Shown here: piece by piece, positions 1-57,245 of the stretch | Layout of the letters: every line of letters begins with the position of its first letter | Position numbering within the stretch: the stretch's first letter is position 1 | From: Clostridia bacterium | GTDB lineage: Bacteria > Bacillota > Clostridia > Christensenellales > Pumilibacteraceae | NCBI GenBank assembly: GCA_017500845.1 | Contig: JAFVXY010000005.1 | Location: 1-57,245, forward strand | Direction: 5' to 3' | Length of the DNA stretch: 57,245 nucleotides | Notes under the pieces: model-generated | Seen by the model: only the letters and a program-made list of their open reading frames with translations | The model's database searches: none | Told to the model about the DNA's origin: nothing | Made by a program: the position numbers and the translations under genes

Positions 1-273
1 GTACACAAAATTCTCGTTTTTTATAAATATTAATTTTAGATTTTTTTCACTTGTTTGCACTTGCCTAATATAGCAAGATTTTCACAAAACTAAGTTATGA
101 CAATTTTTTTAGAATTACAAAAACTCTACTTTTGTGTGCATATTGTGATGGTTTGGTGGCGATAAAAAGCACCTATTTTTACGTCTTTTTACAAAATTTT
201 GCTATATAGAATTGTAGGTTGTGTAATTATATGACCTCCCCCACAACGTATTGTGTGCTACAACAAAAATAGC
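1..273. other. AT-rich intergenic stretch, no gene seen
   Basis: No open frame with a plausible start and ribosome binding site is visible on either strand. The stretch is AT-rich with many stops. It may hold the far end of a regulatory region for a gene outside the window. I recognise no tRNA, riboswitch or repeat here. Confidence 0.6.
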
Positions 274-307
274 AAAAAGCCATCGACACATTGTTCGATG
301 GCTTTTT
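274..307 (-). terminator. Rho-independent terminator after the chromate transporter genes
   Basis: A perfect 8-bp stem (GCCATCGA / TCGATGGC) with an 8-nt loop is flanked by A-runs on one side and T-runs on the other. It can therefore work on both strands. It lies about 40 bp after the stop of the last gene of the minus-strand operon. Confidence 0.85.
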
Positions 308-344
308 GGTAATAAAAAATTAAAATTACAAAAAATATATTAAG

Positions 345-923
345 CTAAAAAATCGTATACGCTACCATACCGAGAGCCGCCGAAATAACGATCATAAGTA
401 TGGGCGAAAGATCCTTTTTCTTCTTGCTAAAACGCTTATATGCCACAGAAAAAACAGCCATAATCACCATAAGCGCAAGTGCTATAAAATCAAACTCTTG
501 TTTTGCTGTGTTGTTATATACGAGCATTGCTCCTGCCGCAAAAATCAAACCTACGACAACGGGCTTAATACCGCTTAAAATCTTTGCAAAAACCTTATTT
601 TGCATAAAGTTTTTTAGAATCGCCGCAACAATCAATATTATTATAAACGACGGTAATACCACGCCAATAGTTGCACATATTGCGCCAAGAATTGCACTGC
701 CGCCGAACCCCTCACCTACCGTGCTACCAACAAAAGTCGCCATATTGACTGCAATCGGACCCGGAGTGGCTTCACTAATGCCAATAAAGTTGTACAACAT
801 CTCCGAATCCATCCAGCCATTGCCCAGAACTTCTTGCTGAATGAGCGGAATCATAGCATAACCGCCACCAAAGGTAAACAGGCCTATCTTAAAGAACGTC
901 CAAAAAAGCTCAAGGAAAATCAT
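345..923 (-). CDS. Chromate transporter, half-size CHR-domain protein
   Basis: A 192-aa membrane protein with one CHR domain. The N-terminal FKIGLFTFGGGYAMIPLI stretch and the EATPGPIAVNMATFVG motif are the two hallmarks of the CHR superfamily. Short-chain CHR proteins work as heterologous pairs, and the partner is the upstream gene, which overlaps this start by 4 bp. The family exports chromate or takes up related oxyanions. In an anaerobe without an obvious chromate challenge the natural substrate is uncertain, so transport is inferred from the family only. About five or six hydrophobic segments are visible. Confidence 0.85.
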   Translation of the reverse strand: MIFLELFWTFFKIGLFTFGGGYAMIPLIQQEVLGNGWMDSEMLYNFIGISEATPGPIAVNMATFVGSTVGEGFGGSAILGAICATIGVVLPSFIIILIVAAILKNFMQNKVFAKILSGIKPVVVGLIFAAGAMLVYNNTAKQEFDFIALALMVIMAVFSVAYKRFSKKKKDLSPILMIVISAALGMVAYTIF

Positions 924-1576
924 ATCTTATCCTCCTCGTCGCTTTGAACGTTATCGTTTATTGCCAAGTCCGCATTGACTTTATCGTCTTCGATCTGATT
1001 TGTTTCGGGCGCATTTACCGTAGACTCTTTTCTTATTAGTCCATAGTAAATATAGCCGAGAACACCGCCCGTCATAATAAGGTATATGCTGGACACCTCG
1101 CTGCCAATAAAATTAAAAGTAACAGTTATCGCAAGAGCAAGCATAAGAACAATTATCGAAAAAGCGTTCTTTTTGATGTTTTTCAACATTTTAACGCCTG
1201 CTCGTATAATAAGAACGGCTATCGCCGCCTGAATACCCTTGAAAGCATTGTTTATAAGCTCAATTTGCAAAAGACTTTCTATAAAAAATGAAATTGCAAA
1301 AATAATTATAAACGACGGCAACACTACGCCAAGCGTAGCAAAAAGCGAGCCGAGAACCCCGGCTCGCTTATAACCTATATAGGTAGCACAATTTATAGCA
1401 ATCGGGCCGGGGGTTGATTCTGCAACAGCAACGATATTTAGAAGTTCGTCACCGCTAATCCAATTCTTTTTCTGTACCGTTTCACTTTGAATCAACGCAA
1501 TCATAGCGTATCCGCCGCCAAAGGTAAACAATCCTATCTTAAAGAACGTAAAAAACAAATTAAGTAGTTTTTTCAT
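920..1576 (-). CDS. Chromate transporter, half-size CHR-domain protein (partner)
   Basis: 218 aa, paralogous to the downstream gene. It shares FKIGLFTFGGGYAM and ESTPGPIAINCATYIG. A hydrophilic, acidic C-terminal tail of about 35 residues distinguishes it. I chose the ATG at 1576 because GGGGGA lies 4 bases upstream; an in-frame GTG further up overlaps that site. It follows the Na/phosphate symporter gene by 25 bp on the same strand, so the three are probably one anion-transport operon. Two single-domain CHR proteins in tandem with inverted topology is the usual arrangement in Firmicutes. Confidence 0.85.
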   Translation of the reverse strand: MKKLLNLFFTFFKIGLFTFGGGYAMIALIQSETVQKKNWISGDELLNIVAVAESTPGPIAINCATYIGYKRAGVLGSLFATLGVVLPSFIIIFAISFFIESLLQIELINNAFKGIQAAIAVLIIRAGVKMLKNIKKNAFSIIVLMLALAITVTFNFIGSEVSSIYLIMTGGVLGYIYYGLIRKESTVNAPETNQIEDDKVNADLAINDNVQSDEEDKI

Positions 1577-1601
1577 CAATTCCCCCACAAGGTAAACAGA
1601 T

Positions 1602-3266
1602 TTAAGCGTTTACTGTCCTTGCTATATTTATAAAGTGGTCGGCAATACGCTCAACGTCTGCGCTAAGTGCAAGATACTGAGCGCCCACTTGCGCGGTGCA
1701 AACGCCATCGCTGAGGCGGCTGACGTGGTTTCTGCCCATTTGGTCGGTAGCCTCGTCCACACATTCCTCGATAAGATACGCCTCGTCGCGTGCAGAAATA
1801 TCATGTTCTCCATACGCTTTTATTACCTTAGCGTACAAATTGCCCATAAGAGTCTTGAGCTCGTCAATTTCCTTCTTCGCTTTGTCCGAGAAGTACATCC
1901 CGACAGAGCTAAGGTTATCTGCGTACTCAACTATATTTTCGGCGTAATCACCTACTCTCTCGATATCAGACACAGTGCGAATTGCACCGGTAAGGAATAC
2001 GCGGTCACGCTCGCTAAGCTCGCATCTGAGAATCTTAACTATAAATGCTACAAGCTCCTTATTAAGGAAGTTAAGCGTTTTTTCATTCTTTCTAAATTCT
2101 TCAATTCTTGTATAATCAAGGGTCTTTATTATATCGCAAGAAATTTCAAAGTTAGTAATTGCGATTTTAGCCATATTGATGATTTCGTTCTTTGTTTGCA
2201 AAACCGCAACGGGCGGAGTTTTAAGCATGTAGTCGTCAACGTAATACAAATGCGGCTCGTCTGACTGCTCGCTTTTTTTGTCGGGCACAATTTTTGTAAC
2301 AAGCTTCACGAGCGCCTCGGTAAACGGAAGTACGATTATTACCGTTGATACGTTGAATATGGTATGGAACATCGAAAGCTGAAGCTGCGTTGCACCCGGG
2401 AACATTATCTCAAACAAATCGCCAAAGTCTATTCCACCGGTAAGACGCATAATAAAACCTAATATCATAAACACAACCACGCCGCTCACATTGAAAATAA
2501 CGTGAATGAGAGCGGTACGCTTAGCATTGCGTCCGCTTGCAAGACCTGCAATAAGAGCCGTTATGCAAGTACCGATGTTAGATCCCATCGTTATATATAT
2601 ACCTTGATTTATGGATATAAGCCCGGTTACTACCATCGTGATTGCCATCGAAGTCATAACCGACGAGCTTTGAATAACGGCCGTAAGCAACATACCGATT
2701 AGCACAAGCAAAAACGGGTTGGTAAATATTGCAAGGAAGCTCTTTACGCTGTCCTGTGCGGCAAAATCACCCATCGAACTGCTCATAAGCGAAAGGCCTA
2801 CGAAAATCATACCGAATCCGGCCAAAAATCCGCCAATCTTTTGCCATTTGTCCCTTTTGGTAAAAAGAACGATAAATGCTCCGATGCCCGCAAGTGTTGC
2901 AAAGATTACCGAGGTCGAAATTTTACTGCCCCCCGACAAGCCAAGTGCAACCAGCTGACCGGTAATGGTCGTACCGATGTTTGCACCAAAGATTACGGCA
3001 GCCGCTTGCACGAGCGACATTATTCCCGCATTAACAAAACCGATTGTCATAACGGACGTCGCGCTCGAGCTTTGAATTACAGCGGTTGCAACAGTACCTA
3101 CACCAACGCCAAGAAGTTTGCTGTTGGACGTTTTTGCGAACAACGCCTTCATTCTTTTGCTACCAAGTGACTCAAGATTGGAACTCATCATGTTGCAGGC
3201 AATAAGGAACACACCGACGCCCGCAATTAACGAAAGCAACGACTTGATTATATCATAAATTTCCAT
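1602..3266 (-). CDS. Na/Pi cotransporter family protein with PhoU-like tail
   Basis: 554 aa. The membrane part (about residues 1-330) contains the two inverted-repeat signatures VIQSSSATSVM and VIQSSSVMTSM, typical of NptA/SLC34-type sodium-phosphate symporters. The cytoplasmic C-terminal part (about 350-554) is helical and resembles PhoU. It is predicted to import phosphate using the sodium gradient, with the PhoU-like part possibly controlling activity. It is the first gene of an operon with two chromate transporter halves. An AAGGATGG ribosome binding site precedes ATG 3266. There is a promoter about 110 bp upstream, so the transcript has a long leader. Confidence 0.88.
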   Translation of the reverse strand: MEIYDIIKSLLSLIAGVGVFLIACNMMSSNLESLGSKRMKALFAKTSNSKLLGVGVGTVATAVIQSSSATSVMTIGFVNAGIMSLVQAAAVIFGANIGTTITGQLVALGLSGGSKISTSVIFATLAGIGAFIVLFTKRDKWQKIGGFLAGFGMIFVGLSLMSSSMGDFAAQDSVKSFLAIFTNPFLLVLIGMLLTAVIQSSSVMTSMAITMVVTGLISINQGIYITMGSNIGTCITALIAGLASGRNAKRTALIHVIFNVSGVVVFMILGFIMRLTGGIDFGDLFEIMFPGATQLQLSMFHTIFNVSTVIIVLPFTEALVKLVTKIVPDKKSEQSDEPHLYYVDDYMLKTPPVAVLQTKNEIINMAKIAITNFEISCDIIKTLDYTRIEEFRKNEKTLNFLNKELVAFIVKILRCELSERDRVFLTGAIRTVSDIERVGDYAENIVEYADNLSSVGMYFSDKAKKEIDELKTLMGNLYAKVIKAYGEHDISARDEAYLIEECVDEATDQMGRNHVSRLSDGVCTAQVGAQYLALSADVERIADHFINIARTVNA

Positions 3267-3373
3267 CTGCTTACCATCCTTAGTTTCGTAAAATTAAGAT
3301 ATAGTTTTGTATCAATTTGCCACTTTTTTTCTTAGTAAAGGTAACATAATTTGGTAAAAGCCCAACCTTCACC
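3267..3373 (-). other. Long 5' leader of the Na/Pi symporter operon
   Basis: About 105 nt separate the predicted transcription start from ATG 3266. I see only a short imperfect hairpin (GGTGAAG / CTTTTACC) and no run of U. I do not recognise a riboswitch class. Confidence 0.4.
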
Positions 3374-3380
3374 AATAACG

Positions 3381-3409
3381 ATTGTATCATAGTATTTTTT
3401 CACCGTCAA
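3381..3409 (-). promoter_or_regulatory. Sigma-A promoter of the Na/Pi symporter operon
   Basis: Read on the minus strand: TTGACG, 17-bp spacer, TACAAT. Predicted start of transcription is near 3374. Confidence 0.75.
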
Positions 3410-3505
3410 CCGTTTTGCTATGCTATAAATAAAAATATTTTTTATAAGTTTGCACACACCTTATTTTGATACGCAATAGCCTTTTTGTCCCATAAAAACG
3501 CTAAC

Positions 3506-3542
3506 AAAAATCCCCAACGGAATATTCCATCGGGGACTTTTT
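3506..3542 (-). terminator. Terminator after the 2-oxoacid oxidoreductase operon
   Basis: A long imperfect hairpin (TCCCCGATGGAA / TTCCGTTGGGGA on the minus strand) is followed by TTTTTG, and starts about 38 bp after the gamma-subunit stop codon. Confidence 0.8.
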
Positions 3543-3579
3543 AGATTAAAAACTATATTTTGAAGCGTTTAGCAAAAGC

Positions 3580-4119
3580 TTACTTCAAAAGATCCTTCAT
3601 GTAAGCAATACCTGCCTTGAGGCATTCGATATTGGAAGGAATTACCTTCGGCTTGCTCTCAAATACGTGCTCTACCGCGTGGATAGCAGCCTCTTCGGAA
3701 ATGTCACCGAAGATGGGAAGCAAAATGCCAAGCATATAAACGTTTGCACCGCGCTTATTGATTGCGGAAGCCAAGGTGTCTACAGGGATTTCGTACAGCT
3801 TAACGTCCTTACGGGTTGTCTTTTTGTGTACGATATCCGAATTGGTGATAATGATTCCGCCTTCCTTTACAGCGCCCTCAAACTTGTCAAGCGAAGGCTC
3901 GTTGAAAGCAATCAAGATATCCGGATGGTCGATTACGGGAGCCGCAATTTCATCAGCCGAATAGATTACCGAGCAGCTAGCCGTACCGCCACGCATTTCG
4001 GGACCGTACGAAGGAAGCCACGAGGTGTTAAGATTTTGTGCAATAGCCGAGTACGAAATAAACTTACCAAGGGACAATACGCCCTGACCGCCGAAGCCGC
4101 TAATAGTAATTTTCTGCAT
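3580..4119 (-). CDS. 2-oxoacid:ferredoxin oxidoreductase, gamma subunit
   Basis: 179 aa. The N-terminal ISGFGGQGVLSLGK loop and the GPEMRGGTASC motif identify the gamma domain of pyruvate/2-oxoacid:ferredoxin oxidoreductases, which contacts CoA and the alpha subunit. Start ATG 4119 is preceded by a strong GGAGGAG site; the longer open frame overlaps the beta gene and is unlikely to be used. It is last in a four-gene operon (ferredoxin, alpha, beta, gamma). The complex oxidatively decarboxylates a 2-oxoacid to acyl-CoA and reduces ferredoxin. The branched-chain type (Vor) is suggested by the alpha subunit, but 2-oxoglutarate is possible. Confidence 0.88.
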   Translation of the reverse strand: MQKITISGFGGQGVLSLGKFISYSAIAQNLNTSWLPSYGPEMRGGTASCSVIYSADEIAAPVIDHPDILIAFNEPSLDKFEGAVKEGGIIITNSDIVHKKTTRKDVKLYEIPVDTLASAINKRGANVYMLGILLPIFGDISEEAAIHAVEHVFESKPKVIPSNIECLKAGIAYMKDLLK

Positions 4120-4120
4120 A

Positions 4121-4874
4121 TTATTTCTCCTCCTTCGTGATATCTTTGAATACGCCGAGCGGATAGAACTCGCAAGCCTTTTCTTTAACAAACTTCATGG
4201 ACTCAAGAGCGGTCATATGATAGTTGGTCGGGCAGTTTGCAACTACCTCAATGAAAGAAAGTCCCTTCTTTTCCATCTGCATCTGGAATGCCTTCTTGAT
4301 AGCAGCCTTAGCCTTATTTACGTGCGGTACATCGTATACCGAAACGCGCTCGATATAAGCGGGACCGGTGAGGGTTGCAAGCATTTCTGCCATGCGAACG
4401 GGGTTACCGTTAACCTTGGGGTCACGGCCGTATACGCAGGTCGTAGCCTTTTCGCCAGGCATGGTGGTCGGTGCCATCTGACCACCGGTCATACCGTAGA
4501 TACCGTTGTTGATGAAGATGATGGTGATATTCTCGCCACGCATGCAAGCGTGAACGGTTTCTGCCATACCAATGGAAGCAAGGTCACCGTCGCCCTGATA
4601 GGTGAAAATCATATTCTCGGGATTAACTACTCTGCGAATTGCACTTGCAACTGCGGGTGCTCTACCGTGAGCAGCCTCAAGCACGTCACACTTGAAATAG
4701 TTATAACCAAATTACCGAGCAACCTACGGGAACAACACCGATAGCTCCGTCTACCTTGCCGAGCTCTTCAAGAACCTCGGCAACCAATTTATGTACAATA
4801 CCGTGAGCACAACCCGGGCAATAGTGCAAGGGCGTGTCAGTAAGCATCTTAGGCTTATCAGCAACAATTTTCAT
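4121..4874 (-). CDS. 2-oxoacid:ferredoxin oxidoreductase, beta (TPP) subunit, frameshifted
   Basis: Start ATG 4874 follows GGAGGG. The first part reads in one frame to the conserved PVGCSV motif, including HYCPGCAHG. It then hits a stop (about 4703-4705), and the protein continues in another frame as FGYNYFKCDVLEAAHGRAP to the normal end. Removing one base around 4709-4714 gives an intact protein of about 250 aa, the usual length. The TPP-binding segment GDGDLASIG with NNGIYGMTGGQ is intact. The operon is otherwise complete, so I favour a base-calling or assembly error in the short AAA/TT tract. A real null mutation cannot be excluded. If real, only the C-terminal piece from about 4684 could be translated separately. 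Confidence 0.85.
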
Positions 4875-4875
4875 A

Positions 4876-5931
4876 TTATTTACCCTCCTTTACATACTTA
4901 ACGAGGTCACCGGGCATCATTACGCTACCGCCGGAACGACCGTAGAACTCAACGGGCTTAAGACCGTTAACCGAAAGACGAACGTCCTCCACCATCTGAC
5001 CCATGCTCAACTCTACTGTGATGAACTTCTTTACGCAGTCCTTCTTAGCAGCTTCAGCGATGTTGTTGGTGGGATACGGATAAAGGGTGATCGGACGGAT
5101 AAGACCTGCCTTGATGCCCTGAGCGCGAAGCTCAACAACCGCAGCCTTGCAGATACGAGCAACCGAGCCGTATGCTACGAACACGATTTCTGCATCGTCA
5201 AGCATATAATCGTCGCACTTTGTTTCGTTCTTAGTGATTTCTTCGTACTTTTTGAACAAACGAATGTTAAATGCCTCGTTTTCTTCGGGCTCGATACGAA
5301 GCGAGTTGATGATTCTGGGAACACCGTCGCTATGTCCGCAAGCAGCCCAATCGTTCTTGTCGGGCAAGGTGCTAAGATCGCGCATGGGCGGAATTTCTGC
5401 CGGCTCCATCATCTGACCAAGCATACCGTCACCGATAATCATAACGGGGGTACGATACTTATCTGCAACGTCAAATGCACTGTATGTAATGTCTACGAAC
5501 TCCTGAATGGAGCTGGGTGCGTAAACGATGGGATGATAGTCACCGTGTCCACCACCCTTGGTTGCCTGGAAGTAGTCACCCTGTGCAGGCTGGATACCGC
5601 CAAGACCCGGGCCCGAACGCATAATGTTTACGATTACGCACGGAAGCTCCGCACCTGCGATATAGCTCATACCTTCCTGCTTAAGGCTGATTCCCGGGCT
5701 GGAGGAGCTGGTCATGCATCTTGCGCCTGCGCCTGCTGCACCGTAAACCATGTTGATTGCCGAAACTTCGCTTTCTGCCTGAATAAAGGCACCGCCAACC
5801 TCGGGCAATCTCCACGACAAATATTCGGGTATTTCATTCTGAGGCGTGATGGGATAGCCGAAGAAATATCTGCAACCTGCCGCAACAGCAGCCTCTGCTA
5901 TAGCCTCATTACCTTTCCAAAGTTTTTTCAT
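4876..5931 (-). CDS. vorB: 2-oxoacid:ferredoxin oxidoreductase, alpha subunit (VorB-like)
   Basis: 351 aa. It has the pyrimidine-binding domain with GYPITPQNEIPEY, followed by ESEVSAINMVYGAAGAG and the SSSSPGISL motif, as in VorB-type alpha subunits (3-methyl-2-oxobutanoate or broad 2-oxoacid:ferredoxin oxidoreductases). The C-terminal domain II carries a GSVAR motif and an LYP segment. With the beta and gamma subunits and the small ferredoxin it makes acyl-CoA and reduced ferredoxin. The length matches the VorB group, which is shorter than KorA proteins carrying a fused gamma domain. The substrate cannot be fixed from sequence alone. Confidence 0.85.
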   Translation of the reverse strand: MKKLWKGNEAIAEAAVAAGCRYFFGYPITPQNEIPEYLSWRLPEVGGAFIQAESEVSAINMVYGAAGAGARCMTSSSSPGISLKQEGMSYIAGAELPCVIVNIMRSGPGLGGIQPAQGDYFQATKGGGHGDYHPIVYAPSSIQEFVDITYSAFDVADKYRTPVMIIGDGMLGQMMEPAEIPPMRDLSTLPDKNDWAACGHSDGVPRIINSLRIEPEENEAFNIRLFKKYEEITKNETKCDDYMLDDAEIVFVAYGSVARICKAAVVELRAQGIKAGLIRPITLYPYPTNNIAEAAKKDCVKKFITVELSMGQMVEDVRLSVNGLKPVEFYGRSGGSVMMPGDLVKYVKEGK

Positions 5932-5951
5932 AATAATCCTCCCAAAAAGTC

Positions 5952-6164
5952 TTAGTCACGATAAACGGTGATAACGCTATCGGGACACATAATGGCGCAA
6001 CTTGCGCAACCTATACACGAGTCCATATCAGTACACTCTACAACTTCATAACCTTTTGCATTAGTTCTTTTGGAAATCTGCAAAATCTTTTTCGGACAAG
6101 CGTTGACGCACAAGCTACAACCTTTACAATAGGCTTCGCGGAATTCAACCTTACCTTTTGCCAT
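5952..6164 (-). CDS. 2[4Fe-4S] ferredoxin-like delta subunit
   Basis: 70 aa with two CxxCxxCxxxCP clusters: CKGCSLCVNACP and CIGCASCAIMCP. It is the electron-transfer subunit of the downstream oxidoreductase and the first gene of that operon. I chose ATG 6164 because AGGAGGG lies 10 bases upstream; a TTG two codons earlier would touch the binding site. Confidence 0.9.
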   Translation of the reverse strand: MAKGKVEFREAYCKGCSLCVNACPKKILQISKRTNAKGYEVVECTDMDSCIGCASCAIMCPDSVITVYRD

Positions 6165-6201
6165 AAACAAACAACCCTCCTAAATAAATATAAAATACGG
6201 T

Positions 6202-7008
6202 TTATCCGTTATTTTTTCTTGCCATATAAAACATATATTGCTGAGCAAGTCCTGCAAGCGCTCCATAACGCTTTAGATAGTGGCTGCGAACCTTGCCGGG
6301 CGTGTCAAGCTCCACGCTTGAACACACCTTGAATATCCACGTGTCCACGGGGAAGCAATCCCATCGTCTAAGCCCAAAGAGCAATATACAATCTGCGACC
6401 TTAGGTCCAACACCCGGAAGCTGCAAAAGCATCTTGCTTGCGTCAGCCGTGTCAGCCGCTTTTACCCTTTGCAAAAAATCGGTTTGAGCAAGTATTTGTG
6501 CCGATTTTTGCAGGTACGTATCTCTAAAACCTGCGCCAAGCGACCTGAATTCCTCTTTGGTTACAGACACTAATCTGTCGGGCGACGGAAAGGCGTAATA
6601 GCCGTCCATTTGCTCGCCAAACGATACGCAAAGCCTATTGATGATACTCTTAATTCGAGGTATGTTATTGTTTGCCGAAATGATAAAGCTGATTATCATC
6701 TCGAACAAATCCTGCCTTAGTATCCTTATTCCCTTACCGACTTTTATGCTCTCGATCAGCTCGTCAAACTTGCTAAGCGAAGCCATAAACTTATCGTAGT
6801 CGGTATCAAGGTCGAAATAAGAAGCAAAGAATTTTGGGCTATCTGTCACTATTTTATTGCCGCTTGCAATGCATTTATGCCCGAGCGCAAAAACCTCGTA
6901 TGCGCCATCCTCTTTCTTAAAGCGAAAGGTTTGACCGCACGTAAGAATTGCCTCGAAATCAAGCGGAAACTCAGTTGTGATTGTGTTGCCCTCAATAACG
7001 TACTTCAT
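6202..7008 (-). CDS. 8-oxoguanine DNA glycosylase/AP lyase, OGG1 type
   Basis: 268 aa. It has an N-terminal beta domain with CGQTFRF, then a helix-hairpin-helix (LPGVGPKVADC) carrying the Schiff-base lysine. A PVDTW segment follows that supplies the catalytic aspartate, as in human OGG1. It is predicted to remove 8-oxoguanine from DNA and nick the abasic site. No Shine-Dalgarno sequence is seen close to ATG 7008; a weak -10-like CACAAT ends 7 bases before it, so this could be another leaderless start. The ferredoxin gene follows after 37 bp with only a weak hairpin between. Confidence 0.85.
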   Translation of the reverse strand: MKYVIEGNTITTEFPLDFEAILTCGQTFRFKKEDGAYEVFALGHKCIASGNKIVTDSPKFFASYFDLDTDYDKFMASLSKFDELIESIKVGKGIRILRQDLFEMIISFIISANNNIPRIKSIINRLCVSFGEQMDGYYAFPSPDRLVSVTKEEFRSLGAGFRDTYLQKSAQILAQTDFLQRVKAADTADASKMLLQLPGVGPKVADCILLFGLRRWDCFPVDTWIFKVCSSVELDTPGKVRSHYLKRYGALAGLAQQYMFYMARKNNG

Positions 7009-7065
7009 AAAATATATTGTGCCACCAACAACATTCGAGCAAAAATTTTACCAAAAGTTGTCAGC

Positions 7066-7088
7066 AAAAAGGGGGAATACTCCCCCTT
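7066..7088 (-). terminator. Terminator after rpmA
   Basis: On the minus strand, GGGGGAGTATTCCCCC is followed by TTTTTGC, just after the rpmA stop codon. It closes the rplU-prp-rpmA transcript. Confidence 0.85.
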
Positions 7089-7096
7089 ATCGTCAA

Positions 7097-7372
7097 TTAA
7101 GCAACAGGATAAATGCTGACTTGCTTTTTATTCCTGCACATTTCAAATTTTACAACGCCCGTAACGAGTGCGTACAAGGTATCATCGCTACCTCTGCCTA
7201 CGTTGTTACCGGGGTGGAATTTGGTGCCTCTTTGTCTAATCAAAATGCTGCCTGCGTGTACGAGCTGGCCGTCACCTGCTTTGACACCGAGTCTTTGCGC
7301 TGCCGAGTCACGGCCGTTCTTGGTCGAGCCGCCGCCCTTCTTGTGCGCGAAAAGCTGAATATTAATAAACAT
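7097..7372 (-). CDS. rpmA: 50S ribosomal protein L27
   Basis: 91 aa. It starts with the Firmicutes-type extension [16 protein letters not shown], which the neighbouring protease Prp removes after the QLF motif to expose the functional N-terminus near the peptidyl-transferase centre. The core with [12 protein letters not shown] and [10 protein letters not shown] is canonical. Third gene of the rplU-prp-rpmA operon. Confidence 0.97.
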
Positions 7373-7403
7373 TTGTCTTTACCTCCTAATCAGTACGCCT
7401 AAA

Positions 7404-7730
7404 CTATACAAGTTTAAGCTCGATAAAATCCGAATACGATACGTATAAATCAGATATTCCAAGAAGCATTGTGTCGAGAATCATATCTGCATCGCGTCTT
7501 GTCTGATCGGAGAGGTCGGGGAGAGAAAACTCCAAAAATCCGTCCTCGTCACAACGACTAAACCTTACGGCAACGCCGGCAACCTGCATAAGTCCCAAAA
7601 GTGCGGTTTGGATTATGCTGCTTAATGCGGCACAAACAATATCCTCACCCTCAACGCCATAGCCCGTGTGGCCGTCTGCGCTAAGCGAAACTATATGCCC
7701 TTGCTTTCGTACAATCTCGACTACCGTCAT
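7404..7730 (-). CDS. prp: Ribosomal-processing cysteine protease Prp
   Basis: 108 aa, the usual length. It has the catalytic His in the GHTGY motif and the catalytic Cys in EDIVCAALS. Prp cleaves the N-terminal extension of L27, and it sits between rplU and rpmA as in other Firmicutes. The extended L27 in the same operon supports the call. Confidence 0.95.
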   Translation of the reverse strand: MTVVEIVRKQGHIVSLSADGHTGYGVEGEDIVCAALSSIIQTALLGLMQVAGVAVRFSRCDEDGFLEFSLPDLSDQTRRDADMILDTMLLGISDLYVSYSDFIELKLV

Positions 7731-7732
7731 AC

Positions 7733-8020
7733 TTAGATGGAAAGAATCTTAATACGAGTAAACGGCTGTCTGTGTCCTTGCTTTTTACGAATGTTCTTCT
7801 TCGCCTTATACTTGTACACGGTGATCTTTTTGCCTCTACCGTGAGCGAGAACCTCCGCATTTACAACTCCGCTTTCGGTCGAAACTGCTTCGCCGTCTAC
7901 CTTAAGGATCGACTTAAGCTCCACCTTTGCGCCAACCTCGAGATCAAGCTTTTCTACTTCAATTTCTTCGCCTTCGCTGACTCTGAACTGCTTGCCGCCG
8001 GAAATTACAACTGCATACAT
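7733..8020 (-). CDS. rplU: 50S ribosomal protein L21
   Basis: 95 aa, with MYAVVISGGKQFRVSEG at the start and the GHRQPFTRIKI C-terminus typical of L21. First gene of rplU-prp-rpmA. A GGAGGUG binding site precedes the ATG and is part of the structured leader that is expected to give autoregulation. Confidence 0.96.
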   Translation of the reverse strand: MYAVVISGGKQFRVSEGEEIEVEKLDLEVGAKVELKSILKVDGEAVSTESGVVNAEVLAHGRGKKITVYKYKAKKNIRKKQGHRQPFTRIKILSI

Positions 8021-8101
8021 TTTTATAGCACCTCCTCAATGATGTCTCCGTTGGATCGGGTACTGCTTACAGCAGGTTTGTCACCCTGCCCAAACGGCTC
8101 A
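8021..8101 (-). ncRNA. L21 (rplU) leader RNA
   Basis: The roughly 80-nt transcribed leader folds into an outer stem (CCGTTTGG with CCAACGG, one bulge) that encloses a hairpin GCAGG/CCTGC. The rplU ribosome binding site lies just downstream. Position and shape fit the known L21 leader family, thought to let ribosomal protein repress its own operon. I have not run a covariance model. Confidence 0.7.
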
Positions 8102-8107
8102 ATATAG

Positions 8108-8136
8108 ATTATATTATAATAAAAAACGAAAGTCAA
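8108..8136 (-). promoter_or_regulatory. Sigma-A promoter of rplU-prp-rpmA
   Basis: Minus strand TTGACT, 17-bp spacer, TATAAT. The -35 box lies inside the right arm of the terminator of the upstream lgt operon, and the terminator's T-run forms part of the spacer. Confidence 0.88.
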
Positions 8137-8159
8137 GTATTTTTCTGCACTTTCGTTTT
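8123..8159 (-). terminator. Terminator of the lgt-to-InlB-repeat operon, overlapping the rplU promoter
   Basis: A perfect 11-bp inverted repeat (AAAACGAAAGT / ACTTTCGTTTT) with a 15-nt loop, then TTTTTT on the minus strand. It starts 16 bp after the last stop codon of the operon. Confidence 0.8.
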
Positions 8160-8174
8160 GGGTTATAAATTTTT

Positions 8175-8495
8175 TTATTCGTTTTTCCATCTTGCAAATA
8201 GACTTAGGTCGCTGTCGACAGGTACCGAGAAGTCATATTCCTCTCCGCTTTCAGTAACCCAACAGTCGAACGTCCTTTCTCCAGCCACGTCAGCATCCGG
8301 CGTAAAACGAGGTGCTGTAGTCCCCTCCTTCACCGTAACCGTGCCTACCAATCTCGTGCCGTCATAAAATTTGAGTGTATATTCCTCGTGTTCACACTTT
8401 TTGGCTATCCAAAATATTCCAAAAAAGAAGGCAACAATCAGCACAACCGAAACGGCCGCAATCAATCTATCTTTTGTTACTCTCGATATTTTCAT
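8175..8495 (-). CDS. Small membrane-anchored protein with one InlB/Flg_new-like repeat
   Basis: 106 aa: one N-terminal transmembrane segment (about residues 12-30), then a single beta-rich repeat. The repeat has LKFYDGT, a GTTAPRF turn, FDCWVTE and SLFARW, resembling the Listeria-Bacteroides (InlB B) repeat. The domain probably faces outside. Its start overlaps the stop of the DivIVA-like gene by 4 bp and GGGGGA precedes it. Function unknown; cell-surface binding or envelope scaffolding is an inference. Confidence 0.7.
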   Translation of the reverse strand: MKISRVTKDRLIAAVSVVLIVAFFFGIFWIAKKCEHEEYTLKFYDGTRLVGTVTVKEGTTAPRFTPDADVAGERTFDCWVTESGEEYDFSVPVDSDLSLFARWKNE

Positions 8496-9145
8496 TCGTC
8501 CCCCATAAGTCCAAGGTCTTTCATTATTTCGTTTAGGTCTGCGGTGGGATTGAGTGCTTCCTCAAAGCTAAATCCACTCTCACTGGGCGTAGAAAGCGCG
8601 GGATTTACCATAGCAATGCCCGTACGATACGCCATAGAATCCTTACTCGGTCTTGTCGCCGCAATATCGGAAGAATCCAAATAATCCTTTAGCGTTTGCG
8701 GAATATCAAGCGGCTTGCTGTCCTTAACTTCAAGCCTTTCGCTTTCGGCACTAAATTGCGACTGCGGCGCACCCATTGCCTCGGTCATTTCCTTGTTGAA
8801 TTTACTTACAGCCATAAGCTCATCATTCATAGGATACTTTGCAAGTAGGTTGTTGTAGTACGCCACCCATTTTTCATGAAAGGCCTTAAGCCTTGCCATT
8901 TCCGCATCATATTTTGCCTTTGTAAGCTGCTCGATTTGCTCCGCCTTGCTTAGCGCCGAATATATCGCCTTTACGATAAGCTCACGTTTGCCGTCATTCT
9001 TGCTAAGCTCTTGCTTTAGCAAAGAAACCTCGGCGGTAAGCTCGGCAATACGCTCGTCCTTTTTTGCGGACGCGGCCTGTAGGTCGGCGATAAACTCGTC
9101 AACCTGTTTAGTGTTATAACCCTTTCTTTTTATTTCAAAACTCAT
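8492..9145 (-). CDS. DivIVA-domain coiled-coil protein
   Basis: 217 aa. The N-terminus MSFEIKRKGYNTKQVDEF is a DivIVA/GpsB-type membrane-targeting motif. A coiled coil follows over about residues 20-110, then a low-complexity region with no visible fold. Proteins of this group mark curved membrane at septa and poles and recruit division or envelope factors. It is co-transcribed with lgt and a small membrane protein. The ribosome binding site is weak (GCGGGGA). Which GpsB/DivIVA subgroup it belongs to is not clear. Confidence 0.75.
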   Translation of the reverse strand: MSFEIKRKGYNTKQVDEFIADLQAASAKKDERIAELTAEVSLLKQELSKNDGKRELIVKAIYSALSKAEQIEQLTKAKYDAEMARLKAFHEKWVAYYNNLLAKYPMNDELMAVSKFNKEMTEAMGAPQSQFSAESERLEVKDSKPLDIPQTLKDYLDSSDIAATRPSKDSMAYRTGIAMVNPALSTPSESGFSFEEALNPTADLNEIMKDLGLMGDE

Positions 9146-9200
9146 TTTTTGTCCCCGCTTTGTTTTTATCGGTATTTATATGCTTACTTGTACGTAAAGG

Positions 9201-9734
9201 TTAATTATTACCCTTGCGGCTCTTTTTGGTTTTGTTAATCTTAACTGCGGCATAGCCTATGCCCGTCACGCTGAGATATAAAACTATAATAGGCAAAACC
9301 ACTCCTACGGGCAAAAGCATACTACTTTCCAAAAATAGCAATAATCCCACACCCACAAGGCAAAGCGATGCCTTTATGATGGCAGAAGGATATCCCTTTA
9401 TCGCCGCACAATTTGCCACCCCAAGCGGAACAGCCAAAACGTACGTGGGATAGATATTTCGCACCTCAACGCCAAGCGTAACAAAAAGCTGAGTAATGGC
9501 AAGCACGCCCATAATCCAACACATAGTGATTGCAATTCCGTTTTTTTGAATGAGCGCCACAACAAGCGAAATAGCAAAGAAGCATATAAATGTCGCCACA
9601 AGCCACACCTGCCCGATAGCCAGCTGAATCACGCCCAGTCCGCAAAGAAGCAAAAACGCTGCGGTAGTCGCAACTATACAAGCCGTAATAAGCTCGGTTA
9701 GATATAAGGTTTTGCCGTCAACCTCTTTTTTCAT
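9201..9734 (-). CDS. Multi-pass membrane protein of unknown function
   Basis: 177 aa, about five or six hydrophobic helices and a basic C-terminal tail. I recognise no family motif. The start overlaps the lgt stop by 4 bp (ATGA), so it is translationally coupled to lgt. The DivIVA-like gene follows after 55 bp. The setting suggests an envelope role, but nothing in the sequence shows a substrate. Confidence 0.65.
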   Translation of the reverse strand: MKKEVDGKTLYLTELITACIVATTAAFLLLCGLGVIQLAIGQVWLVATFICFFAISLVVALIQKNGIAITMCWIMGVLAITQLFVTLGVEVRNIYPTYVLAVPLGVANCAAIKGYPSAIIKASLCLVGVGLLLFLESSMLLPVGVVLPIIVLYLSVTGIGYAAVKINKTKKSRKGNN

Positions 9735-10723
9735 TCGCCCTGCTCCTCGCTTTTGTCCTTCGATGGCTCAGCCTCGCCGCTTAAAGATTGTGCGCCATTA
9801 TCCACCAAAGCGTCCACCGCCACTCTTTGCTTGTCATAAACCGTTTTTATGTAACCGATGGTTTTCTCGTAGCCGTAATATTCAAGGCTGAGCCTGCTTT
9901 CATCTACGAAAATGAATACTTTTTTACCGGCTCTGCGTGCCATAATTACGTGGTACACGATTACGCTTACGCCAACGAGGAAAATTGCCGCGCTTATAAG
10001 CTGATTTGCCTTAAATGCGCCAAAGTACATGCTGTCGCTTCTAAGCCCCTCGACCCAAAATCTGATAAAGCCGTACCAGATGCAGTACGATGCAATATAA
10101 AAGCCGTCAAAGCTTTTGCGCCTACCCATATACAACCAAATCAAAAGCCCGAAGCCAATAAGATTCCACGCAGACTCGTAGAAGAAGCATGCGTTGTACC
10201 AGCCCGTACCCATCTTACCGCCCTCAATAAACACAGCAAAGGGAAACCACTGCCAATTCGCATCGGTAATAAGCTGACCGTAAGCTTCTCCGTTGGCAAA
10301 ATTACCCCATCTGCCAACCGCCTGACCAAACAAAACAAGGCAAAAAGCAAGGTCGAGAAGCTGAACAAACGTAATCTGCTTGTCAATCGGCTTTCTTTTG
10401 TTTATAAGGCGAACGATGATTCCACCGAGTATACCGCCAAGCAAGCCGCCGTATATCGCAAGTCCCGCAAAGCCCACGAATTCTCCGTTGAAAAATCCAA
10501 AAAATTCACCTATCGTCCATTTGGCATTATTGTGTGCCATGTCGTTCAAAACGTAGTACGTTCTTGCGCCCAAAATAGCAAGCGGCAAGCATATAAGCGC
10601 TACGTCAAAAATAGTATCGGGGTCGTATCCACGCTTTTTCGCCATAAAATAAGCGAGAGTAACGCAAATCGCCATACCCGAAGCAATCAAAAATCCGTAC
10701 CAACCTGCAGCAGAAAACAGCAT
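9731..10723 (-). CDS. lgt: Phosphatidylglycerol-prolipoprotein diacylglyceryl transferase
   Basis: 330 aa, multi-pass. The Lgt signature is present as VGRWGNFANGEAYG (about residue 145), with the characteristic GLAIYGGLLGG segment upstream. It moves diacylglycerol from phosphatidylglycerol to the lipobox cysteine of prolipoproteins. ATG 10723 is preceded by GTGGAGGG at 4 bases; the GTG four codons upstream lies inside that site. There is an unusual hydrophilic C-terminal extension of about 70 residues with an acidic end. First gene of the four-gene operon; a second, shorter Lgt-family gene lies at 50347. Confidence 0.92.
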   Translation of the reverse strand: MLFSAAGWYGFLIASGMAICVTLAYFMAKKRGYDPDTIFDVALICLPLAILGARTYYVLNDMAHNNAKWTIGEFFGFFNGEFVGFAGLAIYGGLLGGILGGIIVRLINKRKPIDKQITFVQLLDLAFCLVLFGQAVGRWGNFANGEAYGQLITDANWQWFPFAVFIEGGKMGTGWYNACFFYESAWNLIGFGLLIWLYMGRRKSFDGFYIASYCIWYGFIRFWVEGLRSDSMYFGAFKANQLISAAIFLVGVSVIVYHVIMARRAGKKVFIFVDESRLSLEYYGYEKTIGYIKTVYDKQRVAVDALVDNGAQSLSGEAEPSKDKSEEQGE

Positions 10724-10749
10724 ATTACCCTCCACGATAATTTATGGGT

Positions 10750-10778
10750 ATTATACTACACGATTGCCTATTTGTCAA
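10750..10778 (-). promoter_or_regulatory. Sigma-A promoter of the lgt operon
   Basis: Minus strand TTGACA, 17-bp spacer, TATAAT, about 27 bp before the lgt start codon. Confidence 0.85.
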
Positions 10779-10860
10779 TCAAAGAACATAAAGTTATTGC
10801 AAGCGCCCAAAAAAGCAATTAAAATTTTGACGAAAAAAGAAGAATACTTTTGTTTTATGC

Positions 10861-12108
10861 TTACGGCGCAATTGCAATAACGCCCTTTACCGAGCTGTAC
10901 TTATCCGTCCTTATATGCTTTGTTTGCATCAAATTACCCTGAAAATCGTAGTACAGCAAATATCCCTTACTGTGCACCTCGGGATGAGAGTATGATACGG
11001 TTTTGCGCGTTCCCGACAGCTCACCTTGCTCGAAATACTCGTATTTTTCGTCGACGATTTCGTCATATTTGGGCATTTCTCCCGTATAGGTGATTTCACT
11101 TTTGCGTTCTATCTTATACGGAAGCAGCGTACCGTAAATTTCTACGCACGCCTTACCGCCCTTAGAGTACGCCCTGATAAAAATCGGATAGCTCCCGCCG
11201 TTTTGAATTTTCAGATCGCTGGAGCCGGAGTTTACCATAGCGTCAAAGCTTGCCTTTTCGTACGTGCTTTGAAGCGTATGCCTATTAGCCTCGACTATTA
11301 CGAGGTCGGATAGCAATGCCGCATTATAAAGCGTAGTCGAGGCTTGACAGACACCTCCGCCTATGCCCGGAACATACTTGCCGCCCTTGATAATTTTAGC
11401 TTCTTTAAAACCGTTTGCCGCCGTGCGACGTCCCACCTTGTCGTTGAAGCTAAGCGTTTCACCACCTGGTATCACAACTCCGTTAAGTTTAGAAAGCGCA
11501 AGCTTAATATTGTGCTTGCGCTCGTCACCGCTGGACGAAAAATCGGTTGAATATTTTGCACGTAAGTTAGTTACGGCAACGTTATCCTTTACCGTCACAC
11601 TTGCTTTTATTTTTACGGTAGGTATTTGTATTTTTGCCGTATTAGATGCTACAAGCGCAAAATAAATATCCATATAAAGTCTATCCTCGTCTACACGCAC
11701 GCCGTCCTTGTCACGGCTGATTGCAAATATCTTTTTTGCGTTTGGATTAAACCGAATTTGACTGTCCGTGGGTAATACGTTTATAGCCGCGATTGCCGCA
11801 GAAACAGTACGGTCAAGCAACGGGAAGCACACGAGAAGCGCCGCCTTATAACTTGCTCCACCCCTTAACTTTTGACCCACATGTTCCATTTTTTGGGCAT
11901 ACGGTGCATTGATTTTGCGTACAAAAATCTCCTGAGCAACTATATGATTGCTCGGCTCTATATACTCATCCCTATATTCAAAGGTCTTATCTCCGTAGTA
12001 TAATTGTATGTATGTTACCGATTCTGCTTTTGCAATATTCACCTTAACGGGTACCGCAAACAGCACGATTAGTATACTAAAAAATGATATTTTTTGCTTA
12101 AATCCCAT
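10861..12108 (-). CDS. VanW family protein, secreted or membrane-anchored
   Basis: 415 aa. An N-terminal hydrophobic segment (about residues 7-25) looks like a signal or anchor. The VanW core is clear: SFNDKVGRRTAANGF, then GIGGGVCQASTTLYNAAL and RHTLQSTYEKASFD. A beta-rich C-terminal part follows. VanW proteins are found in glycopeptide-resistance clusters and widely in Firmicutes envelopes, and their biochemical role is not settled. It follows the CCA-type gene by 29 bp on the same strand. The start codon sits at the edge of a 7-bp inverted repeat. Confidence 0.85.
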   Translation of the reverse strand: MGFKQKISFFSILIVLFAVPVKVNIAKAESVTYIQLYYGDKTFEYRDEYIEPSNHIVAQEIFVRKINAPYAQKMEHVGQKLRGGASYKAALLVCFPLLDRTVSAAIAAINVLPTDSQIRFNPNAKKIFAISRDKDGVRVDEDRLYMDIYFALVASNTAKIQIPTVKIKASVTVKDNVAVTNLRAKYSTDFSSSGDERKHNIKLALSKLNGVVIPGGETLSFNDKVGRRTAANGFKEAKIIKGGKYVPGIGGGVCQASTTLYNAALLSDLVIVEANRHTLQSTYEKASFDAMVNSGSSDLKIQNGGSYPIFIRAYSKGGKACVEIYGTLLPYKIERKSEITYTGEMPKYDEIVDEKYEYFEQGELSGTRKTVSYSHPEVHSKGYLLYYDFQGNLMQTKHIRTDKYSSVKGVIAIAP

Positions 12109-12137
12109 ACGGATATAATGCTCCGTATACCGCTTGG

Positions 12138-13493
12138 TTATTCTTTTTTACGATTTTTTCGCCTTGCAATTTTTTCCTTTAGCTTTTCTGCCGTATTAAG
12201 TGAGGGGTCGATTACGCAATCATGCCACAGCTGAAGCAGCTCGTTGGAAATCTCCTTACCAAAAAAGCCCGCTTCTTCAACATCCTTGCCGCTTATTTTT
12301 AGATCTGTGATTTTAATGGGCGCACCGCTTTGAACCAATTCGTTATAAACGCCCGTAAACCTATGCGGCAACCTAACCTCTTTTGCACCGGTCGCCTTAC
12401 CGTCTGCTATAATAAGTTCGATAAGATCTAAGGCTAAATTAAAATGCTGTGCCAAAAATATTTTTACCTTATTGTGTCTGGTCTTGCCACTCATATCGTA
12501 CATATGAATGCTTATAAGCTCACAAACTCTATTGACTACCTCGTTGGGGTACTTAAGCCCCTTTTGTCCAAGAGCGTCTCTCGCCATTTTTGCGCCCACC
12601 TCGGCGTGAGCGTAAGTATTGCCGTCCCTTTGCATACAAATCGGCTTGCCTATGTCGTGTATAAGAGCAGCAAGTCTTACAGCAGGGGGCGCAAACTTTA
12701 CAGCCATAAGGCTGTGACCAAGGCAATCGTACTTGTGATACAATGGGTTTTGCTCGACTCCATCCATATCGGCTACCTCTTTGATTATGAACTCCCAAAG
12801 TCCAAGCTGTCGAAGCAAACACACGCCACGATAATGTGCGTCCTCTACACCGTATTTTAGATCAGCCGCAAGAATTTTATCAAGCTCCTGCCTTTTGCGC
12901 TCGGGCGAAATATCCTTAAGGCGATGCCTACATTCCTTTGCCGCATCAAACGTCTTTTGGTCTATATCAAAGCCTGTTTCGGCGGCTATACGAACGAGAC
13001 GCATAAGACGAAGTCCGTCGTCGTTGAGTGTAAAATACGGATCGGCAGAACGTAAAATCTTGCCGTATATATCCTTAATTCCATCGTAAGGGTCGATAAA
13101 TTCACCGCTTGCTATATTATAATACACCGAGCCTGCGGTAAAATCTCTGCGCCTTGCGTCCTCGGTTACAGTCACTCCAAAGGTTACGTTCTGCGGACTA
13201 TGATCGCCTCCGCTTCCGTAGCTTTCCTTGCGTAAGGGGGTATATTCGTAGCACTCCACTCCGTCCGTAATAAGCGCAGTACCAAGCCTACGATTGACAG
13301 GGACGATTTTAGCGTCTATATTAAGCTGCTCGGGCAAAAGAGAGCCGCAAATATCTATATCGCTTTTAGGAAGCCCCAACAAGCTGTTACGAATATACCC
13401 GCCCACAATATAAATTGGGCAGGCCGCTTGCTGTGCGATTTTCCGCAAAAAAGGCGGAATTTCAATTTTAGAGTTTTGGGCTACGTTTATCAT
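12138..13493 (-). CDS. tRNA nucleotidyltransferase/poly(A) polymerase family protein with HD domain
   Basis: 451 aa. It has the class II nucleotidyltransferase head with IVGGYIRNSLLG and SDIDICG (catalytic aspartates), RRLGTAL and ARRRDFTAGS. The poly(A)-polymerase-type neck follows (DDGLRLMRLVRIAAETGF). Then comes an HD phosphohydrolase domain with ALIHDIGKP. The family adds CCA to tRNA 3' ends or polyadenylates RNA. I chose ATG 13493 because a TACAAT -10 box ends 6 bases before it and no SD is present; the GTG further upstream lies inside the promoter. That predicts a leaderless message. Confidence 0.85.
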   Translation of the reverse strand: MINVAQNSKIEIPPFLRKIAQQAACPIYIVGGYIRNSLLGLPKSDIDICGSLLPEQLNIDAKIVPVNRRLGTALITDGVECYEYTPLRKESYGSGGDHSPQNVTFGVTVTEDARRRDFTAGSVYYNIASGEFIDPYDGIKDIYGKILRSADPYFTLNDDGLRLMRLVRIAAETGFDIDQKTFDAAKECRHRLKDISPERKRQELDKILAADLKYGVEDAHYRGVCLLRQLGLWEFIIKEVADMDGVEQNPLYHKYDCLGHSLMAVKFAPPAVRLAALIHDIGKPICMQRDGNTYAHAEVGAKMARDALGQKGLKYPNEVVNRVCELISIHMYDMSGKTRHNKVKIFLAQHFNLALDLIELIIADGKATGAKEVRLPHRFTGVYNELVQSGAPIKITDLKISGKDVEEAGFFGKEISNELLQLWHDCVIDPSLNTAEKLKEKIARRKNRKKE

Positions 13494-13499
13494 AAAAAT

Positions 13500-13529
13500 A
13501 TTGTAACACAAATATCTATTTTATCGCAA
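13500..13529 (-). promoter_or_regulatory. Promoter giving a leaderless CCA-type mRNA
   Basis: Minus strand TTGCGA, 18-bp spacer, TACAAT, then ATTTTT and ATG. The expected +1 falls on or next to the A of the start codon. Confidence 0.65.
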
Positions 13530-13596
13530 GAATTATTTGCAATTTTTTTAGTTTTTTGATAGTATATTGCCATAATCAAACTATTCGGAGATGTTT

Positions 13597-14457
13597 ATGG
13601 ATTTTATTGTCAACCTCAAAAGCGGACACGGATTGGGCGAAAAAAACCTAAAAAAAATTACCGCTTACTGCGATAAAAATAACATTGAATATAATGTACA
13701 TATCACACAAGAATCCGGACATGCTACCCGCCTTGCAGCCGAGCTTGTGACCAGCGGCGCAAAAACTATCGTTGCAATTGGCGGTGACGGCACATTTAGC
13801 GAGGTGCTTAATGGCATTACGTCCTTTGACAATACCTCGCTCGGCTTTATACCAAGCGGCAGAGGAAACGACTTTGCTCACGCCTTAGGCTTGCCTTTAG
13901 ACCCCATAAAGGCTTTTGAAATCATCATAAAGGGTGAGTCGCTTGCTCTTGATTATATTCAGGTTGGCGAAAAACGCTGCCTTAATATTGCCGGCACGGG
14001 GCTTGACATTGACGTACTAAAGCGTGTTGCGGGTAGACCGGGCAAATTTGTGTATCTTGGGAGCCTACTCTACTGCTTACGGCATTTTGATCCGTATTCG
14101 ATTGACGTCACTATAAACGGCGAAACAACCAACTACAAAGCTATAATTGTTGGAATTTGCAACGGCAATCAATACGGTGGCGGCATGAAGCTATCACCAA
14201 ACTCGAAGATTGATGACGGATTGCTTGACGTTATAATTATACAGCTGCCCGAAAATGGCAAATTACTCAATCCGTTACTCAAATTTCTAAAAGGAAAACA
14301 CCTCGTTCTGCCTATAACCAAGGTAATACAATGTGAGGAAGTAATTATTCGCCCCACCGATGGCAGACCCGTACAAATGGATGGGGAAATCAAAGAGAAT
14401 TTTATCCTCGACTGTAAGATAGTAAAGGGCGGATTAAAGACCTTTAAGCCGCTGTAA
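13597..14457 (+). CDS. Diacylglycerol/lipid kinase (DagK/YegS/BmrU family)
   Basis: 286 aa. The catalytic loop IGGDGTFSEVLNGI and the IPSGRGNDFA motif are diagnostic. The C-terminal beta domain with GGGMKLSP and DGLLDV follows. It phosphorylates diacylglycerol or a related lipid at the membrane using ATP, recycling lipid from lipoprotein or teichoic-acid synthesis. I chose ATG 13597, which has CGGAG 6 bases upstream; an ATG two codons earlier is too close to that site. Divergent from the CCA-type gene. Confidence 0.88.
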   Translation: MDFIVNLKSGHGLGEKNLKKITAYCDKNNIEYNVHITQESGHATRLAAELVTSGAKTIVAIGGDGTFSEVLNGITSFDNTSLGFIPSGRGNDFAHALGLPLDPIKAFEIIIKGESLALDYIQVGEKRCLNIAGTGLDIDVLKRVAGRPGKFVYLGSLLYCLRHFDPYSIDVTINGETTNYKAIIVGICNGNQYGGGMKLSPNSKIDDGLLDVIIIQLPENGKLLNPLLKFLKGKHLVLPITKVIQCEEVIIRPTDGRPVQMDGEIKENFILDCKIVKGGLKTFKPL

Positions 14458-14458
14458 G

Positions 14459-14731
14459 CTACTCCTCTATCCTTATAACCGAAATTAAATTTTCTAGCTT
14501 TGCCTTTTGACTGTCACTTAGATGCGGCGAAACGAGCGAAACAAATTTTTCAAGGGACTGTTCATCAAACGAACCGTCCTTTTTTGCATTGCGCGCCGCT
14601 TCCATAAGTGAATCTAACAGTTCTTGCTCACTTTTGTCCTTGTATTTACCCATCACCTCGTCAATAGCTTGCCCGTTAGTTTGCTGATTTTGTTCTTTTT
14701 TGCACGCAGAATAATTTTTTAGACTAACCAT
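14459..14731 (-). CDS. Small helical protein of unknown function
   Basis: 90 aa, hydrophilic and helical, acidic at the C-terminus, with repeated heptad-like spacing (SEQELLDSLMEAA, DEQSLEKFVSLVSPHLSDSQ). ATG 14731 is preceded by GGGGGA at 4 bases. The frame is open far upstream, but that part is antisense to the next gene and has no start signal. Divergent from the 85-aa gene at 14811, and convergent with the lipid kinase. I recognise no family. Confidence 0.6.
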   Translation of the reverse strand: MVSLKNYSACKKEQNQQTNGQAIDEVMGKYKDKSEQELLDSLMEAARNAKKDGSFDEQSLEKFVSLVSPHLSDSQKAKLENLISVIRIEE

Positions 14732-14753
14732 ATATCCCCCACAAAAGAAATCG

Positions 14754-14782
14754 TTACTATTATTTGTATGCGTGAATATAAT
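14754..14782 (+). promoter_or_regulatory. Promoter of the 85-aa gene
   Basis: TTACTA, 17-bp spacer, TATAAT. About 28 bp before ATG 14811. Confidence 0.6.
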
Positions 14783-14810
14783 AAATAGTGTACATAAAGG
14801 GAGAAACGCT

Positions 14811-15068
14811 ATGAATATTGATGCAATTTTGCCGCTTCTATTAAACAACGAAAAGAATGCGGATATAATAAAAATTATGACCGCGCTAAAAAGTGGCGGC
14901 AAGCAAGCTGCAATCGAAGCACTTTTGCCGAAGGACAAAAAAGCCGAGCCGCTTATAAATGCCCTAAAATCGGCAAGCAAAAAGCCCCCTGCCGCCGGTC
15001 TTGGCGCCATAGAGGGCTTTGCTTCCAATGAAATTTTGGGAATGCTTGTAAAATATTACGCTTATTAA
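14811..15068 (+). CDS. Small helical protein of unknown function
   Basis: 85 aa. ATG 14811 follows AAAGGGAG at 7 bases. The sequence (IDAILPLLLNNEKNADIIKI, then ALLPKDKKAEPLINAL) is helical with a short hydrophobic C-terminus. Its stop overlaps the stop of the malic enzyme gene by 4 bp, tail to tail. It shares a divergent region with the 90-aa gene at 14731. Both proteins are short and helical and may act together, but this rests on position only. Confidence 0.6.
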   Translation: MNIDAILPLLLNNEKNADIIKIMTALKSGGKQAAIEALLPKDKKAEPLINALKSASKKPPAAGLGAIEGFASNEILGMLVKYYAY

Positions 15069-16219
15069 TCTTCGTTGCTTTCCATTACCGCGCGTGCAAC
15101 CGAAGGTGCAACACGCTTATCAAACGCTCCCGGCAATACATACTCGGGATTTAGCTCCTCGTCCGATACAAGCGAAGCAAGAGCGTAAGCCGCGGCAATC
15201 TTCATTTTTTGAGTAATGCGCTTTGCTCTTACGTCAAGCGCACCACGGAAGATACCGGGGAATGCCAGCACGTTATTGACTTGGTTGGGGTAGTCGCTTC
15301 TGCCGGTACCAACCACCAAAGCACCGTGTTTTTTTGCTTCGTCGGGGAAAATCTCCGGGACGGGATTTGCCATAGCAAAAACAATAGCGTTTTTTGCCAT
15401 GCTCTTCACCATATCACCTGTTAAAAGTCCGCCCTTGGATACGCCGATAAACACGTCCGCACCTACAACCGCATCCTTAAGCAAGCCACGCCTATCCTTC
15501 TTGTTGGTAAGAAGGCTAAGCTCTTTTTTGTTGCTGTCCATTCCTTCCATATCCTTATGGACAATACCCTTGCTTCCAACCATAATAACGTCCTTTACGC
15601 CAACGCTTAAGAGTAAGCGACAAATAGCGCTACCTGCCGCGCCTGCGCCCGAAATACAAACGGTGATATCCTCTATTTTCTTTTTGGCAAGCTTTAGGGA
15701 GTTGATTATTGCTGCCAAAACTACAATCGCCGTTCCGTGCTGGTCATCATGAAACACGGGAATATCCAGCTTTTCGATTAACGCACGCTCAATTTCGAAG
15801 CATCTTGGCGCCGAAATGTCCTCGAGGTTTATTCCGCCAAAGCAAGGCGCAATATTGACGATGGTATTGATTATTTCCTCGGTATCCTGCGTATCAAGAC
15901 AGATGGGAAAAGCATCCACACCGCCGAAGCTTTTGAAGAGTATGCTTTTGCCTTCCATAACGGGCATACCCGCAAGACCTCCGATATTTCCAAGCCCGAG
16001 CACCGCGCTTCCGTCCGAAATTACCGCAACCATATTGCCCTTTCGGGTATAAACGTAGGCGTTTTCGGGGTCATTTGCGATTTCAAGACACGGCTGAGCT
16101 ACACCGGGGGTATACGCAGTCGAAAGATCGTCCTTAGTGGCAAGGGGCGCGCGGGAAACGACTTCCAGCTTGCCCTGCCACTCCTTGTGTTTTATCAATG
16201 CAAGTTCTTTATAATCCAT
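15065..16219 (-). CDS. NAD(P)-dependent malic enzyme
   Basis: 384 aa, the short bacterial form. Visible motifs: TAYTPGVAQP near residue 35, the metal/substrate region FPICLDTQDTEE and EDISAPRCFEIE, HDDQHGTAIV, and the dinucleotide loop ISGAGAAGSA. It decarboxylates malate to pyruvate with reduction of NAD(P). It follows pgk by 24 bp, so carbon flow genes are grouped (pgi-pgk-malic enzyme). It lacks the phosphotransacetylase-like tail found in larger bacterial malic enzymes. Confidence 0.92.
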   Translation of the reverse strand: MDYKELALIKHKEWQGKLEVVSRAPLATKDDLSTAYTPGVAQPCLEIANDPENAYVYTRKGNMVAVISDGSAVLGLGNIGGLAGMPVMEGKSILFKSFGGVDAFPICLDTQDTEEIINTIVNIAPCFGGINLEDISAPRCFEIERALIEKLDIPVFHDDQHGTAIVVLAAIINSLKLAKKKIEDITVCISGAGAAGSAICRLLLSVGVKDVIMVGSKGIVHKDMEGMDSNKKELSLLTNKKDRRGLLKDAVVGADVFIGVSKGGLLTGDMVKSMAKNAIVFAMANPVPEIFPDEAKKHGALVVGTGRSDYPNQVNNVLAFPGIFRGALDVRAKRITQKMKIAAAYALASLVSDEELNPEYVLPGAFDKRVAPSVARAVMESNED

Positions 16220-16243
16220 AGTTATCCTAAGTAATGCTATAAA

Positions 16244-17440
16244 TTAGTCATTAAGACATACGATACCCGGAAGCGCCTTGCCCTCCAAATATTCAAGGCT
16301 TGCGCCGCCACCCGTCGAAATGTGAGTCATCTTGTCGTCAAGACCCATCTTGGCAACTGCCGCCGCGCTGTCACCGCCACCAATTACCGAAATGCAGTCG
16401 CTTTCGGCAAGTGCGGTTGCCACAGCAAGCGTACCTTTAGCAAAGCACGGATTTTCGAATACGCCCATAGGACCGTTCCAAACTACCGTTCCCGCTTTTG
16501 CTACCGTTTCACCATAAAGCTTTGCGGTGTTATCGCCAATATCAAGTGCCATAACGTCCTCGGTAATGCAATCAATTGCTACCTGTCTAAACGGAACCTC
16601 TGCCGAAATCGGGTCGGGGAAATTCTCGGTTACTCTTACGTCAACCGGCAAAAGGAACTTAATTTTGCGCTCCTCAGCCTTTGCCATAAGCTCTCTTGCA
16701 AGGTCGAGCTTGTCTTCCTCACAAATGCTCTTACCGATTTGCATACCCTTTGCACGAAGGAAGGTGTACGCCATGCCACCACCGATTATGATGGTATCAG
16801 CCTTTTCCAAAAGGTTGCTAATAACTCCGATTTTATCCGAAACCTTTGCTCCACCCAAAATTGCTACAAGCGGACGGTTGGGAGTACCGAGAACCTTATC
16901 CATGCATTCAAGTTCCTTTGCAATAAGGAAGCCAGCTACCGCCACCTTTGCGAAGCCATAAGTAACAATACCCGCAGTAGAAGCATGTGCTCTGTGCGCC
17001 GTACCAAACGCATCGTTTACGTACACGTCACAGAAAGCAGAAAGCTTGCGACAGAACTCCTCGTCATTCTTCTCCTCCTCCTTGTGGAAACGGAGATTTT
17101 CGAGTAGCATAACCTCGCCGTCCTTAAGCGCCGCAACCTTAGCGCAGGCGTCCTCGCCTACAACGTCCTTAGCAAATACAACGGGCTTACCCAAAAGCTC
17201 GCTGAGTCTTTCTGCTACGGGTGCAAGCGTATATTTAAGATTAAATTCTCCCTTGGGTCTACCAAGGTGCGAACACAAAACTACCTTTGCGCCCTTTTGT
17301 ATAAGATACTTAATAGTCGGCAATGCGCCCACGATACGATTATCGTTTGTGATTTTGCCGCCCTCCATAGGTACGTTAAAGTCGCACCTAACAAGGCATT
17401 TCTTGCCACTTACGTCTACCGACTCAATAGTTTTCTTCAT
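16244..17440 (-). CDS. pgk: Phosphoglycerate kinase
   Basis: 398 aa, normal length. N-terminal RCDFNVP and [10 protein letters not shown] bind 3-phosphoglycerate. [11 protein letters not shown] and [11 protein letters not shown] belong to the nucleotide-binding half. It makes ATP from 1,3-bisphosphoglycerate in glycolysis. Start ATG 17440 follows GAGGGAG. It lies 2 bp after the pgi stop and is co-transcribed with it. Confidence 0.97.
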
Positions 17441-17442
17441 AA

Positions 17443-18804
17443 TTACTCCCTCTCGATTTTATATTCACCGCATTGTGCGGTCATTTCCTGTAACTTTTGC
17501 TCGTATCCAATTCGACCCATCATAGCAAAGGTGGCTTTTTTACCCTCTTCCACGCCGGGTTGATTATAGGTGTCGATATTTAGCATCGCACCGGCAAACG
17601 CCGTCTGGTACATTAGCGTCATAATAAGCTCGCCCACCGATTCCGCCGTAACAGCATCAAGGCAAAGCGTCATATTCATTCTACCTGCCTTTTTAAGTGC
17701 ATAAGCCGTTGCGGCTTGCTCGGCATTTATAAGCTCGTTGAGCGTGTGTCCCTTCAAAAACTCCAATCCGTCTATACGTTTATCGTTGGGAATAACGCAA
17801 TAGTTACGGAAATTTGTTACCGTCAAAAAGGTCACTACCTTGTCAAATGGTCCCTCGGTATACAGCTGAATTTGGCTGTGCTGATCTGTTACGCCAAGCG
17901 CCTTTACGGGCGTTTGTCCAACGTGCACAGTATTTCCACATAAGTCTTGTTTCTTTCCTAACGACTCTCCCCAGAGCTGAGCAAAAAAGTCGGACATAAA
18001 TTTAAGACTGTCGGCATACGGCATCATCACGCTCATATTACAGCCCTTTTTGTACGCTTCTACATTTAGCGCCGCCATCATAAGCGCAATATTGGCGTTT
18101 ATGTCAGGGCTTTGACTGCATTGCGCCGCCTTTGCCGCACCGCTGATAAGTCCCTTGATATCAATACCGATACAGGCAAGCGGAACCAAGCCTATGGGCG
18201 AAAAAACCGAAAATCTGCCGCCTACACCTTTACCTATCCCGAACAACCTAAAACCCTCGGATACGGCAATTTCGTACAGCTTGCCCTTACCCAAGGTGGT
18301 GATTGCTATAATATGCTCCTTGGCTTTATCGCCAAGCTTAGACGAAAGCGCATCGTAAATTACCAAAAATTGACTAAGCGTCTCGCTGGTTTCGCCACTT
18401 TTTGTAGCGACAATAAAATATGTGTTGCTTATGTCAACAACGTCCAGTAGCGCTGCCATGCGCTCGGGATCGACGTTGTCCTCGACGTAAAATTTGGGCG
18501 CGTTACGCTTTTCTCTGGGCAACTCATTGTGCCTAAAATGAGTAAGCGCATTTGCCACAGCGATAGCGCCAAGCGCAGAGCCGCCTATTCCAAGCACCAC
18601 TACGCTTTCGGCTTTTTCGCAAATAGGACGGCAAAACTGTGCAATTTCGTCGATTTCACCATCACTAATAAGGTTAGCCCACTCTTGCCAACCTGTGCCA
18701 AGAGTGGATATAACCTTGTCAAACACATTACGCGAATAATTTACCTCTTTAAGCCCGCACTCGCCAAGCGAAGCGGCCATCATATTTGTATAATCAAGCC
18801 TCAA
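17443..18804 (-). CDS. pgi: Glucose-6-phosphate isomerase
   Basis: 453 aa. Clear motifs: [19 protein letters not shown] (SIS fold), [13 protein letters not shown] and QPGVEEGKK near the C-terminus. It interconverts glucose-6-phosphate and fructose-6-phosphate. The start appears to be a TTG at 18804, because the N-terminal LDYTN matches the family; the next ATG is seven codons in and has no better binding site. The hpf stop lies just upstream. Confidence 0.95.
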
Positions 18805-18805
18805 T

Positions 18806-19339
18806 TTACACTACCGCCTGTATCAAACCGTAATCGCCCTCGATTCTTTTGTACAGTACGTTAACATTGCCGGTTCCTTTATTAAGGAATACGAAGAAGC
18901 TGTGTTCTACAAGCTCAAGCTCCTCGATTGCGTCTTCTACCGTCATGGGGGTAAGCTCGTATGTCTTAGTCCTTACTACAGTGCTGTGCTTTTCGGGCTC
19001 AATCTGAGCAGCCGCTGCTTCCTCTGCAAACGATGCGCGAACCTTCTTAGTGTTGGAAAGTAACTTTTTGTGATGCTTTATAATCTGCTTCTCAAGCTTG
19101 GGAAGCGCAATATCAATATTGTTATACATATTGTCGCTCGTCACCTCTGCACGCAAAACGGTGCTGTCAAGCACGATAGTAAGCTCGAGCGTATAAGTTT
19201 CCTTCACTTGCTTAAGGCAAACCTTAACCTTGATGTCTTCGCCAACGAAGAATTTGTCGAGACGCTGAACCTTTTTTTCGATAAGGTCCTTAAGCTTGTC
19301 GGCAGGGCTGTAATTCTTACTCAAAAATTCAATAACCAT
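18806..19339 (-). CDS. hpf: Ribosome hibernation-promoting factor, long form
   Basis: 177 aa. The N-terminal domain (about 1-95) has the HPF/RaiA fold, and the C-terminal domain (about 120-177, with KTYELTPMTVEDAIEEL and HSFFVFLN) is the dimerisation part. The long form pairs two 70S ribosomes into inactive 100S dimers. ATG 19339 follows AAGGAGG. It has its own promoter just after the clpC stop and leads into pgi-pgk-malic enzyme with a 1-bp gap. Confidence 0.94.
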   Translation of the reverse strand: MVIEFLSKNYSPADKLKDLIEKKVQRLDKFFVGEDIKVKVCLKQVKETYTLELTIVLDSTVLRAEVTSDNMYNNIDIALPKLEKQIIKHHKKLLSNTKKVRASFAEEAAAAQIEPEKHSTVVRTKTYELTPMTVEDAIEELELVEHSFFVFLNKGTGNVNVLYKRIEGDYGLIQAVV

Positions 19340-19366
19340 AATGTAGTCCTCCTTAACTGTAACTAT

Positions 19367-19395
19367 ATTATAACATATATTTTTCGTTTTGTAAA
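19367..19395 (-). promoter_or_regulatory. Sigma-A promoter of hpf-pgi-pgk
   Basis: Minus strand TTTACA, 17-bp spacer, TATAAT. It begins 18 bp after the clpC stop codon; no terminator hairpin separates them, so read-through from the heat-shock operon is possible. Confidence 0.75.
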
Positions 19396-19412
19396 TACTG
19401 ATTTCAAAAATT

Positions 19413-21815
19413 TTACAAAATATTTGCAAATATTTTCACTTGGCCATTGTCAAAATCAGCCGTAACGGCGTCACCGTCCTTAATTTTGCCGTCCAAAATC
19501 TCTTCGGCAATGGCATCTTCGATATTTTGCTCGATAACTCTACGCAACGGACGCGCTCCGTACTCCATATCATATCCCTTTTGGATAATAAATTCAAGCA
19601 TAGCATCAGTTACGTTTAGCCTAATATTACGCTCGTTAAGCTTCTTTTGCACCTTGCCAAGCATAAGGTGTGCAATCTTACCAATATCGTCCCTGGTAAG
19701 ATGGTTGAAAGTACAAATAACGTCGATACGGTTGAGAAATTCCGGCTTGAAGTGACGCTTAAGCGCAGAATTTATTACGTCCTCGGTTTTGCGCTCGTTG
19801 TCTGCCGCACCGCCGCCAAAGCCAAGTGAACGCACCGATTTAAGCTCGGCAACACCAACGTTTGACGTCATAATAATAATGGTGTTCTTAAAGCTTACCA
19901 GCCTACCCTGCGAATCAGTAAGTCTACCGTCGTCCATAAGCTGAAGCAAAATATTGTATACGTCCGGGTGAGCCTTTTCGATTTCGTCAAATAGCACTAC
20001 GCTGTACGGCTTACGGCGCACCTGCTCGGTAAGCTGACCACCGTCGTCAAAGCCCACGTACCCCGGAGGCGAGCCAATAAGCTTGCTGACGCTGTGTGAT
20101 TCCATATACTCGGACATATCCAAGCGTATAACCGCATTTTCGTCATCAAACATAACCTCGCTGAGCGCTTTGGTTAGCTCGGTTTTGCCTACACCGGTCG
20201 GTCCCATAAACAGAAACGTTCCTATCGGACGGTTTGGGTCTTTGAGTCCTGCTCTTGCTCTACGAATAGCTTTGGATACGCTTACCACCGCCTTGTCCTG
20301 ACCTATAACTCGCTCGTGCAAAATCTTTTCGAGATGAACAAGCCTTTCGGTCTCTGTTTCGGACAGCTTGCTTACGGGAATTTTTGTCCACTTTGCCACG
20401 ATTTCGGCAATGTTTTCGGCAGTAATCACGCCCTTTGTGCGCTCACTGCTTTTGCTCCAATCAAGCTTAGCACGCTCAATTTCTTTTATAAGCAGGTCAC
20501 GCTCGTTACGAAGCTGCATCGCTTTGGCGTAATCCTCGCTTGCCACGGCCTCGTCCTTTTGCTTGTTGAGCATAGCAAGGCGTTCTTCCATAACCTTTAC
20601 GTCGTCGGGAACGGTATTGCCGCTTACCTTAGCCTTGCTCATCGCCTCGTCGATAAGATCGATTGCCTTATCGGGCAAAAATCTGTCCATAATGTATCTG
20701 TCGGACATTTTTGCCGCCGCCTCGATTGCCTCGTCGGATAGTCTTACCTTGTGGAATGCCTCGTAATTTTCGCGCAACCCCTTGAGAATTTCGATAGTGT
20801 CCTCAACTGACGGCGGCGCTACGATGATGGGCTGAAATCTACGCTCTAAGGCTTTGTCCACCTCGATGTACTTGCGGTACTCATCTGTGGTAGTTGCTCC
20901 TATCGTTTGCAGCTCACCACGGGCAAGATACGGCTTGAGAATATCGGACGGTGAAACCTCTCCCTCCTTGCCACCTGCCTGTGCCAAGGTATGAAGCTCG
21001 TCAATAAACACGATTATATTGTTGTTTTCCTTAATTGCGTTTATTGCATCTTTCAGCTTTTCCTCCATTGCACCACGGTATTTTGTACCCGCAATTATGC
21101 TACCAATGTCAAGGCTGAATATTACTTTGTTTTTAAGCAGCTCAGGAACGTTGCCCTCTACGATTTCCTTGGCAAGTCCCTCTACCACTGCGCTCTTGCC
21201 CACACCCGGCTCGCCTATAAGCACAGGATTATTCTTGGTCTTACGACAAAGAATTTGAATTATACGCTCGATTTCGTCCTTTCTGCCGATAATTGGATCT
21301 ATTTTTTGCTGACGAGCCTTTTGTGTAATGTCTACACCAAGATCCCTTAACTGCTCGGGCAAAGAACTTTCCTCTTGTTGCAAAGCTCCCGTACCCTCTG
21401 CATTTTGCAAAGCGGCGGCAAGTGCGACTCTATCTACCTTGAATATGTTAGTCAAAATTCCGCAGGCAAGCGCCGCAGTATCCTCGAGAATACAATACAA
21501 AACACTTGCGCTGTTCGCATACGGATAACCTCTTTCGATACCACGCTTGTAGGCAGTAACAATAGTGCCGTTGACTCTTATACTAAGCTCGGGCTCACCC
21601 ATAATAACGACGTGACTTTCCTCACGCAAAATGTCCTCTATACGATCGGGCGTAACGCCGTATTCGGCAAGCAGCTTAGAAACCATGCTCTTGCTGTTTT
21701 TGGCAAGACCGTACAAAAGATGCTCGGTGCCCACCTCGGGATTCGAATATTTTATTGCCGCCTTTTTTGCTAAAATTAGTGCGGTCTTTAAATTTTCGGT
21801 TATTTGAACCTTCAT
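19413..21815 (-). CDS. clpC: AAA+ chaperone/protease ATPase ClpC
   Basis: 800 aa. It has an N-terminal Clp-N double repeat (1-140), a first AAA+ module with [13 protein letters not shown], a middle coiled-coil/UVR-like part (about 400-460), and a second AAA+ module with [13 protein letters not shown]. It unfolds substrates for ClpP, including proteins arginine-phosphorylated by McsB. It is the last gene of ctsR-mcsA-mcsB-clpC and starts 2 bp after mcsB. Confidence 0.96.
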
Positions 21816-21817
21816 TA

Positions 21818-22804
21818 CTAACCTCCTGTTCTCGTAATAATTTGCCTTAGCTTATAACATTTCTCTGCGCGAAGCTTGTCACGCTCGCCGCCAGAGGTCA
21901 TTCCGCCTGTGTCAAGGCAAAGACTTGCAGGCTGAATTTCTGCAATAAAGCTTTCAAGCGCCGCCATGTCGGCGCATTCCAACATTTTATAATATACCCC
22001 AAGCTTTACAAAAGCAATCAATTTCATAAATTCGCTTTTGCTTATCGCGTGGCAGTTGCACAATATCCCGTACGAACGCAAAATCTTGTCCTTTAGTCCG
22101 TCAGGGTCAGTTTGCATAAGTGCCGCGCGAGCCTTAATTTCGGACTCAACGATATGGTTTGCCACGTTCTCTACCGATGCAACTATGTCGCTTTCGGATA
22201 TCCCCAAGGTTTTTTGGTTGGAAATCTGATATACGTACCCCTCGGCTTCGCTACCCTCGCCGTACACGCCGCGTACCGCCATATTAAGCCTTGTCACGCC
22301 GCTTATACATTTATTTAGCGAGCCCGTAAGTGAAAGCGCGGGCAAAAACATCATTACCGAGGCCCTCATTCCCGTGCCAACGTTGGTAAGGCACGAGGTT
22401 AGATATCCGTAAGTTGAGCTAAATGCGAACTTAAACTCGCCGCCAAGCACCTTGTCTATATGACGAAGCTCTGCATACGCATCGTGAAGATTAAGTCCCT
22501 CTAAAATACATTGCTCACGAATATGATCTTCTTCGCCTATCATAACGCTTACCTTGTTGTCCGAGCGTATTATTGCACTCCCGCCGCAGTCGATAAGCTC
22601 CTTGCTTATAAGGTGCTTTTCGACAAGTCGAAGCTGCTCGATGGGTCTAAGCGCCGTCATCGGATACATGGTGTACGAATCCGTTGTGCGAAGAGCTGAC
22701 ATCGCCTTTGTCGCTATTGTAGAGGTATTTACACGCTTAAAGGGCAAGCCGTCCACATTGCGAGCAAGGCGAACCCTTGACGAAAGAATTATATTTTCGT
22801 TCAT
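21818..22804 (-). CDS. mcsB: Protein arginine kinase McsB
   Basis: 328 aa. It is an ATP:guanido phosphotransferase-type catalytic domain: SSRVRLARNVDG at the N-terminus and TNVGTGMRASVMMFLPALSL in the core. It phosphorylates arginines on CtsR and damaged proteins, marking them for ClpCP. The start overlaps the mcsA stop by 4 bp. The length is a little short of the usual 350 aa. Confidence 0.94.
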   Translation of the reverse strand: MNENIILSSRVRLARNVDGLPFKRVNTSTIATKAMSALRTTDSYTMYPMTALRPIEQLRLVEKHLISKELIDCGGSAIIRSDNKVSVMIGEEDHIREQCILEGLNLHDAYAELRHIDKVLGGEFKFAFSSTYGYLTSCLTNVGTGMRASVMMFLPALSLTGSLNKCISGVTRLNMAVRGVYGEGSEAEGYVYQISNQKTLGISESDIVASVENVANHIVESEIKARAALMQTDPDGLKDKILRSYGILCNCHAISKSEFMKLIAFVKLGVYYKMLECADMAALESFIAEIQPASLCLDTGGMTSGGERDKLRAEKCYKLRQIITRTGG

Positions 22805-23259
22805 TTTTCTTCTCCTTTAAGCTTTTTCAGCATTTCCTGAATTTTTAACGCTTGCTCGTAGTCCTCTGCTTCGACCGCTTTGCGAAGTCTGCCGTTAAGC
22901 TCAGCAATCTCGTCGCTTTTCTCGCCGTCAGGACCCGAGCCTATATGCATTTGTGCCGACTGCAAGTTGCGAAGAAGCGGCTTAAGCCTATCACCAAACT
23001 CGCTATAGCAATACTGACAGCCAACAAAGCAGGTGTCCGAAATTTCTCGCAAGGTCGTGCCGCATTTACTGCACTTTGCCTTAGCCCCGGGCACGCCCAT
23101 CAAGCCCGAAAATAGCCCCATATCGTCATAAGACGAGTACATTTCGAGCTGTGCTTGCTTGAAGCACTCGGGACAAACATAAACTCGCTTCTTTATTCCG
23201 TTTATGGTCGTTTCCATATATCCTGTAGCTTCTTTTTTGTTACATCTTTGACAAATCAT
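22801..23259 (-). CDS. mcsA: McsB activator McsA (zinc-finger UVR protein)
   Basis: 152 aa. Four CxxC pairs (CQRCN at the start, CPEC, CSKC, CQYC) bind zinc, and a C-terminal UVR motif (about 115-148, EAEDYEQALKIQEML) binds partner proteins. It activates McsB. Second gene of the operon. Confidence 0.93.
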   Translation of the reverse strand: MICQRCNKKEATGYMETTINGIKKRVYVCPECFKQAQLEMYSSYDDMGLFSGLMGVPGAKAKCSKCGTTLREISDTCFVGCQYCYSEFGDRLKPLLRNLQSAQMHIGSGPDGEKSDEIAELNGRLRKAVEAEDYEQALKIQEMLKKLKGEEK

Positions 23260-23268
23260 TTTTTACCT

Positions 23269-23718
23269 CTACTTAGAAAGTTCTTTGGCAAGCCCCTTTA
23301 TTATAGAAGCTCGCAACGTGTCCTTGTTTACCGCCGGCGCAACAAGTGACTTGTCACTAAGCATAGCGACCACAATCGCACCCTCGTGCTGGGACAAATA
23401 TCCCTCGCTGACTAACCTATCTACAATCTGACACGCTCGGTTATAGCTTACGCCCTCACTGATATTGATTTTGCTAAGCTCGTCAAGCAGATCGCTTTTG
23501 TTGCTGATTTTTAGCAGCGTAACGTATCCTCCGCCGCCCCGCCTCGACTCGATTATGTACCCCCTATCCAGCGTAAACCTTGTAGAAAGCACGTAATTTA
23601 TCTGACTCGGAGCGCAGTCAAAATAGTCGGCAAGCTCGTTGCGACTGATATTTATTCGGTCACTCTGCCCAAGCGAAGAAATCAAAAAACGCTCGATTAT
23701 GTCGCTGATATTTGCCAT
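23269..23718 (-). CDS. ctsR: Heat-shock transcriptional repressor CtsR
   Basis: 149 aa. N-terminal winged helix with SRNELADYFDCAPSQINYVL and the arginine/glycine-rich wing ESRRGGGGYV that reads DNA and senses temperature. A C-terminal helical domain interacts with McsB. ATG 23718 follows AGGAGG. It represses its own operon through the box at 23738-23754. Confidence 0.96.
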   Translation of the reverse strand: MANISDIIERFLISSLGQSDRINISRNELADYFDCAPSQINYVLSTRFTLDRGYIIESRRGGGGYVTLLKISNKSDLLDELSKINISEGVSYNRACQIVDRLVSEGYLSQHEGAIVVAMLSDKSLVAPAVNKDTLRASIIKGLAKELSK

Positions 23719-23737
23719 ACTTCCTCCTTTTGTAAAC

Positions 23738-23754
23738 TTTGACTTTCTTTGACC
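23738..23754 (-). promoter_or_regulatory. CtsR operator
   Basis: Minus strand GGTCAAA GAA AGTCAAA matches the tandem heptad CtsR consensus (A/GGTCAAA-N3-A/GGTCAAA). It lies between the -10 box and the ctsR start, where bound repressor would block transcription. Confidence 0.92.
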
Positions 23755-23763
23755 TTTGATTTT

Positions 23764-23791
23764 ATTATACACTATTTTTTTCTTTTGTCAA
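23764..23791 (-). promoter_or_regulatory. Sigma-A promoter of ctsR-mcsA-mcsB-clpC
   Basis: Minus strand TTGACA, 16-bp spacer, TATAAT, directly upstream of the CtsR operator. Confidence 0.85.
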
Positions 23792-23891
23792 GCCCTTTTT
23801 GTAAATTTTTGCAAAATATTTTTGCTTGATTTATGCTAATGATTGATTTTAATATTTTCAAAACTTAATTTTCTCTTTGTTCACAAATTGC

Positions 23892-23920
23892 TTGATAAAA
23901 CCTGATATTTGTGATAAACT
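23892..23920 (+). promoter_or_regulatory. Putative promoter of the hairpin RNA
   Basis: TTGATA, 17-bp spacer, TAAACT. Expected start of transcription near 23927, at the base of the large hairpin. The -10 box is only a fair match. Confidence 0.45.
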
Positions 23921-23922
23921 AA

Positions 23923-24137
23923 TCGTGCGAAACTAATTAAATAATCAGATTGGAGTATTTTCTTTTTGGGATATTATACTCTTTTTTGGTTCATACTGTT
24001 TTGGCATAAATTGTAAAAATGCAAATTCCCCAAAACAGTATACGGTGTAATATCCCAATCTGGTTTAGTTAGTTTCGCGACGACTGGAGTTTGCGTTTTT
24101 GTGCGTTGACTTCGGTCAGCGCACTTTTTTTATTTTT
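23923..24137 (+). ncRNA. Candidate structured RNA: 160-nt hierarchical hairpin plus terminator
   Basis: Four nested stems share one axis: 23923-23936 with 24069-24083 (one bulge), 23946-23953 with 24055-24062, 23968-23979 with 24045-24056 (one G-U), and 23993-24004 with 24030-24041 (12 bp, perfect). The left arm carries a 14-nt bulge between stems 2 and 3. A UUCG-capped terminator follows. A promoter-like sequence precedes it and a PH-domain gene comes next. It could be an independent small RNA, an attenuator for the PH gene, a 6S-like RNA or a MITE. It does not show the T-box AGGGTGG core. No Rfam class is recognised by eye. Confidence 0.6.
24101..24137 (+). terminator. UUCG-capped Rho-independent terminator
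   Basis: GTGCGTTGAC, TTCG loop, GTCAGCGCAC, then TTTTTTTA. Ten base pairs with a single G-U. It ends about 18 bp before the start codon of the PH-domain gene, so it either closes an upstream RNA or controls read-through into that gene. Confidence 0.9.
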
Positions 24138-24154
24138 GAAAAGGAGAGAAACAT

Positions 24155-24559
24155 ATGGGTTACATAGAAAAAAATGTATTAACCGCAGGCGAGACCATAA
24201 AAATCGTTCCTACAAAAAATTCCGCTATACTCGTATTAAAGTGGGTTTGGGGAATATTAGGATGTTGGCTTTTGTTGATTCCTACCATCCAAGCCATTGT
24301 AGCAACTGTAAAATTTAAGAATACCGAATATGTTGTTACAAGCAAAAGGGTTATAGAAAAAAGCGGCTGGGTATCCACACATACTGACGACATGCAATTG
24401 TCCAAAATTGAAAACATTACAGTAAACTACACGTTTTGGAGCAAAATTTTTAATTGTGGCACTTTGACTATTCAAGGAACAAACCGCAATCACGTTTCCT
24501 TTGTCAACATTAAGGATGCAGAACGTATAAAAAAAGAAATAAACAATTTAATAATTTAA
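24155..24559 (+). CDS. Bacterial PH-domain membrane protein (YdbT/DUF304 type)
   Basis: 134 aa. An N-terminal hydrophobic hairpin (about residues 25-50) is followed by a bPH2-type domain: TEYVVTSKRVIEKSGW, then DMQLSKIENITV and GTLTIQGTN. ATG 24155 follows AAGGAGAG. Such proteins are membrane-tethered with the PH-like domain in the cytoplasm; the ligand is not known. It is alone between a terminator upstream and one downstream, so its expression probably depends on read-through of the upstream hairpin region. Confidence 0.82.
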   Translation: MGYIEKNVLTAGETIKIVPTKNSAILVLKWVWGILGCWLLLIPTIQAIVATVKFKNTEYVVTSKRVIEKSGWVSTHTDDMQLSKIENITVNYTFWSKIFNCGTLTIQGTNRNHVSFVNIKDAERIKKEINNLII

Positions 24560-24577
24560 TCATCAGTAAAAAAGTGC

Positions 24578-24612
24578 GCAAAAAATCCACCGCTATATGG
24601 TGGATTTTTTAT
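24578..24612 (+). terminator. Bidirectional terminator between the PH and LRR genes
   Basis: AAAAAATCCACC, 7-nt loop, GGTGGATTTTTT. Flanking A- and T-runs let it serve the PH gene and the convergent LRR gene. Confidence 0.9.
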
Positions 24613-24622
24613 TAGTATCAAC

Positions 24623-25822
24623 TTAATGTTTTACAAAAACGAGCGTCATATTTTCGCTTACTTCTCTCCTACCCACGCCGTCATCCTCGGATGCGGAATA
24701 AATGCACGTGCGTTTGCCCACTTTTAGTAATTTGTCGCGTATCGTCACACCCACGATAACACCACCCAAAAGCACGAGATTTTGTACATCACTTACCATG
24801 GACAGAGGCAACGCTTTGTCAAGCCTTTTTGTCCATTCCTCGTCACCGTAAGCATAGCTGCCTTCGTGCGAGTCTAAGATAAGCTTGAAATAGCTTGCTT
24901 GCTCGGATAGCGTTTTGCCGTAAAGGTGAGCTTTTAGCTCCGAATAGCCGTCTATATCATTTTGATCACCCTCAAACGCTATGGTCGTAATGGAATCAAA
25001 AGCGCTTATATTTGCAACCTCTTGATACGGTGTATCCAAAAAAGCATCTCTCTCAACATCCGTATCGCCAAGGAACGTCACGTGCTGTAATCTTTCACAG
25101 CCCTTAAAGGCTTCTTTGCCTATATAACGAAGTGACTTAGGAAAGCAGACGTTATCCAGCAGGATACAGCGCTGAAAAGAAAAGCTTTGTATTTGCTCGA
25201 CGCCCTCCTCGAACACTACTCTCTTAAGATTCTTACAATTACAAAAGGTGAGCTTTCCAATATACTTATACGAGCCGGAAATTACGATAGAACTAATATC
25301 GCTACCGTTGAACGTAATCCCTACATCTTCTACTCCGTGGGGAAGAACCACCTCATTCGGACACGAATTATACGCCCTACCTTCTATTTCTTGCAGCGAA
25401 CGCGGAAGCGCATAAGGTTGAAGCTTACTGCAACCTACAAAGGGAGTTGATATATATTCAATACTGTCAGGAAGAACAATCTCACAAAGCTCGGTAAAGT
25501 ACTTGAATGCGCCGTAGCAAACGGCCTTTGCACCCTCACCCACTATTACTTTTTTCACTCTTGACTTTATGGAAAGATTGGATTTGTCATAGATATCAAA
25601 ATATTCACCGTCATAATCGGCAAATACCGCAGGTACGTCTTCAAAGCCGTCCAGAGTAAGAACGCCTTGGCAAAGCCTTACCTTACGCTCACCGTCCTCA
25701 TAAAAAAGCTCTTCGCCCTCGTCAATGAGCGTAACGAGTCTTTTACATTCATTATCTTGCAAGCAGAGAGCGATTTTACCCCTTTGTTCATCGCTTATAA
25801 ACGTTAGTCGCATTCTTTCCAT
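24623..25822 (-). CDS. BspA-type leucine-rich-repeat protein
   Basis: 399 aa without a signal peptide. Residues about 80-260 hold LRR_5-like repeats (for example IVLPDSIEYI, CFPKSLRYIGKEAFKGCERL, VVFEEGVEQI). No membrane segment is evident in the C-terminal 100 residues, though one weakly hydrophobic stretch is present (VQNLVLLGGVIVGV). BspA repeats often sit in surface proteins, but the lack of an export signal suggests a cytoplasmic role here. AAGGGGA precedes ATG 25822. It follows the ClC gene by 31 bp. Confidence 0.72.
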   Translation of the reverse strand: MERMRLTFISDEQRGKIALCLQDNECKRLVTLIDEGEELFYEDGERKVRLCQGVLTLDGFEDVPAVFADYDGEYFDIYDKSNLSIKSRVKKVIVGEGAKAVCYGAFKYFTELCEIVLPDSIEYISTPFVGCSKLQPYALPRSLQEIEGRAYNSCPNEVVLPHGVEDVGITFNGSDISSIVISGSYKYIGKLTFCNCKNLKRVVFEEGVEQIQSFSFQRCILLDNVCFPKSLRYIGKEAFKGCERLQHVTFLGDTDVERDAFLDTPYQEVANISAFDSITTIAFEGDQNDIDGYSELKAHLYGKTLSEQASYFKLILDSHEGSYAYGDEEWTKRLDKALPLSMVSDVQNLVLLGGVIVGVTIRDKLLKVGKRTCIYSASEDDGVGRREVSENMTLVFVKH

Positions 25823-25853
25823 ATTTAGTCCCCTTAATTTTAAGGTACTCCTA

Positions 25854-27440
25854 TTATTCGCTGATTATGATTGCGTTGCCAAAAATGTCAGTCAAGTTGT
25901 TAAGCAAAACCTGCTCGTCAGCCGTTCGAGCTTGCAAGGTGATTACGTCGCCCTCGCGAATAATACGCTCCCAACGTCTGTAATTTTTGTACTGTGCTTC
26001 GCCCGTGCCTTGCGAATGCTTGTGCTGAACGGACGTAACCGAGAACGGCAACAAAATTTCACGCAAGACCTTGCCGATAACGTGCGAGGATCTCGTGATA
26101 ATAATTTCCACCTTAACGAATTTAAGCTCCTTGCCTTGGTTGCGGTTTTTAAGAATATTTTCGAGCATTTCGTCATAAGCCGGCTTTGCACGGAAAAGAC
26201 CGGTAACAAGATATGCCGCCATGATAGCTATCATACCGCCAAGCAAGGGGGACATTCCACCTGCAAGCTCGATAATCAGCACAACCGCCGTGATGGGCGC
26301 TTGCAAAAGCGAGCCCAAAAACGCACACATCGTAACGAGAACTATGGTCGAATAGTACATCTCGTTCATGCCAAAGAACACCAAGAAGTTTCCCAACAAG
26401 CCGCCGAGAAGCGCACCAAGACAAAGGAACGGAATAAACATTCCGCCGCTGATTTGCGAGGACGAGCAGAAAAGAATCAAAAACAGTCTCATTACAAGCA
26501 AAAAGAAAATCATCTTCCACTCTATCGCCATATTTCCTACAGCGTCAATAACTCCTGCGCCACCCCCTATCATATCCGCAAAGAAGAAGCACGCAACGCC
26601 ACTAAGCAAGAAAGCCGCAACGGTCTTAACGTATCGACTTACCTTAATCTTGCCCATAAGGTGAATACTGTAGGTAAGGAGCTTTAGAAATCCTACTCCG
26701 CAAAGCCCTGCAAAGACACCTGCAATAAGCGGTAAATGGAGGTCGAGAGTTTCGAAATTAACTGCCGCAAAGGTAAATAATGCGTGTTCGCTTATTCCGG
26801 TTGCGATACGCAAAAGCGATCCCGTAAAGAGTGCAAACAAAACCGACACAGCCGCCGACATAAGCACTATGGGCGAGAACTTTTTGTGGCACTCCTCCAA
26901 AGCGAGCAAAACACCTGCCAAGGGTGCGCCAAGAGCTGCGGCAAAGCCTGCACTTGCACCCGCCGTGATAGATATGGTTGACCATGATTTGCGACGCTTA
27001 TTGTTTTTACTGCCCACGTCGTTGACGCCACTGCCAAGTGCACTGCCGATAAGCACGGACGGACCCTCGCTACCAAGCGGCAAGCCGCACACGAACGAAA
27101 GGAAGCTGCCAAAAATTGCCGCGGGCACAACTCTGTACCACTTAAGCGGTAAAATGCCGCGAGCCGCGCCCTCTGCATAAGGAACACCGCCGCCCTTAAC
27201 CTCAGGCACGAGCTGGGTATTAAGGTAGCTAAGCGATGCCGCCACAACAAGTCCTGCTATAAGCAAGGGCAAAAACGCAAGGTTTTGGTTTACGAAGCTA
27301 TAAAGGCTTTGGCTTACAGACAAAAGCTTTTCGACCAAAAACTGATATCCCCAAATTACGGCTCCCGTAACGATACCGGTAAATGCGCCGTAAAGCATTA
27401 CGGGCATCATGGTATGTAAAAAATAATTTTTTGTAGTCAT
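25854..27440 (-). CDS. ClC-family chloride channel/transporter with TrkA-C-like tail
   Basis: 528 aa. The ClC anion-path motifs are visible: GGGVPYAEG (equivalent to GSGIP) and LGSEGPSVLIG (GxxGP with the gating glutamate). The C-terminal 90 residues form a RCK/TrkA-C-like domain rather than CBS repeats. It probably exchanges chloride for protons, or passes chloride, or fluoride in some relatives. ATG 27440 follows AGGAAGA; the much longer upstream open frame overlaps the PAP2 gene and is not supported. It trails PAP2 by 53 bp. Confidence 0.87.
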   Translation of the reverse strand: MTTKNYFLHTMMPVMLYGAFTGIVTGAVIWGYQFLVEKLLSVSQSLYSFVNQNLAFLPLLIAGLVVAASLSYLNTQLVPEVKGGGVPYAEGAARGILPLKWYRVVPAAIFGSFLSFVCGLPLGSEGPSVLIGSALGSGVNDVGSKNNKRRKSWSTISITAGASAGFAAALGAPLAGVLLALEECHKKFSPIVLMSAAVSVLFALFTGSLLRIATGISEHALFTFAAVNFETLDLHLPLIAGVFAGLCGVGFLKLLTYSIHLMGKIKVSRYVKTVAAFLLSGVACFFFADMIGGGAGVIDAVGNMAIEWKMIFFLLVMRLFLILFCSSSQISGGMFIPFLCLGALLGGLLGNFLVFFGMNEMYYSTIVLVTMCAFLGSLLQAPITAVVLIIELAGGMSPLLGGMIAIMAAYLVTGLFRAKPAYDEMLENILKNRNQGKELKFVKVEIIITRSSHVIGKVLREILLPFSVTSVQHKHSQGTGEAQYKNYRRWERIIREGDVITLQARTADEQVLLNNLTDIFGNAIIISE

Positions 27441-27493
27441 TTTTCTTCCTACTTTTGGTATGTATTTTGACCTGCCGCACAAACGGCAAAGCC

Positions 27494-28393
27494 TTAGATT
27501 TTTAGTTTTTTGAACATCATAGGCGCAAGCAAGGTGACAAAAATTCCCATCGTAAAGTACCTTACAAAGCGCATAATAATTTCTAAGATGCCGCTTGCAA
27601 AAAGACCGAATACCGCCTTTAGACCCTCTTTTAGCGCAAGCACGATTACCGCGCCAATGAGAACTCTTACAATATATTTCCAAGCTTTGTCGGCTCGCAC
27701 CTCGTAGCCAACGTAACGCTTTTCTATCCAATATCCAAGCCCCGCCGCAAGATAAGTTCCCGCAACGGTTGCAAGCGAATCAAGCTGCTGGCCGCGTACA
27801 GCGAAGTAAACTAACGCAACAACAAGGCAAACAACCGACAATGGCGCGATTGCATAAAAAAGTCGCTCTTCTTTGTCTTTTAGTAAATCGAACAATTTCC
27901 AGCCGATTAGACCGGTACCCACGCCGATTATCGCACCGACAATGGTGTCCGTCGGAAAATGCTGACCAAGATAAACCCTCGAAAACATAACAAGCGGCAC
28001 TATTATGACAGACATAATAAGCGTTGTTTTGAAAAATCTGCCTTTATTTTTGGCAATAAGCGTCAAATCTGTGCCAATTACAGCGATATTACTACTGTGA
28101 CCGCTTGGGAAGGAATATCCTTCGGTTTGCTCTAAAATAGGCTTTATTCCTTCGTGGTAATACGGGCGTACCCTACCCACCGCCGCCTTGATAATCCCTA
28201 CGGTTACTTGCGAAAGCATAAAGAGGTTGACAAGGCGAAATCCCTCACGCTTATCCACACACCAGTACAAAATCATTACCGCAAGAATAAAAAAGATCTC
28301 CGATCCAAATTGCGTAATAAAGTACACCACGTGGTCAATAAGCGGCTTGTCACCGCTTTGTAACCATTTTATAAGGTCTATTTCAAACTGCAA
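27494..28393 (-). CDS. PAP2-family membrane phosphatase
   Basis: 299 aa, multi-pass. The three-part phosphatase motif is complete: KAAVGRVRP, FPSGHSS, and SRVYLGQHFPTD. It probably dephosphorylates an undecaprenyl or phosphatidyl phosphate at the membrane. The start is a TTG at 28393, preceded by GAGGATATAATAA, 3 bp after the rsfS stop; no ATG nearby keeps the first helix. A long hydrophobic C-terminal half of unknown role follows the catalytic part. Confidence 0.85.
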   Translation of the reverse strand: MQFEIDLIKWLQSGDKPLIDHVVYFITQFGSEIFFILAVMILYWCVDKREGFRLVNLFMLSQVTVGIIKAAVGRVRPYYHEGIKPILEQTEGYSFPSGHSSNIAVIGTDLTLIAKNKGRFFKTTLIMSVIIVPLVMFSRVYLGQHFPTDTIVGAIIGVGTGLIGWKLFDLLKDKEERLFYAIAPLSVVCLVVALVYFAVRGQQLDSLATVAGTYLAAGLGYWIEKRYVGYEVRADKAWKYIVRVLIGAVIVLALKEGLKAVFGLFASGILEIIMRFVRYFTMGIFVTLLAPMMFKKLKI

Positions 28394-28396
28394 TTA

Positions 28397-28771
28397 TTAT
28401 ATCCTCGTGATATTGTCGCCATCGTCCCAAAGACGTTCGAGCTTGAAGAACTCTCTCGTTTCCTCGTGGAAAATGTGCAAAATAACGCAGCCGTAATCTA
28501 CTGCCGCCCACTTGGGGTCTATATCTCTGCCACGGGGCTCCATGCCATATTCTTTGCTAAGCTTTTCGTCCACGCTGTCGGCAAGCGAACGCACAGCCAC
28601 CGTAGACTTTGCCGAGCAAAGCACGAAATAATCTGCAATAACCGTCTTGCCTTTAAGGTCAATGATTGCAATATCCTTTCCCTTTTTGTCATCAAGCACG
28701 TTTGCAATAATCTTAGCAAGGTCTGCCGCCGACATAGAATTTGTTTCTAAACTCATCTTTTTGATTTCCAT
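28397..28771 (-). CDS. rsfS: Ribosome silencing factor RsfS
   Basis: 124 aa. Motifs: KGKDIAIIDLKG, ADYFVLCSA, WAAVDYGCVILHIF and FKLERLW. It binds L14 and blocks subunit joining when nutrients are scarce. Placed directly after the nadD-yqeK gene, as in most Firmicutes. Confidence 0.95.
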   Translation of the reverse strand: MEIKKMSLETNSMSAADLAKIIANVLDDKKGKDIAIIDLKGKTVIADYFVLCSAKSTVAVRSLADSVDEKLSKEYGMEPRGRDIDPKWAAVDYGCVILHIFHEETREFFKLERLWDDGDNITRI

Positions 28772-28773
28772 AT

Positions 28774-29883
28774 CTATTCCTCTTTTTTAATTTTTTTAGT
28801 ATAAAGGTCGTAAACCTGTTTGGTAATAGGCACGACGTATTTGCCCTGTTGCTGTAAGTAGTCTATCGTATTTTTGAGCATCATTTGTATCGCTAAGCTC
28901 AAATCCTCGCATGCCGCCTTACGCACCTCGTCAACGCCGTCAAAGCACCTACTCGGCTCGATATAATCAGCAAGTGCCACAATTTCGGCGAGCTCAGTCA
29001 TATCCATGCCGCAAACTGTATGCGTCCTTATCGCATCACAAATTTCCTTTGGCTGATTATACATTTGCTCGGCGATTGCCGCACCGTATTCAGCGTGTCG
29101 CACTTCTATGGGAAGATGTGAGCAGTCCGGTGCAGAGATACCAATTTTTTTGAGGCTCTCTGCCGTCATATTCTTGCCTATGTCATGCAGAATGAGAGCT
29201 ATAATAACGCTTTTTATATCCACGTCATAACGCTTTGCGAGCTTTATTCCCTCGCCTGCCGCATTATAGGTGTGATTTATTCGTTTGTCGCTTAGTCCGA
29301 ACGTCTTAAACGCCGCGGTAAAATGATTGTAATCGTTATAAAGATCGTTTTCTTTAATTATTTTTGCAACTCTTTCGTTTACAAGCCCTTGCAATCTATC
29401 AAAGGCAATAGCAAGCTTAACCTCGCTTGACGAAACGTCCTCGCCGCAAAAGTCTGCCATCACGATATCAGCACAGTGCTCGCCACCGTCATAGCCGGGA
29501 CGCTTGATTGCATAAAATTTGCATAGCCTTTTCAGCTCGTCAGCATTGCGCCATTTGTTTAGCGAACGTGCCCCCTCGCTTCCTATCGCAAAGTAAAGCT
29601 CACGATCCTTAGAGGCAAAGTGACGAACGGTATCTATCGAATAACTGCAACCGGCCTTATTTATTTCGTAGTCGGATAACCACACATTTGACGGAAAGTG
29701 ACAAGCGCAAAGCATTTGCCACCTTTGCTGTGACGTAGCCGCGCTTCCGCCCTGCTTGAATGGCGATACAGAAGTGGGCACGACTATTACCTCGTCAAAA
29801 CGAGCCGCAAGATTGTTTATTATTGCCTCGTGACCTCGATGAATTGGGTCGAAGCTACCGCCGTAAATAACCGTCCTTACCAT
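28774..29883 (-). CDS. nadD: Fused nicotinate-nucleotide adenylyltransferase (NadD) and YqeK-type HD hydrolase
   Basis: 369 aa. Residues 1-185 are NadD: YGGSFDPIHRGHEAI and the C-terminal SSSEVK motif. Residues about 190-369 are a YqeK-type HD domain with ALILHDIGKNMT, in the order usually seen as separate nadD and yqeK genes. NadD makes deamido-NAD from nicotinate mononucleotide; YqeK cleaves diadenosine tetraphosphate symmetrically. The reading frame crosses the join without a stop, so the two activities are on one chain. The start overlaps the obg stop by 1 bp. Confidence 0.9.
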   Translation of the reverse strand: MVRTVIYGGSFDPIHRGHEAIINNLAARFDEVIVVPTSVSPFKQGGSAATSQQRWQMLCACHFPSNVWLSDYEINKAGCSYSIDTVRHFASKDRELYFAIGSEGARSLNKWRNADELKRLCKFYAIKRPGYDGGEHCADIVMADFCGEDVSSSEVKLAIAFDRLQGLVNERVAKIIKENDLYNDYNHFTAAFKTFGLSDKRINHTYNAAGEGIKLAKRYDVDIKSVIIALILHDIGKNMTAESLKKIGISAPDCSHLPIEVRHAEYGAAIAEQMYNQPKEICDAIRTHTVCGMDMTELAEIVALADYIEPSRCFDGVDEVRKAACEDLSLAIQMMLKNTIDYLQQQGKYVVPITKQVYDLYTKKIKKEE

Positions 29884-31142
29884 TATTCTACAAACTCAAA
29901 CTCGAAGTCGAGGATGCGTACGATATCGCCGTCCTGAGCACCGCGAGCCTTAAGATCCTTGATAATACCCTTTTCCTTAAGTGTCTTTTGGAAGTAATTA
30001 AAGCTGTCGTAATCGTTAAGAACGATACCGCGAGCAACCTCTTCGATAAATCCGCCGCAAATACCAAAGCTACCATCGTCATAACGCTCGATAGAATACT
30101 CGGAAGTATTGATCTTTCCAAAATCAAACGGCTCATACTCAAGCGGCTCAAGCGGCGGCAGCTCGTCAAGCTTTTTGATAATTTCTGCAACCAAAGCGTC
30201 TGTGCCACGGTGCGTAATTCCGCTTATTTCCACAATCTTCTTGCCTCTTACCCTGCGACGGAACTCCTTGATATTCTCCTCGGGGGCAATGTCACATTTA
30301 TTAAGAGCGATAATTTGCGGCAGCTTGCTAAGCTTAGTACCGTAAGATTTAAGCTCGAGATTGATTTTTTTGTAATCCTCGTACGGGTCACGTCCCTCAC
30401 AGCCCGAAACGTCAATCACGTGCACAAGCAATCTCGTGCGGTCGATATGGCGCAAGAAGTCGTGCCCGAGTCCCACGCCCTCACTTGCTCCCTCAATAAG
30501 TCCGGGGATATCCGCAACCACGAAGCTACGGTCGTAGTACGAAACGACACCGAGGTTAGGACTAAGCGTGGTGAAATGGTAGTTTGCAATTTTGGGACGA
30601 GCGTTAGTAATAACGGAAAGCAAGGTAGACTTGCCTACGTTGGGATAGCCTACAAGTCCTACGTCCGCGATAGTCATAAGCTCGAGAATAACAGCAAACT
30701 CCTCGGTAACCTGACCGCGCTGTGAAAAATGCGGAGCTTGACGGCGCGAGGACTTGAATCGTGCATTGCCTCTACCTCCCAAGCCGCCCTCGAGAACGGT
30801 CACCATATCCTTATCGCCAAACATATCGGCGATAATTCTGCCCGTTGCCTCGTCACGAATTACCGTTCCGCGCGGAACCTTGATTATAAGATGCTCTCCG
30901 CTTTTGCCATGGCAGTATTTGCCCGTGCCGTTTTCGCCATCAGCAGCCCTAAAGCGTTGGCTGTATCTAAAGTCGGTAAGCGAATTTTTGCTTTCATCGG
31001 CACAGAAAATAATACTACCGCCCTTGCCGCCGTCGCCGCCGTCAGGGCCGCCGTTTGCCACATACTTTTCGGTATAGAACGACGTGCAGCCATTGCCGCC
31101 GTTACCTGCTTTTATAAAAATTTTAACTTTATCTATAAACAT
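29883..31142 (-). CDS. obg: GTPase Obg
   Basis: 419 aa. It has an N-terminal glycine-rich Obg fold (NGGNGCTSFYTEKYV), a G domain with GYPNVGKSTLL and DIPGLIEGASEG, and a C-terminal OCT domain (about 340-419). It acts in 50S assembly and stress control, and in Bacillus in sporulation initiation. It lies between nth (9 bp upstream) and nadD-yqeK. The ribosome binding site is weak (AAGAGTGA). Confidence 0.96.
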   Translation of the reverse strand: MFIDKVKIFIKAGNGGNGCTSFYTEKYVANGGPDGGDGGKGGSIIFCADESKNSLTDFRYSQRFRAADGENGTGKYCHGKSGEHLIIKVPRGTVIRDEATGRIIADMFGDKDMVTVLEGGLGGRGNARFKSSRRQAPHFSQRGQVTEEFAVILELMTIADVGLVGYPNVGKSTLLSVITNARPKIANYHFTTLSPNLGVVSYYDRSFVVADIPGLIEGASEGVGLGHDFLRHIDRTRLLVHVIDVSGCEGRDPYEDYKKINLELKSYGTKLSKLPQIIALNKCDIAPEENIKEFRRRVRGKKIVEISGITHRGTDALVAEIIKKLDELPPLEPLEYEPFDFGKINTSEYSIERYDDGSFGICGGFIEEVARGIVLNDYDSFNYFQKTLKEKGIIKDLKARGAQDGDIVRILDFEFEFVE

Positions 31143-31151
31143 AATTCACTC

Positions 31152-31787
31152 TTATATATTTTGTTTTATTTTATCCTTTTCTACACAATAGTCTCTAATC
31201 GGGCACTCAACACAATTGGGCTTGATAGCCTTACAGCAATATCTACCGTGAAAAATCAACAAATGATGTGCCGTTGGCTTTAGGTCGTCGGGAATAAGTT
31301 GCATCAAATCCTTTTCGACCTCGTCGGGCGTTGCTGCATTGCTAAAACCCAACCTATGACTAACACGAAAAACGTGAGTATCGACCGCTATCGTAGGCTG
31401 GCCGAACGCCACGCTAAGCACCACATTAGCTGTCTTTCGTCCTACGCCGTCAAGTAAACGAAGCTCATCCATCGTAGAGGGAACTTTGCCACCAAATTTT
31501 TCACATATCGCCTTGGAAGCCGCTTTAATATTCTTCGCCTTGTTGCGATAAAATCCGCACGTGAATATTAGACCTTCCAGCTCAGCAATATCCATATCGG
31601 CAAATTGCTGTGGAGTGTTGGCGCGGGTAAATAACGTTTTTGTTACCTCATTGACACGCCTATCCGTACATTGTGCGGACAAAATTACGGCAACAAGAAG
31701 CTCAAACGGCGAATTATGATTAAGCTCGCAACCTGCTGTAGGATACTTTTCCTCCAGCAAGGCGAACATTTTATGTAAATTACTCAT
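31152..31787 (-). CDS. nth: Endonuclease III
   Basis: 211 aa. It has the helix-hairpin-helix with the catalytic lysine (LDGVGRKTANVV), the catalytic aspartate in VDTHVFRV, and the C-terminal 4Fe-4S cluster with C-x6-C-x2-C-x5-C spacing. It removes oxidised pyrimidines and nicks the abasic site. ATG 31787 overlaps the MFS stop in ATGAGTAA, which suggests translational coupling; no clear SD is present. Confidence 0.95.
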   Translation of the reverse strand: MSNLHKMFALLEEKYPTAGCELNHNSPFELLVAVILSAQCTDRRVNEVTKTLFTRANTPQQFADMDIAELEGLIFTCGFYRNKAKNIKAASKAICEKFGGKVPSTMDELRLLDGVGRKTANVVLSVAFGQPTIAVDTHVFRVSHRLGFSNAATPDEVEKDLMQLIPDDLKPTAHHLLIFHGRYCCKAIKPNCVECPIRDYCVEKDKIKQNI

Positions 31788-33288
31788 TAGGTGCAATATC
31801 TTCCATCGAAATTTGCTTGTATCCATCCTCTACCGCTTGAGCTGTGTTGCTCTCGCCCACGGGGATAACTGCCGACTTTGCGTTGCCGTGCTTAACAAAG
31901 CTCATAGTAACAAACGCAAGCACGCAGAACACAAGCGCATAAACAAGCAAGATTTTTGAGTCAATAAACTCCATACAAACACCCGCAAGTATGGGAGTAA
32001 GGATTTGTGCGCCCATCGAGAACGAGTAATACAGTCCGGTGAATACGCCGGTTGTGTGCTCGGTGGACATTTCGACGCTCATTACAAACGAATGAACGTT
32101 GATTGTCGCCCAGCCTGCGCCCACCAAAACGAACACGGGATACATAATATATTTGAGCAAATCCAAATCTCTTACAGTATAGAGCAAAAGCGCACCCAAA
32201 CCAAAGCCTGCTGCCATTAAAATTACGCCAAGCATAATCGTCTTTTTGCGTCCAATCTTCTCGCCCAGCTTGCTTGCAGGAACGAAGAAAATAAATGCCG
32301 CCGCCTGTGCTACGATAAGTGCCGTCGAGAAGCTTTCCATCTTAAGCACGTCAAGTGCGAACGCCGAGAAGTGCGAGGTTACACCGTTGTACGCAAAGTA
32401 CCAAAGTGCAACCGAAAGCAAGATGAACACAAGGCTCTTGTGCTGATCTTTGCTTAAAAGCTTTATGCCCTCGCGAATAGAAACCTTTTCATTTTCGGTT
32501 TTTTCGTCGTCCTCAACGATTCCGTACTCGTCCAAAAGCTTGTTCTTTTCTTCTACAAACTTATTCTCCTTCACTTTAAGAAAGAGAATAACTGTCGAAA
32601 GAATCATAAGAACAACCGTAACGCCTACAAGCAACCAGTTGTTGCCAACGAGTTGAACGACAGTTTCTTCTTTTAGCACATAGCTCTTTGCCGCCGAATC
32701 CCACACCTCAATCATCTTACCGGTAGGAACAGCCTGTGTAGTAAGGAACACCTTGAACATCATTAGCACGGTGGGAATAAGTCCTCCAACCGTACCCATA
32801 ATGTTGATTACGGTATTGCCCTGACTGCGAATAGGCTTAGGCGTAATGTCCGGCATAAGCGCAACCGCAGGCGTACGGTACAAGCACATGCAAATAAGCA
32901 AAAACGCTGTTGTTACAAGCATAATAGCAAGCCAACCCGAGCTGACCTCCTCGCCCTTTACTGCCATATTGTAGCTGAAGTTTACAAGCAAGAAGAAAAA
33001 CGCCGCAAGAATAGACCCAACTACGATAAACGGAATACGTCTACCAAGCTTGTCCTTTATTTTGCCGCTGAAATTATCCGACCACAGCCCGATAAAGGGG
33101 AGCATAATCAATGCAACGACGTTATCCGCCGCCATAATAATTCCCCTTAGCGTTTCGCCAAAGCCCATTTCTCTAAGCATAAGCGGCATAAGGTTGTCAT
33201 AAACCTGCCAAAACATAGTTATTGCCATAAAGGCAAGTCCAACCATAACCGTTCGCTTAATATTAAGTTTAAGTTTTGCTTCGCTCAT
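31780..33288 (-). CDS. MFS transporter (GPH/SLC45-like)
   Basis: 502 aa, about 12 transmembrane helices with a cytoplasmic central loop (about 235-270) rich in Lys and Glu. The segment PFIGLWSDNFSGKIKDKLGRR (loop 2-3) is the typical MFS D-x-x-G-R-R motif and resembles sugar:cation or SLC45-type symporters. The substrate is unknown, probably a sugar. ATG 33288 follows AAAGGGGA. It is first in the long MFS-nth-obg-nadD run. Confidence 0.82.
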   Translation of the reverse strand: MSEAKLKLNIKRTVMVGLAFMAITMFWQVYDNLMPLMLREMGFGETLRGIIMAADNVVALIMLPFIGLWSDNFSGKIKDKLGRRIPFIVVGSILAAFFFLLVNFSYNMAVKGEEVSSGWLAIMLVTTAFLLICMCLYRTPAVALMPDITPKPIRSQGNTVINIMGTVGGLIPTVLMMFKVFLTTQAVPTGKMIEVWDSAAKSYVLKEETVVQLVGNNWLLVGVTVVLMILSTVILFLKVKENKFVEEKNKLLDEYGIVEDDEKTENEKVSIREGIKLLSKDQHKSLVFILLSVALWYFAYNGVTSHFSAFALDVLKMESFSTALIVAQAAAFIFFVPASKLGEKIGRKKTIMLGVILMAAGFGLGALLLYTVRDLDLLKYIMYPVFVLVGAGWATINVHSFVMSVEMSTEHTTGVFTGLYYSFSMGAQILTPILAGVCMEFIDSKILLVYALVFCVLAFVTMSFVKHGNAKSAVIPVGESNTAQAVEDGYKQISMEDIAPNE

Positions 33289-33389
33289 AGTTATTCCCCT
33301 TTGTTTTTCGACAGTCACAAAACGCAACTTATCAACTTGCATTATAACACAAGCAAATGACAAAAGTAAACTATATTAGACAGCGAAAG

Positions 33390-33638
33390 CTACATTTTTG
33401 TAATGTTTAACGTACCGTTATAGCTTCTAACCTGATATAAGCCGGTAAACGTGGCATATTTCGAATATGATAGCACTCTTCTCGCAACGTCGATATTCAT
33501 AACCCTAACCGAAAGTCCGCAGCCGTTGGCAATAACGTGCGGCGTTGCAACAACCTCAGCTTTTACGCCCTCTTTTTTCAAACTCTGAGCGAACTTCATT
33601 GCGTTTGTCCTTGACCTAAATGCAAATAAATAGTACAT
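33390..33638 (-). CDS. DUF3343 protein, putative Se/S carrier
   Basis: 82 aa. It has the DUF3343 layout: YLFAFRSRTNAMKFAQ and a single cysteine in ANGCGLSVRV. ATG 33638 is chosen for its GGAG site. The family has been proposed to carry sulfur or selenium with cysteine-desulfurase-like partners, and such a gene lies divergently next door. The role is an inference from family and neighbour. Confidence 0.78.
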   Translation of the reverse strand: MYYLFAFRSRTNAMKFAQSLKKEGVKAEVVATPHVIANGCGLSVRVMNIDVARRVLSYSKYATFTGLYQVRSYNGTLNITKM

Positions 33639-33693
33639 AAAAATTTTTCTCCGATTGTAAAAATTGCTGTGTAATTTAGCGTCTGTCGTCCGT

Positions 33694-33731
33694 ATAATGT
33701 AATAGCGCATGCTGATTACACTTACATTATA
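33694..33731. repeat. 10-bp inverted repeat between DUF3343 and the desulfurase-like gene
   Basis: TATAATGTAA (from 33693) and TTACATTATA (to 33731) are perfect inverted copies separated by 19 bp, in the middle of the divergent region. It may be an operator for both genes; it contains -10-like sequences on both strands. Confidence 0.5.
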
Positions 33732-33785
33732 TTTAATTCTTTTTGATTGTGTGAACGACCATTATTTGACTTTTGGAGTAATTTT

Positions 33786-34901
33786 ATGATATATTTTGAC
33801 AACAGCTCTACTACGTTTTACAAGCCGCCCGAGGTAATTCAAAGCGTTGCCGCGACTCTAACTAATCTATCCGCTAACGCAGGAAGATCGGGGCATTCGC
33901 TTGCCATAAAGGCGGCGACCGCACTAAGCAATACTCGTACAAAAGCCGCAGATTTTTTTGGAAGTGAAATCGAGCGAACGATTTTCACATACGGCTGTAC
34001 CGATAGCCTTAATATCGCTATATTCGGCTCGGTACGCCGTGGCGGTCACGTAGTTACCACTGCCTTCGAGCATAACAGCGTTTTACGGCCGCTTTTTAAG
34101 CTTCAAGCAAACGGACAAATCGAGCTAACCGTAGTTAAGCCGCGAAGTGACGGCATGATGCACAGCGAAGATATTTTGCGTGCAATCAAGCGCAATACCT
34201 ATCTTGTTGCCATGAACTGCGTAAGCAACGTTACCGGTTTGCCTCTGCCCGTCCAAGAAGTTGCAAGGGAGCTTAAAAGCAGTAAAATTACGATGCTTGT
34301 TGACGGCGCACAAAGCGTAGGCTATCGCCACTACGACTATTCGATGTTTGATATAATTGCCGTTGCACCGCACAAGGGCTTGCATGCTCCTCAAGGTATA
34401 GGACTGCTGATTTTGGGCGAAAAGGCGACTATATCCCCCACTCGCCTTGGCGGAACGGGGACTGTGTCGCAAAGCGTAATGCAACCGCTTGACCTACCCG
34501 AAGCATTGGAGTCGGGCACTCTTCCTCTTCCGTCTATTTTAGGACTACACGCGGCACTATGCCACACTATGAAAAACCAAAAGACTTACTCGGACAAAAT
34601 ATCTATGCTGGGCAACTATATGTACAGCAGGCTAAAATCAATTCGCGGTATAACTGTTTATACCACCGACCCGACAGCCGGCATAATAGCCTTTAATGCC
34701 GACAAGCTTACCTCGGTTGAGTGCGCATCAATGCTTGATAGCATGGGTTTTTGCGTACGTAGCGGTCTGCATTGCGCACCCTTGCTACATAAAGCCTTTG
34801 GTACGCTAAACAAAGGAATGGTGCGTGCTTCGCTGGGAGTTGACAACACACTATCGCAAATTGATTTATTTATAGAAGCACTGACCAAAATAATAAAATG
34901 A
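33786..34901 (+). CDS. Class V aminotransferase-fold cysteine desulfurase/selenocysteine lyase-like enzyme
   Basis: 371 aa, PLP-dependent. It opens with YFDNSSTTFYKP, has the Schiff-base lysine in VAPHKGLHAPQGIG and the reactive cysteine in RSGLHCAPLLHK. It is shorter at the N-terminus than IscS/SufS, like the group linked to DUF3343 and selenium-dependent hydroxylases. It is predicted to take sulfur or selenium from cysteine or selenocysteine. ATG 33786 follows GGAGTAATTTT. It stands alone with its own terminator. Confidence 0.87.
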   Translation: MIYFDNSSTTFYKPPEVIQSVAATLTNLSANAGRSGHSLAIKAATALSNTRTKAADFFGSEIERTIFTYGCTDSLNIAIFGSVRRGGHVVTTAFEHNSVLRPLFKLQANGQIELTVVKPRSDGMMHSEDILRAIKRNTYLVAMNCVSNVTGLPLPVQEVARELKSSKITMLVDGAQSVGYRHYDYSMFDIIAVAPHKGLHAPQGIGLLILGEKATISPTRLGGTGTVSQSVMQPLDLPEALESGTLPLPSILGLHAALCHTMKNQKTYSDKISMLGNYMYSRLKSIRGITVYTTDPTAGIIAFNADKLTSVECASMLDSMGFCVRSGLHCAPLLHKAFGTLNKGMVRASLGVDNTLSQIDLFIEALTKIIK

Positions 34902-34902
34902 C

Positions 34903-34936
34903 AAAAAACAGCGGGTACGTCCCGCCGTTTTTATTA
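34903..34936 (+). terminator. Terminator after the desulfurase-like gene
   Basis: GCGGG, tacgt loop, CCCGC with A-run before and TTTTTAT after. The symmetrical A/T flanks also let it close the minus-strand small gene and WYL gene transcript. Confidence 0.88.
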
Positions 34937-34990
34937 CTTAACATAATTGGCTAATATTAAAATCTAAACACATAATAGTAACTATCCGCA

Positions 34991-35125
34991 CTAATTCTTA
35001 TGGCGACTATTTTTGTTATTCTTTTTTGCATAATATGCAGCTATTGCCGCTTTTTGCTTTTTTCTTGCTTGCGGTGTCTTTGCTTTAGTAAATTTACTTT
35101 TCTTTTTTTCTCTATTAAAAAACAT
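34991..35125 (-). CDS. Very small lysine-rich protein downstream of the WYL gene
   Basis: 44 aa, with about 15 Lys/Arg and a central KKQKAAIAAYYAKK segment. It starts 1 bp after the WYL stop codon, with GAGGAAA close before its ATG. The basic, low-complexity sequence could bind nucleic acid or be an unstructured remnant. I know no family. Confidence 0.5.
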   Translation of the reverse strand: MFFNREKKKSKFTKAKTPQARKKQKAAIAAYYAKKNNKNSRHKN

Positions 35126-35126
35126 T

Positions 35127-35882
35127 TTATTTTTCCTCTATCTTTAATTCCTCTTCAAAACTCCAACTGTCACAATAGTTTTGCATTTTTTCTAGCAATA
35201 GCTCGCTCGGCTTAAATTTTTGCTTAATCATATAAATATCTTGAACTCTATATAACGGTATTGATTTTACTATCTTATTATTTATATCGTATATAATGCA
35301 ATAATTAGTTTGGTCATACAAATAACCGTAATAATAATCAAATGCAAATGCTTTATACCTTTCTTTTGTGTCTTTATCCCAAAAATGCAAAATATGCCGT
35401 GTTTCACAAGCCTCTGCAAAAACATCTAATTCTTTGTCAAACGTTAGCATTTCGCGTTTGTATTGCGGCAAACGACTATACTCGTTTAATAATCCACGAA
35501 TATACACAGGTGTTTCTTGCGCTGTTATTTTAGTTTCGGAAACTTGAATTTCGTCGTATGTAGCCCTGGCTTCTTTGGATGGTCTAATCCAAATATACTC
35601 ATCTAACATATATAACTCTTCGCCATTAAAATATACTTCATCTATCACCATATTTACGGCATTGTAAATATTTTCACTATCTTCTCGATTAAAATCGTTT
35701 TTTAATATATTTTCTATTTCTTCTCGCCTTGCTTTTCGAACTTCCACAAGAGTTGGAATCAGTTTGTTAAGTAAGGCATTTTTATTTGATTTCTCGTTTT
35801 TTGTAAAGCCAAAACGCAAAGCATCATTTTCTAAAATATCAGACACAAAAGCTGATACCTTTACCTTGATTTTATCTATCAT
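35127..35882 (-). CDS. Probable RHH-WYL transcriptional regulator
   Basis: 251 aa. Residues about 1-60 (KVKVSAFVSDILEND, then RFGFTKNEKSNKNALLN) look like a ribbon-helix-helix DNA-binding unit. The C-terminal part (about 150-240: ETRHILHFWDK, NYCIIYDINN, SIPLYRVQDIYMI) has the strand pattern of a WYL ligand-sensing domain, although the W-Y-L triad itself is weak. RHH-WYL proteins are known as accessory regulators next to some defence loci (for example WYL1 with Cas13d). AAGGAGAG precedes the ATG. Strongly AT-rich compared with its neighbours, so probably acquired. Confidence 0.6.
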   Translation of the reverse strand: MIDKIKVKVSAFVSDILENDALRFGFTKNEKSNKNALLNKLIPTLVEVRKARREEIENILKNDFNREDSENIYNAVNMVIDEVYFNGEELYMLDEYIWIRPSKEARATYDEIQVSETKITAQETPVYIRGLLNEYSRLPQYKREMLTFDKELDVFAEACETRHILHFWDKDTKERYKAFAFDYYYGYLYDQTNYCIIYDINNKIVKSIPLYRVQDIYMIKQKFKPSELLLEKMQNYCDSWSFEEELKIEEK

Positions 35883-35902
35883 GTAAGCTCTCCTTTTGAC
35901 AT

Positions 35903-35931
35903 ATTATACAACTTGTCTACTCATTAGTCAA
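35903..35931 (-). promoter_or_regulatory. Sigma-A promoter of the WYL gene
   Basis: Minus strand TTGACT, 17-bp spacer, TATAAT. A GTAGACAA repeat lies inside the spacer. Confidence 0.82.
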
Positions 35932-35988
35932 GAAAAACCATAACTTTTATGTTATATTGTCTACTCTATAAACGCAAGCAAAGTAGAC
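35913..35988. repeat. Repeated TTGTCTACTC sites in the WYL/DUF4258 divergent region
   Basis: TTGTCTACTC occurs at 35913-35922 and 35958-35967, and an inverted core GTAGAC at 35983-35988. One copy overlaps the WYL promoter and one lies just before the -35 of the facing cassette. They look like operator sites for the WYL regulator. Confidence 0.5.
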
Positions 35989-35997
35989 GGAAAATGG

Positions 35998-36026
35998 TTG
36001 AAACTATGTTTTTTATATGTTATAAT
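35998..36026 (+). promoter_or_regulatory. Sigma-A promoter of the DUF4258-like cassette
   Basis: TTGAAA, 17-bp spacer, TATAAT. The leader that follows contains a small inverted repeat (CAAGGAAA / TTTCCCTTG). Confidence 0.8.
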
Positions 36027-36086
36027 AAAGTTGCAAGGAAAAAAGCGCGCATTTCCCTTGACTGCAAATAAAGGAGGTGATAAAAT

Positions 36087-36407
36087 ATGATTAGAAAAAC
36101 AAAAGATCGCACTATCCCTAAAGAACCCTATAAAGTAAGAAAATATTTTGTTGTAGCACATGCCATTAAACGTATGAACGAAAGGAAAATTTCAAAAGGA
36201 GAGTTATATTATAACTTGACCAGAAAGCCTCTTGCTGTAACTAAAGTAAAAATAGATAAATATGGCAGACCTTCTTATAGAAAAACAACAAAAAATAAAA
36301 TCACATCTGCAATTAATCCCAAAAATAAAAATGTGGTTTCGGTGAATAGGCTTCACACTAAAACATACAAAGAATTGATTAAAAACAAAAAATTTAAAAG
36401 GAGATAA
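36087..36407 (+). CDS. Small basic DUF4258-like protein, possible toxin
   Basis: 106 aa, very basic. The core HAIKRMNERKISKGELYYNL, then KYGRPSYRKTT, VVSVNRLHTKTY, resembles DUF4258 proteins, a RelE/BrnT-like group with a conserved HA-x3-RM-x2-R motif. AAGGAGGTGAT, a near-perfect SD, precedes the ATG. First gene of a two-gene operon facing the WYL regulator. A toxin role is inferred from the fold group, size and partner; it is not shown. Confidence 0.6.
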   Translation: MIRKTKDRTIPKEPYKVRKYFVVAHAIKRMNERKISKGELYYNLTRKPLAVTKVKIDKYGRPSYRKTTKNKITSAINPKNKNVVSVNRLHTKTYKELIKNKKFKRR

Positions 36408-36409
36408 AA

Positions 36410-36637
36410 ATGAAGTTATCACAAAAAAGTATAGATTTTATAAAAAATAACGTTTTAACCGAATTAGGATTTGAGGCTATAACTAATGATAATCTACAAG
36501 AAATTGTTAATTATATTGCAGACTACTATGAAATTCCTTTAGCACAAGCAAAAGAAAATGGCGAACTTATTGACGAAAATCTTTTAGAATTATCAGCTTA
36601 TGTTATAACTGAAATAACAACAAATCCTGAGTGGTAA
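36410..36637 (+). CDS. Small acidic helical protein, possible partner/antitoxin
   Basis: 75 aa, acidic (for example LGFEAITNDNLQEIVNYIADYYE). AAAAGGAG precedes the ATG, which lies 2 bp after the stop of the basic DUF4258-like gene. A basic plus acidic small pair with shared transcription fits a toxin-antitoxin module with the antitoxin second, but I recognise no antitoxin fold. Confidence 0.55.
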   Translation: MKLSQKSIDFIKNNVLTELGFEAITNDNLQEIVNYIADYYEIPLAQAKENGELIDENLLELSAYVITEITTNPEW

Positions 36638-36812
36638 ACTTTATAAAACCAACTGGCACCCATCACGTAAAAACAATTAGAAAATATCATAAAAAGAAGA
36701 AAAAAAGAATTTAGAAATTTTGAAAACAGAAAATAAAATTATGTTTTAAAAAAGAAAAAGCGACTATTTTGCCTATACAGGTAAAATAAAGTAACAAAGC
36801 AGTTCATTTTAC
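36638..36812. other. AT-rich tail of the accessory island
   Basis: No clear gene. A GTG-started open frame of 27 codons (36631-36714), overlapping the previous stop, ends in a lysine-rich tail and has no good SD. The rest is A-rich with a small hairpin (TTTTGCCT / AGGTAAAA). Confidence 0.4.
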
Positions 36813-36847
36813 AAAAAAGGGCAAGCGCATATTTGCGTTTGCCCTTT
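36813..36847 (-). terminator. Terminator after ilvE
   Basis: Minus strand GGGCAAACGCA, 4-nt loop, TGCGCTTGCCC, then TTTTTTG. It is about 25 bp after the ilvE stop. Confidence 0.85.
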
Positions 36848-36872
36848 GATATTACTAATTGAGTAGCCGATA

Positions 36873-37934
36873 TTATTGCTTAATGATATCTACCCAGCCG
36901 AACTTATCTTCGTACTTGCCGTTTTGGATACCGGTAAGCTCGTCGTAAATCATCTTGCTGATCTCGCCCATCTCGCCGCCGTTTACCACATAGTCCTTAC
37001 CCTGATAGCAGAAGCATCCTACCGGGGAAATAACTGCTGCAGTACCCGTACCGAAGATTTCGGTGAGTGCGCCGCTATCTGCTGCCGCTGCAACCTTGCG
37101 GATATCTACGTTGCCTTCCTTAACCTTGATACCGTGCTTTTTGAGCAAAGCGATTACACTGCGACGAGTGATGCCCGGCAAAATGCTACCGCGAAGCGCA
37201 GGAGTATAAACAACGCCGTCCATAACAAAGAAGATGTTCATTGCGCCAACTTCTTCTACATAGCGGTGATACTTAGCGTCAAGCCACATAGCCTGATCGT
37301 AGCCCTTCTTCTGTGCGGCCTCACCTGCCTTCATGCTTGCAGCGTAGTTACCGATAACCTTATGTCCACCGGTACCGCCAACAGCAGCACGAACATAGTT
37401 CTCTTCTACAAAAAGCTTAACGGGAGCCAAGCCGTTTGCGTAGTATGCGCCAACGGGGCTTACGATAACGTACATATAGTACGACTTGGAAGCGTGAACA
37501 CCAAGCGCAGGCTCGGTAGCAATCATCGTGGGACGAATGTAAAGTGCAGTACCGGGCTCGGTGGGAATCCACTCCTCGTCGATGAAAATAAGCTGCTTGA
37601 TTGCGTCATAAACAAACTCTTTATCAAACGCAGGCATGCAAACTCTTTCAGCCGAGTCACACATTCTGTCAAGGTTGTCGTTAAGACGGAAAAGACGGAT
37701 TTCGCCCTTATCGTTCTTGTACGCCTTTGCGCCCTCGAACACGCCCTGTGCATAATGCAAAACCGATGCCGACGGAGCAAGGTGCAAATCCTGCCACGGC
37801 TGGATACGAGCGTTCTTCCACTCGCCGTTCTCATACTCCATAATGAACATATGGTCGGTGAAGAATTTACCGAAGCCAAGCTTGCCGGACGGTTTTTCCT
37901 TTTTGTTTTCGGTCTTGATAATTTTAAGTTCCAT
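36873..37934 (-). CDS. ilvE: Branched-chain amino acid aminotransferase
   Basis: 353 aa, fold-type IV PLP enzyme. Motifs: HYAQGVFEGAKAYK near residue 60, YIRPTMIATEP, and the EEVGAMNIFFV segment. It swaps the amino group between glutamate and the 2-oxoacids of Leu, Ile and Val. Its 2-oxoacids would feed the Vor-type oxidoreductase elsewhere in the window. AAAGGAG precedes the ATG. Last of a tyrS-yigZ-ilvE run. Confidence 0.94.
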   Translation of the reverse strand: MELKIIKTENKKEKPSGKLGFGKFFTDHMFIMEYENGEWKNARIQPWQDLHLAPSASVLHYAQGVFEGAKAYKNDKGEIRLFRLNDNLDRMCDSAERVCMPAFDKEFVYDAIKQLIFIDEEWIPTEPGTALYIRPTMIATEPALGVHASKSYYMYVIVSPVGAYYANGLAPVKLFVEENYVRAAVGGTGGHKVIGNYAASMKAGEAAQKKGYDQAMWLDAKYHRYVEEVGAMNIFFVMDGVVYTPALRGSILPGITRRSVIALLKKHGIKVKEGNVDIRKVAAAADSGALTEIFGTGTAAVISPVGCFCYQGKDYVVNGGEMGEISKMIYDELTGIQNGKYEDKFGWVDIIKQ

Positions 37935-37961
37935 TTTATTTTTCTCCTTTACGCTTTCGCG

Positions 37962-38560
<599 letters not shown>

Positions 38561-38564
<4 letters not shown>

Positions 38565-39769
38565 TTGATTATGATTTTAATGTGCGACTTTTTGCCTTTA
38601 TGCAAAACGAATTCATTTTTGTCGGTGAAATCAGCAACCGTTGCGCTTACTAAGCTAACCTTATCGTCGTTGATTTTTACGCCGCCGCCCTCGATTACTC
38701 TGCGCGCTTCGCTTTTGGACGAAGTTGTTTTTGCAAGCACCAAAAGGTCTACGATAGGAGTTGCTCCCGTGATTTCAAGCTCAACCGTGGGCATTTCGCC
38801 GCCGCCACCAAACGCGCCCTGCGCCTGTGCCGCCGCCTTTTTTGCCTCCTCTTCGCCGTGAACGAGAGCCGTAACCTCGTAAGCCAGGCGCTTTTTGGCT
38901 TCGTTGATACGCTCATCCTTGTGTTTGCAAAGCTCGGCAATTTCGTCAAGCTCGACAAAGGTCAAAAGTTTGAGGCATTCCTCTACCTTTACGTCCTCTA
39001 CGTTGCGGAAATATTGGTAGAACTCGTACGGCGTGGTTTTGTTTGCGTCAAGCCACAGCGCACCCTTTGCCGTCTTGCCCATCTTTTTGCCCTCGGAATT
39101 TTCGAGAAGCGTAAACGTCATAGCATAAGCGTCTGCCGACTCCTTGCGCCTTATAAGGTCTGCGCCTGCAAGCATATTGCTCCACTGGTCGTTGCCGCCC
39201 ACCTGAAGCTTTACGCCATGCTGCTTGTACAGCATATAGAAGTCGTAGCCCTGCATAAGCATATAGTTGAATTCGAGGAAGCTGAGGCCCTTTTCCATAC
39301 GAGCCTTGTAGCACTCGGCGGTAAGCATCTTGTTTACCGAAAAGTACGTACCTACCTCACGCAAAAAGCCTACGTAATTGAGCTTTGTAAGCCAGTCTGC
39401 ATTGTTGAGCATAAGCGCGGCATTTTCGCCCTCGAAGCGAATAAAGCGCTTAAGCTGGTTTTTGAACGCCTCGCAGTTGTGAGCAATCGTTTCCTCGCTC
39501 ATCATACTACGCATATCCGTTCTGCCCGACGGGTCGCCGATCATGGCCGTGCCGCCGCCTATAAGCGCAATGGGCCTGTGACCTGCGCGTTGAAGGTGTG
39601 CCATCGCCATGATGGGAATATAGTGACCTATATGCAAGCTGTCTGCCGTCGGATCAAAGCCAACGTAAAACGGAACGCTTTCGCTACCAAGAAGCTTGCG
39701 AAGGTCATCCTCGAATACGGTTTGCTTTATAAATCCTCTTTCGTACAGAGTATCTAAAACGTTTTTCAT
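38561..39769 (-). CDS. tyrS: Tyrosyl-tRNA synthetase
   Basis: 402 aa class I synthetase. It has SLHIGHYIP (HIGH) and GKKMGKTAKGA (KMSKS) motifs, and a C-terminal S4 RNA-binding domain (about 335-402). It charges tRNA-Tyr. I chose ATG 39769; no SD is close, while a TATAAA box ends 6 bases before it. It may thus have an internal leaderless promoter, though the -35 is poor. Confidence 0.95.
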
Positions 39770-39786
39770 CAAAATTTTATACTGCC

Positions 39787-40983
39787 TTATTTAAGTTTTG
39801 CGATTTCTGCCTTAAACATATCGCCAAGACGGTGAATACCCGTGTCAATACGATCGGGAGTTGCGTTGGAGAAGTTAAGGCGCATGGTGTTAAGTCCGCT
39901 TCCGTCGTGGAAGAATACTTGACCCTGAATGTACGCAACGTCGTGCTTGATTGCCTCGGGAGCAAGTTCTACGGTGTTGATGGGAGCGTTAAATTCACCC
40001 CAAATGAACAAGCCACCCTCTGCATTGATATAGCTGTATTCCTCGGGCATATACTTGTTGATTGCGTCAATCATAGCGTTTTTGCGCTCTCTGTAGATGG
40101 GCAAGCTCTTTTCGATATTGGGGAAAAGATAGCCACGGCGGAGATATTCGCTTACGATAAGCTGCGAAAGGTTGGAGGTCGAAACGTCCACGCCCTGCTT
40201 ACAGATGGTAAGCTTGCGGATAACCTCCTTAGAGCCTACTGCTACTGCAACACGGAGTCCGGGTGCAAGAACCTTAGAGAAGCTGGTTACGTACACTACG
40301 TTGCCATGGGTATCGAAGCTCTTAAGTGCGGGAACAGGCTCGCCCTCGAAGCGAAGCTTGCCGTACGGATCGTCCTCGATAACCATTACGTTGTACTTAG
40401 CCGTAATCGATGCGATTTCCTTGCGGTTTGCTACCGAGTAAACCTTACCCGTGGGGTTGGAGAACGTCGGTACGATGTACAACATTTTGGGCTTATACTG
40501 AATGATTTTGTTTTCCAAATCCTCGATATCAAGACCGTTTTTGTCAGAGTTTACACCTACGATTTTTGCCTGATACGACTGGAAGATCTGCAAAGCCGTA
40601 AGGTATGTAGGATTCTCTACCAAAACCACGTCACCCTTGTCAAGGAAGGTCTTGCTCATAAGGTCGAGGCCCTGCTGGCCGCCGCTTATTACAAGAGTCT
40701 GATCAAGCTCGATGTTCTCGATACCCGAGGTCTTTACGTACTCGATGCACTGCTCTCTAAGGGGAACGAAGCCCTCGGTAGTGCCATACTGCAATGCTGC
40801 CGTTGCCTTACCCTCGGCAAGAAGCTCGTGAGCAATTTCCTGAACTTCCTTTTGGGGAAGACACTGAGTCGCGGGGAATCCGCCTGCAAAAGAAATAATT
40901 TCGGGCCTTGTCAAAAGTTTGAGAATTTCTCTCGTTGCAGAACCGTTCAAAAGGCTCATTCTTTCGCTGTAATTGTAATCCAT
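39787..40983 (-). CDS. PLP-dependent aminotransferase, fold type I (LysN/2-aminoadipate type)
   Basis: 398 aa. N-terminal SLLNGSATREILKLLTRPE and ISFAGGFPA match the 2-aminoadipate/aromatic aminotransferase group related to MocR enzymes, without a DNA-binding domain. The PLP lysine sits in TSFSKVLAPGLR. Substrate unproven; an aromatic or 2-aminoadipate-like amino acid is likely. AAGGAGA precedes the ATG. Confidence 0.87.
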   Translation of the reverse strand: MDYNYSERMSLLNGSATREILKLLTRPEIISFAGGFPATQCLPQKEVQEIAHELLAEGKATAALQYGTTEGFVPLREQCIEYVKTSGIENIELDQTLVISGGQQGLDLMSKTFLDKGDVVLVENPTYLTALQIFQSYQAKIVGVNSDKNGLDIEDLENKIIQYKPKMLYIVPTFSNPTGKVYSVANRKEIASITAKYNVMVIEDDPYGKLRFEGEPVPALKSFDTHGNVVYVTSFSKVLAPGLRVAVAVGSKEVIRKLTICKQGVDVSTSNLSQLIVSEYLRRGYLFPNIEKSLPIYRERKNAMIDAINKYMPEEYSYINAEGGLFIWGEFNAPINTVELAPEAIKHDVAYIQGQVFFHDGSGLNTMRLNFSNATPDRIDTGIHRLGDMFKAEIAKLK

Positions 40984-41050
40984 TATACTATCTCCTTACG
41001 CTTATAATTGTAATCTTCGCACCTCGTGCGTTAATCCCTGAATAAAACTA

Positions 41051-41905
41051 CTATTCCTTTGTTATGAAAATCAAGCCGACAGTGCCCGGTCCACAATGAC
41101 ATCCGATAACCGGTCCTATCTCGTACTTTTTGATTTCAAGCTCCGGATAGCTTTCGCCGATAAGCTCGGCAGTAAAATCTCTGTCCTCATCCGCGTCTCC
41201 ACTTATAATGCAAACGGGATACGAGGTGTCGATATTGTCCTTACCCATATAGCCGATTAGCGTATTAAGCGCTTTTTTCCTACCCTTTTGCGAGGGAAGG
41301 CTAACGAGCTGACCGTCGCTTACCGTAATAATCGGCTTTATACCAAAGATTGTGCCAATGCCCGCCTTAAACGAGGTGAGTCTGCCACCGCGCTTAAGAT
41401 ATACGAGATCGTCCACCGTAAAGTAAATACGAACCTTCTCGCGGAACTTCTCGACAAATTTAACAACCTCTTCGTCCGAAGCACCGCTATTATGAAGCTT
41501 AGCCGCAAAATAAACGGTTATGCCAGCACCGAGGCTGATATTGCGTGTATCCAAAACGGTGCATTTGCGATCGGGATACTTTGCTTTAAGCTCCTCCAAG
41601 GCGGTGTTCATATACGAAAAAGTACCGCTCATTTTGTGCGAAAAGCTTACGTACAAAACGTCCTCACCCGCTGCAAAAACAGGCTCGAAATACTGAATAT
41701 AGTCGTAGGAATTGAGTGCCTGCGTCTTTGCGGAAGCGCCCTTTCTCATCTTATCGAAAAACGCCTTATAATCGGTTGTCTTGCCGCAGTCATAAAGGGC
41801 TTCATCGCCGCCCACTGTATACGGCATCTCGATAAGCGTAATACCAAGCTCCTGTATCGTTTTATAGTCGAGCTCGCAATCTGCGTCACAAAAAAATCTA
41901 CTCAT
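41051..41905 (-). CDS. DegV family fatty-acid-binding protein
   Basis: 284 aa. DegV layout: N-terminal DADCELDYKTIQELGITLIEMPYTVGGDE, SFSHKMSGTF, then LKRGGRLTSFKAGIG. Such proteins (FakB type) bind a fatty acid for phosphorylation by FakA and membrane lipid synthesis. No FakA is in the window. ATG 41905 follows AAGGAGAGGGGGA. Confidence 0.88.
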   Translation of the reverse strand: MSRFFCDADCELDYKTIQELGITLIEMPYTVGGDEALYDCGKTTDYKAFFDKMRKGASAKTQALNSYDYIQYFEPVFAAGEDVLYVSFSHKMSGTFSYMNTALEELKAKYPDRKCTVLDTRNISLGAGITVYFAAKLHNSGASDEEVVKFVEKFREKVRIYFTVDDLVYLKRGGRLTSFKAGIGTIFGIKPIITVSDGQLVSLPSQKGRKKALNTLIGYMGKDNIDTSYPVCIISGDADEDRDFTAELIGESYPELEIKKYEIGPVIGCHCGPGTVGLIFITKE

Positions 41906-41960
41906 TTCCCCCTCTCCTTGTCGATCTTTTGGATTTGCAGTGTTATGCCACTACCAATAT

Positions 41961-41989
41961 ATTATAAACTATTATAAAAATAAACGCAA
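41961..41989 (-). promoter_or_regulatory. Promoter of degV
   Basis: Minus strand TTGCGT, 17-bp spacer, TATAAT. The -35 box lies inside the terminator hairpin of the upstream rsmF-like gene. Confidence 0.7.
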
Positions 41990-41996
41990 GCGTTTT
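41971..41996 (-). terminator. Terminator after the rsmF-like gene
   Basis: Minus strand AAACGC, TT, GCGTTT, then ATTTTTAT. A short stem immediately after the stop codon. Confidence 0.6.
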
Positions 41997-41999
41997 GAC

Positions 42000-43277
42000 T
42001 TATAATCTGAGTCCTTTGGGGTAAAGGTTTTTATATCTACCGTCACTGCCCTTAAATCCACCAAGCGGCGCACCGAGAACAGTAATAGCTCCGTAACCCT
42101 TATGCTCACCAAACAGCTCCTCGCCGTGAATGTACTTTTTAAGCTCGTCCTCGTTTGGCTCATAACAAAACATTTCACCGCCAAACGCCGAAAAAAAGTG
42201 ATGGTCGGGCTTGAAAATTTTACCCTCCATTCTGCCTATTTTTACACCGCCCGACACTATCCTTTTTAGTGGCATATTTTGTCTTAGCGCAGGCACAAAA
42301 AACATTCCGTTATTTTCGCAGTAATCAAGCCTTTTACCTATCGTTGACATCAAAAACTCATCTACGTTCTTGTTTTTTGCGTACTTTATAGGCTTATACG
42401 ACGTTATCTCGCCGCCCTCTTTTTTTGTGAGCGCAACGAAAAATTGGCCTTCGCCCACCCCAATATGCGGATAAAATCTTCGCATACGGCTGTCGGTATA
42501 ATGAGCAGTATGAGGCAAAACAGACGGTAGTGGCTCCTTAACCTCGTATTCGTACTTAGACAAAAACTCCTCAATTACGCCCTCATTTTCGCGCGGGGAA
42601 AATGTACAAGTGGAATAGATAAGCATCCCTCCCCTTTTTAGAACCTTGTGCGCGCTATCAAGTATAGCAAGCTGTCTGATTGCACAGCTTACCGAATGCT
42701 CCTTGCTCCACTCTAATATTGCGCCCTCGTCCTTACGGAACATTCCCTCGCCCGAGCAAGGCGCATCAACCAACACCAGGTCGAAAATTTCACCCAAAGC
42801 TTCAAGCTCTAAGGGGGAGTGATTGGTTACAGCCACGTTTCTAAAGCCCAAGCGCTCGACATTGCTTTTTAGCACTGCGGCACGCGAGGGGTTAATTTCG
42901 TTGGATATAAGAAAGTCCACCTTGCGAGCAAGGTGAACGGTTTTGCCGCCGGGTGCGGCGCACATATCGAGAGCCAGCGTTGCATGTGTGTCGTAAGCGT
43001 TAGCAACCGCCATGGCAGACGGCTCTTGAAAATACATGAGCCCTGCGTGATGAAAGGGATGATTACCCCACTTCTCCTCGCTGTCCATATAGTAAGAGTG
43101 GTCTGCAAAAGGCACGGGTGCATACTGCCCCATGCGCGAAAGCAACTCCTTGTCAGCAATCTTGTTGCCGTTTACCCAAAAAGCCTTTGTGTGCGGCAAG
43201 CCATACGAGCGCACGAAGCGCTCGTAATCGGGGACTATGGACTGCATTTCTTCCAAAAATTCAAGCGGTAATTTCAT
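42000..43277 (-). CDS. RsmF/RsmB-type rRNA (cytosine-C5) methyltransferase
   Basis: 425 aa. It has a SAM-binding fold with DMCAAPGGKTVHLA, the catalytic cysteine in DAPCSGEGMFRKD and the second conserved cysteine in STCTFSPRENEGVIE. The C-terminal 120 residues look like a PUA-type RNA-binding part. It methylates a cytosine in rRNA; the RsmF group best matches the domain layout. It lies 6 bp after pyrG with only a distant GGAG, so translation probably depends on coupling. Confidence 0.9.
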   Translation of the reverse strand: MKLPLEFLEEMQSIVPDYERFVRSYGLPHTKAFWVNGNKIADKELLSRMGQYAPVPFADHSYYMDSEEKWGNHPFHHAGLMYFQEPSAMAVANAYDTHATLALDMCAAPGGKTVHLARKVDFLISNEINPSRAAVLKSNVERLGFRNVAVTNHSPLELEALGEIFDLVLVDAPCSGEGMFRKDEGAILEWSKEHSVSCAIRQLAILDSAHKVLKRGGMLIYSTCTFSPRENEGVIEEFLSKYEYEVKEPLPSVLPHTAHYTDSRMRRFYPHIGVGEGQFFVALTKKEGGEITSYKPIKYAKNKNVDEFLMSTIGKRLDYCENNGMFFVPALRQNMPLKRIVSGGVKIGRMEGKIFKPDHHFFSAFGGEMFCYEPNEDELKKYIHGEELFGEHKGYGAITVLGAPLGGFKGSDGRYKNLYPKGLRL

Positions 43278-43283
43278 ACCGAT

Positions 43284-44891
43284 TTATTTGCGCTCCTTGT
43301 TTGCAAGCGACTGCTTTATAAACAACACGAAAAGCGGGTGCGGCTTGTGCGGACGGGACTTAAATTCGGGGTGATACTGTACGCCCACGTGAAAAAGCTT
43401 ATCCTGAATTTCTACCGCTTCTACAAGCGTACCGTCAGGCGAGGTGCCACAAACGGTAAGGCCGTGTCCACTAAGAAGCTCCTTATATTCGTTGTTAAAC
43501 TCATACCTATGGCGGTGGCGCTCCCAAATCGAATTGGCTTCATACGCCTTATAAAGGCTTGTTCCTTCCTTTACAATACATTCATAAGCACCAAGGCGCA
43601 TGCTGCCGCCTGTGTTTTGCAAGCCCATCTGTCCACTCATTATATCTATAACCTTATGCTTGGAGTTGGGATTGAACTCACAGCTATGAGCGTCAATTAA
43701 ACCCGCAACGTTGCGCGCATGCTCGATTGTAAGAATTTGCATACCAAGGCAGATACCAAAGTACGGCAGGTCATGCTCGCGGCAATATTTTGCGGCAAAC
43801 ACCATGCCCTCGATACCTCTGTCACCAAAGCCGCCCGGCAAGATTATGCCGTCACAGTCCCCCATAAGCTGGTGGGCGGTGGAAGCGTTGATTTCCTCGG
43901 AATCGATCCACTTAAGATCGATATTTGCGCCGTTTTCGATACCTGCATGGGTGAGTGCTTCCACTACCGATAAATAAGTATCGTACATCTTTACATACTT
44001 GCCGACAAGTCCGATGCGTACCGTTTTGGTACGATTGTGAGCCTTATCGAGCATATTGAGCCAAGCGGAAATATCCGGCTCGTTTTCGGGCAGTCCAAGC
44101 TCACGTGAAACAATCTTGGTAAGATTGCTCTTTTCCAGCATAAGCGGTGCCTCGTACAAAAGCGACACGTCAAGGTTGTCGATTACGCAGTCGGGCTTAA
44201 CGTTACAAAAGAGTGCAATCTTGTTGCGAGCAGACTGACTAAGAGGCATTTCGCTTCTTACTACGATAATGTTGGGGAAAATACCCTTGGACTGAAGCTC
44301 TGCAACAGAATGCTGGGTGGGCTTTGTTTTGATTTCGCCCGAAACGCGTATATAAGGAGCAAGCGTAACGTGAATAAACATACAGTTTTCTCTACCCACC
44401 TCGTTGGCAACCTGTCTTATAGACTCAAGGAACGGAAGTCCCTCGATGTCACCGGTCGTGCCGCCGATTTCGGTAATAACGATATCCGCCTCGCTCTTTT
44501 TGCCTACGGAATAGATAAACTTTTTGATTTCGCCCGTGATGTGCGGAATAACTTGAACAGTCATACCGTTGTATACGCCGTTGCGCTCGTTATTGAGAAC
44601 GTTCCAATAAACCCTACCCGAAGTAAGATTGGAAAATTTGTTGAGATTTTCGTCTATAAAACGCTCGTAATGACCAAGATCGAGGTCGGTTTCGCTTCCG
44701 TCCTCGGTAACGTACACCTCGCCGTGCTGATACGGGCTCATTGTACCAGGGTCGATGTTGATATACGGGTCAAGCTTTTGGGCAATAACCTTAAGTCCCT
44801 TAGCCTTAAGCATCATACCGAGTGATGCCGCAGTAATACCCTTACCGAGTCCGCTTACTACACCACCTGTCACAAAAATGTACTTTGTCAT
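43284..44891 (-). CDS. pyrG: CTP synthase
   Basis: 535 aa. Synthase domain: [14 protein letters not shown] and [16 protein letters not shown]. Glutaminase domain: FGICLGMQ with the catalytic Cys, and [10 protein letters not shown] with His/Glu. It makes CTP from UTP and glutamine. AAGGAG lies 6 bases before ATG 44891. The 5' end overlaps the 3' end of dapF by 50 bp. Confidence 0.97.
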
Positions 44892-45654
44892 AATAATCTC
44901 CTTCGTATACTTTTTCCGCTTTTCCGGTCAAATATATATTTTCGCTGTAATTAACTGTCAAAACTCCGCCGAGAAGATGAACGCTTACGTCCACTCCTCT
45001 TGGTAAAAGTCCCATTTTTACGCATACCACTACTGCCGCGCAAGCGCCCGTACCACACGAAAGCGTTTCGCCGCTTCCGCGCTCGTACACTCGCACTCTT
45101 AGTCCGTAATCTGTCCTTTGGACAAATTCTACGTTAACGCCACCCGTAAAAATTGAGTATGTCTGAAGCTGTTGGGCAACCGCCATATCGACCTTAAAGA
45201 CGTCATCCACAAGGATTACGCAGTGCGGATTGCCTACCGACACGTGAGTAAAGCGCAGATTAGAGCCATCCATAGGTGCGTTTAACCTACTAAGCAGATG
45301 AGGCTTGCCCATATCTACGGTAAACGTATCGGTGCAATTACCCACCAAAACAGTTTTTATGCCCGAATTTGTTTCTACCGTATATTCGTTTTTTGTACAT
45401 CGGCCCGATAAAATCTTTCCTATGCACCGCAGTGCGTTTCCGCACATGGCGCCCTCGCTACCGTCTGCGTTGAACATTCGCATTCTTACGTCTGCCACCG
45501 CCGAACGGCACAAAAACACCACTCCATCGCCGCCTACCCCAAAATGTCTGTCCGACATTCTTTGGGCAAGCACCGACATATCATCTATACCATTATCCAA
45601 GCAATCGACAAATATATAGTCGTTGCCGGCTCCGTGCAATTTTTCAAAACGCAT
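44842..45654 (-). CDS. dapF: Diaminopimelate epimerase
   Basis: 270 aa. Both catalytic cysteines are present: [11 protein letters not shown] and SCGTGACAA. It converts LL- to meso-diaminopimelate for lysine and peptidoglycan. The last 20 residues or so read through the ribosome binding site and first codons of pyrG in another frame. They end in a basic, cysteine-containing tail not typical of DapF. AAGGAGAG precedes the ATG. Confidence 0.94.
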
Positions 45655-45714
45655 GTATCACTCTCCTTGTATATAGCAATAATGCTTATGCACAAATCGA
45701 GCAATTCGTAACCG

Positions 45715-47346
45715 TTATGCAAAAATTTCGCTAAATTGTACGTTTATTTGATGTAATATTTTGTCGTTTTGCCTCGGAGTAAGATGCGAGCACGCATATA
45801 TCTTAATTAGAGGCTCGGTACCTGACGGACGAACGATTACGTTACCGCCCATAAAATCGTATCTTATCATATTAAGCTTAGGCAAGCCGTCCTTACCTAT
45901 AGCGTAATCGGTAACAAGCGTTACGTTTTTGCCTGCTATTTGGGTAAGCGGCTGATTTCTTAATAATTCCAGCAGCTCCTTCATTCTTGCTTCGCCAGCA
46001 CTGCCCTCAAACCTGTAAGAGAACTGCCTATGTGCGTAATAACCGTGCTTTTCGTAAAGCTCATTAAGTCTATCTCCAAGCGTTTTTTCCTCTTTTTTGA
46101 GATCTGCCGCTATTATTGCCATAAGCTTCGCGCCCACTACTGCGTCCTTATCACGAACGTGAGTACCGATCAGATACCCTTGACTTTCTTCAAAGCCAAG
46201 CAAGTATCTGTCTGCCTCGCCGCTATGGTCGAGGCTGTTGATAATTTCGCCGATGTACTTAAATCCCGTGGGGACAGCCCTTATCTCGGCGTTATGCTCA
46301 AAAGCAATCTTATCCACAAGATCGGTGCTTACGAGCGTACGCACGACAAGCGGTTTTTTGTTGCCGCCGTAATTGCGGAGAAGATAGTCGCACATAAGAA
46401 CACCCATCTCATTGCCGCTTAGAATAATCGGCTTGTCACCGTCCATGAACGCCACGCCTATACGGTCGGCGTCCGGATCGGTTGCAATAAGCAAATCCGC
46501 ATTTTCGGCTTTGAGAAGCTTAATACCGCTTTTTAATGCTTCCTTCTTTTCTGGATTTGGGGACTTGCAGGTAGGAAATTTTCCGTTAGGCTCGCTCTGC
46601 TTGTCAACGAGAATAACCTCGCTACCAAGCTCCCTTAGCATTTGCGGCACAAGCTTGTAGCCTGTTCCGCACAACGGCGTAAATACCACCTTAAGCTCCG
46701 CCCTCTTTTTCGCACAAACGGCATCAATTTCCGCCATATAATCGGATGTCACCTCGTCGGGAACAAAATTGACTGCCTCGCGCTTGAGATAATAGTCAAA
46801 GCTATGCGTCTTTACCCTAAAAGCATCCACCTGCGAGATATATTCGGCAATTTCCTTTGCCGCTTCCTCTCTTATTTGACAGCCGCTTTCGTCATAAACC
46901 TTATAGCCATTATACTCACTGGGATTATGGCTGGCCGTAATCATAATACCAATGTCGGTAGCAAGCCTTCGAACAGCGTACGATAGATACGGCGTGGGCA
47001 TAAGCGTAGGCGTAATATATGCAGTCATTCCGGCCGAGGTCATAACCGCCGCCGCTTCACGAGCAAACAGCTCGGAATTGATACGGCTGTCATAGCTGAT
47101 CACGACCTTATTGTAGCCGTGGTTTTGCATATAGATTGCAACGCCCTGCGTGATTTTGCGAACCGTATAAATGTTTATACGACCCGAACCGGCACCCATA
47201 ATCCCACGGATACCCGCAGTACCAAACTCTAATTCCTTGTAAAACGCCGAGTTAATTTGATCTTCATTCATTTCCAAAAGCTCACGTAATAGCTTTCGAT
47301 CCTTAACTCGTTTTTTCCATAGTTCGTGCTTTTCGGTATATCCCAT
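45715..47346 (-). CDS. Phosphoglucomutase/phosphomannomutase
   Basis: 543 aa, alpha-D-phosphohexomutase superfamily, long Firmicutes form. Phosphoserine loop ITASHNPSEYNG, metal loop ATDPDADRIG, sugar loop GFEESQGYL and phosphate-binding RPSGTEPLIK. It interconverts hexose 1- and 6-phosphates for cell-wall and glycogen precursors. The order pgm-dapF-pyrG-rsmF suggests one transcript. Confidence 0.92.
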   Translation of the reverse strand: MGYTEKHELWKKRVKDRKLLRELLEMNEDQINSAFYKELEFGTAGIRGIMGAGSGRINIYTVRKITQGVAIYMQNHGYNKVVISYDSRINSELFAREAAAVMTSAGMTAYITPTLMPTPYLSYAVRRLATDIGIMITASHNPSEYNGYKVYDESGCQIREEAAKEIAEYISQVDAFRVKTHSFDYYLKREAVNFVPDEVTSDYMAEIDAVCAKKRAELKVVFTPLCGTGYKLVPQMLRELGSEVILVDKQSEPNGKFPTCKSPNPEKKEALKSGIKLLKAENADLLIATDPDADRIGVAFMDGDKPIILSGNEMGVLMCDYLLRNYGGNKKPLVVRTLVSTDLVDKIAFEHNAEIRAVPTGFKYIGEIINSLDHSGEADRYLLGFEESQGYLIGTHVRDKDAVVGAKLMAIIAADLKKEEKTLGDRLNELYEKHGYYAHRQFSYRFEGSAGEARMKELLELLRNQPLTQIAGKNVTLVTDYAIGKDGLPKLNMIRYDFMGGNVIVRPSGTEPLIKIYACSHLTPRQNDKILHQINVQFSEIFA

Positions 47347-47374
47347 ATTTATGCCCTCACAAAATAAAAACTAC

Positions 47375-47420
47375 CATCAACAAACAAAATCACCGCGTAG
47401 GCGATGATTTGTTTATTTTT
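47375..47420. terminator. Hairpin between the CoA-transferase and phosphohexomutase genes
   Basis: AAACAAAATCACCGC, short loop, GGCGATGATTTGTTT, followed by TTTATTTTTTT on the plus strand. The better T-run is on the plus strand, so its strength for the minus-strand CoA-transferase transcript is unsure. Confidence 0.55.
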
Positions 47421-48728
47421 TTAGCCTTTGATAAGTCCGAGTTCTTTTGCTTTTTGGGTAAGCTCGTCACGGAACGACGGATGTGCAATAGAGATTATTG
47501 CCTTTGCTCTGTCTGCAACCGAAAGTCCGCGAAGATTAACTACGCCGTACTCCGTAACAAGGTAATGAAGGTCGTTACGCATAAGCGAAACGGTTGCGCC
47601 CGGCTTAAGCTGCGGAACGATACGGCTGATTTCCTTACGCTCGTCGCCGTTGCCGGTACGAACGTTTGCCGTCGAGTAAAGCGCGATGAACGCTCTGCCG
47701 CCCTTAGCCATCTGTGCGCCGATTGCGGTATCTGCCTGACCGCCCGTGCCGCTGTATTGCTTTTGTCCGATGCTCTCGCTGCAGCACTGACCGGTAAGGT
47801 CAACCTCGAGCGTGGTGTTTATGGACACCTGATTGTCGTTTTTAGCAAGAGTTTCGTAAGCGTTGCAATAGCTGCAATCCATAACGAGAACGTCAGGATT
47901 GTTGTTTACGTAGTTATAAACCTTGTCCGTACCCATAACGATGCTCGTTACGATTTTGCCGGGGTGCAAGGTCTTTTTGCTACCGTTGACTACACCCTTC
48001 ATCGCAAGCTCTGCAATTCCGTCGCCCAAAAGCTCGGTGTGAATGCCGAGGTCCTTTTTGGTTTCGAGGAACTGTACAACCGAGTTGGGTATAGCGCCGA
48101 TACCGATTTGAAGGTTATCGCCGTCCTTAATAAACTGCGAAATATATCCGCCGATGGTTCTATCCTTTTCGTTGATGGGAGCCGGCTTATCCTGAAGCAT
48201 CGGGAAATCAACGGGTACGAAATAGTCAATGTCAGTCTCGTCAACCACAGCGTCACCGTATGTAAACGGCATGTTGGGGTTTACTTCCATAATAACCGTC
48301 TTTGCGCGCTTCATAACCTCGCGGTCGTAGATATTGCTAAGACCAAGCGATACCTTGCCGTCCTTGTTGGGCGGGGTGCAGGTACCTACGAAGATATCGG
48401 GATCGCCGCCTGCGCAGATGGTGATAGCCGTCTTACGCAAATGAGTGGGAGCAAACGAAACGGTGTCGAGAAGCTCATATGCCTTACGCATAGGACCGGA
48501 GAAGAACAAGCTGTTGATTTTGATGTTATTGCCGTACTTTTTATCCTCAAGGAAGGGATATGATCTAAGTGTAAGGCACGTCCAAATACTGAGTCCGCGA
48601 TTGGTCTCCAAAATTTTGTGGAGGTTACCCATAAAAGCTTGGGGCTCTACAGTAGCATCGCCTACGGCGATTTTGTCATTGTCCTTTACGAGCGCAAGCG
48701 CTTCGTCGATTGTGATTGTTTTTGCCAT
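47421..48728 (-). CDS. CoA-transferase of the acetyl-CoA hydrolase/4-hydroxybutyrate CoA-transferase family
   Basis: 435 aa. Family motifs: QIGIGAIPNSV, GIHTELLGDG with the probable catalytic Glu near residue 232, EVDLTGQCCSES and GTGGQADTAIG. It moves CoA between acetate and an acid such as butyrate, propionate or 4-hydroxybutyrate, giving acid production. The family does not tell the acid. It stands alone with a strong promoter whose -35 lies in an inverted repeat. AGGAGAT precedes the ATG. Confidence 0.88.
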   Translation of the reverse strand: MAKTITIDEALALVKDNDKIAVGDATVEPQAFMGNLHKILETNRGLSIWTCLTLRSYPFLEDKKYGNNIKINSLFFSGPMRKAYELLDTVSFAPTHLRKTAITICAGGDPDIFVGTCTPPNKDGKVSLGLSNIYDREVMKRAKTVIMEVNPNMPFTYGDAVVDETDIDYFVPVDFPMLQDKPAPINEKDRTIGGYISQFIKDGDNLQIGIGAIPNSVVQFLETKKDLGIHTELLGDGIAELAMKGVVNGSKKTLHPGKIVTSIVMGTDKVYNYVNNNPDVLVMDCSYCNAYETLAKNDNQVSINTTLEVDLTGQCCSESIGQKQYSGTGGQADTAIGAQMAKGGRAFIALYSTANVRTGNGDERKEISRIVPQLKPGATVSLMRNDLHYLVTEYGVVNLRGLSVADRAKAIISIAHPSFRDELTQKAKELGLIKG

Positions 48729-48755
48729 AACTATCTCCTAAATTTAATCTTACTA

Positions 48756-48784
48756 ATTATAATAATATTGTGGCGAAAAGTCAA
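48756..48784 (-). promoter_or_regulatory. Sigma-A promoter of the CoA-transferase gene
   Basis: Minus strand TTGACT, 17-bp spacer, TATAAT. Confidence 0.82.
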
Positions 48785-48805
48785 ATTATTTTTGCGACTT
48801 TTCGC
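48773..48805 (-). repeat. 10-bp inverted repeat overlapping the CoA-transferase -35
   Basis: GCGAAAAGTC (48773-48782) and GACTTTTCGC (48796-48805), perfect. It lies after gatA, has no T-run on the minus strand and includes the TTGACT -35 box. It may be a weak gatA terminator or an operator. It closely resembles the terminator/promoter element before rplU. Confidence 0.6.
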
Positions 48806-48828
48806 AATGTAGACAAACTTAATTTTTA

Positions 48829-50127
48829 TTACTCAAACAGCTTACCTATCTCGAACAATACGTTTTCGGCATTCTTTTTGCCTACAAGCTGAACGCCTAT
48901 GGGCAATCCGCTTTCGCCCTTAACGCACGGAACGGAAAGCGCAGGCAAGCCTGCAATGCTGGGCGGCTGTGTGAAGATGTCCGAATAAACGATTTCCTTA
49001 TTATTGCGATCATCGGTGAACTTAAACGCTACGCTGGGCGCGGACGGCGAAACGATAATGTCGCACAAGTTAAACGCCTTAGCAAATTCGCTGATTATCT
49101 TATTTTTTACACGCTTAGCTCGCTCTGCAATTTCGGGATGGGCAAGCACGTATTCACCTATCAAAATGCGCTTTTTAACCTCTATGCCAAGCTTGTCGGT
49201 ACGCTCCTGCGCCGTGCCGATATTTCTAAGATTGTTTGCGGACTGAGTATTTCCCAGTGCTCTGTATGTAGCAAATGCGGCGTCCGCGCTGGGCAAGCTT
49301 ACCTCTACGAACCTGCATCCGATACTGCTGAGCACCTCTTTGGCACGCTGAATAACTCTTTTTGTATCCTCGGTATACCAATGCTCGAACTCACGTACAA
49401 GGCCAACGGTAAGACCCTTTACCTCAGCCTTTTCCATCGCCTTGCCGCTAAGCACCTCGAACATAAGTCTATTTTCGTCCACGGTTTTGGTGATGGGTCC
49501 GATCTGGTCCATATCCTGCGAAAGTGCGTACATTCCGCTTCCGTCAATACTGCCAAGAGTAGGCTTTAGACCAACCACTCCGCAATACGATGCGGGCTGA
49601 CGAATACTTCCGCCCGTATCCGAGCCAAGTGCCGCCATGCACAGTCCGGAAGCGACTGCCGCTGCCGAGCCACCGCTGCTACCCCCGGGCACGCGAGTGC
49701 GGTCGAGAGGATTAAGCACGTTGCCGTAAGCAGACGTTGCGTTTGACGAGCCCATTGCAAACTCGTCCATATTGGTCTTGCCCACGATAACAGCGCCCGC
49801 CGCTTTAAGCCTTTTTACAACCTCGCAGTCCTCGGTATCCTTATCCGTAAGAATTGCCGAGCCGCAGGTGGTAACGCTGCCTATATATCTCATATTATCC
49901 TTTATTGCAACGACTGCGCCAAGAAGCTTACCGTCAAAGCCCGAGCGAGCCTTGTCGTCAATGTCCCTTGCCTGTGCCATAGCGTCAAGCACGGAAATAA
50001 AGCAATTGTCGCCACTTGCATTTATTCTGCCCAAATATTCGGAGGCAATCTGCTCTGCCGAGCGAGCTCCGCTTTTTACCAGTTCCCTTGTCAGCTCAAG
50101 AGAATTATTATTGTCGCCGTTATTCAT
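48829..50127 (-). CDS. gatA: Asp/Glu-tRNA amidotransferase subunit A
   Basis: 432 aa amidase. Ser-cisSer-Lys triad visible in VAIKDN, GGSSGGSAAAV and SDTGGSIRQPAS. It makes ammonia for conversion of Glu-tRNA-Gln or Asp-tRNA-Asn. ATG 50127 has GGAG 8 bases upstream and overlaps the gatC stop in ATGAATAA. gatB is not in the window. Confidence 0.93.
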   Translation of the reverse strand: MNNGDNNNSLELTRELVKSGARSAEQIASEYLGRINASGDNCFISVLDAMAQARDIDDKARSGFDGKLLGAVVAIKDNMRYIGSVTTCGSAILTDKDTEDCEVVKRLKAAGAVIVGKTNMDEFAMGSSNATSAYGNVLNPLDRTRVPGGSSGGSAAAVASGLCMAALGSDTGGSIRQPASYCGVVGLKPTLGSIDGSGMYALSQDMDQIGPITKTVDENRLMFEVLSGKAMEKAEVKGLTVGLVREFEHWYTEDTKRVIQRAKEVLSSIGCRFVEVSLPSADAAFATYRALGNTQSANNLRNIGTAQERTDKLGIEVKKRILIGEYVLAHPEIAERAKRVKNKIISEFAKAFNLCDIIVSPSAPSVAFKFTDDRNNKEIVYSDIFTQPPSIAGLPALSVPCVKGESGLPIGVQLVGKKNAENVLFEIGKLFE

Positions 50128-50260
50128 TTGATTCTCCATCGTAAAGCTTAAGCGTTTCGAGCGAAGCAATCGCTTGCGCAGTAATAGCAAACAACTCGTC
50201 GTTGTCTGCATCGTTAAGATTTGCCTTGATTATTAAACTTTCAAATTCTTGTCTTGTCAT
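50120..50260 (-). CDS. gatC: GatC-like subunit, very short
   Basis: 46 aa; normal GatC is about 95. The sequence (MTRQEFESLIIKANLN, then ITAQAIASLETLKLY) keeps only the first helices and ends where the region linking GatA and GatB would follow. Called from position, helical pattern and coupling to gatA. ATG 50260 has no SD; a consensus promoter ends 7 bases before it, so the mRNA is predicted leaderless. Confidence 0.6.
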   Translation of the reverse strand: MTRQEFESLIIKANLNDADNDELFAITAQAIASLETLKLYDGESNE

Positions 50261-50267
50261 AAGCATA

Positions 50268-50296
50268 ATTATACAACTTAATAAGTTTGTAGTCAA
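50268..50296 (-). promoter_or_regulatory. Promoter giving a leaderless gatC-gatA mRNA
   Basis: Minus strand TTGACT, 17-bp spacer, TATAAT, 7 bases, ATG. Confidence 0.8.
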
Positions 50297-50311
50297 CGAA
50301 TTTATGCCCCC

Positions 50312-50340
50312 TTGACACAAATAAAAATCTGGTGTATAAT
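50312..50340 (+). promoter_or_regulatory. Promoter giving a leaderless lgt-like mRNA
   Basis: TTGACA, 17-bp spacer, TATAAT, 6 bases (ATTTGC), ATG. Back to back with the gatC promoter, -35 boxes 15 bp apart. Confidence 0.82.
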
Positions 50341-50346
50341 ATTTGC

Positions 50347-51108
50347 ATGCATCCGTATCTATTTGGAATCGAGGCTCTGCCCTCTTATATTGTATTTATC
50401 TTTATCGGCATCGTTGCCGCTTTTATCTGTTATCGTTTTTTGGCGGACAAGGTCACGCTGGATCAAAAGAGCTTTGTCTTTTTTGGCGTTGCGGCGATTG
50501 TCGCAACCGCGATAGGCTTCGTCTTTGCGTGGCTGTTCCAAATGCTGTATAACTTTATCGAAAGCGGCGAAATCGGTAGCGGCATAACCTTTATGGGTGG
50601 ACTGCTTGGCGGCATAGCTATATTCTTTACCACGTATTTTTTGTTTGGCAAAAAACACAAAGAACAGCTACCAAAATTTGTGAGCGTTGCTACGCCGTGT
50701 ATCGTGCTTGCTCACGGCATAGGCAGAGTGGGTTGCTTTTTGGCAGGCTGCTGTTACGGCAAAACAACAAGCTCATTTATCGGCGTTAGGTTTGTAGAAA
50801 GCATTAAAAGCAGCGGCGAATATATCATGGGTGACCCGAGAATTCCCACACAGCTAATTGAGGCTATATTCTTATTTGCGCTTTTTGCGGCTCTTTTGCT
50901 TATAATCTTTAAGCTAAAAAAGCCTCAACTTTCAATTTTAATTTATCTTTACTCATATTCGATTTTTCGATTTGTGCTTGAATTTTTGCGTGACGACCCT
51001 CGCGGTGCCTTGGTTTTGGGGCTTTCGCCCAGCCAGGCTTTGTGTATCCTTATGCTGATTGCCGCAGTCCTTACGCACGTAATATCAGTACGAAAAAAAC
51101 AAGGCTAA
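50347..51108 (+). CDS. Second Lgt-family prolipoprotein diacylglyceryl transferase-like protein
   Basis: 253 aa, multi-pass. The Lgt region is HGIGRVGCFLAGCCYG, differing from the classical GNFxNxE form in the window's other Lgt; YSIFRFVLEFLRDDPRG near the C-terminus is also Lgt-like. This variant, with CFxAGCCYG, is common among Lgt paralogues in Clostridia, and its substrate may differ. ATG 50347 is chosen because a perfect promoter ends 6 bases before it and the earlier in-frame start lies in the -10 box. Confidence 0.8.
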   Translation: MHPYLFGIEALPSYIVFIFIGIVAAFICYRFLADKVTLDQKSFVFFGVAAIVATAIGFVFAWLFQMLYNFIESGEIGSGITFMGGLLGGIAIFFTTYFLFGKKHKEQLPKFVSVATPCIVLAHGIGRVGCFLAGCCYGKTTSSFIGVRFVESIKSSGEYIMGDPRIPTQLIEAIFLFALFAALLLIIFKLKKPQLSILIYLYSYSIFRFVLEFLRDDPRGALVLGLSPSQALCILMLIAAVLTHVISVRKKQG

Positions 51109-51123
51109 TTACCTTTTGCAACA

Positions 51124-51142
51124 AAAAAACGGAGATACGTAT
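51124..51142. repeat. Left copy of a 19-bp direct repeat flanking the lipoprotein/XRE pair
   Basis: AAAAAACGGAGATACGTAT, identical to 52145-52163. Here it is the left half of a hairpin (CGGAGA / TCTCCG) without a T-run. Confidence 0.7.
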
Positions 51143-51202
51143 ACGTGTTCTCCGGTAAGGATAACACGCATAAAGCATGTAACGATATAGCACCAAACAA
51201 AA

Positions 51203-51251
51203 AAAGAGAGAACATCAGGCATCTAAAATGAGCCTTTTGTTCTCTTTTTTA
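51203..51251. terminator. Terminator between the lgt-like gene and the lipoprotein gene
   Basis: AGAGAACA with TGTTCTCT, plus an inner AGGC/GCCT stem, A-run before and TTTTTT after. It probably serves both convergent genes. Confidence 0.75.
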
Positions 51252-51295
51252 TATGTTATAATAGCTTGTACTTAAACCATTTGTAGCCAAACGAA

Positions 51296-51823
51296 CTATT
51301 TTGCTTTATTAGCTTCTAACATTAGATTTTTAGATTTCTCTATCGCTTTATCCGTTCCTAACCATACGACCTTCCCTTTTCTTCCAAAATTAACCTCTTC
51401 TTTTGCTTCCTCAAGCTCTGCGTATAACTCCTTGAGATCATCTTCATATCTGTCAATTTCTAAACTGCTGAGATCCATATCAAACTTTTCGAGAATACAT
51501 TCTATCTGCTTAATTTGAAGCTCTAATGCTTCAATTTCAGCATCATACTTCTGCTGTAGTATCTTAAAAATAAGCTTTGCGTATTTTGTATTTTCGTATT
51601 TGATTATGTAAATAAAATCATCTCCATCTTCGCTATACGCCATAAGCTTCTCTGCTTCGCCAATATCAAGCTCTTCTTTATCATCCAATATTTCAACCTC
51701 ATAGTCAGCTTCTTCTAAGCTTTTCTTGGCAACGTCAAAGTCCAATTCGGGCTTTGCTGAACACGCCGAAAATACGAATATCATCGGCACAATCATAAGT
51801 ATTGCTAAAATTTTTGTTTTCAT
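51296..51823 (-). CDS. Predicted lipoprotein of unknown function
   Basis: 175 aa. Signal peptide with lipobox IFVFSACSA (Cys near residue 21), then a mixed domain with many Asp/Glu and a coiled coil over about 90-150. Probably anchored on the outer face of the membrane. ATG 51823 follows AAAGGAA. Divergent from the XRE regulator, with an inverted repeat between. No family recognised. Confidence 0.75.
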   Translation of the reverse strand: MKTKILAILMIVPMIFVFSACSAKPELDFDVAKKSLEEADYEVEILDDKEELDIGEAEKLMAYSEDGDDFIYIIKYENTKYAKLIFKILQQKYDAEIEALELQIKQIECILEKFDMDLSSLEIDRYEDDLKELYAELEEAKEEVNFGRKGKVVWLGTDKAIEKSKNLMLEANKAK

Positions 51824-51829
51824 ATTATT

Positions 51830-51916
51830 TTTCCTTTGCAAATAGGTTATACCAAATTGGGATATTTTGATTATATCACAATGTTATAATCATGTCAAGA
51901 GAATTTGCAAAGGAAA
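51830..51916. repeat. Symmetric divergent region: two nested inverted repeats
   Basis: TTTCCTTTGCAAAT (51830-51843) and ATTTGCAAAGGAAA (51903-51916) are perfect 14-bp inverted copies that include both ribosome binding sites. Inside, GATTATA (51869-51875) and TATAATC (51885-51891) form a 7-bp repeat with 9-bp spacer that covers both -10 boxes and is a candidate operator. Confidence 0.65.
51870..51898 (-). promoter_or_regulatory. Sigma-A promoter of the lipoprotein gene
   Basis: Minus strand TTGACA, 17-bp spacer, TATAAT. On the plus strand a TATAAT at 51885-51890 may drive the XRE gene with a weak -35. Confidence 0.8.
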
Positions 51917-51920
51917 CAAA

Positions 51921-52124
51921 ATGACTTTTAGACTCAAAGAATTACGGAAAAAAAGAAATATATCGCAGTTAAAGCTTGCTTTAGACCTAAATATGAATCA
52001 AAACACCATTAGCAGATATGAGAATATGGAGCGCCAAGCAGATTATGAAACGCTTGTTAAGTTTGCAGAATACTTTGGAGTCACTATCGATTATTTGCTT
52101 GGACGAGAAGACGATAAGGAATAA
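51921..52124 (+). CDS. XRE-family HTH regulator
   Basis: 67 aa, little more than one Cro/CI helix-turn-helix: LKELRKKRNISQLKLALDL and NQNTISRYENMERQ. A short tail ends YLLGREDDKE. ATG 51921 follows AAAGGAAA. It probably controls itself and the divergent lipoprotein gene through the inverted repeat between them. Confidence 0.88.
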   Translation: MTFRLKELRKKRNISQLKLALDLNMNQNTISRYENMERQADYETLVKFAEYFGVTIDYLLGREDDKE

Positions 52125-52144
52125 AACACATGTTGCATTTATAT

Positions 52145-52178
52145 AAAAAACGGAGATACGTATCTCCGTTTTTTTTGT
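52145..52178 (+). terminator. Terminator after the XRE gene; right copy of the 19-bp repeat
   Basis: AAAAAACGGAGATACGTATCTCCGTTTTTTTT is built on a perfect palindrome CGGAGATACGTATCTCCG. Works for the XRE gene and the convergent mtnN. Confidence 0.9.
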
Positions 52179-52185
52179 TGCGATT

Positions 52186-52824
52186 TTAGTTATTTAAATA
52201 ATTAAGTACTGCATCAATTCCTTTTTTTGCCGCGAGTTCCTTAAAGTTTACGTATTCGCCTATGTCGCCGCCATCGCTTACTACTCTTAAGATGGCGAAT
52301 TTTACGTTTGCCTTAGTGCAAATTTGAGCCACCGCACCCGACTCCATATCGAAGCCGATTGCGCCAAAATGAGTGGTTAGAAAATCTACTGTCGCCTTGT
52401 CCGATACAAACCTATCACCCGAGGCAATTACGCCACGAGCATCACAGGCAATACCGTCCGAAATATCACTTGTCTTTATGTACGGACTGTCAAAGCCGTC
52501 AAGCTTACCAAGCTCGTCACCAATAGCAGTGGTGTCAAAGTCGTACTGCACCACGCTTGTTGCCACTATCGTCTTACCCGTACCAATACTGCCACCGCAC
52601 ACGCCAAGGTTGATAAGCTCGCTAACACCAAAATTACTTATGAGCAATGCCGTAACGGCGGCGGCATTTGCTTTACCTATGCCGCAAAGCGCCACAACAA
52701 GCTTTTTGCCAAAAATCTCGCCTTTTGTAAATTCGTAGCCGATGATATTTACCTTTTCTTTATTTTCCATAAGCGCAATGAGTCCGCTTAGCTCTACTTC
52801 CATCGCGCAAATTACACCCAACAT
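52186..52824 (-). CDS. mtnN: 5'-methylthioadenosine/S-adenosylhomocysteine nucleosidase
   Basis: 212 aa. Family motifs: GVICAMEVE at the start, ALCGIGKANAA, NLGVCGGS, GFDMESGAVAQ and the catalytic Asp in RVVSDGGD. It splits MTA and SAH to adenine and the thiosugar. AAAAGGAG precedes the ATG. Last gene of recX-P1 peptidase-acpS/nnrD-mtnN. Confidence 0.9.
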   Translation of the reverse strand: MLGVICAMEVELSGLIALMENKEKVNIIGYEFTKGEIFGKKLVVALCGIGKANAAAVTALLISNFGVSELINLGVCGGSIGTGKTIVATSVVQYDFDTTAIGDELGKLDGFDSPYIKTSDISDGIACDARGVIASGDRFVSDKATVDFLTTHFGAIGFDMESGAVAQICTKANVKFAILRVVSDGGDIGEYVNFKELAAKKGIDAVLNYLNN

Positions 52825-52849
52825 TTTTATTTTCTCCTTTTGTTTTCCT

Positions 52850-54028
52850 TTATAGACAAGCTATTATGTCCGAAGCCGTAACAGCATTTTCGCCCTTAAT
52901 TGCCGCCGCCTTTTCGCCACATCTACCAAAGTGATGGCAAGCAAGTGCTGTTGCTTGTAATGGGGTGGTACGGCAAAGATATGCGCCGATAATTCCGGCA
53001 AGAGCATCACCGCTTCCGCCCTTTGCCATAGCCGCGCAACCCGAGGTAACGTTATAATCGGTTATACCGTCACTAATAATTGTATACGCGCTTTTGCATG
53101 CGATAACGGCACCGATTTTTGACGCGCTTTCGCTTACGCTATCCGTACCCAACGCCTTTTGAATCCGTTGATACTCGCCAACGTGCGGAGTAAGCACAAG
53201 CGTGCATCTTTTGCTTTGCTCACACAAAGCCTGCGAACCCACAAGGGCGTTTATACCGTCTGCATCGCATACGAGCATTCCGTTATAGTTAGTAAAAATC
53301 CACTCTAAAATGGCGGGCAAGCTCGGGTTTGCTCCCATTCCCATTCCTATAACGATTACATCTGCTTTTGTTGCAATTTCGCTTAACGCTTCTTCATTAA
53401 AGCATATCATTCCACTTTCGTCCGGTAGTCCCTTTAGCATAATTTCCTTCACTCTCGGGCGATAAGCGTCCAGCATTGACTGCGCCACACACAGCGTAGT
53501 CAGCCCCGCACCTGCACGCACCGCCGCCTCTGCGGTAATGAGTGGCGCACCTACCATAAAGCCGTTGCCACCTATGACAAAAACTCTCCCGTAGTCGCCT
53601 TTATGCGTAAATCTTAATCTTGGCAAAAGCTCGAGATCACCGTCCGTTACCGTAACGCCCGGCATAATAGGCTTAATTTCAGAAAAAGCGTAAGATGCCA
53701 CGGCAAAAGCGTAATCACGCTCATGCGAAAGACTGACGTAAACCTTGCCATCAAAAAGCTTTTGTGCGTTGCCGTGCAAAACCACCTCGGGAGCCCCCAT
53801 GTCGTTATGCACTACCTCTATATCGGTTAGCGCAAAGCCTCGTATTCCCTTGCCGCCAAGCTTAGCTACCGCTTCCTTGGCTGCATACATAGCGGCGTAG
53901 CTTTGATACGGATTGCACTGTTTTTCTGCATACGCTTGCTCGTTTTTTGTAAAAACTCGCATTTTGAAACGCCCCAATTCAAGCGCACTTTTTATGCGCC
54001 TTATGTCAACTACGTCTGCACCTATCAT
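52850..54028 (-). CDS. acpS: Fused holo-ACP synthase and ADP-dependent NAD(P)H-hydrate dehydratase
   Basis: 392 aa. Residues 1-115 are AcpS: IGADVVDIRRI with the metal Asp and AAKEAVAKLGGKGI with the catalytic Glu/Lys. Residues about 125-392 are the NnrD/CARKD kinase-like domain: FVIGGNGFMVGAP and AKGGSGDALAGIIGA. AcpS loads phosphopantetheine on acyl carrier protein; NnrD repairs hydrated NAD(P)H. The epimerase part (NnrE) is missing. ATG 54028 overlaps the previous stop by 4 bp. Confidence 0.9.
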   Translation of the reverse strand: MIGADVVDIRRIKSALELGRFKMRVFTKNEQAYAEKQCNPYQSYAAMYAAKEAVAKLGGKGIRGFALTDIEVVHNDMGAPEVVLHGNAQKLFDGKVYVSLSHERDYAFAVASYAFSEIKPIMPGVTVTDGDLELLPRLRFTHKGDYGRVFVIGGNGFMVGAPLITAEAAVRAGAGLTTLCVAQSMLDAYRPRVKEIMLKGLPDESGMICFNEEALSEIATKADVIVIGMGMGANPSLPAILEWIFTNYNGMLVCDADGINALVGSQALCEQSKRCTLVLTPHVGEYQRIQKALGTDSVSESASKIGAVIACKSAYTIISDGITDYNVTSGCAAMAKGGSGDALAGIIGAYLCRTTPLQATALACHHFGRCGEKAAAIKGENAVTASDIIACL

Positions 54029-54903
54029 ACGTTTACTGCATCCCAAACGGCACGCTCTACCGCCTCTACGCAAGCCACCTGCAATTTGATTTGCATAACA
54101 TCCTTATCTCCGACGGAGGCGCAGAACAGCGTGTCGCCGTCAAATTCGGTATGCACGGGATATATGGTTTTTGCAAGTCCGTTGTGAGCAATCGCGGCAA
54201 GTCTGTTTGCCTGCACCTTGGTGAGCCTTGCGTCCGTAATGATACAGCCGATAGTAGTGTTTGCATTCTTTGCATTAAGGTCTGCCATGGCAATCGCCAT
54301 ATTTGTGTCAATGAAAGTATCGCCCATTCTTGCCCCTGCAATAATTTTGCCGTCCTTGCGTACGTCGCCAAACGCGTTTACAACGACTACGGCAACAACC
54401 TTTGCACCGTCCACAGTCACCTCGGCGACGCCAAGTCCCGACTTAGAACAATTAGCGTGTCCCAAAATCTTACCTACGGTCGCGCCTTTTCCCGCGCCTA
54501 CCTTACCGCCCTTTACCGTTTGAGCAGCGGCAATAACAGCTTCGCGCCCCATCTCGGATGTGGGATAGTGATACTCCTTGTCGTTAAGGTCGTAAATAAC
54601 TGCCGCGGGGACAATAGGAACTATTTTGTCCGAAACCCTTACACCCTTGCCTGCCGCTAGTAAAGCTTCCATCGCTCCGCACGTTGCGGCAAGTCCATAA
54701 GCCGAGCCACCGCAAAGCATAACTGCATCCACATGCTCGTTAGCTTTGTCACTACCAAGAAGCGCAGTTTCTCTTGTGCCGGGCGCGCCGCCACGAACAT
54801 CACATCCGCAAATTGCGCCATCGTCAAACACAATTGCAGTAACTCCCGTAAAATCGTCGTTTACATTTCCTATTCTTACGCCATGTGGTAGCTTTATTTC
54901 CAT
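54025..54903 (-). CDS. P1 family (DmpA-type) aminopeptidase
   Basis: 292 aa, Ntn-hydrolase-like. GGSAYGLAATCGAMEAL, then GKGATVGKI and the self-cleavage site NTTIGCIITDA, where the Thr after Asn would become the nucleophile. It removes N-terminal residues or hydrolyses amides of unknown substrates. AAGGAGTG precedes the ATG, which overlaps the recX stop by 10 bp. Confidence 0.88.
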   Translation of the reverse strand: MEIKLPHGVRIGNVNDDFTGVTAIVFDDGAICGCDVRGGAPGTRETALLGSDKANEHVDAVMLCGGSAYGLAATCGAMEALLAAGKGVRVSDKIVPIVPAAVIYDLNDKEYHYPTSEMGREAVIAAAQTVKGGKVGAGKGATVGKILGHANCSKSGLGVAEVTVDGAKVVAVVVVNAFGDVRKDGKIIAGARMGDTFIDTNMAIAMADLNAKNANTTIGCIITDARLTKVQANRLAAIAHNGLAKTIYPVHTEFDGDTLFCASVGDKDVMQIKLQVACVEAVERAVWDAVNV

Positions 54904-55493
54904 AATTCACTCCTTTCTATACTTTCATTGATTTCGTCGTATTCAAAGCCACGATACAACAAATAGCTGATTAGCTTCTTTTTATCCACGTCTTTGTGAG
55001 TGCGGACGTACTTATCTATACATTTATCGCATGCGCTGCTCTCGTCAAGCTCGCACAATGCATCAGCAATTATTTGCTCGGGCACTCCTGCTTTTTTTAA
55101 CTCGAATTCTATTCGTCTTGCTCCGCGCGCCTCGCCGTAGGTGGCTACGTACGCTTTTGCAAAAGACTCGTCACCGACGTATCCGTACTCTTTTAGCTTG
55201 TCTATCGCCCTTTGCGTAGCGGCAAGCGAATAGCCGTTACGCACGAGGTAGTCGCTCATTTGCTTTACGCTCACCCTCTTTTTTACGGCATATTTCAACG
55301 CGCGGTTAAAGGCAAAAACGTTGCCCTCTTCCTCCTCGATTTGCTCAATATCGGCAGGCGAAAGCTCTCTGCCTGTTTTAAGGCCGAATTTAACCGCCGT
55401 TTCGTAATGCACCCCAAAGGCAAACCTTCCGTCTACATGCACGTTGAGTCTATCGCCCTTTTTTTGCGACGTGATTTGTGTAATCTCGTTCAT
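54894..55493 (-). CDS. recX: RecX regulatory protein
   Basis: 199 aa, three-helix repeat protein. It has DYLVRNGYSLAATQRAIDKLKEYGYVGDESFAKAYV-type repeats, including GARRIEFELKKAGV. It modulates RecA filaments. ATG 55493 has no SD, while a TATAAT box ends 6 bases upstream, so a leaderless mRNA is predicted. recA is not in the window. Confidence 0.88.
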   Translation of the reverse strand: MNEITQITSQKKGDRLNVHVDGRFAFGVHYETAVKFGLKTGRELSPADIEQIEEEEGNVFAFNRALKYAVKKRVSVKQMSDYLVRNGYSLAATQRAIDKLKEYGYVGDESFAKAYVATYGEARGARRIEFELKKAGVPEQIIADALCELDESSACDKCIDKYVRTHKDVDKKKLISYLLYRGFEYDEINESIERSELWK

Positions 55494-55499
55494 GCCTAT

Positions 55500-55528
55500 A
55501 TTATAACCTATGAATAAAAATTTTGCAA
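55500..55528 (-). promoter_or_regulatory. Promoter giving a leaderless recX mRNA
   Basis: Minus strand TTGCAA, 17-bp spacer, TATAAT, 6 bases (ATAGGC), ATG. Confidence 0.78.
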
Positions 55529-55622
55529 ATGCAAATACTTGTTTTATAAAAATTAACGGCGTAAGTCTTACAAAATTATTTTGATTAAGCAGCGCGCCAA
55601 ATAAAAAACGGAGGTCAAAAAG

Positions 55623-55808
55623 ATGACAAGTAAAAATTTGCAACAGCTATCCGAACTTTTGGACAGCGAAAACCTTGCTTACCGCAAGTGCTGCAACTAT
55701 GTTTCGGAATGTGAGGACCCCACTTTGAAAGAAAAGTTGGGTACCTACGCCAACAATCACCGAATCAGATTCGAGGCGTTACTAAGCTATCTTAATTCAA
55801 ATGCGTAA
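55623..55808 (+). CDS. Small helical protein upstream of the coat gene
   Basis: 61 aa with three cysteines (KCCNYVSEC) in a helical hairpin layout. It resembles the ferritin-like hairpins seen next to spore coat proteins. ACGGAGGTC precedes the ATG. Co-transcribed with the CotF-like gene 27 bp downstream, so a spore coat role is likely but not proven. Confidence 0.65.
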   Translation: MTSKNLQQLSELLDSENLAYRKCCNYVSECEDPTLKEKLGTYANNHRIRFEALLSYLNSNA

Positions 55809-55835
55809 CTATCGCCATAGCTAAAGGAGGAAAAA

Positions 55836-56246
55836 ATGGCTAATATCAAAACTAAACAAAGCTCTCTACAAAAAAATACAACTTCGATAACTAATCCTAA
55901 CACAAGAAGCAACACAGGTTCGTCCAGTAGACCTGTAAGAAACTGCGGGACCTCTACCGAATTTGCCCAAGACGTATGCAAGCTTTCGGATAAGGAAATC
56001 ATTTCGGACGTTCTCGGCTCGCACAAGTCGCTGGTTAAGCTGTACGGCACGGCACTTTGCGAAACATCTTGTCCCAAGCTTCGTACCTTGATTGACACTC
56101 AGCTTAGCGAGTGCGCAGAGGATCAGTTTGATGCCTTTTTGTATATGAACGAGCGTGGCTTGTATCCCACCGATACCGCACCCATGCCCAAAGTCAATCA
56201 GGCAAAAAAGAAATTTACTGCTTGCGAAACCTTTATGAAGAAATAA
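55836..56246 (+). CDS. Spore coat protein, CotF family
   Basis: 136 aa. A Ser/Thr/Asn-rich N-terminal tail of about 40 residues precedes a CotF domain: LSDKEIISDVLGSHKSLVKLYGTAL and the final MNERGLYPTDTAPM motif. CotF proteins lie in the coat of clostridial and bacillar spores, which suggests this organism or its lineage sporulates. AAAGGAGG precedes the ATG. Confidence 0.82.
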   Translation: MANIKTKQSSLQKNTTSITNPNTRSNTGSSSRPVRNCGTSTEFAQDVCKLSDKEIISDVLGSHKSLVKLYGTALCETSCPKLRTLIDTQLSECAEDQFDAFLYMNERGLYPTDTAPMPKVNQAKKKFTACETFMKK

Positions 56247-56249
56247 TCA

Positions 56250-56285
56250 CACAAAAAATCCAACCGTATTGGCTGGATTTTTTTA
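56250..56285. terminator. Bidirectional terminator after the coat gene
   Basis: AAAAAATCCA-A-CC, 5-nt loop, GG-C-TGGATTTTTTT. It also contains the last bases of the convergent ABC ATPase gene. Confidence 0.8.
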
Positions 56286-56963
56286 TAGCTCCAAAAATTT
56301 TGTTAAATATTCGCCGCTTGCGTTTTTTAGAACGTCTTCAGTTTTACCATCGGCAAGAATTTTATCTCGTCTTACCACAACCAAATAATCGGGGTTAAGT
56401 CTTTTTACGTCACCACCGTCACACGAGGAAACAAGCACGTAACCACCTAAGCTATTTATAAGCTTAGTTATGGCATGCTCGTTTTCTTCACCCAAAAAAT
56501 GGTACGGCTCGTCAAACATCGTCACCTGCAATTTTCGCATAGACAGCCGTGCGGCAAAAAACTTTACAAGCTCAGCTTTACAAAGCGACTTTATTTTTTT
56601 GTTTGGGTCTAATCTGAATTTTTCCGCTGTGGCGTATGCGAGCTTTTTTGCTTCCGTTTTTTTTGTGCCTCTAAGGCGCACCGGCAAGGCAAGCTGAGTA
56701 AGCACTTTTCCGCCTTGCGGTATGGAATTCGCGCCTACGTATGCAATATTTCTGTACCGCGGATGGTCTTCCTCTATATTGATTCCATCAATAATTATTT
56801 CACCGTCAGGGATTTCCTTAATGCCGCCGATAACTGAGAAAAGCGTAGTTTTATATGACCCAACCTCACCCAAAATCAAGGTAACACCTTTGTTAAAAGC
56901 AAAGTTTAGCGTTGTTATTTCTTCGCCGTAATATTCAATTTTTACGTTTCGCACCTCAAGCAT
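56283..56963 (-). CDS. Degenerate ABC-type ATPase
   Basis: 226 aa. The fold is that of an ABC ATPase, but key sites are altered. Walker A is GEVGSYKTT (Tyr where Gly is usual), the LSGGQ signature is replaced by a Cys-Lys-Ala-Glu-Leu segment, and the switch His is Cys (VLVSSCDGG). Walker B with MFDEPYHF is kept. No permease is next to it. ATG 56963 is preceded by a promoter at 6 bases and no SD. It could be a non-transport or regulatory ATPase, or a decaying gene. Confidence 0.75.
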   Translation of the reverse strand: MLEVRNVKIEYYGEEITTLNFAFNKGVTLILGEVGSYKTTLFSVIGGIKEIPDGEIIIDGINIEEDHPRYRNIAYVGANSIPQGGKVLTQLALPVRLRGTKKTEAKKLAYATAEKFRLDPNKKIKSLCKAELVKFFAARLSMRKLQVTMFDEPYHFLGEENEHAITKLINSLGGYVLVSSCDGGDVKRLNPDYLVVVRRDKILADGKTEDVLKNASGEYLTKFLEL

Positions 56964-56969
56964 GCTTAT

Positions 56970-56998
56970 ACTATATCACAGCCGTAAAAAAAATGCAA
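56970..56998 (-). promoter_or_regulatory. Promoter giving a leaderless ABC-ATPase mRNA
   Basis: Minus strand TTGCAT, 17-bp spacer, TATAGT, 6 bases (ATAAGC), ATG. Confidence 0.7.
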
Positions 56999-57057
56999 TT
57001 CTTTTGTGACGGGCTGTAGAATAATAAACGATAAAGCCGTTTTTGAAGCGTTTGTGC

Positions 57058-57086
57058 TTGACAATAAAAAGTAAAGATAATATAAT
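57058..57086 (+). promoter_or_regulatory. Promoter giving a leaderless argD-like mRNA
   Basis: TTGACA, 17-bp spacer, TATAAT, 6 bases (ACAAGT), ATG. Confidence 0.82.
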
Positions 57087-57092
57087 ACAAGT

Positions 57093-57245
57093 ATGGATTT
57101 TTCACAGATTAAAGAGATTGACAATAAGTATTCGATTATCACCTATCCGCGCCACAATTTGTGCATGGTGCGAAGCGAGGGTAACTGCATGTACGACACA
57201 AACAACCGTGCGTACGTGGATTTTGTTGCAGGTCTTGGCGAAAGC
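57093..57245 (+). CDS. argD: Acetylornithine aminotransferase-like protein, N-terminal part only
   Basis: 51 codons visible before the window ends. The start reads DFSQIKEIDNKYSIITYPRHN, then GNCMYDTNNRAYVDFVAGLG, matching the N-terminus of class III aminotransferases of the ArgD type. The catalytic part is outside, so ArgD cannot be told from other class III enzymes. ATG 57093 has no SD and follows a consensus promoter by 6 bases. Confidence 0.72.
   Translation, partial: MDFSQIKEIDNKYSIITYPRHNLCMVRSEGNCMYDTNNRAYVDFVAGLGES

What the first reader, a model, noticed from the sequence alone, without database searches (positions are those of the whole stretch)
23892..24137. Candidate new structured RNA: long hierarchical hairpin with its own promoter and UUCG terminator
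Four coaxial stems (14, 8, 12 and 12 bp) fold 23923-24083 into one long arm with a one-sided 14-nt bulge, and a UUCG-capped terminator follows. A promoter-like sequence puts +1 at the base of the arm. The next gene is a PH-domain membrane protein with its SD right after the terminator. This could be an sRNA of about 205 nt, a 6S-like RNA, a transcription attenuator of the PH gene, or a MITE.
Basis: partly seen in the sequence, partly recalled or inferred. Interest (0 to 1): 0.7.

Follow-up and report, generated by a model that had tools for sequence, protein, structure and literature searches.

The report
Pseudoknot-switched transcription attenuator of gut Clostridia
The long hairpin is one copy of an apparently undescribed RNA switch, found in front of many surface-protein and accessory genes of gut Clostridia, that is predicted to decide whether transcription stops just before the gene or runs into it.

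Summary
Hairpin and UUCG terminator are real. This is no 6S RNA, T-box or MITE but one member of a family without an Rfam match, found in 34 of 74 genomes of its family and 91 of 391 of class Clostridia. Of 182 distinct copies, 173 could be scored; 165 precede a same-strand gene, median 21 nt from U-run to start codon.

The 3' half holds a four-helix attenuator. A 15-nt apical segment (24015-24029) can pair with a linker (24086-24100); the linker's start, with the strand before it, can instead pair with the terminator's loop and 3' strand (antiterminator). Covariation supports the basal stem, antiterminator, terminator and, mainly in a divergent subfamily, the apical-linker helix. Folding the 3' region gives a median terminator probability of 0.002 with the linker free and 0.994 with it blocked; ordinary terminators give 0.991. 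Downstream genes are enriched in secreted proteins and lipoproteins.

I read it as a new cis-acting transcription attenuator, an orphan-riboswitch-like leader. The signal is unknown; nothing was tested at the bench.

The parts
23892..23897 (+). -35 element TTGATA
   Evidence: in relatives the best-fitting promoter has a 17-nt spacer in 163 of 180 elements scored, 16-19 nt allowed
23915..23920 (+). -10 element TAAACT with TGTG just before it
23927..24131 (+). attenuator leader RNA from predicted +1 (GCGAAAC) to the end of the terminator U-run, 205 nt
   Evidence: median 206 nt over 184 relatives' hits, one of them with an artefactual length
23927..23940 (+). basal stem P1, 5' strand
   Evidence: the 9 base-proximal pairs are 100% paired and 7 of 9 change on both sides in 24 relatives
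24065..24078 (+). basal stem P1, 3' strand
23967..24057 (+). long arm: 14-bp helix 23967-23980/24044-24057, U-rich one-sided bulge, 12-bp helix 23993-24004/24030-24041
   Evidence: against the closest relative L153 the 58 consensus pairs of the element are 47 same, 5 changed on one side, 6 compensatory, 0 broken
24011..24024 (+). helix H1: local apical hairpin 24011-24015/24020-24024 that holds part of the apical segment
   Evidence: at least 5 of the 15 nt locally paired in 175 of 182 elements
24015..24029 (+). apical segment AAAAATGCAAATTCC, 5' strand of long-range helix H2
24086..24100 (+). linker GGAGTTTGCGTTTTT, 3' strand of H2 (anti-antiterminator); its first nucleotides also belong to the antiterminator
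24077..24091 (+). helix H3: antiterminator 5' strand (GCG 24077-24079 and GACTGGAGTT 24082-24091)
24108..24122 (+). helix H3: antiterminator 3' strand (24108-24117 and 24120-24122), within the terminator loop and 3' strand
24101..24131 (+). helix H4: intrinsic terminator, stem 24101-24110/24115-24124, UUCG loop, U-run 24125-24131
   Evidence: in 28 relatives 97.5% of cells paired, 5 of 10 pairs with changes on both sides
24155..24559 (+). controlled gene: 134-aa protein with bacterial PH domain (bPH_2), SD just after the terminator

Best explanation
This is a cis-acting transcription attenuator, one copy of a new leader-RNA family of class Clostridia. RNA polymerase starts at its own promoter at GCGAAAC and makes a leader of about 205 nt. 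The leader folds into a long arm whose apical segment can pair, as a pseudoknot, with the 15-nt linker just upstream of the terminator (H2). With the linker held in H2, the terminator (H4) forms and transcription stops before the gene. With the apical segment kept in its local hairpin (H1) or otherwise occupied, the start of the linker and the strand before it pair with the terminator loop and 3' strand (H3, antiterminator), and transcription runs into the gene. Supported by comparative sequence data: the family, its place upstream of genes, and pairing of P1, H2, H3 and H4. Computed only: that holding the linker flips the terminator. Inferred: that a signal (metabolite, ion or RNA-binding protein) acting on the arm or on the H1/H2 balance sets the choice. 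Which signal is unknown.
For: Family and place: CM search, 34 of 74 family genomes and 91 of 391 class genomes, own genome counted in both; 165 of 173 scorable copies have a same-strand gene next, median 21 nt. H2: 98.3% of cells paired in 28 sequences; 80 variable elements pair better with their own partner (14.63 of 15) than in any of 200 shuffles (best 14.43); in a divergent subfamily (23 matches from two genomes) 10 of the 15 H2 pairs show changes on both sides, and the whole 25-pair structure 84 double-changed cells against 26.9 shuffled. H3: 95.6% of cells paired, 13 double-changed cells against 4.2; in the 129 of 182 elements with canonical geometry 248 of 258 pairs at the two variable positions form, against 174.8 expected and at most 195 in 1000 permutations; own-partner duplex -17.35 against -14.91 permuted, best of 100 permutations -15.3. 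P1: 100% paired, 7 of 9 pairs change on both sides. Switch: folding the 3' region of 181 elements, terminator probability median 0.002 with the linker free (below 0.1 in 144) and 0.994 with it blocked (above 0.9 in 174); window 0.005 and 0.998. 300 other terminators of the same loci: median 0.991, 14 below 0.1. H1 overlaps H2 in both subfamilies by different base choices. All 24 exact matches to the apical or linker 15-mer in six genomes lie in such elements; 14 one-mismatch matches lie elsewhere, as many as the control pattern gives (15), so no separate trans RNA shows.
Against: No transcript data. With the whole element folded the free-linker effect is weaker: terminator below 0.1 in 31 of 60 sampled, median 0.083, and 0.26 for the window. 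H2 hardly varies in the main subfamily: in A1 only 2 of 15 pairs show a change on both sides, one sequence each, and own-partner duplexes are only slightly better than permuted (-18.01 against -17.54). In A1 the number of H3 pairs with changes on both sides (2) is no higher than shuffled (2.3). Within G113 the best of 300 permutations of apical-linker partners (-14.58) beats the true pairing (-14.21), and within G435 the same holds for the antiterminator (-13.53 against -13.31); the own partner is best for 2 of 10 and 4 of 13 (apical-linker) and 7 of 10 and 2 of 13 (antiterminator). The divergent alignment was fitted to the model. Sequences are related, and elements were picked by regular expressions near the consensus, which inflates pairing percentages. 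About half of the family's genomes show no match. Pseudoknot geometry and cost were not modelled.
Confidence: 0.82

Rival explanations
1. A free-standing small RNA that acts in trans, with its position before genes incidental.
For: Promoter-like sequence and terminator make a discrete RNA of about 205 nt; apical and linker sequences are nearly invariant among main-subfamily copies. L085 has two tandem copies without a clear gene behind them.
Against: 165 of 173 scorable copies directly precede a same-strand gene, often with the SD within a few nt of the U-run; an antiterminator has no use in a plain sRNA gene; no RNA with the full complement outside the elements in six genomes.
Confidence: 0.07
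2. A cis-acting RNA that modifies RNA polymerase for processive antitermination (like put or EAR, named from recall).
For: Conserved structured RNA between a promoter and a terminator, upstream of unrelated genes.
Against: The local antiterminator explains readthrough without it. Processive systems are known mainly for long operons (recall); operon lengths behind this leader were not measured.
Confidence: 0.04
3. An RNA antitoxin or partner RNA of the downstream protein, as RCd22 is for AbiF in C. difficile (PMC12373285, passages read).
For: Same layout: SigA-type promoter, structured RNA, terminator, gene.
Against: Downstream proteins are unrelated: 69 Pfam families among the 150 scanned; no Rfam abiF match among the results.
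Confidence: 0.03
4. A miniature transposable element (MITE).
For: Several copies per genome, 10-21 in nine genomes chosen for high counts; near-identical leaders before different genes in two genera.
Against: The own assembly has 2 copies alike only over about 70 nt; arms diverge but keep pairing; orientation to the next gene is nearly fixed.
Confidence: 0.02

Closest known systems
Transcription attenuators and riboswitch expression platforms with anti-antiterminator, antiterminator and terminator (general kind, recalled; a genome survey of attenuators is PMC2965389, passages read)
   Same: Promoter, arm or sensing domain, mutually exclusive antiterminator and terminator, gene directly behind
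   Different: The anti-antiterminator here is a 15-bp pseudoknot between the apical loop of a roughly 150-nt arm and the linker; one module precedes many unrelated gene families
RCd22/abiF leader of C. difficile (Rfam RF03085 according to PMC12373285, passages read)
   Same: SigA-type promoter, structured RNA of about 130 nt, Rho-independent terminator, readthrough into the gene
   Different: Serves one toxin gene, carries two small motifs, binds the protein; no Rfam abiF match here
T-box leaders
   Same: Leader with terminator and antiterminator in Firmicutes (recall)
   Different: No T-box match in the window or in the 16 loci scanned
6S RNA
   Same: Long hairpin with a one-sided bulge (recall)
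   Different: No 6S match; own terminator and a following gene

Membership tests
Transcription attenuator (cis-regulatory leader) | intrinsic terminator between promoter and start codon of a same-strand gene | tested here: met
   (165 of 173 scorable; 9 of 182 not scorable)
Transcription attenuator (cis-regulatory leader) | antiterminator mutually exclusive with the terminator and conserved by covariation | tested here: met
   (computational only)
Transcription attenuator (cis-regulatory leader) | readthrough changes with a signal | not testable with these tools
   no expression data
Riboswitch | direct binding of a small molecule or ion by a conserved pocket | not testable with these tools
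   conserved unpaired strand after P1 and an A-rich stretch next to it are suggestive only
T-box | match to the Rfam T-box model | tested here: not met
6S RNA | match to Rfam 6S models | tested here: not met
MITE | many near-identical copies in the genome | tested here: not met
   2 matches in the 75%-complete assembly, the second 76% over about 70 nt
MITE | target-site duplications | not tested
   no empty site of a close strain was sought

The most novel reading that the evidence does not exclude
A riboswitch-like sensor of a common small molecule or second messenger, built on a fold-back pseudoknot (possibly with the U-rich bulge as third strand on the A5-U5 pairs), that wires unrelated accessory genes (surface LRR proteins, lipoproteins, a methylase, a gene on a viral contig) of gut Clostridia into one regulon as a portable promoter-plus-attenuator cassette.
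Probability: 0.3. Interest if true: 0.9.

Novelty: new variant of a known kind. Interest (0 to 1): 0.74.

Why it matters
If right, about a quarter of the sampled Clostridia species (91 of 391) carry an RNA switch class that the searched copy of Rfam lacks, with up to 21 matches in one genome, in front of surface and accessory genes of gut bacteria. It is a ready-made orphan-riboswitch problem: a fully specified four-helix switch with an unknown input, and a regulon that can be listed by sequence alone.

Tried and rejected
Rfam at gathering and relaxed thresholds: no related family. IMG/VR with the strict pattern: none; relaxed pattern: three contigs with the same element over the matched stretch. 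Plasmids: no match. Phages: one unannotated fecal record, upstream of a gene that reads like an EcoRI-type methylase. Phylum search: 3 of 299 including the own genome; the other two I judge false from their alignments. A trans-acting complementary RNA: none found in six genomes. Leader pairing to the terminator 5' half: no better than shuffled in 90 sampled elements; the 3' half did better, which led to the antiterminator. Literature searches listed no paper that I could tell describes it; supplements of the human-microbiome RNA survey PMC8040213 (passages read) could not be opened, so a bare listing there is not excluded. A short ORF in the leader: looked at by eye only, none seemed conserved. 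Downstream-gene functions did not point to one pathway. The PADLOC scan gave mostly single hits.

Full report
What was checked. The region folds far better than chance: -81 kcal/mol for 23892-24137, shuffles -46.5 +/- 4.1, z -8.5. The next gene encodes a 134-aa protein with a bacterial PH domain, and ctsR lies upstream and divergent. Rfam has no match at gathering thresholds in the whole window and only weak ones at relaxed thresholds in 23800-24200.

Relatives. BLASTN of the 241-nt region found matches in 21 of 61 genomes, own included, mostly over the last ~70 nt; the single matches of G008 (21 nt) and G056 (31 nt) lie elsewhere in the query and are not counted by me as relatives. Reading 20 loci showed a shared plan: promoter, basal stem GCxAAAC/GTTTxGC, long arms of variable sequence, apical AAAAATGCAAATTCC, then GCGAC..TCGGAGTTTGCGTTTTT, a terminator and usually a gene. 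A covariance model of the apical-to-terminator part (28 sequences) matched 34 of 74 genomes of the same family and 91 of 391 of class Clostridia, in 54 of 223 genera (8 candidates per genome scored). Some of these genomes have only weak matches (E 1e-3 to 1e-6). In a 299-genome draw from the phylum 3 matched, one being the own genome; I judge the other two false from their alignments. Twelve genomes, nine of them chosen for high counts, have 2 to 21 matches at E <= 0.001 when 150 candidates each are scored. The own assembly (75% complete) has two copies; the gene behind the second has no Pfam match.

Position. From 234 loci a script collected 197 regex hits, of which 182 distinct elements passed filters on basal stem and length. 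The filter means that pairing percentages on this set are not independent evidence. 173 could be scored for the next gene with a crude ORF caller: 165 same strand, 8 opposite; U-run to start codon median 21 nt, quartiles 19 and 63.5. The promoter consensus is TTGa, 17 nt, TATAaT with TG before it; spacer 17 in 163 of 180. So this is a leader with its own promoter and a terminator between promoter and gene.

The switch. Helix H2: apical segment and linker form 15 pairs; in A1 98.3% of cells pair, and 140 of 182 elements have all 15. Little varies in the main subfamily (2 of 15 pairs with a change on both sides in A1), but 80 variable elements pair better with their own partner (14.63) than in any of 200 shuffles (best 14.43). 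A divergent subfamily (23 matches from G113 and G435) has different apical and linker sequences that still match: 10 of the 15 H2 pairs show changes on both sides, and all 25 pairs of the model together show 84 double-changed cells against 26.9 shuffled; that alignment was fitted to the model. Helix H3: the strand GCGAC..TCGGAGT is complementary to the terminator's loop and 3' strand. In A1 95.6% of 363 cells pair, with 13 double-changed cells against 4.2 shuffled; the number of pairs with such a change (2) is not above shuffles. In 129 elements with the canonical spacing (53 set aside) the two variable bases before the linker match the terminator bases in 248 of 258 cases; independence predicts 174.8, maximum 195 in 1000 permutations. 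In the divergent subfamily the terminator loop is often not UUCG yet pairs with its own linker. Within G113 the own terminator is the best antiterminator partner for 7 of 10 copies, in G435 only for 2 of 13; for apical and linker it is 2 of 10 and 4 of 13, and permutations within G113 can equal the true apical-linker pairing. Helix P1: 100% paired, 7 of 9 pairs with changes on both sides. Terminator: 97.5%.

Exclusivity. H1 and H2 share the apical segment, H2 and H3 share GGAGU of the linker, H3 and H4 share the terminator 3' strand. The free 3' region folds better than the terminator hairpin alone by more than 1 kcal/mol in 178 of 182. Median terminator probability in that region is 0.002 with the linker free and 0.994 with the 15 linker positions kept unpaired, as if held in H2 (181 elements; below 0.1 in 144 and above 0.9 in 174; window 0.005 and 0.998). 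In whole elements (60 sampled) it is 0.083 and 0.995; for the whole window element 0.26 and 0.998. For 300 of 317 other terminator-like hairpins of the same loci with 26 nt upstream the median is 0.991, with 14 below 0.1. In the main subfamily the local hairpin H1 uses GAAUUUG/CAAAUUC, in the divergent one often U5..A5; both hide part of the apical segment. That two different sequences serve the same exclusion is, to me, the best sign of a switch; it is an inference.

The window copy. Closest full-length relative among the 182: L153, 78% identical over 207 nt; of 58 consensus pairs 47 are the same, 5 changed on one side, 6 compensatory, 0 broken. L153 precedes an LRR gene with a lipoprotein-like start, not a PH gene, so the leader changes partners. 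Near-identical leaders in two genera before different genes (L006, L007: 95% over 394 nt) say the same.

Genes behind it. Among 150 of 161 downstream proteins Pfam finds 69 families, led by BspA-type LRR (21), Listeria-Bacteroides repeat (6), AMP-binding, SHOCT, zinc ribbon (4 each) and EcoRI methylase (3). By a simple hydrophobicity rule 88 of 161 look secreted and 47 of 161 have a lipobox, against 59 and 18 of 373 other ORFs of the same loci. The rule is home-made and the background needs an ATG, an SD and 150 codons, so the comparison is rough; for downstream proteins of at least 150 aa it is 75 and 43 of 114.

Limits. No RNA data; energies are models without the pseudoknot's own cost; sequences are related. 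The order of events in transcription (H2 can form before the terminator is made) suggests OFF as the default, but that is reasoning only. The sensed signal is unknown. Recalled and not from a call: put, EAR, 6S and T-box architecture, and the general attenuator scheme.

Noticed in passing
window 24623-25822 (-): BspA-type LRR protein gene (LRR_5, E 1e-29) converges on the PH gene; LRR proteins are also the commonest class behind this leader elsewhere.
   Followed up: partly
window 19413-23772 (-): ctsR (Pfam) followed by genes that look like mcsA, mcsB and clpC (by reading, not searched), divergent from the leader, with a 12-of-12 sigma-70-type promoter at 23764-23791 (-).
   Followed up: no
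L006 1-391 and L007 1202-1594: Leader and upstream DNA 95% identical over 394 nt in two genera, then different genes.
   Followed up: partly
L239 2844-2970: Viral contig with the leader before a gene with a weak zinc-ribbon match, near a gene that looks by reading like a phage terminase small subunit.
   Followed up: partly
L015 1153-1225; L005 62-134; L089 2017-2089: tRNA genes lie within about 1 kb of some leader copies.
   Followed up: no
5' side of the arm, window 23981-23988 and relatives: A run of five or more T on the longer 5' side of the arm in 166 of 182 elements, 68 expected by shuffling; role unknown, possibly a hinge or a third strand on the A5-U5 pairs.
   Followed up: partly
L085, linkers at 1241 and 1585: Two tandem copies 344 nt apart without a clear gene behind them.
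   Followed up: no
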